From positions 1 through 47,442 of the forward strand of contig CALRBT010000007.1 in assembly GCA_943354475.1 (NCBI GenBank): DNA of 47,442 nucleotides, read 5' to 3'. Positions 1-47,442 of this stretch are shown here, in pieces; position 1 is the first letter of the stretch, and each line of letters opens with the position of its first letter. A program made the translations under genes and the position numbers. Source of the stretch: Parcubacteria group bacterium (lineage in GTDB: Bacteria; Patescibacteriota; Minisyncoccia; Phycocordibacterales; CALRBT01). The notes beneath the pieces are model-generated. The model saw only the letters and a program-made list of their open reading frames with translations, searched no databases and was not told the DNA's origin.

Positions 1-1
1 G

Positions 2-145
2 TACCTTTCGCAGATGTTTACCCCTGAGATCGTACGTCTCTTTGAAAAGACAAAAGATATTTTTGACCCGCTTGCTATTTTAAACCCAGGTAAAAAAGTG
101 TATGGAGACAAGGGTTTTGCGTGGAATCATATTGATACGAAATAA
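2..145 (+). CDS. C-terminal fragment of FAD-linked oxidase (GlcD/lactate dehydrogenase-like), truncated by window start
   Basis: Frame 2 reads YLSQMFTPEIVRLFEKTKDIFDPLAILNPGKKVYGDKGFAWNHIDTK*; FDPxxILNPGKK is typical of the C-terminus of FAD-linked oxidases. Confidence 0.6.
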   Translation, partial: YLSQMFTPEIVRLFEKTKDIFDPLAILNPGKKVYGDKGFAWNHIDTK

Positions 146-186
146 AAAATTTGTAGCCATTCTTAATTTTGCTATACTACAAGCAT

Positions 187-558
187 ATGGAACATACAAC
201 TATACAGAGTCAGGCCCCTACTCCTAAAACTAACTCGCCACTGACTCAACAAAAATGCATGGCATGCGATGGTGGTGTCATTCCTTTTTCAAAGATAGAG
301 GCAGATATATTATGCAAGCAAATTCCCGGCTGGGATATTTCGCTTGATGCTAAAAGTATCGCCAAGCGATATAGTTTTAAGGACTTCAATGAAGCTCTTG
401 TTTTTGTAAATAAGGTTGGCGTTTTGGCTGAATCAGAGGGGCATCATCCGGACATATATCTGAAAAACTACAAATTTGTAGAGCTCACGCTGTCCACCCA
501 TGCAATTAACGGACTCTCTCAAAATGATTTTATTCTTGCGGCAAAAATAGACGCCTAA
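187..558 (+). CDS. phhB: 4a-hydroxytetrahydrobiopterin (pterin-4a-carbinolamine) dehydratase
   Basis: ORF contains GWDIS..., FxxALxFVNKVGxLAExEGHHPDIYLxYxxVxLxLxTHxxxGLSxxDF, the PCD signature; ATG at 187 preferred over TTG at 169. Confidence 0.9.
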   Translation: MEHTTIQSQAPTPKTNSPLTQQKCMACDGGVIPFSKIEADILCKQIPGWDISLDAKSIAKRYSFKDFNEALVFVNKVGVLAESEGHHPDIYLKNYKFVELTLSTHAINGLSQNDFILAAKIDA

Positions 559-570
559 TCAATAAAAATA

Positions 571-598
571 AAAAACTCTAACAAAAGTTAGAGTTTTT
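571..598. terminator. Bidirectional rho-independent terminator
   Basis: AAAAACTCTAAC-aaa-GTTAGAGTTTTTT between convergent ORFs. Confidence 0.8.
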
Positions 599-618
599 TA
601 TTTTTATTTCGGATGTAT

Positions 619-1020
619 TTATTTTGGCATCAAGACTGAATCGATGACATGGATTACTCCGTTTGTGCATTCTATGTCTGTTTGTACTACTTTGGCGTCG
701 TTTACCATAACTCCATCTGCAGTGTCTATTTTAACTTCATCACCTTGTACTGTCTTTGCAGAAGTCAGGCCCATTACATCAGAAGCCATTACTTTTCCTG
801 CCACCACATGGTACGTAAGTATAGATGTTAGCTTTGCTTTATCCGCAAGGACTGCGTCGAGAGTCTCTTTTGGAATTTTGGCGAAAGCCTCATCAGTTGG
901 AGCAAATACAGTGAAGGGACCTGCACCAGATAGAGTGTCTACTAATCCTGCCGCTTGCACTGCAGTGACCAGTGTTTTAAATGATCCTGCTGCGACAGCT
1001 GTTTCTACGATATTTTGCAT
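619..1020 (-). CDS. Fasciclin (FAS1) domain protein
   Basis: [37 protein letters not shown]...[10 protein letters not shown]...[28 protein letters not shown] is a full FAS1 domain. Confidence 0.95.
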
Positions 1021-1055
1021 ATATTTATTTTAAATTGATTAAATATTGTTAATGC

Positions 1056-1119
1056 ATATACTAAACTAATATTATTATAGTTTAGTATATACCATTAGTA
1101 TATACTATTATATACTAAA
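1056..1119. promoter_or_regulatory. Cluster of inverted repeats (TATACTAAA/TTTAGTATA) in divergent promoter region
   Basis: ATATACTAAACT(1056-1067)...AGTTTAGTATAT(1079-1090) perfect 12-bp dyad; TTTAGTATATA(1081-1091)...TATATACTAAA(1109-1119) second dyad sharing an arm; palindromic AGTATATACT between them. Confidence 0.6.
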
Positions 1120-1124
1120 GCTAT

Positions 1125-1775
1125 ATGAATAAAAATATGATCACTATACTTATCGCTTTGCTTGTTATTGTGGTGCTTTGGTCTATCTCAGGATTTTTTG
1201 GTTCGCGTGTTGAGCAAGCTGACTATACTGTCATTGAGATAAAAGATGGATATGAAATACGAGAATATCCGGCACATATCGTAGCGCAGACTACGGTAAA
1301 GGGTTCTTATGGAGAATCTATGAATAATGGTTTTAGAATTGTTGCTGGGTATATCTTTGGCGGAAATACAAAAAAAGAAAGTATAGCGATGACCGTTCCA
1401 GTCATCGCGCAAAAAGTAGGAGGCGAAAAAACATCAGAAAATATTGCTATGACTGCACCGGTAGTAGCGACGACTGATGGTGACTCGCAAATAATATCTT
1501 TTGTTATGCCCCGCTCGTACACCCTTGAAACATTACCGACACCAAATGATCCGAGAGTGAAAATCGTGATGATCCCTACCAAGAAATATGCAGTACTGCA
1601 ATTCTCGGGGTATCGCTCGGATACGCGGGTAAAAGACATGCAAGAAAAATTAGCTTCGGCACTTGCCCGTGATGGAGTGGCGACAAAGGGAAGCACTGCA
1701 TACGCTGGATACAGCGCACCATGGACTCCACCGTGGATGTATCGCAATGAAGTGTTGGTGGAAATTATTAATTAA
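1125..1775 (+). CDS. SOUL family heme-binding protein, N-terminal TM/signal anchor
   Basis: YTVIEIKDGYEIREYPAHIVAQT...GFRIVAGYIFGGNTKKESIAMTVPV...IAMTAPVV...ISFVMPRSYTLETLPTPNDPRV is SOUL-like. Confidence 0.9.
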   Translation: MNKNMITILIALLVIVVLWSISGFFGSRVEQADYTVIEIKDGYEIREYPAHIVAQTTVKGSYGESMNNGFRIVAGYIFGGNTKKESIAMTVPVIAQKVGGEKTSENIAMTAPVVATTDGDSQIISFVMPRSYTLETLPTPNDPRVKIVMIPTKKYAVLQFSGYRSDTRVKDMQEKLASALARDGVATKGSTAYAGYSAPWTPPWMYRNEVLVEIIN

Positions 1776-1786
1776 TCCTATCTTTT

Positions 1787-2185
1787 ATGTTCATAAAACT
1801 CTATGCAATAGCACTCCCTGTTTTCTTTGCCATCGACATGGTGTGGCTTGGACTCGTTGCCAAGGGTTTTTACGCTAAACAAATCGGTCCGCTCCTAAAG
1901 CCAGATGTAAACTGGACGGCGGCTATTATCTTTTATCTTTTGTTTGTTGTCGGTCTTGTGGTTTTTGTAATTATGCCGGCCATAGAGAAGAATTCATGGA
2001 CGCACGCACTTTTGTTCGGTGCGCTATTTGGTTTGGTTTGTTATGCAACGTACGACCTTACTAACCTTGCCGTCACCAAAGATTGGCCGCTTCTTGTAAC
2101 CATCGTTGACTTAGTGTGGGGTGCAGTGCTCGCGGCGTCTGTTTCTGCGGTAACCTACTTCATCGCAACCAAGATCGGTTTATGA
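1787..2185 (+). CDS. DUF2177-like membrane protein
   Basis: Four hydrophobic segments; FFAIDMVWLGLVAKGFYAKQIGPLL...GLVCYATYDLTNLAVTKDWP typical of DUF2177. Confidence 0.8.
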   Translation: MFIKLYAIALPVFFAIDMVWLGLVAKGFYAKQIGPLLKPDVNWTAAIIFYLLFVVGLVVFVIMPAIEKNSWTHALLFGALFGLVCYATYDLTNLAVTKDWPLLVTIVDLVWGAVLAASVSAVTYFIATKIGL

Positions 2186-2949
2186 GTTATTTTGTAACTC
2201 TTATCGCCATACTGCTTGTGTACATGAGCCTATGGTTCGTGGTTTCTTTGATTAGGAAAAGAAACGATGTGGCCGATGTGGCGTGGGGGCTCGGGTTTGT
2301 ACTGATGACAGGGGCATCCTTTTTTCTTTCCGGTGATTCTGGTATACGAGGGATGTTGGTAGGAGTGTTGGTAAGTATTTGGGGTTTGCGTTTAGCGTGG
2401 CACATACACAGACGCAACAAAGGCAAAGCAGAGGACTATCGCTATCTAGCTTGGAGGAAAGAATGGGGCAAGTGGTTTTATATCCGTTCGTATTTTCAAG
2501 TGTATCTTTTGCAAGGCCTGTTTTTGTTCCTCATTGTTTCGCCGGTACTGCTTATCAACAAAAATGCTGGGCCGAGTCTTGTGCTGCTCGATTTTCTAGG
2601 CGTAGCTGTGTGGCTTGTTGGTTTTTATTTTGAAGCTTTGGGCGATGCACAACTTGCGCGGTTTATTAAAAATCCAGAGAACAAGGGAAAGTTGATGCAA
2701 AGCGGGCTGTGGGCGTACACTCGTCATCCAAACTATTTTGGCGAGGTAGTGCAGTGGTGGGGCATTTGGCTCATTGCTTTGTCAGTGCCACAAGGTTGGC
2801 TTGGTATTGTCGGGCCTACAACTATTACTTTTTTGATCTTGAAAGTGTCTGGCATTCCGATGCTTGAAAAGAAAATGGAGGGAAATCCAGAGTTTGTAGA
2901 GTATAAAAGAAAGACGAGTGTCTTTATTCCAATGCTCCCAAAGAAATAA
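2182..2949 (+). CDS. DUF1295-like (steroid 5-alpha-reductase-like) membrane protein
   Basis: DVAWGLGFV...LRLAWHIHRRNKGKAEDYRYLAWRKEWG...GLWAYTRHPNYFGEVVQWWGIWL; start overlaps previous stop (ATGA). Confidence 0.88.
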   Translation: MSYFVTLIAILLVYMSLWFVVSLIRKRNDVADVAWGLGFVLMTGASFFLSGDSGIRGMLVGVLVSIWGLRLAWHIHRRNKGKAEDYRYLAWRKEWGKWFYIRSYFQVYLLQGLFLFLIVSPVLLINKNAGPSLVLLDFLGVAVWLVGFYFEALGDAQLARFIKNPENKGKLMQSGLWAYTRHPNYFGEVVQWWGIWLIALSVPQGWLGIVGPTTITFLILKVSGIPMLEKKMEGNPEFVEYKRKTSVFIPMLPKK

Positions 2950-3232
2950 TACTATGCGCATATAGGACATATACCCAAAACATTTGTGCCAAAAACAAAG
3001 GGGTACTTTATGGCGAAAAAGATTCAGATAATCACACTGTAAAAATTACACAAAAGTCTCCCCTATGTCAGCGAGATAATTCTTATAGTGGCCTAGCGTG
3101 TACTGCCAATCTCACCTTAGTACCTGGAGTATGCAGAATCTCATCTAGGAATAGTAACAAGGCACTGTTTACGATAATGAAATAAACAACCTCCTTAGTA
3201 TTCTTGTGTAATTTTAGGTAGAGAGTGAGTTA

Positions 3233-3261
3233 TTGACAAATAAAATCTTATATGTCATAAT
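3233..3261 (+). promoter_or_regulatory. Sigma70-type promoter TTGACA-17-CATAAT
   Basis: TTGACA 3233-3238, CATAAT 3256-3261, 17-nt spacer. Confidence 0.7.
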
Positions 3262-3267
3262 CAATCT

Positions 3268-3370
3268 GTTCTAGGATAATCGAGGGTATTTGACGGCTTA
3301 TCGGACCTCCTAGAATGACCTCATTTTGGTGAGTCAAACTTCCTCCTCGGCCCCACCGAGGAGTTTTTTA
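3268..3370 (+). ncRNA. Candidate ~100-nt structured small RNA with own promoter and terminator; family unknown
   Basis: Follows the 3233 promoter; TTCTAGGA(3269-3276)/TCCTAGAA(3308-3315); hairpin TGACCTCA-ttttgg-TGAGTCA; terminator CTCCTCGG-ccccа-like loop-CCGAGGAGTTTTTT (3343-3369); no credible ORF. Confidence 0.6.
3343..3369 (+). terminator. Rho-independent terminator
   Basis: 8-bp GC-rich stem 3343-3350/3356-3363 followed by TTTTTT. Confidence 0.85.
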
Positions 3371-3515
3371 TTGGGAGATACTATTTGAATACTTCATCAG
3401 TTTACTACAGGGCTTGGACACAAAGCCTGTTTTATTTACCTATCATTGACCCGACTAATGGCTACCTGTAAACTATACGGGAACGAACTCTATTATTTAC
3501 CTAGCTTACAACTTC

Positions 3516-4040
3516 ATGGAAGAACTTGAACTAACTTATCTTGTTAAAGAGTTGCCGGACTTGAAGAGCGTTCCGTCAAAGGAAATGCTCGATATTTACT
3601 TACCTTCCACACAGGAACACTGTCACTTAAGGATTAGAAAGATTGGGGAGAAATTAGAGATTACCAAGAAAGAGCCGGTAACTGGAACCGACTCCTCTCA
3701 TCAACTTGAGATAACCATCCCACTCACGAGCGCAGAATATGCGGAACTCTCTACCCTCCCAGGGAAACGAGTAGGTAAGACTAGGTATTACTATACGGAA
3801 GCTGGGGTAGATCACGAAATTGATATTTTTACGGGAGATCTCCATGGACTCGTACTAGTTGATGTTGAGTTTGATACAAAAGAGAACAAGTCTGCATTTG
3901 CAAAACCCTCATGGTGTCTTGCTGAAGTAACCCAAGAGAAATTTCTTGCAGGTGGAATGCTCGCAGGAAGAAAGTATGAGGATATCGAAAGTCGTTTAGA
4001 GACATTTGGTTACAAAAAACTTAATGCCCGCCATCTGTAA
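3516..4040 (+). CDS. CYTH-domain-like protein
   Basis: MEELELTYLVKELP..., HCHLRIRKIGEKLEITKK, RVGKTRYYY, DHEIDIFTGDLHGLVLVDVEF: alternating charged strands with ExExK-like start, typical of CYTH/triphosphate tunnel enzymes. Confidence 0.6.
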   Translation: MEELELTYLVKELPDLKSVPSKEMLDIYLPSTQEHCHLRIRKIGEKLEITKKEPVTGTDSSHQLEITIPLTSAEYAELSTLPGKRVGKTRYYYTEAGVDHEIDIFTGDLHGLVLVDVEFDTKENKSAFAKPSWCLAEVTQEKFLAGGMLAGRKYEDIESRLETFGYKKLNARHL

Positions 4041-4098
4041 AAATCTCTGATCCTTTTCCACTAACGGTAAAAATTTCTTTGGAGTAGAATGATATCAA

Positions 4099-4605
4099 AT
4101 GGATGATGAACTATTAGAGGAAGGGTCGAATGAAGATGCTTCTGATGATTTTGAGGGTATTTTCTTTGAGACATATGAGTACGAGCAGCGAGAGCGTACG
4201 GCTGATTGGTACTGGACTGTTGCCATCTTTACCTTGGCTATCTGTGTCATCTCTTTGATTTATGGAAACGTTCTCTTTGCAGTCCTTGTTTTTATTAGTG
4301 CTTTTACCCTTCTTTTAGTTGCGGCAAGGGAACCAAGACTTGTTGAGGTTGAGATAACTCCTCGAGGAATCAGAAACCACCTAACTATTTATCCTTATCG
4401 ACTAATTGAAAGTTTTTGGGTGGAAGAAGAAACACATAAAAATACCCTTCTTCTGAAATCTACTAAGAACTTTACCCACCTTATTCCAATCCCTCTTGGG
4501 GAAGCTGACCCTGATATTGTTCGTGATTATCTAAGTAACTTTCTTACCGAAGAGGAGCTCCACGAATCAATTGGACAAAAGATTCTAGAGCGCCTAGGTT
4601 TTTAA
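4099..4605 (+). CDS. Conserved membrane protein with two TM segments and a PH-like C-terminal part
   Basis: WYWTVAIFTLAICVISLIYGNVLFAVLVFISAFTLLLVAA hairpin followed by VEVEITPRGIRNHLTIYPYRLIESFWV. Confidence 0.5.
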   Translation: MDDELLEEGSNEDASDDFEGIFFETYEYEQRERTADWYWTVAIFTLAICVISLIYGNVLFAVLVFISAFTLLLVAAREPRLVEVEITPRGIRNHLTIYPYRLIESFWVEEETHKNTLLLKSTKNFTHLIPIPLGEADPDIVRDYLSNFLTEEELHESIGQKILERLGF

Positions 4606-4752
4606 ACCAGGTTATAGGAGACAGCTCTTGGTGTCTGGGTCAAATCAGGACTTTGTTTCTAAGTACCCTTTGTGGTAGTGTGCCTGTATCGTTTTAGGTT
4701 TCTCGTGATTCTGGTTGTACCTAGACCCTATAACCTAATTACCTAACTAATC

Positions 4753-4827
4753 GCTCCCGTCGTTCAATGGATAGGACACTCCCCTGCGAAGGGAGAAATG
4801 CAGGTTCGATTCCTGCCGGGAGCACCA
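4753..4827 (+). tRNA. tRNA-Arg (anticodon GCG), CCA in DNA
   Basis: GCTCCCG/CGGGAGC acceptor, D arm GTTC...GGAC, anticodon arm CTCCC-CTGCGAA-GGGAG, T arm GCAGG-TTCGATT-CCTGC, then ACCA. Confidence 0.95.
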
Positions 4828-5060
4828 CGAACAACGTGAGTGTGCTCCCGAGCGAGCAAACTGCTTTGCTCGCGTGCAGGAATCGAAAGACCTTTCTATG
4901 TTTTGCGAAGCAAAACGAGAAAGGTACCCGCCCCCGTTGGGGGAGATTCCAAGTTTTTCGTCAGGAATCGAAGCCCGATTGAGCATAATTTGTGAGAGCA
5001 ACGAAACAAATTATCCAATCGGGGTACTGACCCAGTAGGGGTCGAACTTCCTGCCGACAA
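4828..5060. repeat. tRNA 3' trailer: chain of palindromes with antisense tRNA fragments
   Basis: GTGCTCCCG 4842-4850 (complement of acceptor end), hairpins 4852-4873, 4890-4925, 4931-4943, 4974-5023, and two copies of (G)CAGGAATCGAA (4876-4887, 4962-4972) antisense to the T arm. Confidence 0.65.
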
Positions 5061-5100
5061 CAAAATGACAATTCACTTCCTGTAAAGAAAGATTCCACCT

Positions 5101-5835
5101 ATGAAAACTTCTCTCATAAAACCACTTTTAATTATCCTTGGGAGCTGGCTAATCTTATGGAACACTTTCCTAACCCTTGTGAGCTTAGGCTTAGGTAACC
5201 GTAAGAGTCTGGCGATTATGTCTATGGCGTGGGGACTTGCTCTCGTATGGATACTCCTTGGTGGGTTTCTTATGTATCGCCATCGAGAAAAAGTTCGTGC
5301 CTTTGTGCAAAAAATTAATCTCGATTGGCGAATAAAGTTTGTACTCTTTGCAACCTTCTTAGCGCTCCTTGAGGAAGCTGTTACTGTTTCACTCACCAAT
5401 ATGGCTCCTCTCTTTGGTTCGCGTGTCGGAGAAGCATATATCACCGCATCGGCTAACTACTTTGACGTTGTATTCTTCCATAGCGTCATCGTCTTCATTC
5501 CCCTATTTATTGCATGGGCAATTCTTTTATCAAAATATGATTTTAAACCATTTCCAACCTTCCTTCTCTTTGGTATCACTGGAATTCTTGCAGAAATTTC
5601 TTTTGGTGGGTTGGTACAAATATTTGGCTTCGCACAATGGATATTTGTCTATGGACTAATGATTTATTTGCCCACCTACTGTCTTCCCAAGCGTCCAGAT
5701 GCAAAACCTGTATCTCTCTGGCATCACCTTGGGGCAATACCTCTTACACTACTTATCGCACTACCACTGCTGCTTCCCATAGTGCTTGTCATTTCAAATG
5801 TCCTCCATCATCCGAGTATTCATTTCGCGCAATGA
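5101..5835 (+). CDS. Multi-pass membrane protein of unknown function
   Basis: About 7 hydrophobic segments; FLALLEEAVTVSLTNM contains a Glu pair but no confident family. Confidence 0.5.
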   Translation: MKTSLIKPLLIILGSWLILWNTFLTLVSLGLGNRKSLAIMSMAWGLALVWILLGGFLMYRHREKVRAFVQKINLDWRIKFVLFATFLALLEEAVTVSLTNMAPLFGSRVGEAYITASANYFDVVFFHSVIVFIPLFIAWAILLSKYDFKPFPTFLLFGITGILAEISFGGLVQIFGFAQWIFVYGLMIYLPTYCLPKRPDAKPVSLWHHLGAIPLTLLIALPLLLPIVLVISNVLHHPSIHFAQ

Positions 5836-5852
5836 AAATTACACGTATCCCC

Positions 5853-5902
5853 AACAGTAAACATAAAGACCTCTGAATTCAGAGGTCTCTATGTTTACTG
5901 TT
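5853..5902. terminator. 50-nt near-perfect palindrome between convergent genes, overlapping the rpsT stop codon
   Basis: AACAGTAAACATA-a-AGACCTCTGAATTCAGAGGTCT-c-TATGTTTACTGTT. Confidence 0.7.
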
Positions 5903-6164
5903 AACTTATTTTTCCAATTGCCTTTGAAAGTCTAGATTTCTTGCGAGCACCAGTATTTTTCTTAATCACCCCTCGCTTTACCGCCTTATCAATTGCCTGA
6001 AATGCGATTGAGAGAGATTTTTCCGCTTCTTTCTTGGTCTTTGCCTTAATCAGTGTTTTTACCTCTTTGACGGTGCTCTTGAGGTCATTCTTTCGTTTAA
6101 CATTAAAAACACGCTTTCGTTTAGAAGCCCTGAGTTCCTTTTTTGCTGAAGATGTAATTGGCAT
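5901..6164 (-). CDS. rpsT: 30S ribosomal protein S20
   Basis: MPITSSAKKELRASKRKRVFNVKRKNDLKSTVKEVKTLI...FQAIDKAVKRGVIKKNTGARKKSRLSKAI. Confidence 0.96.
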   Translation of the reverse strand: MPITSSAKKELRASKRKRVFNVKRKNDLKSTVKEVKTLIKAKTKKEAEKSLSIAFQAIDKAVKRGVIKKNTGARKKSRLSKAIGKIS

Positions 6165-6297
6165 ATATGACGAACACTATACCAAGTTCTTATAAAAAGG
6201 CAACTGCCCTGCTAGACCATGAAAATTATGGGTTATTTTGGCTTTCCCATGCTCTAACCCCTACGACCTATCCCCTACTTTGTGTTACTATTTGGCT

Positions 6298-6873
6298 ATG
6301 ATTGGTCATTTGGAAGGGGTGCTGCTGGAAACTGAAGATCGTTCTCTCTTGTTGAACGTTCAAGGGGTCGGTTATCGAATCTATTGCTTACCCGAAACAC
6401 TATTACGTCTCGCCAGAAAAGAGGGTGAGAAAATATCATTTTGGACTTATTTGGCTGTTCGTGAGAACGCGCTCGACCTCTATGGATTCGAAGATAAAGA
6501 AGAAAAAAGATTCTTTGAGCTTTTACTGACTGTTTCAGGAATCGGTCCACGCTCAGCACTCTCAGTGCTCAGTGTCAGCCCAGTAGCAACACTAACAAGT
6601 GCCGTGCGTTCAGGTGATGTTGCCTATCTAACCAAGGTCTCAGGTATTGGACGTAAAACAGCAGAAAAGATTGTTATTGAACTAAAAGATAAACTTGGTA
6701 TCGCATCGGTGGGTGAGCAAGGCGAACTCGAAGATGAAGCGTTAGTAATTGAAGCTCTCAAATCACTTGGCTATGTTCACGGAGACATTCGTGAGGTATT
6801 AAAAAGTATCCCAAAAGAGATCACTGGGACCAGTAATCGAATCAAAGCAGCCCTTCGGCACCTAGGTAAATAG
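6298..6873 (+). CDS. ruvA: Holliday junction branch migration protein RuvA
   Basis: MIGHLEGVLLE...GYRIYCLPETLL...FFELLLTVSGIGPRSALSVLS...LTKVSGIGRKTAEKIVIELKDKL. Confidence 0.96.
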   Translation: MIGHLEGVLLETEDRSLLLNVQGVGYRIYCLPETLLRLARKEGEKISFWTYLAVRENALDLYGFEDKEEKRFFELLLTVSGIGPRSALSVLSVSPVATLTSAVRSGDVAYLTKVSGIGRKTAEKIVIELKDKLGIASVGEQGELEDEALVIEALKSLGYVHGDIREVLKSIPKEITGTSNRIKAALRHLGK

Positions 6874-6967
6874 GTTCTAGCTTTTAGGTCTTAGCAAGCA
6901 AAAAATAAAATTCGGTCTCCTTGTCTTAACCCTATCACCTACAACCTATAACCTAACACCTAAACCA

Positions 6968-7876
6968 ATGCCTGAACTACCTGAAGTCCACACTACAACC
7001 GTTGGAATAAAGTTGATGACAAAAGGATTGACCGTTACTGACGTCTGGACTGACTATGGCGGAGCAATCCATAATGGAAAACTGAACATTAAAGATAAAA
7101 ATTTTTTTACAAAATTCAAACAGGCGACCGTTGGTAAAAAGATAATTAATACAGGAAGGCGTGGAAAAAACATTCTCATCAATCTAGATGGTGGAGTGAC
7201 AATCCTCATTCATATGAAAATGACCGGGCATGTACTCTATGGTAAGTACAAAAAAGTTGGAAATTCATGGGTCGCCAATCAACCTGGAGCATTACAAGAT
7301 CCTTTCAACGGCTTTATTCATCTCGTTTTCAATCTCTCAAATCAGAAACAACTTGTACTCTCTGATGTTCGTAAATTCGCCAAAGTTACTTTCTTTGACG
7401 AACACAACAAAAACGCAATAGAGCTTGAGCTACTTGGGCCGGAACCTCTAGAGAAAGACTTTACTTGGCAGACCCTTGGAGATCGGCTCGAAACAAAGCC
7501 TCGAGGAAAAATAAAAACGGTACTAATGGACCAATCGGTCATTGCAGGTATCGGAAATATTTACTCTGACGAAATTCTTTTTGAATCAGAAATACATCCT
7601 GAGTCAGTTGTAAAGAAACTTGATATAAAAGACTATAAGAATATAACAAAAGCGATGAAGACTATTTTAACGAAATCAATCAAGCTCGGTGGTGACTCAC
7701 TCTCTGACTATCGAAACATTGCGGGAGAGCGTGGGGGATTCCAGAATCACCACAAAGCTTATCGGCAAACAAATCTCCCCTGCCCAAAGAAAAACTGCTC
7801 CGGTATTATCTTGAGAAAAATCATCGGAGGACGAAGTAGTCATTATTGTTCCGTTCACCAAAAACTTAAAGTATAG
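6968..7876 (+). CDS. mutM: Formamidopyrimidine-DNA glycosylase
   Basis: MPELPEVHTT...GRRGKNILI...LIHMKMTGHVLY...DQSVIAGIGNIYSDEILFESEIHPES...C-terminal zinc-finger-like CPKKNC...SSHYCSVHQ. Confidence 0.96.
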   Translation: MPELPEVHTTTVGIKLMTKGLTVTDVWTDYGGAIHNGKLNIKDKNFFTKFKQATVGKKIINTGRRGKNILINLDGGVTILIHMKMTGHVLYGKYKKVGNSWVANQPGALQDPFNGFIHLVFNLSNQKQLVLSDVRKFAKVTFFDEHNKNAIELELLGPEPLEKDFTWQTLGDRLETKPRGKIKTVLMDQSVIAGIGNIYSDEILFESEIHPESVVKKLDIKDYKNITKAMKTILTKSIKLGGDSLSDYRNIAGERGGFQNHHKAYRQTNLPCPKKNCSGIILRKIIGGRSSHYCSVHQKLKV

Positions 7877-7891
7877 TATCCTGAAGTAATT

Positions 7892-8863
7892 ATGAATGAG
7901 GGTATTAAATTTTGGCTTTGGGCACTCATTGCACTGTTTGGTCTTTGGCTTCTCTCTGGTGGTTTAAACAGCGACTTTGCCAAAGGAGGTCCGTTCATTC
8001 ATCCACCTGCACCCCTTGGGTCAGGTTCCAGTTATGGTGATTTATCTGGGTACTCAATAATCCCAAGGGGAGACTTCACTATCGGAAGTTATGGTTCAAC
8101 GAACCAAATAAAAAACGCTAACGACCCACAAAGCATTCAAAAAGAAATTGATCGAGTTGCCTTGGAAATAAAGAAGGCCCAGGATGCTGCTGTAGCATCT
8201 GAGTATAAAGGGAAAATTTTTCTACGCTCAGGAAGCGTCTCAGGTACTAACGCAAACCGAGAGTACCTTGAAATAATTGTTGATTCAAATTTGAAAGAAA
8301 AAGTATCAATTACTGGCTGGCAGCTAAGAAGCACGATTACCTACAGAGGCGCAACGATAGGTAGGGCTGCATCGCTTCCAGTTAACGACCAAGTGAACGT
8401 TGAGGGCCCCGTTCTTGTGAGTGCTAATGACAGACTCTATATAAACTCAGGACGCTCCCCAATAGGAATATCTTTCAAAACAAACCTCTGTACCGGCTTC
8501 TTTGGACAGTTTCAAGAGTACACCCCATCACTACGCAACGATTGTCCAAGACCAATCGATCAGAGACGACCTCTAATTCCAAGTGATTTTGTTGACGCTT
8601 GTGAAGACTACCTCAGCAGGATGAGTAGTTGCAGAGTTCCAGTTGAATCAGTCCCTCCTGAAATCGGACGTGACTGCAACAATTACATTAGCAATAACGT
8701 TAATTACCAAAGCTGTATCCTCACCAACAAATATAACTCGGAGTTCAACAAGCCAGAGTGGCGTATCTTTCTCAAGCAGGATTCGAGACTTTGGAAAGAC
8801 AGACGTGATGTTATTCAACTTCTCGACCTAAAGGGTAAAATTGTTGATACGCTCACCTACTAA
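7892..8863 (+). CDS. Membrane-anchored surface protein with lamin-tail-domain-like region
   Basis: N-terminal TM; GKIFLRSGSVSGTNANREYLEIIV...VSITGWQLRS... and C-terminal DVIQLLDLKGKIVDTLTY resemble LTD strands. Confidence 0.55.
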   Translation: MNEGIKFWLWALIALFGLWLLSGGLNSDFAKGGPFIHPPAPLGSGSSYGDLSGYSIIPRGDFTIGSYGSTNQIKNANDPQSIQKEIDRVALEIKKAQDAAVASEYKGKIFLRSGSVSGTNANREYLEIIVDSNLKEKVSITGWQLRSTITYRGATIGRAASLPVNDQVNVEGPVLVSANDRLYINSGRSPIGISFKTNLCTGFFGQFQEYTPSLRNDCPRPIDQRRPLIPSDFVDACEDYLSRMSSCRVPVESVPPEIGRDCNNYISNNVNYQSCILTNKYNSEFNKPEWRIFLKQDSRLWKDRRDVIQLLDLKGKIVDTLTY

Positions 8864-8873
8864 GACCGCTGTG

Positions 8874-9359
8874 TTAGATATTTAAAATTCTGAAAAGAGC
8901 GATTCCAAGCGCTGTTGTTACATTGAGTGATTCCTTTTTACCTCGCATAGGAATCTCCAAAATAGAGTTGCATTCCAAAAGAACTTTTTGTGGAATACCA
9001 CTTGCTTCTGTTCCAATAATAATTGCCACGTTTTTATCTTTTGGTAATGTATATTCCTTATAGTCCATAGACCGAGTCGATTGCTCTATGGCAACAAGAT
9101 CAACTTTTTCTTTTTTAAGTTTCTGTAGTAGGTTGTCAACATCAACAACCTGTTCCCAAGGAACCATGAGCTCTGCACCGAGTGCTGACTTATGTAGGTC
9201 ACTACGAACCCTACCAAAACGATCAAGTGGTGTTGGTGTTGTTCCAACTAGATACACTTTATCAATTCCCACAGCGTCGGCAGTACGAAAAATAGCGCCA
9301 ACGTTGTGGACACTACGAATATCGAGAAGGATGAGATAAATTTTTGTTGTATTATTCAT
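8874..9359 (-). CDS. SpoU/TrmH family RNA 2'-O-methyltransferase
   Basis: LILLDIRSVHNVGAIFRTADAVGIDKVYLVG...AIIIGTEASGIPQKVLLECNSILEIPMRGKKESLNVTTALGIALF. Confidence 0.93.
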   Translation of the reverse strand: MNNTTKIYLILLDIRSVHNVGAIFRTADAVGIDKVYLVGTTPTPLDRFGRVRSDLHKSALGAELMVPWEQVVDVDNLLQKLKKEKVDLVAIEQSTRSMDYKEYTLPKDKNVAIIIGTEASGIPQKVLLECNSILEIPMRGKKESLNVTTALGIALFRILNI

Positions 9360-9497
9360 GTGATATATTTGCGCACTATAATAAAAATGGTGGATTATCA
9401 CAAGAAGGGTATGTCCGTCGTCTCCCCTTATACCCAAAGGGCATATACTCAAGAGCATGAGTGTTCCCTCATACCCAAGGGGCATGAGTGTTCCCTC

Positions 9498-9519
9498 AAG
9501 TGTTCGCTTCGCTCCCTTA
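9498..9519 (+). repeat. Direct repeat copy 1 flanking tRNA-Lys
   Basis: AAGTGTTCGCTTCGCTCCCTTA; copy 2 at 9712-9733 differs at one position. Confidence 0.8.
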
Positions 9520-9579
9520 ATTCTTGCCTGCGTTGTGATTTTCTAAAAAATGGTGTAGTTTTATTGATGTTATTCTAAT

Positions 9580-9652
9580 GCGCCCGTAGCTCAGTCGGTA
9601 GAGCAGTTGCCTTTTAAGCAATTGGTCGGAGGTTCGAGTCCTCCCGGGCGCA
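9580..9652 (+). tRNA. tRNA-Lys (anticodon TTT), CCA not encoded
   Basis: GCGCCCG/CGGGCGC acceptor, D arm AGCTCAGTCGGTAGAGC, anticodon loop CTTTTAA, T arm GGAGG-TTCGAGT-CCTCC. Confidence 0.96.
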
Positions 9653-9840
9653 CAACAAGCATAGCTTGTTTGCGCCCGAGCAAGGTGCTTATGCACCTTG
9701 CCCTAAAGGATAAGTGTTCGCTTTGCTCCCTTACGTGGAGGACGAGAAGAGGTTGAGTATGTCGCGCACAGTGAAGCAAGCACGACGCGAAACTTGTACA
9801 GCTCCCGTAGGGAGAGAGTCCTCTCCAGTATCTTTTTCCC
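9653..9840. repeat. tRNA-Lys 3' trailer: palindromes plus antisense acceptor/T-arm fragments
   Basis: CGGGCGCA(9645-9652)...ACAAGC-ata-GCTTGT...TGCGCCCG(9671-9678), then CAAGGTGC-ttat-GCACCTTG (9681-9700), then GGAGGACGAGAAGAGG, similar to antisense T arm GGAGGACTCGAACCTCC. Confidence 0.6.
9712..9733 (+). repeat. Direct repeat copy 2 flanking tRNA-Lys
   Basis: AAGTGTTCGCTTTGCTCCCTTA, 21/22 match to 9498-9519. Confidence 0.8.
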
Positions 9841-10788
9841 ATGTCCTCCCTTTCCCTTCTAGAAAACAAACTGCTCAACAAAAACATATCAGTTTTACCA
9901 ATTCCACTTAACCTAGGATCTGACAATTCCGATACAAATAACGCCCCACAATATCTATTAGATTCAGGTCTGACCTCAGCACTATCATCTCTCGGCATGC
10001 GCGTAACCAAGCTTCCTGCTATAAAAATTAAAAAGATTCACTCCACAGGCAAAGAAGAGCGATTCCAAGAGGTGGTAAAAATTAGCGAGGTGGTTCGTGA
10101 AATTGTAAAAACTGAAATTGATAAAGGTCAAACGATCCTTGCCCTTGGAGGAGATCACGCTATCTCAATTGGTACAATCGCAGGGGCTTCACAGGCGCTC
10201 TCTGGAGACCTTGGTGTTATCTGGATTGATGCCCATAGCGACATACAAACGAAAGAGTCGTCACTGAGTAAAAACGTTCATGGAATGCCAACAGCTGCTT
10301 TTCTAGGATTCTGTAATGACTTAGGAGTATGTGTTCCAACCAAAATTAAAAAAGAAAATATTCTCTACATTGGCCTCAAAGATCTCGATCAATTTGAAAT
10401 CGACACACTCCGTCAACATAACCTCAGCGCAATCACTATGTTCGATATTTTACAGGGTGGATTCTCTTCTGTAACCAAAGCAATCGACATACTCAACAAA
10501 CAAGTAAGTAATATTTGGATTAGTATGGATATGGATTCAATCGATAAACAATATGCACCTGGAGTTGCACTAGCAACCTCAGGAGGCTTCACCTATCGTG
10601 AAGTTACCAATCTCTTGAATTACATTGGCAAAACATCAAGTATAGTAGGAATGGATGTTGTTGAGATAAGTCCCGAGAAAGATATCGATGGCGTCACCTC
10701 AGGACTTGCCCTCGAACTAATCGCTTCTGGATTTGGATCAAAATATAACTGGTACAGTAGCGAGTATATGAAAAAGTACGGAAAGTGA
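9841..10788 (+). CDS. Arginase/agmatinase family (ureohydrolase)
   Basis: ILALGGDHAISIGTIAG, IWIDAHSDIQT, HGMPTAAFLG, IWISMDMDSIDKQYAPGVA. Confidence 0.92.
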   Translation: MSSLSLLENKLLNKNISVLPIPLNLGSDNSDTNNAPQYLLDSGLTSALSSLGMRVTKLPAIKIKKIHSTGKEERFQEVVKISEVVREIVKTEIDKGQTILALGGDHAISIGTIAGASQALSGDLGVIWIDAHSDIQTKESSLSKNVHGMPTAAFLGFCNDLGVCVPTKIKKENILYIGLKDLDQFEIDTLRQHNLSAITMFDILQGGFSSVTKAIDILNKQVSNIWISMDMDSIDKQYAPGVALATSGGFTYREVTNLLNYIGKTSSIVGMDVVEISPEKDIDGVTSGLALELIASGFGSKYNWYSSEYMKKYGK

Positions 10789-10889
10789 GTTCGATACAAA
10801 AAAATCAAACGGTGTGCTGTTTACCTTAATATATTATCCATGCTATAGTCTCGCCAGATAACGATACCCGGGTTAAATAGGAGCTTACT

Positions 10890-11231
10890 ATGGCAACCAT
10901 CTATAACGTAGAAATACCAAAAGATGCATGGGAGTTGGTCGCTCATTATATTTCAAATCAACTTTTACTTATCCAACAGCAACAAGACGAGTTTGGGGTA
11001 TGGCTTGTTGGGAATCTGTCTGTAACAGAAAGAACCAGAATCGCTGCCGAGAGCAGACTAAGGCTCATAGGTGCACTTTCCGTCATTAACTTCAAATTAA
11101 AGTTATCTGGACATGAATCAGACGCTTTGAGAGTTGAAGTGATTCTTGCAATCATTATCGAACAGGACACCAACCTCCCCATCACACGCGAACTTATTCA
11201 CAGAAGACACGAGGAGCTCAGAGGACAATAA
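10890..11231 (+). CDS. Hypothetical soluble protein, 113 aa
   Basis: ORF preceded by SD-like TAGGAG and followed by a strong terminator; no recognised family. Confidence 0.55.
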   Translation: MATIYNVEIPKDAWELVAHYISNQLLLIQQQQDEFGVWLVGNLSVTERTRIAAESRLRLIGALSVINFKLKLSGHESDALRVEVILAIIIEQDTNLPITRELIHRRHEELRGQ

Positions 11232-11253
11232 CAAAAGTGTGTCTGATGCCGAT

Positions 11254-11284
11254 AACACCCTCCCAAACTCCTTGGGAGGGTGTT
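11254..11284. terminator. Bidirectional rho-independent terminator
   Basis: AACACCCTCCCAA-actcc-TTGGGAGGGTGTT between convergent genes. Confidence 0.85.
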
Positions 11285-11294
11285 AAAAATTAAC

Positions 11295-11903
11295 CTATCT
11301 TCTTCCTTTCCTACCCCGCCAAACTTCCACAACAACCGGAACAAAGGAGACAACGATAATTCCAAGTGTGATTGGTAACAGGTAATGATCAATGTTTGGA
11401 ATTACTTTTCCTAAATAAAAACCCAGAACAGGGAGCGATATTCCCCATATTAGTGCACCAATAACATTAAATCTGAAAAACTTCTTGTACTCCATCTTAC
11501 CAATACCGGCAACTACCGGTACAAGGGTTCGAACAATCGGTACGAATCTAGCCATAATAATCGCCTTGGCTCCATACTTTTGATAAAAAACTTCTGCACG
11601 CTCTGCGTGTTTTTTGTTAAACAACCATGAGTCCTCTCGGTTAAATATCTTAGGTCCAAGAGTACTCCCCAACCAGTACCCAACGCTATCCCCTGTAATT
11701 GCTGCAATAATAATGATCGGTACTAGTATCCAAATGTTGAGTACACCAAGGGATGCCAATAAACCTGCAGTGAAGAGCAGACTATCCCCCGGTAAGAACA
11801 TACCAATAAGTAGTCCTGATTCAGCAAATACCACAGCAAATATCCCCATGTAGCCTAGAGCTCTTATGAAGGTTTCAATATCAAAATGAATTAAGTTCTC
11901 CAT
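11295..11903 (-). CDS. DedA family (SNARE-associated) membrane protein
   Basis: FAESGLLIGMFLPGDSLLFTAGLLAS...GDSVGYWLGSTLGPKIF...IIMARFVPIVRTLVPVVAGIGKMEYKKFFRFNVIGALIWG. Confidence 0.95.
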   Translation of the reverse strand: MENLIHFDIETFIRALGYMGIFAVVFAESGLLIGMFLPGDSLLFTAGLLASLGVLNIWILVPIIIIAAITGDSVGYWLGSTLGPKIFNREDSWLFNKKHAERAEVFYQKYGAKAIIMARFVPIVRTLVPVVAGIGKMEYKKFFRFNVIGALIWGISLPVLGFYLGKVIPNIDHYLLPITLGIIVVSFVPVVVEVWRGRKGRR

Positions 11904-12619
11904 TATAGTTTTAATATCAATCTCTCAAGTCCCACATCAAACTCTTCTATTCCTCTCCTTGCATTATGGTACACCATAATAAGTCCTGAGGATAATACCT
12001 TTAGTTCTTCCTGTGAGTAATTCTTTAAAAATCCTTTTGTTTTTCCTTCAACGAATGGTTTTAGCCCCGTACTCTCTCCGGCTTTAGTTTCCCTGACTAA
12101 CAACATACTTTTTACCTGCCAAAAAAGTAGCGGCAGTAACACCTCAGCGACAATCCCCGCTCTTCCAGCTCTCTGATAGAGAACCCAGAGTCCACCACGA
12201 TCTCTTCTCCCCAAAGCGTCTGTTAGAGCAAACGTGTTGAAAGATTCTTTAGCTGGCAACTTTCCGACTGAGAATTCTTGGATTCGTTTCGTAACTTTTC
12301 CAAGTAGAGTTAACTCCTCTTTATCAAAAATGATTTCAATTACAATAAAAATGTTCTTCGAGCTCTCAAACTCTTCTAATTTCTCAAGGAGTAGCTCCTT
12401 GACCCCACCTTCCTTAAAAAGGTTGTCGACTAGTACGACATATTGCTTTTCAAATAAACCCTGAATGGAAACAAACTCATCAAGTCCTCCAAGTAAGATA
12501 TCTTCTTGTTTTACCGCAATGACGGTAAGCTCCGGCTTCTTTAAAAGAATAGCCGCAAGCATGCCTTGGTACTTTTCCCGAAGTTTTAAGTTGTCGTCAC
12601 CATGAAGAACGTAGAGCAT
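11903..12619 (-). CDS. holA: DNA polymerase III delta subunit-like protein
   Basis: MLYVLHGDDNLKLREKYQGML... with ATPase-delta-like organisation and C-terminal all-helical region (LLFWQVKSMLLVRE...YSQEELKVLSSGLIMVYHNARRG). Confidence 0.65.
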   Translation of the reverse strand: MLYVLHGDDNLKLREKYQGMLAAILLKKPELTVIAVKQEDILLGGLDEFVSIQGLFEKQYVVLVDNLFKEGGVKELLLEKLEEFESSKNIFIVIEIIFDKEELTLLGKVTKRIQEFSVGKLPAKESFNTFALTDALGRRDRGGLWVLYQRAGRAGIVAEVLLPLLFWQVKSMLLVRETKAGESTGLKPFVEGKTKGFLKNYSQEELKVLSSGLIMVYHNARRGIEEFDVGLERLILKL

Positions 12620-12726
12620 AAATTATATTATAGATGTTAGGGTACAGGTTTAAATACAGAAACAATAGTTCTTGAATTTTACGTCGGTTTTTTCCTAACC
12701 TCTAAAAGCTATCACCTACACCCTAG

Positions 12727-15132
12727 TTATCCAAGTTCTCCCCAGCGCACTCCTTTTACCGACTGGGCTATACAAGTAATGCCACCGATTTTTTCAGGCT
12801 CCAGAACTCCCTCCATGATTTTTTTAATTTTTGGAGCAACGACCTCATAAACTTTTTTGTTAATCTCAAAAACAAGTTCGTCGTGCACTTGTAGTATCAG
12901 AAAAATGTTTTTCTCCATTTTTTCTTTTGCAATATATTCGTCAATTCTGGCCATTGCGATCTTGATGATATCTGCGTTTGTCCCTTGGATTGGTGCATTA
13001 ATAGCTGTTCGCTCTGCGGCAGCTTTAATAAATTGAATCGACGAGCGTATTCCTTCAAAGTATCTACGTCTGCCAAAAAACGTCTCCGTGTATCCCTTTC
13101 TGGCTGCTTCAGCTTTAACTTTATCAAGATACTTCGCTAAACCTTCAAACTTATTAAAATATTCGTCGTAGAATATTTGAGCCTCAGCTCTTGTTGTTCC
13201 AAGGGATGCACGAAGTGCATTGATCCCCATCCCATAGAGAATCCCGAAGTTGATTACTTTTGCCTTACGACGCATCTCACTGTCAACCAGATCAGGTGCA
13301 ACATTAAAGACCTGGGATGCGACTGCACGGTGAACATCTCCTCCTTCACGAAATATCTGAAGCAGCTTCTGATCCTCCGAGAGAAATGCAGCGATACGTA
13401 GTTCAATTTGTGAATAATCAAAAGCAGCTAAAACAAATCCTTCTTCTGCAACGAAGGCGTTCCTGATTTTTTTACCCTGTTCGCTCTTAACGGGAATATT
13501 CTGAACATTCGGACCCTCTGATGACATGCGCCCCGTTGTGGTACCTGCTTGTATAAACCGTGGATGCAATCTGCCATCATCTCCGACTTGATTTGGAATT
13601 GTATCAATATAGGTACCAAGGAGTTTCTGTAGTTCACGATATTTCAATATTTCTTCAATGATTGGGTGTGACTCTCGCATCTTCTCAAGCTCTGATTCTT
13701 TGGTTGATTTTACCCCTGTTGAAGTTTTCTTATGATTCTTCAGTGCCAAGCCCATATGGTCAAAGAGGACAACGCCCATTTGCTTGGGCGAGTTGATGTT
13801 AAATTCCTCTCCTGCCATCTGCCATATCTTTTTCTCGAGGGCGTCTGAAAGTGTATGGTACTCCCCTGAGAGTTCTCGCAAATAGTCCTTATCAATTTTT
13901 ACTCCACGTTTTTGCATCTTCTCGATGATTGGAATAAGTGGGAGTTCTATCTGCTCATAAACAAACTCCAATTTCCTATGGACGATTTCTTTTAGAATAA
14001 TCTCGCGCGCATCGGTGAACGACTTCGTCTTAGCAAAAAATAAAATGTCATCAAGGTTTGGGTTACTAATGTTTGAGTCTATAACCCAAAGAGCAATGGC
14101 AACCTTTTTAAATTCCAAAGGGTCAATTACCTCAGTTGGTAGTGACAAACCACCCTGTTCTGGAGCTGACTCTGGTTTCTTGCCCTGTAATACCTCTTTT
14201 AATCGTGCACCTAAAGTCCTAAACTCAAGTGTTCTAAATAACTCTTCTACCCGATCAAATGACACGCTCTCCTTCCATGTAAGTATCGGTAAACTAAAAT
14301 CAATCGGTGCGTCGAGTCTGATGGTCGCCAACATTTTTGAGAACAGTGCCTCTTCTTCACCGTTTTCGAGAAGCTCAATAATCCGTGGACTGATACCAAC
14401 CTTGGTAAATTGTTTCTTATCTGTTTTTAATGCTTTATAAATCCCCTCAATGGTACCGAACTCTTTAATAAGAATTGTCGCCGTCTTCTCACCAATACCT
14501 GTAATACCAATAATATTATCTGATGGATCACCACGAAGACCTTTATAGTCAGGGAGGAGTTTGGGTGGAAACCCAAAGCGCTCTTCAACTGCTTCTTGAT
14601 TATAGAGAATGGTGTCTTTAATTCCCTTTTTAAGGGTATATACCATAACCTTGTCATTATCTATCAGCTGCATCGTGTCCATGTCTCCTGAGGCAATAAT
14701 AATATCGATGTCCTTTCGTTCCTTCATTATATGAACAATGGTTCCCAACATATCGTCTGCCTCAAAACCTGGCATTTCATAAATTGGAATATTGAATGAG
14801 GTAAAGACGTCCCGCGATGTATTCATTTGAACAACAAGTGCGTCGTCTGCCTTTTTGCGTCCCGCTTTATATTCTTTATAGGCTTCGTGTCGATACGTTG
14901 GCCCTGGCAGGTCGTAACAAGCAACGAGATAGTCTGGTTTTAGCTCGTCGATAATTTTAATGAGCATTGACGAGAGTCCATAGAGCGCTCCTGTTGGCTC
15001 ACCTTTTGATGATGCAAAGTCAGGAAGTGCGTGGTATGCGCGGTGGAGAATCGCGTGGGCATCAAGAAGGACCAGTCGTTTCTTTGGAGTTTTATTTTCC
15101 TTTGTTTTCTCTTTTGTTTTTTTAGCCACCAT
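12727..15132 (-). CDS. polA: DNA polymerase I (5'-nuclease + polymerase)
   Basis: N-terminal RLVLLDAHAILHRAYHAL...GDMDTMQLID...GLRGDPSDNIIGITGIGEKTA; polymerase motifs DYSQIELRIAAF, RRKAKVINFGILYGMG, QVHDELVFE. Confidence 0.97.
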   Translation of the reverse strand: MVAKKTKEKTKENKTPKKRLVLLDAHAILHRAYHALPDFASSKGEPTGALYGLSSMLIKIIDELKPDYLVACYDLPGPTYRHEAYKEYKAGRKKADDALVVQMNTSRDVFTSFNIPIYEMPGFEADDMLGTIVHIMKERKDIDIIIASGDMDTMQLIDNDKVMVYTLKKGIKDTILYNQEAVEERFGFPPKLLPDYKGLRGDPSDNIIGITGIGEKTATILIKEFGTIEGIYKALKTDKKQFTKVGISPRIIELLENGEEEALFSKMLATIRLDAPIDFSLPILTWKESVSFDRVEELFRTLEFRTLGARLKEVLQGKKPESAPEQGGLSLPTEVIDPLEFKKVAIALWVIDSNISNPNLDDILFFAKTKSFTDAREIILKEIVHRKLEFVYEQIELPLIPIIEKMQKRGVKIDKDYLRELSGEYHTLSDALEKKIWQMAGEEFNINSPKQMGVVLFDHMGLALKNHKKTSTGVKSTKESELEKMRESHPIIEEILKYRELQKLLGTYIDTIPNQVGDDGRLHPRFIQAGTTTGRMSSEGPNVQNIPVKSEQGKKIRNAFVAEEGFVLAAFDYSQIELRIAAFLSEDQKLLQIFREGGDVHRAVASQVFNVAPDLVDSEMRRKAKVINFGILYGMGINALRASLGTTRAEAQIFYDEYFNKFEGLAKYLDKVKAEAARKGYTETFFGRRRYFEGIRSSIQFIKAAAERTAINAPIQGTNADIIKIAMARIDEYIAKEKMEKNIFLILQVHDELVFEINKKVYEVVAPKIKKIMEGVLEPEKIGGITCIAQSVKGVRWGELG

Positions 15133-15134
15133 GA

Positions 15135-15569
15135 TTAGTAGGTTATCTCACGCACTCCTTCGTCAATAAACATAAATTTAAGTTCAGTTTTTTCTTTCGG
15201 TAAAACTTCTTGTACTCGCTCAGGCCACTCAAGAAATATGATGTTTTTAGGATTTTTCAGTATTTCTATCCAACCAAGATTGGAAAGTTCTTTTCCACTC
15301 TCTAGTCGATAGGCATCAATGTGAATCAGATGCTCGAAAGCTTGTCCTTCTAGTTTGTAAATCTTTTCAATAACAAAGGTTGGACTTGTCACTGTATCGG
15401 TTAGACCGAAGGCCTTGGCGACCGCTTTTGTAAAAGCGGTCTTACCTGCGCCAAGATCTCCCTGAAGCGTTACTAGTTTTGCACTATCAAGGCTTGGTTT
15501 GGTGCTTAAAACAAACTCCCGAGCAAAGGTTTCTAATTCTTCCAGAGAGTTACATCGCCTCTTTTCCAT
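15135..15569 (-). CDS. tsaE: tRNA threonylcarbamoyladenosine biosynthesis ATPase TsaE
   Basis: LVTLQGDLGAGKTAFTKAVAKAFG...VTSPTFVIEKIY...HIDAYRL...IIFLEWPER. Confidence 0.95.
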   Translation of the reverse strand: MEKRRCNSLEELETFAREFVLSTKPSLDSAKLVTLQGDLGAGKTAFTKAVAKAFGLTDTVTSPTFVIEKIYKLEGQAFEHLIHIDAYRLESGKELSNLGWIEILKNPKNIIFLEWPERVQEVLPKEKTELKFMFIDEGVREITY

Positions 15570-15606
15570 GTCTCAATTCTATCCTACTGCCTCCGAAAAG
15601 CGAAAA

Positions 15607-15630
15607 GACGGCAACCTTGCGGTTGCCGTC
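15607..15630 (-). terminator. Rho-independent terminator
   Basis: GACGGCAACC-ttgc-GGTTGCCGTC, followed by TTTT on the minus strand. Confidence 0.75.
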
Positions 15631-15652
15631 TACCACCATACTTGGTGGATAT

Positions 15653-16102
15653 TCACCTAAAACATAAAACTGACCTTGCACAATTCCTGGCCCAGTACTC
15701 TTGCTCATATTGCTCACGGGCTTTGTTCTCTGCAAGGCCACGCAGGTATGCCGCTCGAGCTCCTGAGTTGTTGTTAAATGAGCCATAGGTCCCAACATTA
15801 GCCAAACCAGTATAGTACGCCCTCCGCTCAAGCCTGTATTGATTATGCTCCTGAGCATACCCGAGACGGGCCAGTTGCCGAGTGCAGGACTCCACCAGCT
15901 CCCTCGTAAAGGCTGCTGCAACCCCAGGGTTGTCCGCGAACGGGTTGGGGTTCTTAAGGGCCTCACAGGTGCTGATATTCAGCACTGTAAGTGAACTCCC
16001 TCCAGTAGGAACAACAGCTACTGCTGGTGGGTTCATTACTATCGTGCAAGCCCCGCTAAAAAGCGTAAGGAGGGCAAGCAGAGCGTATCGAACTATTTTC
16101 AT
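15653..16102 (-). CDS. Small lipoprotein of unknown function
   Basis: MKIVRYALLALLTLFSGAC lipobox-type signal; rest A/R/N-rich; strong promoter upstream. Confidence 0.6.
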   Translation of the reverse strand: MKIVRYALLALLTLFSGACTIVMNPPAVAVVPTGGSSLTVLNISTCEALKNPNPFADNPGVAAAFTRELVESCTRQLARLGYAQEHNQYRLERRAYYTGLANVGTYGSFNNNSGARAAYLRGLAENKAREQYEQEYWARNCARSVLCFR

Positions 16103-16156
16103 TGCTTTGGCCTCCTGCCAATAAGGTTGTGGCACCGAGTGCCGTTTCTACCCTTA

Positions 16157-16186
16157 ATTATAACCTATATAAATGTATTTTGTCAA
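16157..16186 (-). promoter_or_regulatory. Minus-strand promoter TTGACA-18-TATAAT
   Basis: Reverse complement of ATTATA (16157-16162) and TGTCAA (16181-16186). Confidence 0.7.
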
Positions 16187-16194
16187 GATATTAT

Positions 16195-16224
16195 TTGACT
16201 TATGTTGACATTCTTGTATATACT
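16195..16224 (+). promoter_or_regulatory. Plus-strand promoter TTGACT-18-TATACT
   Basis: TTGACT 16195-16200, TATACT 16219-16224. Confidence 0.65.
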
Positions 16225-16235
16225 AGATTTAGAGT

Positions 16236-16625
16236 TTGGGCAGTGTGCTTATACAACCTCCAGCAAGGAATCAAGTCGTGATACCAGTACCAAATACCGT
16301 AGATATTCTCTGGATACTTCTTTTCGCCTTTGTTTTTAACGGAATTCCAGCTTTCATGTTTACAATAGTTGCGATCCATACGAGTTGGACTAAGACGATG
16401 TGGTCTCTGGTTGGGGTGGCTTGCTTTAGTGTGTTCCTACCGTTTTCCGTTACGTTTTCTGTTGCGCTAAAATACTTCTTGTTGAGTAATTATTGTCCAG
16501 ATGCGATAGATGCAATTGGCCTTATCAGTCTGGTATCGACCACTGGCATGAACGTGGTAGGCCTGGTACTTGGAACTATGCTCTTATGGATAATTTACTT
16601 TGTTAAGCGCAGACAACGCACATAG
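16236..16625 (+). CDS. Small membrane protein (about 3 TM) of unknown function
   Basis: Three long hydrophobic segments, own promoter and terminator. Confidence 0.55.
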   Translation: MGSVLIQPPARNQVVIPVPNTVDILWILLFAFVFNGIPAFMFTIVAIHTSWTKTMWSLVGVACFSVFLPFSVTFSVALKYFLLSNYCPDAIDAIGLISLVSTTGMNVVGLVLGTMLLWIIYFVKRRQRT

Positions 16626-16631
16626 AGACCC

Positions 16632-16654
16632 AAGGGCGGCCGTCGGCCGCCCTT
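16632..16654 (+). terminator. Rho-independent terminator
   Basis: AAGGGCGGCC-gtc-GGCCGCCCTT. Confidence 0.75.
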
Positions 16655-16705
16655 TCGACGTTCTCACTTCTTGATTCATTGTTTTTATCGTACAATAGAG
16701 CCACT

Positions 16706-18394
16706 ATGCTCCAATTTGATGAAGAAAAACGAGATCGTCGTGTAAAAGAACTCAAAGAACAAGAAGAGGAAGAGCTTGCGGTACTCCTTGCCGAAAAATA
16801 CAACATTGGCTACAAAGATTTAACACTAACCTCTATCGAAGGAGATGCACTGCGCCTCGTCTCTGAAGAGGTTGCTCGTAAAGGTAACTTTGTCCCTTTT
16901 AATACTGTTGGAAAACGAGTTGATATTGGCGTCCTCTCTCCGAATAACGATGAGGTTAAGCAAGTTATCGCCGATTTAACTGAGCGTGGCTTCAAGCCAG
17001 AGCTGTTTAAGGTGAGTACGGTGAGTCTTGAGCGAGCGTGGGAGCAATACAAAGACCTTTCGTTTGCTCACGAAAGCAGAGTCGGACTCCTTAATATTTC
17101 AAACGACGAGATCAAGCGAATCCTTGCCGAGGTAAAAGACCTTGCGACACTCAAGGCGATGATTACCGAAACACTTTCCCTAAAGAAGAGTTCTCGAATT
17201 TCTCGTATTGTTGAGGTGATTGTTGCCGGAGCGCTTTCAACTGGAGCATCTGACATCCACATCGAACCCGAAGAGGATAATGCTCGCTTACGTTTTCGCC
17301 TCGATGGCGTACTCACTGACATAGCCTTTTTTGATAAGGAAACGTTTGGATTACTACTCTCACGTATAAAACTGCTCTCAGGGCTTAAATTAAATATTAA
17401 AACTACTTCTCAAGATGGTCGCTTTACTATAAAAATAGATCAGCAAGAGATTGAAATCCGTACCTCACTGATGCCAGGTGTTTATAGCGAGTCGGTGGTA
17501 ATGCGTGTTCTTGATCCAAAGACAATTGGTGTTTCAATGGAGGATTTAGGTATTGAACACTCTCTCTTTCAAATATTAGAGAAGGAAATTGCCCGTCCTA
17601 CAGGAATGATACTCACCACAGGGCCAACCGGTTCTGGTAAAACAACTACCCTCTATGCATTCCTCAAAAAAATTCACACAGCTGATGTTAAAATTATCAC
17701 TATTGAAAACCCTATAGAATACCACCTTCCTGGTATCGTACAGACTCAGATCAACGAGGAAGCTGGGTATACATTTCTTGAGGGGTTAGGATCAGCGCTT
17801 CGCCACAACCCAAATGTTATTATGATCGGTGAAATTAGAGATAACGAACCTGAAACAGCAAAAACGGCTATCAACGCCTCGCTTACTGGACATATTGTGT
17901 TCTCAACATTGCATACCAACAGTGCTGCTGGAGCATTCCCCCGCTTGGTTAGTCTTGGTGTCGACCCAAAGGTAATGGTTTCAGCGATTAATATCGTTTT
18001 GGGACAACGTCTCGTAAGAGTCCTGTGTCCAGAGTGTAAAAAGGAGGCTCCACTCACAGGAGAGGTTAAAAATGTTATAGACACTATCTTAGCGACAGTG
18101 GTTCGTAAAGAATTACTCGCCGGGCTCCAACAAGAGAAAGTTTTTGAATCTGTTGGTTGTTTAGCGTGTAGCCAAACAGGCTTTAAAGGGAGGGTTGGTG
18201 TTTATGAAGCAATTCGAATGACCGAAGAGATTGAAAAAATAGTACAAGAAAACAGAAGTGAGCGTGAGATTCAAGAGGTTGCGATGACGCAAGGAATACT
18301 TACCATGCGTCAAGATGCCATAGTTAAGGTACTGCGAGGAGTGACTTCCTTCAGTGAAGTTGGTCGTGTAATTGACTTACAAGTAAAAGCGTGA
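16706..18394 (+). CDS. pilB: Type II secretion/type IV pilus assembly ATPase GspE/PilB
   Basis: GASDIHIEPEEDNARLRFRLDGVL, TGPTGSGKTTTLYAFL, TIENPIEYHLPGIVQTQINEEAGYTF, LRHNPNVIMIGEIRDNETA-like, CPEC...CLAC metal site. Confidence 0.95.
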   Translation: MLQFDEEKRDRRVKELKEQEEEELAVLLAEKYNIGYKDLTLTSIEGDALRLVSEEVARKGNFVPFNTVGKRVDIGVLSPNNDEVKQVIADLTERGFKPELFKVSTVSLERAWEQYKDLSFAHESRVGLLNISNDEIKRILAEVKDLATLKAMITETLSLKKSSRISRIVEVIVAGALSTGASDIHIEPEEDNARLRFRLDGVLTDIAFFDKETFGLLLSRIKLLSGLKLNIKTTSQDGRFTIKIDQQEIEIRTSLMPGVYSESVVMRVLDPKTIGVSMEDLGIEHSLFQILEKEIARPTGMILTTGPTGSGKTTTLYAFLKKIHTADVKIITIENPIEYHLPGIVQTQINEEAGYTFLEGLGSALRHNPNVIMIGEIRDNEPETAKTAINASLTGHIVFSTLHTNSAAGAFPRLVSLGVDPKVMVSAINIVLGQRLVRVLCPECKKEAPLTGEVKNVIDTILATVVRKELLAGLQQEKVFESVGCLACSQTGFKGRVGVYEAIRMTEEIEKIVQENRSEREIQEVAMTQGILTMRQDAIVKVLRGVTSFSEVGRVIDLQVKA

Positions 18395-18465
18395 GGAAGC
18401 AGAGAAAAAATGGCGAGAATCTAAAAAATAGGTAATATAGTAACAAGAAGAGAGTGATAAACTCT

Positions 18466-18617
18466 CCAGAAGATGAATTTCTAAGCAATCCCTTCGAATG
18501 AAAGTTCATCGAAGTTACGGAGCTTTCCGAGGATAAGTCCAGTAAGAGCCACGTAAAGCGGAAACCAGGCTGTCCTTAGAGAAACCCCAATTGATTGCTT
18601 AGAAATTCATACTCTGG
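18466..18617. ncRNA. Candidate structured RNA (~150 nt) closed by a long stem; family not identified
   Basis: ATGAATTTCTAAGCAATC(18473-18490) perfectly complementary to GATTGCTTAGAAATTCAT(18593-18610), extended by CCAGA/TCTGG; internal hairpins CTTCGA...TCGAAG and CGGA-gctt-TCCG; no ORF. Confidence 0.6.
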
Positions 18618-18712
18618 ATGACATTTTTCATAAATAAGTCTATGTACCCAGTGAAAATAAAAAAGAGCCACTGCTTAGGCTTCTAGTCAAAGATTAGCAT
18701 AAAAGAAAAATA

Positions 18713-19768
18713 ATGTCAAGAAGAATTCCAAAGAGTCGAGAGCCAGACACTGATACCCCTTCAGTAGAGAAAACTGTCGTCATTGGGGACGTTTCGCTAG
18801 ATCAAGCACTGCGACCGTCAAAGTGGGCGGATTACATCGGGCAAGAACACATCAAAAACAACCTTCATGTACTCCTTACTGCCGCAAAGGAGCGTGGACA
18901 CCTTCCAGAACACATTCTTTTTTATGGTCCACCAGGACTCGGCAAAACAACACTCTCCTACCTTATTGCAAAAGAGACTGGGGCGCAGATTAAGGTTACT
19001 TCAGGACCTGCAATTGAAAAAGTTGGTGATTTAGCATCGGTTCTAACCAATCTTTCTCCGGGGGACATTCTTTTTATTGATGAAATTCACCGACTCAACA
19101 AAACTGTTGAGGAAGTACTCTATCCTGCTATGGAGGCTGGGTCCATCGACATCATTATCGGGAAGGGTCCTTCTGCAAGAACGGTGCAACTCGAGCTTCC
19201 ACCATTCACTTTGATTGCCGCAACAACACGTATTGCCTTACTCTCCGCTCCTCTCCGTTCAAGATTCTCAGGGGGTGTTTACCGGTTAGAGTTTTATACC
19301 AACGAAGAGATTAGTCGCATTATTAAGCGCTCCGCTAAAATACTAGGAATTGATATTGATACGGAAGCCTCCGGAGAAATCGCGAGGCGTAGTCGGTTTA
19401 CCCCACGAACTGCAAACTATTTACTCAAACGTTGTCGGGACTACGCCCAAATAAATAAAAAAGAAATTAGTCTTGCTATGGTTCTTGAGGCGCTGAAGTT
19501 ACTTAATATTGATTCTATGGGTCTAACAATTACAGACCGTCAAATTCTTGAGACTATTATTCACAAATTCAGTGGCGGACCTGTTGGGTTAAGTACTATT
19601 GCTGCTGCAACTTCTGAAGAAGAGGCGACGCTCGAAGAGGTCAATGAACCGTATCTCATGCAGATGGGACTTCTTGAGCGTACCGCCAGAGGTCGGGCGG
19701 TCACTAGGTTGGCCTATGAGCATCTTAGTTTACAAGTTCCCGAAGGGTTGCAGGAAAAATTGCTCTAG
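18713..19768 (+). CDS. ruvB: Holliday junction branch migration helicase RuvB
   Basis: LRPSKWADYIGQEHIKNNL...ILFYGPPGLGKTTLSYLIA...FIDEIHRLNKTVEEVLYPAME...FTLIAATTRIALLSAPLRSRF. Confidence 0.97.
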   Translation: MSRRIPKSREPDTDTPSVEKTVVIGDVSLDQALRPSKWADYIGQEHIKNNLHVLLTAAKERGHLPEHILFYGPPGLGKTTLSYLIAKETGAQIKVTSGPAIEKVGDLASVLTNLSPGDILFIDEIHRLNKTVEEVLYPAMEAGSIDIIIGKGPSARTVQLELPPFTLIAATTRIALLSAPLRSRFSGGVYRLEFYTNEEISRIIKRSAKILGIDIDTEASGEIARRSRFTPRTANYLLKRCRDYAQINKKEISLAMVLEALKLLNIDSMGLTITDRQILETIIHKFSGGPVGLSTIAAATSEEEATLEEVNEPYLMQMGLLERTARGRAVTRLAYEHLSLQVPEGLQEKLL

Positions 19769-19905
19769 GGTTTAGGTGACTCTTGATGGGTTTTAGCAAA
19801 GAGCAGAGTGTATTTCGGTTTTTAAATTAAAAATAGTATATTGTTCGTATTAGTTGGTTGTGCCCTATAACCTATACCCTAGTCCTTATAATCTAACTCC
19901 TATCT

Positions 19906-20436
19906 ATGTCCGGTCACAGTAAATGGTCACAAATCAAGAGAAAGAAAGGAGCGACTGATGCAAAACGTAGTCAGCTCTTCTCTAAGATTGCAAAAATGCT
20001 TACCTCGGAGTCTAAGCGGTCGCATGGCGACATCACTATTCCCTCTCTTCGGGTTGCTATAGAAAAAGCAAAAGCTGCAAATGTACCTAAAGATGTTATC
20101 GATAGAGCAATAAAAAAAGGAAGTGAGGATAAGGGTGTATCAATGGAAGAAGTTACTTATGAGGCCTATGGGCCAGGAGGTGTGGCTATCATCATTGAAG
20201 GGCTCACCGATAACAAAAATAAAGCTGCGGCGGAGGTAAAACACATCCTCTCTAAGAATGGAACCTCGCTTGCTGCATCAGGCTCTGCGCTTTGGGCGTT
20301 TAGTAAAGTTGGTATGGAGTGGATTCCTCAGAGTACTGTTGATTTGAATGACGAAGATTTAGAAAAACTTGATGCTTTGGTTGAGGCACTTGAGGAAAAC
20401 GAGGAGGTTCAAGAAGTGTTTACTAATGCAGGTTAA
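19906..20436 (+). CDS. yebC: YebC/PmpR family protein, shortened
   Basis: MSGHSKWSQIKRKKGATDAKRSQLFSKIAKMLT...NVPKDVIDRAIKKGS...TYEAYGPGGVAIIIEGLTDNKNKAAAEVKHILSKNG; 176 aa. Confidence 0.93.
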   Translation: MSGHSKWSQIKRKKGATDAKRSQLFSKIAKMLTSESKRSHGDITIPSLRVAIEKAKAANVPKDVIDRAIKKGSEDKGVSMEEVTYEAYGPGGVAIIIEGLTDNKNKAAAEVKHILSKNGTSLAASGSALWAFSKVGMEWIPQSTVDLNDEDLEKLDALVEALEENEEVQEVFTNAG

Positions 20437-20447
20437 CATTAGCCGTT

Positions 20448-20942
20448 ATGGTAGTTCTTGGTATTGACCCTGGATACGAGCGTTTAGGTATTGCTATTGT
20501 TGAAAAGAAACCAGAGGACAAGGTTGGTTTATTACTCTATTCATCTTGTTTCAAAACATCATCAACGCTTCCTTTTGAAGATCGCTTGCAGTTGTTAGGA
20601 GAGGAGGTTGAGAGAGTAATTGAGCAGTTTCAGCCGAACATCCTTTCAATTGAAAAGTTATTTTTCAACAGCAACCAAAAGACTGCGACCAACGTTGCAG
20701 AGGCTCGTGGGGTAATTATTTACGAAGCAAAACGGGCTCTCCTTGAAGTGTTCCAATTCACTCCACTACAAGTTAAAACGTCTCTTTCTGGTTATGGCAG
20801 GGCCAGTAAAGACCAGCTTACCAAAATGGTCAACCTTTTGATAAAGATTGACAAAAAAATCAGTTACGATGATGAATATGACGCTATCGCTCTTTGTTTA
20901 ACTTATCTTGCAAACAGCAACTACTTAAAGACAAGGAGATAG
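20448..20942 (+). CDS. ruvC: Crossover junction endodeoxyribonuclease RuvC
   Basis: VLGIDPGYERLGIAIVE...SIEKLFFNSNQKTATNVAEARGVI...DDEYDAIALCLTYL. Confidence 0.96.
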   Translation: MVVLGIDPGYERLGIAIVEKKPEDKVGLLLYSSCFKTSSTLPFEDRLQLLGEEVERVIEQFQPNILSIEKLFFNSNQKTATNVAEARGVIIYEAKRALLEVFQFTPLQVKTSLSGYGRASKDQLTKMVNLLIKIDKKISYDDEYDAIALCLTYLANSNYLKTRR

Positions 20943-20956
20943 TCTCTGGGCCAGAG

Positions 20957-20965
20957 TTATCCACA
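20957..20965 (+). promoter_or_regulatory. Consensus DnaA box TTATCCACA
   Basis: Exact match downstream of ruvC. Confidence 0.5.
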
Positions 20966-21074
20966 CGAAAAAACTCTTTGATTTGCAAAAAAATAGGAAT
21001 TTGTTAAAACTATCAGCACTTGTGTTTTTAGTGTTGGTTTCATGAATAATTATAAGCGTATCCAATAAATAACC

Positions 21075-21218
21075 ATGTTTGATGACGATGAAATAAAAGA
21101 GTCGGATGACCTTTTACCAGAAGAAGCTGAGCTTGAAGATATAGATGATTTTGAGACCCCTCCTGGAGAGCTAGCTGAGCTCACAGATGAGAGTGGGGAC
21201 GAAGCAGACGCTGAATAG
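21075..21218 (+). CDS. Very acidic 47-aa protein
   Basis: MFDDDEIKESDDLLPEEAELEDIDDFETPPGELAELTDESGDEADAE*, followed directly by a terminator hairpin. Confidence 0.5.
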   Translation: MFDDDEIKESDDLLPEEAELEDIDDFETPPGELAELTDESGDEADAE

Positions 21219-21250
21219 CACAAAAGGCTCGTTTCTGAGCCTTTTGTGCT
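21217..21250 (+). terminator. Terminator-type hairpin
   Basis: AGCACAAAAGGCTC-gtttct-GAGCCTTTTGTGCT. Confidence 0.7.
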
Positions 21251-21296
21251 AAGAAGGGACACCTGGGACAGTTTTCTGTGCTACCATTACATAACA

Positions 21297-23528
21297 ATGA
21301 AGGAACATAATAAAAACCGTGGACGACACCTCCATCACCTTAAGAATATATCGTTTTTCTTTCTAGCAATTGCTTTTTTTATTGCTGGTTTTTTGACTAT
21401 TTGGATTGGAAGCATGGAGATACCAGATCTTACCTCCTTAAACCAAATAAAGGTGGTTCAATCGACCAAAATATATGACCGTACAGGGGAAACGCTTTTA
21501 TATGACGTCCATCAAGATATAAAACGAACAATTGTTCCATTTGACCAGATTTCTCCATATATCAAGAGTGCAACAATCGCAATTGAAGATGTTGAGTTTT
21601 ATCAACATCGTGGCATTAGACCTTTGGCAATTATTCGAGCGATACTAGCCAACACATTGATAAAACTCCATTTATCGAGTGGCTATACTCAGGGTGGGTC
21701 AACAATAACCCAACAGGTCGTGAAGAACTCATTGCTGACCCAAGATAGAACCTATACTCGTAAAATAAAGGAGTGGGTACTCTCCTTGAAACTTGAAGGG
21801 ATGCTCAGCAAAGATGATATCTTTTCTCTATACCTTAATGGGTCTTCTTATGGAGGTAGTGTCTATGGGGTTGAGGAGGCGTCACTTACCTTCTTTGGAA
21901 AACATGCGAAAGACCTTGGTTTGGTGGAGTCTGCGTATATAGCCGCACTTCCCCAAGGACCTTCTTACTACTCACCTTATGGTAGTCACAAAGATCAGCT
22001 TGAGTTACGAAAAACACTCGTTCTTAAACAAATGAGGCTAAATAACTTAATCACCGAGGGGGAGTACCAAGGTGCTTTACAAGAAGAGGTTGTATTTAAT
22101 CCTCCAAAAGATAATGGTATTACAGCACCTCACTTTGTTCTTTATATAAAAGATTATTTAGAGTCAAAATATGGCGAGCAGGCAGTCGAAGAGGAGGGTT
22201 ATAAGGTGATTACAACACTCGACGCAGAACTCCAAGTTAAGGCTGAGGAGACGGTAAAGAAGTATGCTCTCGACAACGCGGTTAAACACCAAGCCGAGAA
22301 TGCTTCTATGGTTGCCATTGACCCAAAAACAGGGCAAATTTTGGTAATGGTTGGTTCGAGAAATTACTTTGATAAGGACATTGATGGTAACTTCAATATT
22401 GCCTTCGCAAAACGCCAACCTGGTTCCACCTTTAAGCCTTTTGTGTACGCAACCGCATTTGAAAAAGGGTATCGTCCAGATACAGTTGTTTTCGACACCG
22501 AAACTGAGTTCTCAACCGCGTGTTCTGTTGATGGTAAACCACTCTATTCTGGTGTTGTTTGTTACAACCCCCAAAACTATGACGGTAAGTTCCGAGGCCC
22601 AATGACACTACGTAATGCACTGGCACAGTCAATCAACATACCCGCTATCAAAACGCTTTATTTGGCCGGACTTAAGGATTCACTCCAAACAGCAAAGGAT
22701 ATGGGAATTACTACCCTAACTGATGCGAGTCGTTATGGGTTAACCTTAGTTCTTGGTGGTGGTGAGGTGTCACTTATTGATATGACAAGCGCTTATGGGG
22801 TTTTTGCAAATGATGGGGTTCGCAACCCCTATGTTGGAATTCTTAAGGTTGAAGACGGTAAAGGTAAGGTTATAGAAGAGTATCAAGAAAAAAGTAGTGT
22901 CGTTCTCGACACAAACATCGCACGAACTATTTCCGACATACTAAATGACAACGCTGCAAGAGCTCCTATTTTTGGAGCAAACTCAACACTCTATTTTCCA
23001 GGAAGAGATGTTGCTGTAAAAACAGGTACGACAAATAGTTACCGAGATGCTTGGATTATAGGGTACACTCCTAGCCTAGTTGTTGGTTCTTGGGTCGGAA
23101 ATAATGACAACACACCAATGGATAGAAAGGTTGCTGGATATATTGCGGGTCCTATGTGGCACGAGTTCATGAATTTTGCACTTAAAAAATATCCCAACGA
23201 AGCCTTCATCCCTCCAAATGTTTTAGAGTCAGACGGCGTTAAACCAGCCTTGCGAGGTATCTGGCAAGGAGGAAGTGTTGAGGTTATTGATAAAAACACA
23301 GGCATCTTGGCAACACCAGATACATTAGAACAAGACAAAGCTGATAGAGTTACAACCGATACACACTCAATACTCTATTGGGTTAATACCAACGATCCAA
23401 ATGGAGCAATCCCGGAGAATAAAAATGATGACCCTCAATACCATCTTTGGGAGTACGGGGTAGCAAAGTGGGTTGCTAACAACGGATTTCCTCAAGGGGT
23501 TACGCAAACTATTCCAAGGACACAATAA
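21297..23528 (+). CDS. Class A penicillin-binding protein (transglycosylase + transpeptidase)
   Basis: IEDVEFYQHRGI...GGSTITQQVVKN (GT51), RQPGSTFKPFVYATAFE, SINIPAIK, VAVKTGTTNSYRDAWIIGYTP (transpeptidase). Confidence 0.96.
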   Translation: MKEHNKNRGRHLHHLKNISFFFLAIAFFIAGFLTIWIGSMEIPDLTSLNQIKVVQSTKIYDRTGETLLYDVHQDIKRTIVPFDQISPYIKSATIAIEDVEFYQHRGIRPLAIIRAILANTLIKLHLSSGYTQGGSTITQQVVKNSLLTQDRTYTRKIKEWVLSLKLEGMLSKDDIFSLYLNGSSYGGSVYGVEEASLTFFGKHAKDLGLVESAYIAALPQGPSYYSPYGSHKDQLELRKTLVLKQMRLNNLITEGEYQGALQEEVVFNPPKDNGITAPHFVLYIKDYLESKYGEQAVEEEGYKVITTLDAELQVKAEETVKKYALDNAVKHQAENASMVAIDPKTGQILVMVGSRNYFDKDIDGNFNIAFAKRQPGSTFKPFVYATAFEKGYRPDTVVFDTETEFSTACSVDGKPLYSGVVCYNPQNYDGKFRGPMTLRNALAQSINIPAIKTLYLAGLKDSLQTAKDMGITTLTDASRYGLTLVLGGGEVSLIDMTSAYGVFANDGVRNPYVGILKVEDGKGKVIEEYQEKSSVVLDTNIARTISDILNDNAARAPIFGANSTLYFPGRDVAVKTGTTNSYRDAWIIGYTPSLVVGSWVGNNDNTPMDRKVAGYIAGPMWHEFMNFALKKYPNEAFIPPNVLESDGVKPALRGIWQGGSVEVIDKNTGILATPDTLEQDKADRVTTDTHSILYWVNTNDPNGAIPENKNDDPQYHLWEYGVAKWVANNGFPQGVTQTIPRTQ

Positions 23529-23563
23529 GATTGTTTTTATTACAGACCTTAACCTAAGGTGTT

Positions 23564-23821
23564 TTAACCCACTCGATCGACTTTGTAGTTAGTTAGTTTT
23601 GAAGAAAGCAGTTTTAGAATTGTCTGTTGATTCTGAAATATTTCGTTCTTAACGTACCCATCTGCACTGATGTATATTTTTTTTGCATTAACATTAATTG
23701 CTGAGATTGATAGATTTAGCTTTAAATCATTATTTAACACCTCAAGAACAGCCATTCGAACAATATAATCTGGCGGCAGAAGACCTTTGAACTTGTCCAG
23801 GTATAGAGATATTTGTTGCAT
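23564..23821 (-). CDS. Small KH-like protein, possible DciA-like (DUF721) replicative helicase loader
   Basis: 85 aa; IVRMAVLEVLNN...ISAINVNAKKIYISADGYVKNEIFQNQQTILKLLSSKL resembles the DciA V-x-V-xxSSxxxxEL-xxxxxxLL pattern; immediately downstream of dnaN. Confidence 0.4.
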   Translation of the reverse strand: MQQISLYLDKFKGLLPPDYIVRMAVLEVLNNDLKLNLSISAINVNAKKIYISADGYVKNEIFQNQQTILKLLSSKLTNYKVDRVG

Positions 23822-23825
23822 GTAT

Positions 23826-24926
23826 TTAACGATTCATCGGCATCGCTAAGTATAGAAAAGAGTGGTCACCTACTCCACGAATAATGAGTGGTCTATTAGA
23901 TCCATTAAATTGAAGCGAGACACTCTCACTCTGTATCGACTGAAAACAGTCAAGGATGTACTTATAGTTAAAATTTATCTCTAGATCCTCACCCTCGAAG
24001 CTTCCCTCTAGAGTAGTAACATTTTCTCCAACCTCACTATTACGCGAGGAAAGCTCAAATTCTTTGTTTGATGGTTTAACTGAGAAGTGGATCTGGTTAA
24101 ACTTGTCTGAAAAGATTGTGTTGAGCTTGAGAAAACTCAATAAGTCTTGTTTAAGCACAATAACCTCTGTTGTGTGGTTTTTTGGAATGATTTGAGTATA
24201 GTCCGGAAAGTTGCCATCAATAATTCTAGAGGTTAACGAGAAGCTTTTTCCATAAAAAGATAGTTGGTTTTTATTAAAACTTAGTCGAAACTCTTCTTCT
24301 CCTCCCTCTAAAGTTCTTATGATCTCAGGTATATTCTTAAATGGGATGAGAAGGTCTTTCAATTCATCCCCACCTTTAAATGGGGTTTTCTTCTCCGCCA
24401 AACGAAAGGAGTCTGTTGCCACAAATAATAGCTCTTTGTCTTGCTTGTGAACAAACACACTTGAAAGCTCTGGTTTTATACTAGAAACAGAAGCACTATA
24501 CCAAACACTCTTAAGCCCCATTATAAACTCACTTGTTTTAAATAATGAGCTTTCTCCTTCAGCAATCAAAGGAATGGTTGGGAAGTCCTCGTAAGGGAGT
24601 GTTTTTATCGATGCTTTGCTTTTTCCACAAATAATGACAACTGTATTGTCTATAAGCTCAAGAGTTAATGAGGCCTCGTTTTGAAGCGATGAGAGGTAGT
24701 GTGCTAATGTCGATGATGGAATAGCAACAACACCATCAACCGACGACTTTACTGGTAGCGTAATTTCTATCCCTAAATCCAAGTTAGTTGCTCTTATAGT
24801 AAGAATGGACTCTTTAACAATTAATAATATACACTGAAGAACGGGAAGGGTGCTGTTCTTTGCGGTTATTCTGTCCGCCCTTATAACAACCTCTTCGAGT
24901 TTTTGTTTTACACATTCTAGCTTCAT
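23826..24926 (-). CDS. dnaN: DNA polymerase III beta sliding clamp
   Basis: MKLECVKQKLEEVVIRADRITAKNSTLPVLQCILL...FVATDSFRLAEKK...GVGDHSFLYLAMPMNR. Confidence 0.96.
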   Translation of the reverse strand: MKLECVKQKLEEVVIRADRITAKNSTLPVLQCILLIVKESILTIRATNLDLGIEITLPVKSSVDGVVAIPSSTLAHYLSSLQNEASLTLELIDNTVVIICGKSKASIKTLPYEDFPTIPLIAEGESSLFKTSEFIMGLKSVWYSASVSSIKPELSSVFVHKQDKELLFVATDSFRLAEKKTPFKGGDELKDLLIPFKNIPEIIRTLEGGEEEFRLSFNKNQLSFYGKSFSLTSRIIDGNFPDYTQIIPKNHTTEVIVLKQDLLSFLKLNTIFSDKFNQIHFSVKPSNKEFELSSRNSEVGENVTTLEGSFEGEDLEINFNYKYILDCFQSIQSESVSLQFNGSNRPLIIRGVGDHSFLYLAMPMNR

Positions 24927-25171
24927 ATGTTTCTTTTATATATTAATAAATAATTACTACTATTATTAATCACTGTTGATATGTGGATAAAGTACTAAAA
25001 CGTTGGTGTGAAAGGATATTTTTCGATTATTTTTTTAATAAACTGTTGATTGTTGTGAAGAGTTAGTAAATTTATTTTTTGGTTATCATACTTTTTTATA
25101 TACATAGATTGATATTTTCACAGGTTTTACTAGGAAGTTAACAAGTTGTTAACAGTTATAATAACAACTAC
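24927..25171. other. AT-rich dnaA-dnaN spacer, candidate oriC
   Basis: Strongly AT-rich, one perfect DnaA box TGTGGATAA at 24982-24990, between dnaA and dnaN. Confidence 0.45.
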
Positions 25172-26512
25172 CTAAAACAAAGCCCGTATCTCCGACAACT
25201 CTTTTCCAAGAGTTTGGTCGTATTTTAGATCATTCTTAACTTTGTCACACGAGTGAATAACAGTGGTGTGATCCCTTCCACCTAGTTTTTCACCTATAGT
25301 TGGAAAAGAGATGTTGAAATCCTCTCTTAAAAGGTACATGATGATTTGCCTGGGCTTAACCACCTCCTTCCTCCTTGTTTTCTCGTAAACACTCCCCTCC
25401 TCAATGTTGTAGTAGTCAGCGACTATCTTCGCAACTTCCTTAACCGATATATTCTTTTTTGGTTTTATACTTGTTTTGATCAAGTTTTTTATCTCAAGAA
25501 GTGATAAATCTTTATGTTTAAGTTGAGTTTGCATTGTTATGGTGTTAACAATACCCTCAAGATCCCTAATGTTGCCCTCTATCGCTGAAGCCAAATAATC
25601 CATAACCTCAAAAGCTATTGGAGTACCAAGTGCCTCAACCTTACTTTTAATAATCGCTAAGCGAGATTCTTTGTCTGGTGGAGGAATCTCGATAATCATA
25701 CCTGCGTTAAAGCGTGATTTAAGGCGATCCTCTAAATCTGGAATATAGTTAACGTGTTTATCGGATGAGAAAATTAATTGTTTATTGTTGTCAAAAAAAG
25801 TATTAAAAAGATGAAAAAACTCCTCCTGAATCTTTTCTTTTCCTGCTATAAACTGTATATCATCAATGATTAAAAGGTCGTAAGCACGGTACTTCTCTTT
25901 AAAAGAGTTTGCTTTGTTATTTTGTAGGGCACTCACAAAATCCATAACAAACTTCTCCGAAGTCAGATAAAAAACCTTTTTGTTGGGGTTTTCTTTTTTT
26001 GTGTAGTTTCCAATCGCCTGAATCAGATGCGTTTTTCCATGACCTGTGTTTCCATAGACGAAAAGCGGGTTATAAACAAGTCCAGGCTTCTTTATAACCG
26101 CTTGAGCAGCTGCATAGGCCAACTCATTAAACGGTCCGACAATGAAAGACTCAAAAATGTATCGAGGGTTGAGATTATCCTCTTTGTTGATATAGACATC
26201 ATTTAAGGGCAACTCGTTGTGGTTTATCGTAAGGTGGGCGCCGTCACGCTCAGCCTTAGCACCCCCCTCTTTGGTTACTACATACTCAAGATTACGTACC
26301 TGGTCGCTTTTTTCACGTAAAATTTTAAGAATCGTTCGATGAAACTTGTTTGAGAGCCAGTCTTTAACAAACTCATTTGGAACGCTGAGGAAAATAACCC
26401 CATCCTCTTGTTTTGCAATAAAAGTGTTTTTAAACCAGGTGGTAAAGTTTGCCTTAGAGACCTGCAGTTCTATCTCAGTTAATGTTGTGTCCCAAAGTTT
26501 CAAAGTATCCAT
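25172..26512 (-). CDS. dnaA: Chromosomal replication initiator DnaA
   Basis: NPRYIFESFIVGPFNELAYAAAQAV...YNPLFVYGNTGHGKTHLIQAIGN...LLIIDDIQFIAGKEKIQEEFFHLFN...GGRDHTTVIHSCDKV. Confidence 0.98.
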   Translation of the reverse strand: MDTLKLWDTTLTEIELQVSKANFTTWFKNTFIAKQEDGVIFLSVPNEFVKDWLSNKFHRTILKILREKSDQVRNLEYVVTKEGGAKAERDGAHLTINHNELPLNDVYINKEDNLNPRYIFESFIVGPFNELAYAAAQAVIKKPGLVYNPLFVYGNTGHGKTHLIQAIGNYTKKENPNKKVFYLTSEKFVMDFVSALQNNKANSFKEKYRAYDLLIIDDIQFIAGKEKIQEEFFHLFNTFFDNNKQLIFSSDKHVNYIPDLEDRLKSRFNAGMIIEIPPPDKESRLAIIKSKVEALGTPIAFEVMDYLASAIEGNIRDLEGIVNTITMQTQLKHKDLSLLEIKNLIKTSIKPKKNISVKEVAKIVADYYNIEEGSVYEKTRRKEVVKPRQIIMYLLREDFNISFPTIGEKLGGRDHTTVIHSCDKVKNDLKYDQTLGKELSEIRALF

Positions 26513-26620
26513 AATAATAACGAGATTGTAGCGAATAAGCGTACGTCTAATTATATACGCAAATAAGATCGATAAAACTTGTAAAAGAGAGATAACTATG
26601 TTAATACTATGTGTACAAAC

Positions 26621-26629
26621 TGTGGATAG
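26621..26629 (-). promoter_or_regulatory. Near-consensus DnaA box TGTGGATAG upstream of dnaA
   Basis: 8/9 match to TGTGGATAA in the rpmH-dnaA spacer. Confidence 0.4.
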
Positions 26630-26670
26630 TCTCCAAGAGAATCCCTATTTTTATAGATAACCTAAGATTT

Positions 26671-26805
26671 ATGTCACGAACCTATCAACCAAAAAAGCGA
26701 AAACGAGCTAAAACACACGGATTTTTGGTGCGCAGCAAAACCCCTGGTGGGAAGCGTGTTATTGCGAAACGCCGTAAGAAAGGACGAGCAAAACTCACCG
26801 TTTAA
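26671..26805 (+). CDS. rpmH: 50S ribosomal protein L34
   Basis: [44 protein letters not shown]. Confidence 0.97.
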
Positions 26806-26808
26806 GCG

Positions 26809-27138
26809 ATGTTGTCTAGAAAACACAGGATTTCCAAAGAACTCTTTAAATCGTTAGGAAATCGTAGTGCGGCGCTCCACACCCCATTATTTTCTGTCAG
26901 AATAACCCCCCTCAACAGTGCACCCACCAAAGCCTCTTTTGTTGTCTCAAGTAAGATTTCTCCCAAAGCCGCTGTTCGTAATAGATTAAAGAGGTTTGGG
27001 TATGAACTTGTGCGCCTCGCACTTCCCACACTAAAACCAACCCAACTCGTTTTTTATTTTAAGAAAGAAGCCGCTTTAGTTAAGCCCCCAGAGCTTAAAA
27101 AAGAGATTGAAACTATTCTAAAAAAGTACTCACTCTAG
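26809..27138 (+). CDS. rnpA: Ribonuclease P protein component
   Basis: MLSRKHRISKELFKSL...FVVSSKISPKAAVRNRLKRFGYE; classic rpmH-rnpA-yidC order. Confidence 0.93.
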   Translation: MLSRKHRISKELFKSLGNRSAALHTPLFSVRITPLNSAPTKASFVVSSKISPKAAVRNRLKRFGYELVRLALPTLKPTQLVFYFKKEAALVKPPELKKEIETILKKYSL

Positions 27139-27139
27139 A

Positions 27140-27892
27140 GTGATAATAAATGATATACTTCCTATCGTTATGATTACAACTTTCCACAACTTCGTTTATC
27201 TCCCTATATACAACGGACTGATCTTCATTTTATCAATAATTCCAGGGGCGGACGTTGGTTTGGCAGTTATTGTACTTACGATTCTAATCAAAACAGTGCT
27301 CTACCCCCTCTCTCACAAGGGACTACACACACAACGTCGAATGACGGAAGTTGCTCCGAAACTAGAGGAGCTCAAAGAAAAACATAAAGAAGACAAACAG
27401 GAGCTGGCACGAAAAACAATGGAGCTCTATCGAGAGGAGAAAATAAACCCTTTTTCGAGCATCTTTCTCCTCCTTATTCAGATTCCTGTACTCATCGGTC
27501 TTTATCTCGTCTTTATGAATGGTGGACTGCCAAAAATCGATCCAAAGGATCTATACTCCTTTATTACCCCCCCTGTTGATGTAAGTATGTATCTTCTTGG
27601 TATTTTTGATTTATCAAAAAAGAACCTTATTTTAGCTCTTTTGGCAGGATTAGCTCAATTTGCAAGGGCTTGGGTTGCTCCAGTCCCACCACCTCCTCTA
27701 AAAACAGGTGGAAAACCAAGTTTTCAACAAGATTTTGCGCGTAGTATGCAAATTCAAATGCGCTACATTCTCCCTATTTTTATAACATTTTTTGCTTATA
27801 CAACAGGGGGTGCGCTTGCCCTCTACTGGATTACAAGCAATCTGTTTGATATTGGAACCGAACTGTTAGTAACGAAGCGGATGAAGAAGTAA
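27140..27892 (+). CDS. yidC: Membrane protein insertase YidC/Oxa1
   Basis: ADVGLAVIVLTILIKTVLYPLSHKGLHTQRRMTEVAPKLEELKEKHKEDKQELARKTMELYREEKINPFSSIFLLLIQIPVLIGLY; ATG at 27170 is an alternative start. Confidence 0.95.
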   Translation: MIINDILPIVMITTFHNFVYLPIYNGLIFILSIIPGADVGLAVIVLTILIKTVLYPLSHKGLHTQRRMTEVAPKLEELKEKHKEDKQELARKTMELYREEKINPFSSIFLLLIQIPVLIGLYLVFMNGGLPKIDPKDLYSFITPPVDVSMYLLGIFDLSKKNLILALLAGLAQFARAWVAPVPPPPLKTGGKPSFQQDFARSMQIQMRYILPIFITFFAYTTGGALALYWITSNLFDIGTELLVTKRMKK

Positions 27893-27931
27893 CCTTTTTA
27901 TTGGTCGTAGATCTTACGCGGGTTTAGAGGA

Positions 27932-28882
27932 CTACCTTACGAGCTGAATGTGCCAATGGTTATCGTCTATACGATATGACCAAATCCTACTCCCATCAGA
28001 TAGAATTGCGGAGTATTTTACTAAAGTGTTTGCTGGTATCGTGGCGGTTTTTGAAATACCCAAAAGACTCCTCATGTAAGTATCACTAGTTCCGCTAGCT
28101 CGTATGTCGATAGCTTCTCCATCTTCGTGAGGGTTAGCTCCTCCAGGAATTTCATTGGGACGTGACTCGCTACCATTTGAAACAACAACCTGACAAGCTT
28201 GGTCACTCTTTTTACAATCAGACTGAATCGTCAAAAGTGCGCTGAGTAAGTCAGGATTGACATCACCGAGACTAATACAAGCGACAGTTTGGCCTTCTGC
28301 ACAGACCGGAGCACTTATAACCCCCCCTTCATTTTCAAATATTGTTCTAAAGTTTGTGTCACGCGCCTCACTCAACCCATTTTTACAAAAACTAAATCCC
28401 AAATTCAGGCCTGCATAGAATCGATCCACACGGTTTGGAGCACTAACTGCATGTTTGAGTCGGCACATTTGGTCTTTTGATATACCGAGTTGTTTCATCA
28501 AATATACTTCCGCGAGCCTTCTAGTTTCCATAATAGGACTCTTCAAGATAGAAATATTAAAATATTGAGTTTTGGCTATATACCCTATAACATACGGAGG
28601 ACTATTTGTTGCTGATGATTCAATCAAACTATCACCAAAATGGTAACCTATGTAATAATACCCAGGGTTTAATGAATCTTTCACGACCTCTGGATTATCA
28701 ATAAAGTTCTTTGTTTCAATAACTTTTCCAGCTGAGTCTTTGACAGAAATAGTTGGTCCAGATTCGGTTGGGGTATCTATATTGGTAGCCGGTGGACTTT
28801 TATAAAAATACTTCAAACCAAAGAGTAGGATGACTCCTGTGGACAGTACAACCCCTGTGCTTATAAGTAATGTTTTTTTCAT
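27932..28882 (-). CDS. Membrane-anchored M15-like (VanY/D,D-carboxypeptidase-fold) peptidase
   Basis: N-terminal TM; C-terminal PGGANPHEDGEAIDIRASG...RIDDNHWHIQLVR matches the H-x(n)-D...HxH zinc-ligand pattern. Confidence 0.65.
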   Translation of the reverse strand: MKKTLLISTGVVLSTGVILLFGLKYFYKSPPATNIDTPTESGPTISVKDSAGKVIETKNFIDNPEVVKDSLNPGYYYIGYHFGDSLIESSATNSPPYVIGYIAKTQYFNISILKSPIMETRRLAEVYLMKQLGISKDQMCRLKHAVSAPNRVDRFYAGLNLGFSFCKNGLSEARDTNFRTIFENEGGVISAPVCAEGQTVACISLGDVNPDLLSALLTIQSDCKKSDQACQVVVSNGSESRPNEIPGGANPHEDGEAIDIRASGTSDTYMRSLLGISKTATIPANTLVKYSAILSDGSRIWSYRIDDNHWHIQLVR

Positions 28883-28901
28883 AGTTGCTATTGTTGTTTT
28901 G

Positions 28902-30269
28902 TTAACGACGTAGGCTTGTTCCAGCATCGTAATTATTTACACAAGTGCTTGCAGCCGTGTTCCACGCAACACCATTATTATTTCCGGTCCATGGTTGGTA
29001 TCCAAGCCTCCTAACCATAATAACGGCAGTTCGTAGATTACAATCGGCATTATTTTGATTTGAAAGACCAGAACAATCAGATGGGGCGTAAGCCCTCCAA
29101 TTCTCTTGTGAGATTTGGAAGGTACCACAAGGTCCTGTACCGCTACATCCAACAGGGCTACCACTGTTTTCAGTCATTGCAATGCAAGACATTGTGACAG
29201 CTTGTTCCCACGGAAGACCGGCGCTCTCAATGGCCTCTGGGCTACAGGCAGAGTTGCCTTCTGCGCAGACCGAGTCTCCTCTTCCTCCACCACTCCTTGG
29301 TAAGACCCCACAGTTTCTCGCCTCTCTACAAGCTGGAGTTACAAACCAATTACTTCCAGAACCCCCAACCGGCGCTTGCCACCCTGGATTATTTATCATT
29401 GGAAACGACAACCGAAACTTCAACAAATCAGGATTAACCGTATACAAAATCATATAGGCTGAAATCACCAAGAGTAATCCCCACAGCGCATTAGTAATCG
29501 TTTCTTTACCATGACTCTTCTGACTAAAGACGTCAGAAGTCATATAGGTAATTCCCCCAACAACAATCATCACAATAGCAAGTAATGCTGATACTCCTAT
29601 TAACAAATCAAACAAGAAAGGGAGGTATTGTTCTGGGTTGATGGGGGACGTTTTGTCCCCTGTAAGTGGTGCCAAAGGAACGTAGCCGAGAGAACCATTG
29701 CTGTTACCTATAGAAGTGTTTGTGGTGTTAGAAGGGCTGTTATTGGCTGAGTTTGATTGTTGTTGGCTTGTCGCACCGGATGTACCACTCTGTAGCTCTT
29801 CAGAAGTGTTCGTTGTATTAGAAGAAGTGTTGTTGGTTGAGTTTGATTGTTGCTGATTTGTCGCACCAGGTGTACCACTTCCTGACCACTCTGGCATATC
29901 CGGAAAGCCTCCTACGGGTACCCACTGTCTATCCCACGGTACTAAATTACCATAGCCCTCAATTAATTGAAGACGTTCAGCCTCCTCATCAAAGGAGGAG
30001 CATCTTGAAGCGTTTGCTCCTGACCCAGTACAGTTTCTGAATTGATCTAAGCCGAGTATGTATACTTGTGACTGCTCCTGGCAGTATGCCTCCCCCCCAG
30101 AATATTGCTGTGTGCAGGTAGTATAAAAAGCGTTACAGTTTTGTGTGAGGCCTGGAGCCTCACTTGTAACAGCAGGACAATTGTCAGCCGCAAAAACAGT
30201 ACCATATAAGCCTGCCTGTAGGAGAACAAATAGGGTTAAAACTATGAATTTGTAACTATACTTAACCAT
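28902..30269 (-). CDS. Signal peptide + repeat linker + VirB2-like two-TM pilin domain + C-terminal lysozyme-like transglycosylase domain
   Basis: YLPFLFDLLIGVSALLAIVMIVVGGITYMTSDVFSQKSHGKETITNALWGLLLVISAYMILYTVNPDLL; then EQAVTMSCIAMTENSGSPVGCSGTGPCGTFQISQENWRAYAPSDC... Confidence 0.75.
   Translation of the reverse strand: MVKYSYKFIVLTLFVLLQAGLYGTVFAADNCPAVTSEAPGLTQNCNAFYTTCTQQYSGGEAYCQEQSQVYILGLDQFRNCTGSGANASRCSSFDEEAERLQLIEGYGNLVPWDRQWVPVGGFPDMPEWSGSGTPGATNQQQSNSTNNTSSNTTNTSEELQSGTSGATSQQQSNSANNSPSNTTNTSIGNSNGSLGYVPLAPLTGDKTSPINPEQYLPFLFDLLIGVSALLAIVMIVVGGITYMTSDVFSQKSHGKETITNALWGLLLVISAYMILYTVNPDLLKFRLSFPMINNPGWQAPVGGSGSNWFVTPACREARNCGVLPRSGGGRGDSVCAEGNSACSPEAIESAGLPWEQAVTMSCIAMTENSGSPVGCSGTGPCGTFQISQENWRAYAPSDCSGLSNQNNADCNLRTAVIMVRRLGYQPWTGNNNGVAWNTAASTCVNNYDAGTSLRR
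29362..29641 (-). repeat. ~280-bp repeat, copy A (VirB2-like domain)
   Basis: By eye roughly 90% identical to 32012-32291, with a near-identical encoded peptide. Confidence 0.9.
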
Positions 30270-30271
30270 AT

Positions 30272-31522
30272 TTATTGAGCTACTCGGAGACTCCAAAGAG
30301 AATTATCCTTGTTATTAGTAAAAATTACATAATCTTCCTCAACACTTAGTTGGAGTTTTATCGCATCATACGCCTCAGCATTACTCTTTGCATAATAGAT
30401 AAGGTCAGTTTTTCCAGTAACCGTGTCTATCCTCCAGAAAGAATCAAAAAATGAAGTCACCCCCTGGTACCACAAATCTGGATGTTCTCCCTCAGGGATA
30501 CTCTGTGGGACGGCACAAAATAAAACCGTCTTTTCCTTTTTACTCCAAACACATTTTTCAGGAAGGGTTTTAGAAGAGAGGGTTCTGATAACTTGAGATT
30601 TTTCTTTCGGGGAAAGAGCCTTTAGTGATAGATTCTCACTCTTTACTTCGGAGTAAAGAACACTCTCTCCACTGAGATTAACAGAGGTCGTTAATCCGTA
30701 AATATTTGCTAAAATCTTTTGAGAGACTACCTTCTTTGAAATATTTGAAAGAAGAAAGGAAACACCTGGAATAGAAGCGGCAGCGTTTGAGGTTAAAAGT
30801 ATTGAGTCGTCCCCTGACCATATAGATTGCCAGTGGATAAGTGGGGATGAAAAAACCTGCACCTTCTTAGAACCATCTGGATCTGCAGTGTTACCAACAA
30901 CACCACTCTCTATGGCACCCAGATAAAATATCTTAGAGCCAGTGTTTGAAACTGAAAGCGTACTGATACCATCTGGAAGAAAATTTCCATCAAGAGAGTA
31001 CGGACTCATTTCAATAGTTGATGTTCCTGAAGAGGCTTTTAATTTTGCATAAAATGTTTTAACAACATCAGCTTTGTTTAGATATCGTAAAAAAACACTA
31101 CTACCATCAGGGAGCCAAACTGCCTCATAAATTTTTGGTATGGTTGTGTTCGAGAGTCTACTCTGAGCTCTGCTATCAACACGTGCCTCAAAAACATGTC
31201 CGGTTGCCCGTTCTACATAACGCACAAGTGTTGTAGAGGCACTTTGAATAACAATACTCCCTGCGACTGGCTCAGCGGTTATTTGGTACATTTGACCAAT
31301 AGGAGTATTTGGATCTGTTGAGGTTGGGTCGCCCTCCCCTGTTTGAGGATTACTTGAGGTAGGGTCTGTTGTATCTCCTGAGCTAGTTCCTACTGGGAAC
31401 TCTCCTCCACCAAAGATACTTCTTCCACCATTACTATTTGAAAGATAAAAGAAAGAGAGGAGTAGTATTCCTCCAAGTAGTAGGAGTGGAATTATAACAA
31501 AGAATAATTTTTTTCGAGACAT
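30272..31522 (-). CDS. Membrane-anchored extracytoplasmic protein, beta-propeller-like
   Basis: N-terminal TM, S/T/D/P-rich linker, then repeating PDGSSVFLRY.., SNTGSKIFYLG.., SGDDSILLTS.. strands. Confidence 0.5.
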   Translation of the reverse strand: MSRKKLFFVIIPLLLLGGILLLSFFYLSNSNGGRSIFGGGEFPVGTSSGDTTDPTSSNPQTGEGDPTSTDPNTPIGQMYQITAEPVAGSIVIQSASTTLVRYVERATGHVFEARVDSRAQSRLSNTTIPKIYEAVWLPDGSSVFLRYLNKADVVKTFYAKLKASSGTSTIEMSPYSLDGNFLPDGISTLSVSNTGSKIFYLGAIESGVVGNTADPDGSKKVQVFSSPLIHWQSIWSGDDSILLTSNAAASIPGVSFLLSNISKKVVSQKILANIYGLTTSVNLSGESVLYSEVKSENLSLKALSPKEKSQVIRTLSSKTLPEKCVWSKKEKTVLFCAVPQSIPEGEHPDLWYQGVTSFFDSFWRIDTVTGKTDLIYYAKSNAEAYDAIKLQLSVEEDYVIFTNNKDNSLWSLRVAQ

Positions 31523-31539
31523 GTTTTTAGTTTGTAATA

Positions 31540-32436
31540 TTAACGACGTTTCTCAAGATGCCAATGGTCGCCTTCATAGTAGACTCGGTAAGGCCCTCCC
31601 GGTAAGTTTGCTGTGTATCCATCGCCACTCGTGCTCGGTGCTGGGTTACTTGAGCCTAATCTTAAGATATTTCTCATTTGTGCATCGATCTGGGCACTAC
31701 TCCTGATGTCGACCGCATACCCGGCGGCATGAGGGTCGTTGTTTCCCCCATGAGGTTCGCTTCCTCCTGTGATGACCATTGGGCAGCCATTATTTTGAAG
31801 TTGGCAATCATCCCAAATACGCGTTATTCCCTGGAAGACTTCGGCCTGCACGCCGCCTATTTGTGTTCTGCAATTAGCTTGACCGTCACTACAAGGGCTG
31901 TTAACCGTTATTTGATTTCCACCTGTAACTAATAAGAGTGATCGTGCGTCATTCTCACCTATTGGTCCAGTTCCATAGTTTGGGTTACGTCCAGGGAGAT
32001 CACCAATCCCCACCCCAACCGGCGCCTGCCACCCAGGATAATCTATTGGCTCAAAATGTAATTTAAACTTCAGCAAATCAGGATTAACCGTATACAAAAT
32101 CATATAGGCTGAAATTACCAAAAGTAGTCCCCACAATGCATTAGTAATAGTTTCTTTACCATGACTCTTCTGACTAAATACGTCAGAGGTCATGTACGTA
32201 ATTCCCCCAACAACAATCATCACAATGGCAAGTAATGCTGATATTCCTATTAACAAGTCAAACAAGAAAGGGAGGTATTGTTCTGGGTTGATCGGGGTTT
32301 TTTCTTGACTTTGGGTAAGTGGGGCCATAAACACATAATCGAGACTCTCTGCTTTTACTTGAGGTATGCTCAAGAGCATTAGTGGTATCACAAAAAATGT
32401 AAGGACACTTATTTTTTTAAAAAAGACAACTTTCAT
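31540..32436 (-). CDS. Signal peptide + VirB2-like two-TM pilin domain + C-terminal M15-like peptidase domain
   Basis: VirB2-like block almost identical to that in 28902-30269, then GGSEPHGGNNDPHAAGYAVDIRSS...YYEGDHWHLEKRR. Confidence 0.75.
   Translation of the reverse strand: MKVVFFKKISVLTFFVIPLMLLSIPQVKAESLDYVFMAPLTQSQEKTPINPEQYLPFLFDLLIGISALLAIVMIVVGGITYMTSDVFSQKSHGKETITNALWGLLLVISAYMILYTVNPDLLKFKLHFEPIDYPGWQAPVGVGIGDLPGRNPNYGTGPIGENDARSLLLVTGGNQITVNSPCSDGQANCRTQIGGVQAEVFQGITRIWDDCQLQNNGCPMVITGGSEPHGGNNDPHAAGYAVDIRSSAQIDAQMRNILRLGSSNPAPSTSGDGYTANLPGGPYRVYYEGDHWHLEKRR
32012..32291 (-). repeat. ~280-bp repeat, copy B (VirB2-like domain)
   Basis: See copy A at 29362-29641. Confidence 0.9.
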
Positions 32437-32439
32437 TTT

Positions 32440-33453
32440 CTAGTTTCTTTGAGGACCAAAAGCAATAGTAAAGATGGTTCGTGCACCCTGGAGTATTTTG
32501 TTGGTCTGACTTGCTTCAAGGGATACCTCAGCATTTCCCGAAACACCCTTCTCTGGACGCAGAACAATTGCACTTGGATCATCCATTGAGCCAAGAACGG
32601 CGTTTCCACCGACACGCCACTGGTAGCTCATCAGTGGGTCAGATCGTTTTTTTGCCGAAAAAAAGTAAGGAACACCAACAAAACGCGACTCCTCGTCGGT
32701 TAGGAGAAAACTTGGACCAATTGCTCGGTTAGTCAATAATCCAAGGATAGGATTCTCTTCGTAAATAACTATCTTTGGATCGTTCGGGCTGATGGTGACA
32801 GAGGCTACGGCGGCTATTGCTTGATCAGAAGGGGTTGCAGAGACCTCTATTGTTGCAGGTCTTGAGATTTTTGGATAAACGTAGGTAAAAGAACTCTTTC
32901 CGTAGCCAGAGGCGTCACTAATCACATTTCCATTTACTTTCCAGGTGTATACGAGGGTGCTGTCGGATATTTTTACACCACCCTTTGTAATATCGGGGAA
33001 GGCAGTTATTTTCACCGCCCCTTCGCTTACAGGAAGGGGCATGCCCTTGTAGAAACTTGGGACATAGGTGATTCCTTCCCAACTAAGGTGTATGGACGCT
33101 GATTGTATTGAAATCGTTTTACTAATATCACCCACAGGAGTTGCGGCACTCATGAGGACAGAAGTGTTTGTCCCTAGGGCCCCTGTTGTGGCCGTAATTG
33201 ACTTGACTCCTACTCCTGAAGCAACGACCTTACCATTTACCACCCAAGTTATTTTGATGGTATCAAGGTTGACGCTAAAACTTTCTGCCTGAACCTCAAA
33301 CCGTTGATTTGGCCCAGGTTGATTTGGATAAACAGTAAGTGCAATAGAGTCCCCTACCTGGGGGATTCCTACCTGGGCCAAGCTACTAGAGCTACTCAAG
33401 AAAATAGATCCAAGGAGTACTAGTAAAAAAATAGGATAAAAAAAGTTTTTCAT
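32440..33453 (-). CDS. Secreted protein with repeated Ig/PKD-like domains
   Basis: Signal peptide; repeats such as ITWVVNGKVVASGVGVKSITATTGALG, LVYTWKVNGNVISDASGYGKSSFTYVYP, MSYQWRVGGNAVLGSMDDPSAIVLRP. Confidence 0.65.
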   Translation of the reverse strand: MKNFFYPIFLLVLLGSIFLSSSSSLAQVGIPQVGDSIALTVYPNQPGPNQRFEVQAESFSVNLDTIKITWVVNGKVVASGVGVKSITATTGALGTNTSVLMSAATPVGDISKTISIQSASIHLSWEGITYVPSFYKGMPLPVSEGAVKITAFPDITKGGVKISDSTLVYTWKVNGNVISDASGYGKSSFTYVYPKISRPATIEVSATPSDQAIAAVASVTISPNDPKIVIYEENPILGLLTNRAIGPSFLLTDEESRFVGVPYFFSAKKRSDPLMSYQWRVGGNAVLGSMDDPSAIVLRPEKGVSGNAEVSLEASQTNKILQGARTIFTIAFGPQRN

Positions 33454-33541
33454 AACAATAGTTTCAACACAACATATGTCTTTATTGTAACAAAAAAACA
33501 AGAATTAAAAGAGCTTTTTCTGCAACAAACCGATGTGTATT

Positions 33542-35359
33542 CTAGTTTGAGCTCGACGACTCCCCGAGTTCACCCTTTGCCCTTTTAATTGCCAATATTT
33601 GTGAAGGATCAGAGGTAATAATCTGATCTTCGGTATAGGAAGCAATAACTTTAATGGCCACATGCTTAATACCGGCAAAGAAAATGCCCTCCCCCACGTC
33701 AGATTCAAGGAGGAGGAATTTTTCTTCGTCGGTGAGGTTAAAAATCTTTTGAACATCATCTATTGACGAGGGGGATTGTTTTAAGAGAACTTGTATTGAT
33801 GAGTTGGTAATAATCGGTAACCCATACGGAGACCTGAGGAAGTCCTGCACATCCTGAGTAATAGTCGCTATTCCTAAAAAGTATTTTCTTCCACGTTTAG
33901 CAAGGCTAAAAAGGAATGATGCAGTATCTTCAGACTTCATCATCCACCACGCTTCGTCAATGACCAATAGTCGCTTCCTCAAATCTTTACGTATTGCACT
34001 CCAAATAAAGTGGGTGATGATGTACATAGCGACCGGTTTAAGCTCATCCTCCATGTCACGAACTGAAAATACAACGAATTTTTTATTAATATCAACGTTG
34101 GTTGGCTGGTTAATAAACCCAGCCCAAGTTCCTTTTGTGTATTTTGAAAGTCTCTGCACTAAAGATCCTCCCCCATCAAGTCCTGCAAGTACCAACTCAA
34201 AATCTGACATGAGGGGCGGCTCAATCTCTGCAAAGTTTGAATCAACGGTAATGTCTTTCAGTGCATACGTCTCAGTGATTGCTCGGTCAACCAACGCGTC
34301 TTCTTCGGCGCCAAGCCCTCCAAGCATGATTCGAAAGAGTCCAACAAGATTGATGATGTGTGATCTCAAAACGTCCGCAGGAGACTCATCTTCACGAGGA
34401 ATGGGTAAGTCGAACGGGTTAATATGATTCTCTGAGGTCAATGAAATATTAAAATGTCTGCCACCAATTGCCTCAGCCATGTATTCATATTCACGTTCTG
34501 GATCGATAACGATGACCTCGGTATCAAACATTAGTGTTCGCAAGATTTCAAGTTTGGTGGCATAAGATTTACCAGAACCTGACTTTGCTAAGGTGACAGA
34601 GTTGTAGTTTTCCAAAGAAAACCGATCAAAGAGAACCAGACTTGAGTTGTGACGATTAACTCCATAAAGAATCCCCTTGTTTGAGGTAAGGTCAAAGGAG
34701 ACAAAAGGAAAGACGCTTGATAATGGAGAAGAGTTTAGTTTGGAGTGGACATTTAAAATATCATCCCCAAGCGGAATAACACTCTGGAAACCGTCTTTTT
34801 GCTGGAAGAGAGCTGGTTTAACATAGATTAATTTCGATTCAAGAATCGACTTCACTTCTGACTCAGTTCTATCGAGCTCAGCCTTATCATCGCCGTAAAT
34901 TGATATATAAAGCCCGACATCAAAAAGCTTCTCTTGAGCCTGTTGAAGGTTGTCGCGGAGTGTTTCAATATCTTGGTAGGCGGTATCGAGCATCGGGTCA
35001 CGCACCAAACCTTTTTGCTCTCTCACCTGAATCTGGCTCTGGACCTCAGCTACCTTTCTTTGGAATTGGCGCAGTACTTGGGCAGTGTCGATTGGATGGA
35101 TAAAAATAGAAACATCAAAAACCTTATCAAGGTTGATGATCGGTGAGAACCAGCTATCAGTAAGATATCTTGGATATGAAATAACAAAGAATGTTCGCAC
35201 CATCTTGTCTCCAAGATTTATTTCCCTCGGTGTTATCTCTAGGGCTGAAGGAGCAATAATGTCTTTGAGCTCTAAAACTCCCGCCTCGTATATCTCGTGC
35301 GGTAAAATGGGGGCGATGTCTATTGGAGTGTTTTTTTTAAAAATATCAAAGATTCCCAT
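33542..35359 (-). CDS. VirB4/TraC-family type IV secretion ATPase
   Basis: YNSVTLAKSGSGKSYATKLEILR (Walker A), EVIVIDPEREYEYMAEAIGG, KRLLVIDEAWWMMKSEDTASFLFSLAKRGRKYFLGIATITQDVQDFL. Confidence 0.93.
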   Translation of the reverse strand: MGIFDIFKKNTPIDIAPILPHEIYEAGVLELKDIIAPSALEITPREINLGDKMVRTFFVISYPRYLTDSWFSPIINLDKVFDVSIFIHPIDTAQVLRQFQRKVAEVQSQIQVREQKGLVRDPMLDTAYQDIETLRDNLQQAQEKLFDVGLYISIYGDDKAELDRTESEVKSILESKLIYVKPALFQQKDGFQSVIPLGDDILNVHSKLNSSPLSSVFPFVSFDLTSNKGILYGVNRHNSSLVLFDRFSLENYNSVTLAKSGSGKSYATKLEILRTLMFDTEVIVIDPEREYEYMAEAIGGRHFNISLTSENHINPFDLPIPREDESPADVLRSHIINLVGLFRIMLGGLGAEEDALVDRAITETYALKDITVDSNFAEIEPPLMSDFELVLAGLDGGGSLVQRLSKYTKGTWAGFINQPTNVDINKKFVVFSVRDMEDELKPVAMYIITHFIWSAIRKDLRKRLLVIDEAWWMMKSEDTASFLFSLAKRGRKYFLGIATITQDVQDFLRSPYGLPIITNSSIQVLLKQSPSSIDDVQKIFNLTDEEKFLLLESDVGEGIFFAGIKHVAIKVIASYTEDQIITSDPSQILAIKRAKGELGESSSSN

Positions 35360-35361
35360 AG

Positions 35362-36015
35362 TTACTTAGTTAATTGGATTGGTTTCTCAAGATCTCCTGG
35401 GTTAAATATTTTGTAAAACAACTCAATGATTTCTTCAGTTCCAAGTTGTACAATCCTGATTCCCGTACGAGTGAGGCCTTGTTCAACCACACTGAGACGT
35501 TGCTCAATTTGCGTACGTTGCTCCTCAAAGTCATCAAGTTTTTTATCAACGGAACTCTTTATATTCTCAGTACCTCCACCAAACCCAAGGAAGTTTTTTG
35601 GTAATATCTTATTTGTCTGTAGTGTTGGTGGGCTATAGGGAACAACGATAAAGAAACTTTTTGACATAATATTACTATTCTCAACAAAGTTCTTGATAAA
35701 GCCTATATATTCTCTCGTCTGAATCTTGAGCAGCTCCCCCACTTGTTCCTTGTAACGCTCTTCGAGAAGAGCGATATAAGGTCTAATATCAAGACGTCTG
35801 GATTGCACAAAAATTTGGATTGAAAAATCAAGTGAGTTCAGGAAATTTTGAAACTGCATGGTGATTGCAGTCTGCTCGTCCTCTGACTTGAGAGCAAAGT
35901 TTAGAGATGATGCTAAAAGGACAGCGCGCATCGAGCCATCTTTGAGTATAGCAATACCATCACGGATTTCTTGGATTGGAACAAAGTCTTGAGTCGCTTT
36001 TGCTTGAGGAGCCAT
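35362..36015 (-). CDS. VirB4/TraC N-terminal-domain-like protein
   Basis: QEIRDGIAILKDGSMRAVLLASSLNFALKSEDEQTAITMQFQNFLNSLDFSIQIFVQSRRLDIRPYI; tightly coupled to the downstream VirB4. Confidence 0.65.
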   Translation of the reverse strand: MAPQAKATQDFVPIQEIRDGIAILKDGSMRAVLLASSLNFALKSEDEQTAITMQFQNFLNSLDFSIQIFVQSRRLDIRPYIALLEERYKEQVGELLKIQTREYIGFIKNFVENSNIMSKSFFIVVPYSPPTLQTNKILPKNFLGFGGGTENIKSSVDKKLDDFEEQRTQIEQRLSVVEQGLTRTGIRIVQLGTEEIIELFYKIFNPGDLEKPIQLTK

Positions 36016-36143
36016 TCTAGGTTGTAGGGATTAGGTTATAGGGGTTAGGAAAACAAAGAAAAATAGATAAACAAATTATAGCACAGCAGGTTTACAACAA
36101 AGAGTTTAAAACTTTTTTCACAATTAATCTTAGGGAAGCCTAC

Positions 36144-36572
36144 TTAGTTCTCCAGATTATCTGTGTTTGGGTGAGATGGTCCGTGAATATCAAGACTCCA
36201 TGCCAGATCTTTAAGTTTACTATCAGAGAGTTTTGGAACATAGATTGGTGAAGATCTCTCTTGTGCCCCTTGGGTCTTACCAACGACTTCTTTATTTTCT
36301 TTTTTCCATATATAGAGTTTATCCCCGACATAGAATTTGAAAGCTGCTTCAAGGACAAAGATGAAAGGTTTATTGTTTATTTTATAGAATGCTAAAGCAA
36401 GAGACAGGATGACAATAGGTATTGCAAGCAAAAAGCCAACATAGAATCCTAAAAACCTATACAACAAATAGGTTGCAAACAAGGCGCCACCAATGTACAT
36501 CCCTTGCTTTAAAGTAAGGGGGCCGATGATTTTATCTTCAATCTCAATAAATTGTGGTACTTGGAAGCGCAT
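36144..36572 (-). CDS. PrgI family (VirB3-like) membrane protein
   Basis: MRFQVPQFIEIEDKIIGPLTLKQGMYIGGALFATYLLYRFLGF..., upstream of VirB4. Confidence 0.8.
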   Translation of the reverse strand: MRFQVPQFIEIEDKIIGPLTLKQGMYIGGALFATYLLYRFLGFYVGFLLAIPIVILSLALAFYKINNKPFIFVLEAAFKFYVGDKLYIWKKENKEVVGKTQGAQERSSPIYVPKLSDSKLKDLAWSLDIHGPSHPNTDNLEN

Positions 36573-36778
36573 GGAGAAAGGAGTTAGGGTATATTTTTTA
36601 GGGTTTAGAGAAACGACTGGTTTATGTAATGCTCATACAATTTAATCAAGAAAGCATCTACATCATTATAGTTTAATTTTTGTTCAAACGGTATTTTAAA
36701 CTTACAGTAAGAAACAGTTCGCACAACCTACGTCCCTATTTTTCCACTCTCTATACCTTATACCCCACACCCTAATCT

Positions 36779-37570
36779 CTACTCAATTGGTTCCCTATAC
36801 GGATCGACCTTATATGGCGCACTTGCTGGTCTACTTATTGCATCCTTACTCATGTCTATTTTTTCACTCGGTACGGATACAGTTTCCGATAGTTTATTGG
36901 CAAAAATATCACTCGGAGTATCCCTTACTAGCCCAGGCTGGACCTTTGGGGTAGGTATACTCTGGTTGATGGGTGCCGGCGCGATCTCTCTTTGACTAAG
37001 TGCCCCACTTGAAATACTTGGTCGTTCAATTTCTGCCAATAGATCAGCTCGGTCAATTGGTAAGTTATCTGGAATTTCCGAAGGCGATTCTAATTGAGGA
37101 CCTTCGTGTATCTCTTCAATACCAAAATTTTTTAACGTCTCTTTTGTCTCGGTGGAGGTTTGCTCTGGAGTTGTTTGAATGACAGTGGTGATAATCGGCT
37201 CTACTTTTTCACTCGCAAGTTCTTTTGAAAGCTCCCCTTCTTTATCTCCATGAACCTCCTTTAGTGATTCGCGTATTGGCTGGAATATTTTTATGTTGAT
37301 CTCTTGCGCGATTGCGTTTATCTGCTCGCGTGGCAGGCCAAGTTTTTTCTGCAGATTTTCGGTGAAGTTAACTGGCCTTGAGATACCAAGGAGCACCAAT
37401 CCAACCTCTTCAAAAAGATCATCGAGTTGATCAAGGTGGATGTTGAATTTTTTACCTAATCCCTCGAGAGCATCGACAGTCTCTGGAGCCGAGAGTACTT
37501 GTTTAATATTATCAGGCAGAGCATCAAACTCTCCTTCAAAAATATCTTGCGGTTCTAATTGGTCATTCAT
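36779..37570 (-). CDS. Hypothetical cytoplasmic protein in T4SS-like locus
   Basis: 263 aa, acidic, P/S-rich C-terminal half, no TM; nearly abutting the neighbouring gene. Confidence 0.5.
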   Translation of the reverse strand: MNDQLEPQDIFEGEFDALPDNIKQVLSAPETVDALEGLGKKFNIHLDQLDDLFEEVGLVLLGISRPVNFTENLQKKLGLPREQINAIAQEINIKIFQPIRESLKEVHGDKEGELSKELASEKVEPIITTVIQTTPEQTSTETKETLKNFGIEEIHEGPQLESPSEIPDNLPIDRADLLAEIERPSISSGALSQREIAPAPINQSIPTPKVQPGLVRDTPSDIFANKLSETVSVPSEKIDMSKDAISRPASAPYKVDPYREPIE

Positions 37571-37573
37571 GGC

Positions 37574-39760
37574 TTATTTCTTATTTATTGCTAAGTCAAA
37601 TTTAAACTGTCTGATTTGTTGTTCAGCTGCATACTTTTTATCTGTTGCGGTGTTGAGATCTGTTACTTCGGCAGGTGTTAGCGGTCTCGTGCCAGCCTTC
37701 TGTATTTGTGTGAGGCGCTTGATCTCTGCCTTGTGTTCATTTAGCTCATCTGTCTTTTCTTTAATCCTATCTTCAAGACCATCGATTTTAACATCCTTAC
37801 CTATACGGTCAGAAGCTTTTTTGCTTGATTTTGTAACAACCCAGCGCACCAATGACCTACTCGTAAGTGCTTGCGCGTAAGCAGTTGGCCTTGCCCTCGA
37901 AACTTCTCCTTTGACGGTCTTTGCTCTAGTGATTGCCCCCTCGGCCCCAGTCTTCAGAGCGGTATCCCTTCGTATCCCCTCGTTGTACGCATCGATAGTT
38001 TGTTGCTCGTCGACGGTTAGTGGGCGACCAGCAGCTGCTCTTGTGGTATCAGCAACAACCTTTTGTTTTTCTCTAATGTTACGGTCCAAATTCTCTTTTT
38101 CATCAGTCTGCTCTTTAATGATCTTGTCTTGTGCGCCAAGTTTCTTCTTGTCTACTCCAAGTGTCTCAACAAACTTAGCTTTCTCCACCGCCTTATCATC
38201 GATTCGTTTCTGGTAACTTCCAGTAGTTCCTTTGCCAAAGTTTGCACCAATCTGCTCTCCGGTTTTTGTAGCTATTTTAGAGTTTCTAACATCATAAGTT
38301 CCTGAAGCCGCCTTGCTTGTCGTATTATAAAGTAACTTACCGGTCCTGCTTTTTGCTGCATAATTTTTAAACCCTTCATTACCTGCTAGTGCAGCGGCCC
38401 CTCTTCCAAGGACTTGTCGTCCGAGGAATCCACCAACCCCACCAAGGGCAAGACCAGCAGCGCCTCCAATTAAGGTTTTTCCAAGACCGGAGCCTGGGAC
38501 TGATTTTGAGAGATCTTTAGCAATTTTTAGAGATGCCCAAATAAGACCGATAACAATCGCATAAACGAAGAAGACTAAGTAGTAGTTAATACCAGAAGCT
38601 GCGGAAACGGTTCCGCCCGCCCCAGCTGCAATTCCCTCTCCAAGTGTGGCTGCACGACTACCATCCAGAGGATTCAATAATCTGAGCATCGCAGAAATAA
38701 TGTAGGCACAAACCCAAATAAGGAAAAGGTAAATTGGAGCGACAGTACAGTATTGAATAAGGTGCTTAAGCCACTCACCCCAATGTTTATTGTATGATCC
38801 TGGGAATGCGTACATGACAAAGGCCAACGGAGAAAGAATCATGAGGATAAGAAGTCCAATAGTTCTCACAATGAACGTGATGGCTGCACTTAGAAATACC
38901 CAAGCGGTAATTACTGCAACGACAGTTCCGAGAAGGTATGAGATTATGGCGAGGTAGTAATAGTCTTTACCACCTACTGCGGCACTGGTCAATAGGCCGT
39001 TGTTGAGACCTAGCCCATTCATAAAGAGACCCGACAGGCTCATACTATCGTTTGGCACGAGTATTTTATAGAACACCAAGGAAACCATGTTTGATGCATC
39101 AATGGCAAGTTTGGTGAATAGAAGACTGAAGTTGACAAGAAAGGCGATAATAATAACGTTCTTTATTCTGGTCCCTGGATGATCTTCTTGGCCGAGGATG
39201 AGCATGATTCCTGTGTAAAGGAGAATAAAGATAAAGAACATGTTGGCAATGTCCCGCAGTACCCCCCATCCAATATTGATAGCCCCGGTTAAACTGAGCG
39301 CAAATTCGCCACTTTGACTAAAGACGGTAATAATACTGAGCTTGATGCTTTGATCGAGAAGCATTCCAGCTAGGAAAAGAATTTGTCCTGCGATATAAAA
39401 GATGACCCAGGCGATCCACGCAAAACCACGTGTTACCCAACATCCGACATCTGTAAAACAACCAGCCCCATTTGCAGGAGCTTTTGTGGCGTTTGACCCA
39501 GAACCTTGGGTAGAATTTTGAGGCGAGGTTGGATCTGCGGCTAGTGCCGCATTAACATTTCTGATGTTCTGCGTCCCATTTGGTGTTGCCGCTTCTTGTG
39601 CCCTTGCATTCTCAACTAAAGCATTCAAGGTCGCGGGATCGGTTGCTCCCGGTGCTTCCGCATAAACTGGCATTGCTTGAAAAATTGACGCCACAAACAT
39701 GACAGTAAAAACGACAACAATAAGAAATGAATGAATAAATTTTTTACTGAGAAATTTCAT
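37574..39760 (-). CDS. VirB6/TrbL-like polytopic membrane protein with long charged C-terminal tail
   Basis: Signal sequence, multiple TM segments (VLRDIANMFFIFILLYTGIMLILGQ..., VNFSLLFTKLAIDASNMVSLVFY..., LAFVMYAFPGSYNKHWGEWLKHLIQYCTVAPIYLFLIWV), coiled tail. Confidence 0.75.
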   Translation of the reverse strand: MKFLSKKFIHSFLIVVVFTVMFVASIFQAMPVYAEAPGATDPATLNALVENARAQEAATPNGTQNIRNVNAALAADPTSPQNSTQGSGSNATKAPANGAGCFTDVGCWVTRGFAWIAWVIFYIAGQILFLAGMLLDQSIKLSIITVFSQSGEFALSLTGAINIGWGVLRDIANMFFIFILLYTGIMLILGQEDHPGTRIKNVIIIAFLVNFSLLFTKLAIDASNMVSLVFYKILVPNDSMSLSGLFMNGLGLNNGLLTSAAVGGKDYYYLAIISYLLGTVVAVITAWVFLSAAITFIVRTIGLLILMILSPLAFVMYAFPGSYNKHWGEWLKHLIQYCTVAPIYLFLIWVCAYIISAMLRLLNPLDGSRAATLGEGIAAGAGGTVSAASGINYYLVFFVYAIVIGLIWASLKIAKDLSKSVPGSGLGKTLIGGAAGLALGGVGGFLGRQVLGRGAAALAGNEGFKNYAAKSRTGKLLYNTTSKAASGTYDVRNSKIATKTGEQIGANFGKGTTGSYQKRIDDKAVEKAKFVETLGVDKKKLGAQDKIIKEQTDEKENLDRNIREKQKVVADTTRAAAGRPLTVDEQQTIDAYNEGIRRDTALKTGAEGAITRAKTVKGEVSRARPTAYAQALTSRSLVRWVVTKSSKKASDRIGKDVKIDGLEDRIKEKTDELNEHKAEIKRLTQIQKAGTRPLTPAEVTDLNTATDKKYAAEQQIRQFKFDLAINKK

Positions 39761-39766
39761 GTCTAT

Positions 39767-41425
39767 TTAATTCCCACCCTCGCTCCCACCACCATTATTT
39801 GAGTTATTAATCTGGTTATTGAGCAGTACCTCTGGAGGAAGATTACATTGCTGGAGCCTTTCGTTGGTGATTGCATTCAACGCCGCGAGCTCCTCTTGTA
39901 AGTCATCCCGTTCCTTTCTAACATTTTTTACATCAACTGATGTACGGAATGTTGAGTTGAGTCGAAGTGTTTGATATTTAAAGAGAGCGTTCTTGTATAA
40001 CGTACTTGAGCTTGGTTCTGACTGGAAAATTTCTTTAATTGGAGCAAACTCGTTAGCTAGTTTTTCCGAGTCATTTTTATCACGAAGTGTGTTTGCTGCA
40101 CGACTTGTGATATTTGCGAGGGTTGAGTTGGTCTCAACTAAAAGAGCTTGCTCTGAACCGGATATTGTTGAAGAAGCAGATTTACTTTGATAACACTCAG
40201 CCAGATTTCCAAGATTATTTTGGGCCCCGAGGAGCTGAGAGTACATAGCTCCTTTCGTTTGAGTAATCTCTGTTTCAAAGGTGAGCATGACTCCAATATC
40301 AGTGAGTGCACTACCACCAATACTTTGGCTCGTTGAATCAGGAATCGCCTGGTTTCCAAGTTGAGATAGGTATGATGAATAAGAAGATCCTCCGCTATAT
40401 GAACCCTTACTTAACCCAAGTAGACCACCAGCGCCAGTTAAGGCTTTCTTTGCAAGAGCGATGAGAAGTGCTCCAAGAATCTCGTTGAATGCTTTTGCAA
40501 CAACCAAACGATCTTTTGGAAGGTCAAGAGCTGAATTAAGTTGGTTTTGGATAGCTGCCCCAGGGGTCACCTTTGGACAATCCGCACCAACCACTATTGG
40601 ATTAGTGGTAGGAGTGTCTTCATCTCGACCATTATTTCCAGAAGGAGTGGGTGAAGGTGCACTTTCATCTCGACCAGATCTTGCAACACAGGCAGGGTCT
40701 GAAACAGAGAAGAAACCTTTTGCCCAATCGAGCATTTTACCTTGAATAAGGCTTTTATTTGCGATACGCACAGATATTTCATCATTAGCTATCATGAAGG
40801 CACCGTAAGGGTTATTCACGGGATTACCACTAATCTGTAGCCAACTATTCCAAGTGTCGACTGAGGAAACGTTGTTGAGAAAGTTTCTAGAATTTTGAAT
40901 GATACGGCTGGCCGTACATCGATAACGTCCGCTTCTCGTACGGTAACTCGACAGAGCTATTTTTACCTGTATGACAAAGGGGGCACATAAGAGCGCGAAG
41001 TCGCTCCCGGAAAGAAATTCACCCGTTGCTTGGTCCCCGACATCAAGGAAAAATTGTGCTGGGTCGGTAATAAAAGCAGGATTTCCTTTAAAACCGCTAT
41101 TAATCCAACTAATGATGTCTTGTGCTAATACGGCAATCAAGGCATTTATGACAGCAAAGGCTAGTCCGTCGAGGATATACTCCTTTACTTCTATCAATTT
41201 TGTGGACAGCCATGTTCCAGCTGTACTGATTGCTGTCGTTAACTGCTCAAGCCACGACAGTGTATTTGTTTTAGTGTTTAGTAGTTCTGTCGGAGAAGTG
41301 TTACCGGTGACGTTAACAGGGATTGCCTCAACTGGTTTTGGTTGCAGTAAAAATGCCAAAGGGATGACAAAGAGCATAATCAGTAAACTGCAGATGAATT
41401 GTTTTGAAAAGAAAGAAAATGTCAT
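39767..41425 (-). CDS. Secreted/membrane-anchored protein of T4SS-like locus, unknown
   Basis: N-terminal signal, TM-like region, helical C-terminus, N/G-rich tail NNQINNSNNGGGSEGGN. Confidence 0.55.
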   Translation of the reverse strand: MTFSFFSKQFICSLLIMLFVIPLAFLLQPKPVEAIPVNVTGNTSPTELLNTKTNTLSWLEQLTTAISTAGTWLSTKLIEVKEYILDGLAFAVINALIAVLAQDIISWINSGFKGNPAFITDPAQFFLDVGDQATGEFLSGSDFALLCAPFVIQVKIALSSYRTRSGRYRCTASRIIQNSRNFLNNVSSVDTWNSWLQISGNPVNNPYGAFMIANDEISVRIANKSLIQGKMLDWAKGFFSVSDPACVARSGRDESAPSPTPSGNNGRDEDTPTTNPIVVGADCPKVTPGAAIQNQLNSALDLPKDRLVVAKAFNEILGALLIALAKKALTGAGGLLGLSKGSYSGGSSYSSYLSQLGNQAIPDSTSQSIGGSALTDIGVMLTFETEITQTKGAMYSQLLGAQNNLGNLAECYQSKSASSTISGSEQALLVETNSTLANITSRAANTLRDKNDSEKLANEFAPIKEIFQSEPSSSTLYKNALFKYQTLRLNSTFRTSVDVKNVRKERDDLQEELAALNAITNERLQQCNLPPEVLLNNQINNSNNGGGSEGGN

Positions 41426-41458
41426 TGAAACAATGCTATTAGCTACGAGGTACTCAAA

Positions 41459-42457
41459 TTATATAACATGCATGAATAAGTAACCATCATCAGTTTGGGT
41501 AAAGATAATCCCCTTCTTCACAAAGGTGTTAATCATCGCTTGGATTGATGTTTCGAGCATCTCAGTTCTTTTGCTATAAGCACTCAAGTTGGCAATGGTA
41601 ACGATTGGATCCTCAAATATTTTACGCAATCCTTTAATGCTCTCGTCGCTAGCTTGAAAATCATTGAGTATGTTTAGGTGGAGATCAACAAGGGTGTCGG
41701 GCACAGGAACTGCGAGAAACCCTTTGATTGTGGCAGCGTCACCAGCAATAGCTCGATCAATCTTCTTGAGTTCACTTTTATCATTGTTATCGAGAGCACG
41801 CTTTAAAATAACAAGTTCATTTTCTGCATTGGCAGGATTATTCTTCAATACCCGTCCCATGGCGTTCATATACGCTTTTAGTTCTACATTTGAGCTTCCT
41901 TGTACTATTTTTAGGTCAATTCTCTTATAGATTTTAATTGGAGCTGCCTCTGGCACCTTGCTGAGAAAGGTGTCGACCAAATATTGTTGACTCGCTTCGG
42001 TAATCTCTCCACCATCTTGCTGTTGAAGTCGTAAGTATTCAGCAAAGAGCTGCCTGGAGAAGACCTGAGTATCATTTAGCTCTGTTGAGCTCGTAGTGCT
42101 TCCCATAGAAATGGTTGCTGTATCAAGTTTATCAGCCGGACCTGCTTTCATCGGGTCTCGCCCCACTTTTACTTCATCTCCGTCAGAAGTACCATCGCCA
42201 TCACTGTCAGCTTTGTCGGAGTCTGTTTTCCAAAGCGTTTCTTCCCAATCTTTGAGACCATCACCATCAGAATCTTGCTCGGCAACTTGTTGAATTAAGG
42301 CAAGGTTTGACCCCTTGGCATTATACGATTTGCTCGGGGCAAGCTCCCCCACCTGTTCGCTCAGCATATACCAGAGTGATAGTCCTGCCGCGCTAAAAAT
42401 AAGGGCAAAGAATAGCCACGTAGTCGCAACTTTTTTATTTGGCAGAGAAAAGGCCAT
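41459..42457 (-). CDS. Membrane-anchored protein with thrombospondin type-3-like calcium-binding repeats
   Basis: EQDSDGDGLKDWEETLWKTDSDKADSDGDGTSDGDEVKVGRDPMKAG after an N-terminal TM. Confidence 0.7.
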   Translation of the reverse strand: MAFSLPNKKVATTWLFFALIFSAAGLSLWYMLSEQVGELAPSKSYNAKGSNLALIQQVAEQDSDGDGLKDWEETLWKTDSDKADSDGDGTSDGDEVKVGRDPMKAGPADKLDTATISMGSTTSSTELNDTQVFSRQLFAEYLRLQQQDGGEITEASQQYLVDTFLSKVPEAAPIKIYKRIDLKIVQGSSNVELKAYMNAMGRVLKNNPANAENELVILKRALDNNDKSELKKIDRAIAGDAATIKGFLAVPVPDTLVDLHLNILNDFQASDESIKGLRKIFEDPIVTIANLSAYSKRTEMLETSIQAMINTFVKKGIIFTQTDDGYLFMHVI

Positions 42458-42553
42458 AGAATGAGAGAAAATTATTTACAAGTATAGCAAAAAAACAACA
42501 ATAACTATAGATACTGGCGGCCTCTTTTGACGCAAATAATCTAAGTTAGAAAT

Positions 42554-44176
42554 CTAAAATGGACCTAGGCCAAGTTGTCTTACAAAATCACGGTTTTTTG
42601 GGAAATAATCCTTGATAACTGGTGTCAGAAGACTTTCGGTTGGAGCAAAGTTATCGGTCAAAATGGTTGCAGGAGCACCGCTTTGATTAAATAAGGAGCC
42701 TGTTTTAGAAAGTAAGAGCTTTTTTGCCAAAAAAGCGTTTGTTCCAAGCGAAATCTTGCGTTTAAATTCCTCTTCGTTTAGTGGCAAGCTCCCATTTACC
42801 CCAACGAGCACGATGTTATTTGCTTCGTTTGGATTATTACCGAACACAAAAACGTAATAATTTGGAAAAGTCTTTTTAAACGTTGCTAAAACACTTCTAG
42901 CAAATAGTGAATTTTCCTCCCCTACTCCACTTATAAAATTTATCGCATAAATTCCATTTGGAGTTAGTCGTTCTTTCACCCCCTCATTCCATTCTATAGT
43001 GAGCAGATACCACGGAACTGAAATAAAAGAGTTGTAGGCATCACCAAAAATAAGGTCGTATGTACCCTCCACCTTTTCTTTATTGAACAAAAGGCGTGCG
43101 TCACCAATAACCGTCTTTACTTCAGTGGAATCTAGATTAAAATATTTCTCTCCAACGTTCACTAGTTCCGGATCCATCTCAAACACCTCGACATCGCTAT
43201 TCTGGTAATAATTTTTAAGATATTTCGGTAAGGTATAAGCGCCAGCTCCGATGATAAGTGTATTTTTTATATCTTTTTTCAAATATGAAAAAACCGGATA
43301 AATTTCCGGATAAAAATTCTCGTTTGTTTCGGTTGAGGTAATGCTGTGTGTATCAAGGTCGAGTTGAAGTAGGCGAGAGTCCCCAAAACCTGGAAGCGAG
43401 GCATCGACAACTTTAAGGTTATAATAGTTGGTCTCTACCTTAAAAATGGTTTGAGTGTTGTATTTTGAAGTAACATCACGATCCTCACCATTGGTTGCTC
43501 CAAATAGTAAGGATAATAGTACGAATAAAAAGAAACAAGAAAGAAGACTTTTGTCCGGAAAGACTTTTTTATCAGTGCGTTGGTTGACAGTTGTTAGGTA
43601 AAAAACAACGCTCATAAAAAATAAAATAAAAGAGATAGTCCAAAGTGTCCAAACACTTCCGATAGAGGAAATAAAGAAAAATCCAGTTAAGAATACCCCG
43701 AAAATACTCCCAACTGACCACGCTGATGAGAGAAGTCCGTATGTGCTCCCAATTAATGAAAAGTTATTAACATACTTTTTTAGGATAATTGGTTGGATCA
43801 TTCCGATGGAAACTGCAGGCAAGAGAAACAAGTACCCAGCCAGGAGCAGATTTAGCCATAGTATGGAGTTTGAAGAATCTAAAATAAAACCACTTGATCT
43901 GATGAGGATGGGAATAAAAAAAATGAAAACCGCGGAAACAAAAAGTGTCCAAGCTAAGATAGGTTTTGATGTTTCTCTGTCGGCAATTTTTCCACCAACA
44001 AAACTTCCAATGGAAAGTCCAAGGAGTGTTACCCCAATAACCGATGTCCACGTATAGATGGAATTACCTATTATAGGAGCAACGATTCTCGTGGAGACCA
44101 ACTCCACGGTCATAATAGAAAACCCCGCCACTAAAGACCCAAAAACATAGAGAAGTTTGTTGTTATGATGAAACAT
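42554..44176 (-). CDS. MFS-like TM region fused to spermidine synthase-like methyltransferase-fold domain
   Basis: N-terminal FSIMTVELVSTRIVAPIIGNSIYTWTSVIGVTLLGLSIGSFVGGKIADR; C-terminal LIIGAGAYTLPKYLKNYYQNSDVEVFEMDPELVNVGEKYF...VIGDARLLF...YDLIFGDAYN. Confidence 0.85.
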   Translation of the reverse strand: MFHHNNKLLYVFGSLVAGFSIMTVELVSTRIVAPIIGNSIYTWTSVIGVTLLGLSIGSFVGGKIADRETSKPILAWTLFVSAVFIFFIPILIRSSGFILDSSNSILWLNLLLAGYLFLLPAVSIGMIQPIILKKYVNNFSLIGSTYGLLSSAWSVGSIFGVFLTGFFFISSIGSVWTLWTISFILFFMSVVFYLTTVNQRTDKKVFPDKSLLSCFFLFVLLSLLFGATNGEDRDVTSKYNTQTIFKVETNYYNLKVVDASLPGFGDSRLLQLDLDTHSITSTETNENFYPEIYPVFSYLKKDIKNTLIIGAGAYTLPKYLKNYYQNSDVEVFEMDPELVNVGEKYFNLDSTEVKTVIGDARLLFNKEKVEGTYDLIFGDAYNSFISVPWYLLTIEWNEGVKERLTPNGIYAINFISGVGEENSLFARSVLATFKKTFPNYYVFVFGNNPNEANNIVLVGVNGSLPLNEEEFKRKISLGTNAFLAKKLLLSKTGSLFNQSGAPATILTDNFAPTESLLTPVIKDYFPKNRDFVRQLGLGPF

Positions 44177-44213
44177 GGTTGTTTCTAGAGTATAGCAAAA
44201 AGACTGTGTTTAA

Positions 44214-45059
44214 TCAGAGAAGCTCTTTGGCCAAACGCTTCCAGTCTTGAGAGGTTAGATTTTCTGCTCGGCATGTCGGAGAGATATTTATCTTTTTAAA
44301 TATCTCCTCAAGCTTCCCTCTTGCTATGTCTGTGGCCAGCAGATTTCCTAATAGATGCTTTCTTTTATGGGCAAAACCTGTTTTAAGAAACTCAAAAAAA
44401 TATTTTTCATCAAGAGCCCCTGACCCATCTTTAAAAAAGTCTCTCGAGATATTTGAAATTTTAAGAACGGCCGAATCAACGTTTGGTTTTGGGGTAAAGT
44501 TCCCCGCCCCGACGTAGGTGACAATGGAAGGTTCCCCATAGACTTTGACACTCACCGAAAGCAAGCTTTCTCGTTTGTCACGAGCGAGAATCCGAAGGGC
44601 TACCTCTTTTTGTACCATGACTACCATTTCTGATGGTTGGGGACCCTCTTCGAGGAATTTTCTGAAGAGAAGGCCTGTAATATAGTAGGGAATGTTCGCC
44701 ACAAGCTTAAAGCTATTTGGTTTTAGGTTATAGGAAGAAAGGTCGCAGAGCAAAATGTCATCGTGAACCAGAGTTAGCTTCCCTGATGCAATTTCCGCCC
44801 CAAACTTATCTTGAAGGAATGGAATCAGGGCGTCATCTTTTTCAACAGCAATAACTTTACCTGCTTTCTTAAGTAGCTTCTCAGTAAGCATTCCCTTACC
44901 TGGCCCTATTTCAAGCACACAATCCATCCCCGAGAGGTTGGCACAGTCGATGATTTGCTCTCCGACATGCTCAGAATTAAGAAAATTCTGCCCGAGTGAC
45001 TTTTTTGCTCTATGAACAAACCTTTGTCCGTCTTCTTTTGCTTTTTTCATATTAATCAT
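44214..45059 (-). CDS. rsmA: 16S rRNA dimethyladenosine transferase
   Basis: KKSLGQNFLNSEHVGEQIID...VLEIGPGKGMLTEKLLKKAGKVIAVEKD...LVANIPYYITGLLFRKFLE. Confidence 0.95.
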   Translation of the reverse strand: MINMKKAKEDGQRFVHRAKKSLGQNFLNSEHVGEQIIDCANLSGMDCVLEIGPGKGMLTEKLLKKAGKVIAVEKDDALIPFLQDKFGAEIASGKLTLVHDDILLCDLSSYNLKPNSFKLVANIPYYITGLLFRKFLEEGPQPSEMVVMVQKEVALRILARDKRESLLSVSVKVYGEPSIVTYVGAGNFTPKPNVDSAVLKISNISRDFFKDGSGALDEKYFFEFLKTGFAHKRKHLLGNLLATDIARGKLEEIFKKINISPTCRAENLTSQDWKRLAKELL

Positions 45060-47031
45060 CAAGATAGATGGTTTTGACTCGCTCGCGAGGCTCTCCTTCG
45101 AGGAGCTCCTCGTTAATATCACTAAGGAATTCGGAAGGTACGTTTATCTTCTTCATGCCAAAGATGGTGCGGACTGCCGCGTAGGTTAAGTACAGCTTTT
45201 TACATGCTCTTGTAAGTGCTACATAAAAGAGTCGACGCTCTTCCTCACCTCTCTCTAAATTTCCGCTGTCTTTGTCATTTCCCATTTGACTGTGTGGGAA
45301 CAGGTCTTCCTCAAGTCCTGCAATGAAGACATAATCAAACTCTAACCCCTTCGATGCGTGAACCGTCATCAGTTTTACTGCATTAGCTTCTTCTTTCAAC
45401 TCATCTTGGTCTGAGGCGAGTGCTGCGTCGGTTAATAGTTTCTCGATCCCCTCTTCGGGCTCAAGATAGTCATACTTTTCAGCGAGCGCTACGAGTTCAA
45501 AAACGTTTTCTAGTCGCTCCCTATCCTCCTCCTTTCCTGCAGAAATACCTTTTTCAAAGTCATCTTTCATTCCAGAGAGTGTAATAATAGAGGCAATTGT
45601 CTCAGAGGGCTTAATGGCAAAAGCGCGCTCTTTAATTTGGACCAGAATCTCTCTAAAGTCAGCAATTTTACGTTTTGTTGATGGTGGAAGCGATGCTTCG
45701 TCCCCTGCAAAAATTTTAAGCACAGTTGTTTTACCCAACCCCCTTGCTGGAGTATTGATAATACGTTTGATATCAGAGAGACTCTCCGGGTTAAGTGATG
45801 CCCTTAGATAGGCCAATATGTCTTTAACCTCCTTTCGTTCAAAGAATCTAACGCCGAGCACCTGATAAGGTACGCTATCTTGGAGAAATGCTTCTTCAAG
45901 AACGCGAGATTGAAAGTTTGCACGATAAAGTACAGCAATGTTTTTTGGTTCAACTCTCTCTTTCATTAATTCCTTGACCGTTCGAGTAACAAAGTGAGCT
46001 TCATCCTCCTCATCATAGCCACCATAAACGGTTATCTTCTCTCCATCAGGGTTTTTGGTAAAGAGATTCTTATCCTTACGCATAACATTCTTAGCAATAA
46101 TAGTGTTGGCTGCTTCAAGGATAGTTTTTGTCGACCTGTAATTTTCCTCAAGGAGAACAGTTTTTGCTCCAGGATAGTCATGCTCAAAGCGCATGATATT
46201 TTTAAAATCAGCCCCCCGCCAGCTGTAGATCGATTGATCAATGTCCCCAACGACCGCAATGTTGTGGTGGGCGAAAGCGAGCGCTTTAGCGATGTCATAC
46301 TGGACCTTATTGGTGTCTTGATACTCGTCAATGTGGACATACTGCCATTGTTTTTGATAGTACGCCCTTACTTCAGCATTAGTTCGCAAGAGCTCTGATG
46401 TTTTGAGAAGAAGGTCGTCAAAGTCGAGCGCTCCTTCTGTGCGGAGTGCTTTCTCGTATTTTTCCCAAATCAGGAGCAGATTTCTTCCAATAAAATCATT
46501 ACCAACGCTTTCACGGTAGCTATCGAGCGTCACACCACCACCTTTTTGTTTTGAGATAAGGGAGAGCATTCGTCCTGGTTCAAATTGCTTTGGATCAAGA
46601 CCAATGTCTTTGAGAGCTCCTCTGATGGCAGAAAGTGAGTCACTTCGGTCAAAGATATTGAAATGGCGAGGAATTCCAAGTAACTTTGAGTTCTCTTTGA
46701 TAATGTGGACACCAAGCGCATGGAACGTGCTGACAAACGGCCTCTCAAACATACTGATAGGATTCTGGAGGCTACGATCAGACTCGATGAGTTTATTTAC
46801 TCGCTCCCGCATCTCTTTTGCCGCCTTATTGGTGAAGGTGATGGCCAGAATTCCCCCCGGCACCACCCCTTTCTTAATGAGGTGAAGTATACGGTGGGTA
46901 ATTACCTTGGTTTTACCCGCCCCTGCTCCAGCTAAAATAAGGAGTGGTCCTTCGGTCGTCTCAACCGCTAGTCGTTGTTCGGGGTTAAGCTCAGTTAAAT
47001 ACTTCTGTTCTTTCAATTCATCATTTTGCAT
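45052..47031 (-). CDS. pcrA: UvrD/PcrA family DNA helicase
   Basis: LNPEQRLAVETTEGPLLILAGAGAGKTKVITHRI...FDDLLLKTSELL...HIDEYQDTNKVQYDIAKAL...VGDIDQSIYSWRGAD...VKLMTVHASKGLEFDYVFIAGLEEDLFPH. Confidence 0.97.
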   Translation of the reverse strand: MQNDELKEQKYLTELNPEQRLAVETTEGPLLILAGAGAGKTKVITHRILHLIKKGVVPGGILAITFTNKAAKEMRERVNKLIESDRSLQNPISMFERPFVSTFHALGVHIIKENSKLLGIPRHFNIFDRSDSLSAIRGALKDIGLDPKQFEPGRMLSLISKQKGGGVTLDSYRESVGNDFIGRNLLLIWEKYEKALRTEGALDFDDLLLKTSELLRTNAEVRAYYQKQWQYVHIDEYQDTNKVQYDIAKALAFAHHNIAVVGDIDQSIYSWRGADFKNIMRFEHDYPGAKTVLLEENYRSTKTILEAANTIIAKNVMRKDKNLFTKNPDGEKITVYGGYDEEDEAHFVTRTVKELMKERVEPKNIAVLYRANFQSRVLEEAFLQDSVPYQVLGVRFFERKEVKDILAYLRASLNPESLSDIKRIINTPARGLGKTTVLKIFAGDEASLPPSTKRKIADFREILVQIKERAFAIKPSETIASIITLSGMKDDFEKGISAGKEEDRERLENVFELVALAEKYDYLEPEEGIEKLLTDAALASDQDELKEEANAVKLMTVHASKGLEFDYVFIAGLEEDLFPHSQMGNDKDSGNLERGEEERRLFYVALTRACKKLYLTYAAVRTIFGMKKINVPSEFLSDINEELLEGEPRERVKTIYLDD

Positions 47032-47042
47032 TTAAAGAGTGT

Positions 47043-47092
47043 AGCACAAAACACAAAAACTGGATTTAAATCCAGTTTTTGTGTTTTGTGCT
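47043..47092. terminator. Perfect 50-nt palindrome, terminator-like
   Basis: AGCACAAAACACAAAAACTGGATTT / AAATCCAGTTTTTGTGTTTTGTGCT. Confidence 0.75.
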
Positions 47093-47106
47093 AAGTGGTT
47101 TGTTCT

Positions 47107-47424
47107 CTAACTAATCAAATCAACCGTCTGGGCTTTTACGTTTTTTACCTCTTTTTCAACTAATGTGTCAAAATCTGGGATTTTTTTGGCGAAGAACTCA
47201 AGCACTTTTGGTGCATCGGTTCCAGGAGCCTCGACGAGGGCATCAAACTCAGCCTCATCTTTTTCTTCCAACATATCCACTGCTTTCAGGAGGATTGCTT
47301 GATAGACGAGGTCCCCTATCTTATCAACCATCTCCATTTGTTGCTCTGGCGGAAAACTCTCAAGTCCCCACTCCGCCACGATAGCCTTCATCATTTCCTG
47401 CCCTTGTATATTTGTTGTATCCAT
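47107..47424 (-). CDS. Small conserved protein (DUF5663-like), unknown function
   Basis: 105 aa helical ORF: AEWGLESFPPEQQMEMVDKIGDLVYQAILLKAVDMLEEKDEAEFDALVE. Confidence 0.55.
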   Translation of the reverse strand: MDTTNIQGQEMMKAIVAEWGLESFPPEQQMEMVDKIGDLVYQAILLKAVDMLEEKDEAEFDALVEAPGTDAPKVLEFFAKKIPDFDTLVEKEVKNVKAQTVDLIS

Positions 47425-47442
47425 AATTATTTATTATTTTTT

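Follow-up and report, generated by a model that had tools for sequence, protein, structure and literature searches.

Two genes on the minus strand of the 47,442-nucleotide stretch of DNA analysed here (the window), at 28902..30269 and 31540..32436, each combine a practically constant block of the T4SS pilin family with a different C-terminal tail of the peptidoglycan-hydrolase type. Taken together, our data make it probable that these fusions are T4SS-docked peptidoglycan hydrolases, in which the pilin hairpin docks and the tail is an exchangeable payload.

The source genome (786 kb, 98% complete) carries its T4SS operon on the minus strand, adjoining yidC, dnaA and dnaN. This operon encodes PrgI, a TrsD-like VirB4 N-terminal protein, a CD1110-type VirB4 and the two fusions, along with two conserved proteins that are exported or anchored. 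Profile matches identify the CD1110-type VirB4 ATPase (33542..35359), the VirB4 N-terminal part or TrsD-like protein (35362..36015; TrsD E 1.3e-5, VirB4_plasma E 7e-9) and the PrgI/VirB3-like protein (36144..36572; PF12666 E 3.8e-7), all on the minus strand, as are the following three. By hydropathy, the protein at 37574..39760 is polytopic with about eight hydrophobic segments and, although the Pfam search gave no family match for it, it is a candidate VirB6-like subunit. Conservation and hydropathy define a single-TM protein (30272..31522), which has no Pfam family over cut-off and is kept beside the pilin-block gene across the order, and Pfam and the comparison of loci define a conserved signal/TM protein with weak PKD-like matches (32440..33501) between VirB4 and the pilin-block gene. 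The T4SS context that the initial annotation had assumed is thus borne out in this CPR genome by PrgI, TrsD-like protein and VirB4 around the fusions, and by block proteins beside VirB4 in relatives. Coupling-protein-like matches in the genome are weak and located on other contigs than the operon; a relaxase is mostly missing from published Patescibacterial T4SS (PMC12102498). Five plain, diverged T4SS pilins form an array on another contig of the genome (C2; L008 5405-7853), far from the VirB4 operon.

In both fusions the hydrophobic N-terminus is a signal peptide, which is followed by a PF18895 (T4SS_pilin) hairpin and then by a tail of about 170 residues. The PF18895 matches, on the minus strand at 29439..29615 in the lysozyme-like fusion (E 2.4e-8) and at 32089..32265 in the M15-like fusion (E 3.8e-9), exceed the curated cut-off (33.4 and 29.5 bits for the two fusions versus 26.6), and the structure model of the M15-like fusion shows two helices (55-83 and 87-117), i.e. 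the signal peptide plus two membrane helices of a T4SS_pilin protein. The block had been described as VirB2-like, which holds with respect to PF18895 but not to TrbC/VirB2 (PF04956) itself, which both window blocks match below cut-off (E 0.15-0.22) and for which a few relatives reach E 1e-5; because this match is weak, polymerisation of the block is not to be assumed. The near-identity of the two-TM block in both ORFs, also noticed initially, is confirmed: the 70-residue cores show 98.6% protein identity, with a single residue differing, and DNA identity over the surrounding 95 codons is 87.7%. With 13 synonymous differences in the core (dN 0.006, dS 0.34), a duplication introduced by the assembly is ruled out. 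The two blocks are alike in protein but not in DNA, and their protein sameness is therefore kept by selection, the simplest reason being that both copies must fit one common partner.

The M15-like fusion, delimited by its ORF, Pfam, motif alignment and a structure model, consists of the signal peptide, the block (58-116), a linker and a tail (approx. 163-298) resembling M15/LAS zinc peptidases. Its conserved zinc-motif positions are H237, D244 and HWH at 292-294; in the pattern HxxxxxxD + HxH, positions H65, D72, H120 and W121 of the aligned domain are invariant in 14 sequences, and the final position is H or D. The tail is modelled with a pLDDT of 83-92 over most of the domain, and Foldseek returned Sonic hedgehog as the top match in the PDB (probability 1.00, E 0.034) and, at E 7e-5, a microviral protein of the same name. 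Sonic hedgehog and M15 peptidases have a common fold. Thus, the zinc ligands expected of an M15 enzyme are present, and the model points to a LAS/Hedgehog fold, at an E value of only 0.034 in the PDB. Since no M15 Pfam family came out over cut-off, we call the tail M15-like rather than filing it as M15, and since hhalign did not connect the window's M15-like family to VanY-type tails (E 0.25), the link between these two rests on motif and fold. The tail is predicted to be an M15/Hedgehog-like zinc peptidase domain.

Pairwise and locus comparisons revealed a second M15-like domain, which the initial annotation had overlooked, at the C-terminus of a third cassette protein (27932..28927, minus strand). 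It is 31% identical to the tail of the M15-like fusion (E 7e-18, pairwise) and is preceded by an N-terminal TM segment and a conserved region of about 180 residues, i.e. by a different membrane anchor without pilin block. Homologues of this anchor at loci L092 and L141, located between two pilin-block genes, do not have the M15 part, which is a further sign of domain exchange.

The lysozyme-like fusion, delimited by its ORF, Pfam and profile comparison, can start either with TTG at 30296 (longest ORF) or with ATG at codon 10, i.e. at 30269, the latter yielding a clean signal peptide (MVKYSYKFIVLTLFVLLQAGLYGTVFA-AD). Within the 464-residue ORF, the signal peptide is followed by a Ser/Asn/Thr-rich region of about 180 residues, the block (228-286) and the tail (approx. 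315-464). At ORF residues 140-200 or so, the Ser/Asn/Thr-rich sequence ahead of the block includes a duplicated segment (GTPGATNQQQSNSTNNTSSNTTNTS / GTSGATSQQQSNSANNSPSNTTNTS), and this entire stretch is missing in the M15-like fusion. The tail contains the motif 'AMTENSG...CGTFQI' and matches Transglycosylas (E 0.004) and Destabilase (E 0.014) in Pfam, both under cut-off; the best PDB sequences for its profile are two lysozymes (3cb7, E 0.1; 2dqa, E 0.23). Compared with the Pfam-positive SLT tails of relatives, the profile reaches E 5e-4, and Glu and GxFQ coincide in the alignment; unrelated tail classes give E 0.07-0.8. The catalytic Glu and the GxxQ-type motif after it, as expected of lysozyme and SLT domains, are recognisable, with MTENSG and CGTFQI aligning with lysozymes and SLT tails. 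AlphaFold2 modelled this tail with a pLDDT of about 30, there being too few homologues. The proposal of two different hydrolase-type tails thus holds, with a lysozyme/SLT-like nature suggested by weaker, sequence-level evidence that reaches no Pfam cut-off. No other SLT-family protein was found in this genome.

Fusions of this kind are not confined to the window. At E 1e-8, the M15 fusion is matched, mostly via its block, in 120 of the 148 genomes of the order. Most of 80 loci, which were fetched around block matches and thus show context and not frequency, share the order dnaA, yidC, single-TM protein, pilin-block protein, PKD-like protein, VirB4, TrsD-like protein and PrgI. When 80 loci were chosen by VirB4 instead, a block protein was nearby in 69, the two sets overlapping in some genomes; the VirB4-based relatives are Paceibacteria (Zambryski-, Taylor-, Nomura-, Kaiser-, Adlerbacteria and similar), which identifies the source of the window as a Patescibacterium. 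Across a phylum sample the block occurs in 356 of 381 genomes, often in tandem and in frames of 300 to >1000 residues, although many of the matches are short. At three loci from other classes or orders of the phylum (L264, L279 and L282), three or four long pilin-block proteins follow one another in tandem; their tails are C39-like, PKD or of unknown type. Most relatives also have a member of a small membrane protein family (85 members, e.g. L071 4532-4981) between VirB4 and the PKD-like gene, a position from which it is absent in the window.

The tails at this operon slot are highly diverse. Across the order they belong to at least eight peptidoglycan-hydrolase families or are coiled-coil, Cys-rich or low-complexity sequences. 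Pfam recognises SLT, SLT_3, NlpC/P60, VanY, M15_4, M23, 3D, Amidase_5 and glucosaminidase within the order, and SLT, C39, M23, M15, NlpC/P60, glucosaminidase and GH18 in other classes, such that looking for further C-terminal enzymes in CPR genomes, as had been suggested, was fruitful. Of 194 tails, 45 carry the M15-type zinc motif, where shuffling gives an expectation of 0.14, and four neighbouring families have none. An analogous SLT-like expression did not discriminate (20 observed versus 10.6 expected in shuffles), and SLT counts were therefore taken from Pfam only. Judged by approximate motif rules, roughly half of the order's tails contain no recognised enzyme, so that ‘hydrolase’ denotes one payload class only; 14 of 152 tails are shorter than 60 residues, some slot proteins being nearly tailless. 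Separate hydrolases standing in for missing enzyme tails were considered and rejected, the extra neighbour genes representing mainly one small membrane family. Pairs of a glycan cutter and a peptide cutter (lysozyme/SLT with M15-like) recur in the window and at L077, L131, L141, L146 and L295.

Exchange of tails can be seen both between close relatives and within single loci. Loci L142 and L143, with VirB4 proteins 95% identical, and L118 and L122 (97%) have unrelated tails on blocks that are 84-87% identical. For pairs at the same locus within the order, the blocks are 92-100% identical in 10 of 12 cases and the tails unrelated or nearly so, compared with an average block identity of 39% between unrelated loci. 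Some same-locus block pairs, not including that of the window, are identical even in DNA, which reflects recent copying or conversion. One scaffold with interchangeable hydrolases, as inferred initially from the window, is thus a general arrangement, with Pfam-recognised tail families in relatives and exchange between close relatives. A further pilin-block protein, whose gene points away from the operon, is encoded in L142 (15396-16970) and in L143 (15700-16794); its block is nearly the same as in the operon copy, and its tails in the two genomes differ but are related. A phage or plasmid origin was rejected, with the M15 fusion having no relatives in plasmids and the lysozyme fusion none in phages or viral contigs.

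How could such proteins operate? Sec would export each fusion, and the VirB2-family helical hairpin would hold it in the membrane. As a signal peptide is followed by two hydrophobic helices, both ends should be outside, with the C-terminal enzyme presumably outside the cell and facing the wall. Given that the hairpin belongs to a T4SS pilin family and the gene to a T4SS operon, we propose docking in the machine or its filament, where the hairpin may fit as a minor pilin or dock on the VirB3/4/6 platform. The enzyme would thereby be placed where the machine crosses the wall. The two payloads in the window may be complementary, the predicted lysozyme-like domain acting on glycan strands and the M15-like zinc peptidase on stem peptides, and together they could breach peptidoglycan at the point of contact between a wall and the machine, or a pilus of the five plain pilins. 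As to whose wall this is, we lean towards that of the host, since exchanged tails point to an external target that varies; the cell's own wall, for which the VirB1 precedent argues, is a possible if less probable target.

An alternative of this latter kind is that the fusions are simply the VirB1 equivalent, acting only on the own wall in order to clear room for the T4SS channel, with the hairpin merely as an anchor. The Gram-positive VirB1 repertoire (SLT, CHAP, LytM and MUR, all membrane-anchored; PMC12857230) is indeed close to these tails, the window VirB4 falls into the Gram-positive conjugation class and the genome has no other SLT protein; moreover, such a role is possible because the cell makes its own peptidoglycan, with e.g. 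a bifunctional PBP encoded at 21246-23528. An enzyme for the own wall would be expected to be constant, yet tails have been replaced by unrelated ones among relatives with 95-97% identical VirB4, and many orthologues carry no recognisable enzyme, which leaves this explanation tenable but rather doubtful.

Another alternative is a polymorphic adhesin or effector system, in which the block would be a delivery or display module, the tails host-matched adhesins or effectors and wall cutting just one payload. It would accommodate a fixed locus at which a conserved N-terminal module is joined to unrelated C-termini, the identical blocks that bear different tails in the same genome, and the coiled-coil-like, Cys-rich, PKD, GH18 and C39 tails; yet those tails that Pfam recognises are overwhelmingly peptidoglycan hydrolases, and immunity-like partner genes are not consistently found in the neighbourhood, so this option can be held only tentatively. 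We consider it very improbable, finally, that the fusions are ordinary membrane-anchored hydrolases whose PF18895 match reflects a generic two-helix hairpin unrelated to T4SS. Such hairpins do match many unrelated hairpins by fold, and the TrbC/VirB2 match is weak, but the PF18895 match exceeds a curated cut-off, is lacking in 13 of 14 control genomes and occurs in 81 of 90 block proteins, and the gene is part of the T4SS operon at almost every locus of the order.

T4SS-docked hydrolases with exchangeable tails would share traits with several known systems. Polymorphic toxins and evolved T6SS spike proteins also join a constant delivery module to exchangeable C-terminal domains, but the fusions differ in their T4SS context, in having no consistent immunity genes and in that their recognised payloads are mostly wall hydrolases. 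VirB2/TrbC pilins (PF04956) likewise have a signal peptide and a pair of hydrophobic helices plus a short polar loop, and are encoded at a T4SS locus; plain ones, however, are small and have no catalytic tail, and the fusions match their family below cut-off. Gram-positive VirB1 proteins, unlike the fusions, have an anchor that is not a pilin-family hairpin and carry several enzyme domains on one protein. Among these systems, PrgK (pCF10), TraG (pIP501) and Orf14 (Tn916) are similarly T4SS-encoded and membrane-anchored, with extracellular domains of the SLT, CHAP or LytM type (PMC12857230).

Patescibacterial T4SS, their proximity to dnaA and VirB2-like arrays are already described (PMC12102498, PMC10633639, PMC12857230). 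The T4SS of Southlakia epibionticum (SEML1_0006-0019; Wang 2023, PMC10633639; PMC12102498) likewise has VirB2-like pilins and a VirB4/PrgI/TrsD-type operon, and such operons often lie near dnaA. In this species, the Patescibacterium studied by genetics, the T4SS is essential for epibiotic growth, with its role having been called completely unknown (PMC11665869), and the peptidase and lysozyme homologues encoded just downstream of virB4 are reported to be essential too (Quinonero-Coronel 2025, PMC12102498). In these two papers on the T4SS (PMC10633639, PMC12102498), pilins and VirB1 homologues are dealt with separately, and pilus biogenesis is said to have apparently no need of VirB1. In the published texts we consulted, we found no description of a pilin-hydrolase fusion or of tail exchange.

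The fusions combine features of T4SS wall hydrolases with those of T4SS pilins, an arrangement that is general beyond the window, and they qualify the published view that most VirB2-bearing genomes are without VirB1 function. A pilin module that carries interchangeable wall hydrolases at one constant operon position close to dnaA provides a concrete and testable job for the T4SS, and from it possible adaptation to hosts can be read in the genomes of a mostly uncultured phylum. It is conceivable, if still speculative, that throughout the phylum the T4SS pilin module acts as a polymorphic display scaffold, with a payload (often a wall hydrolase or two of them) that is swapped with hosts and a module that is kept identical for co-assembly. 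If so, the T4SS of these epibionts would be a machine for breaching the host wall.
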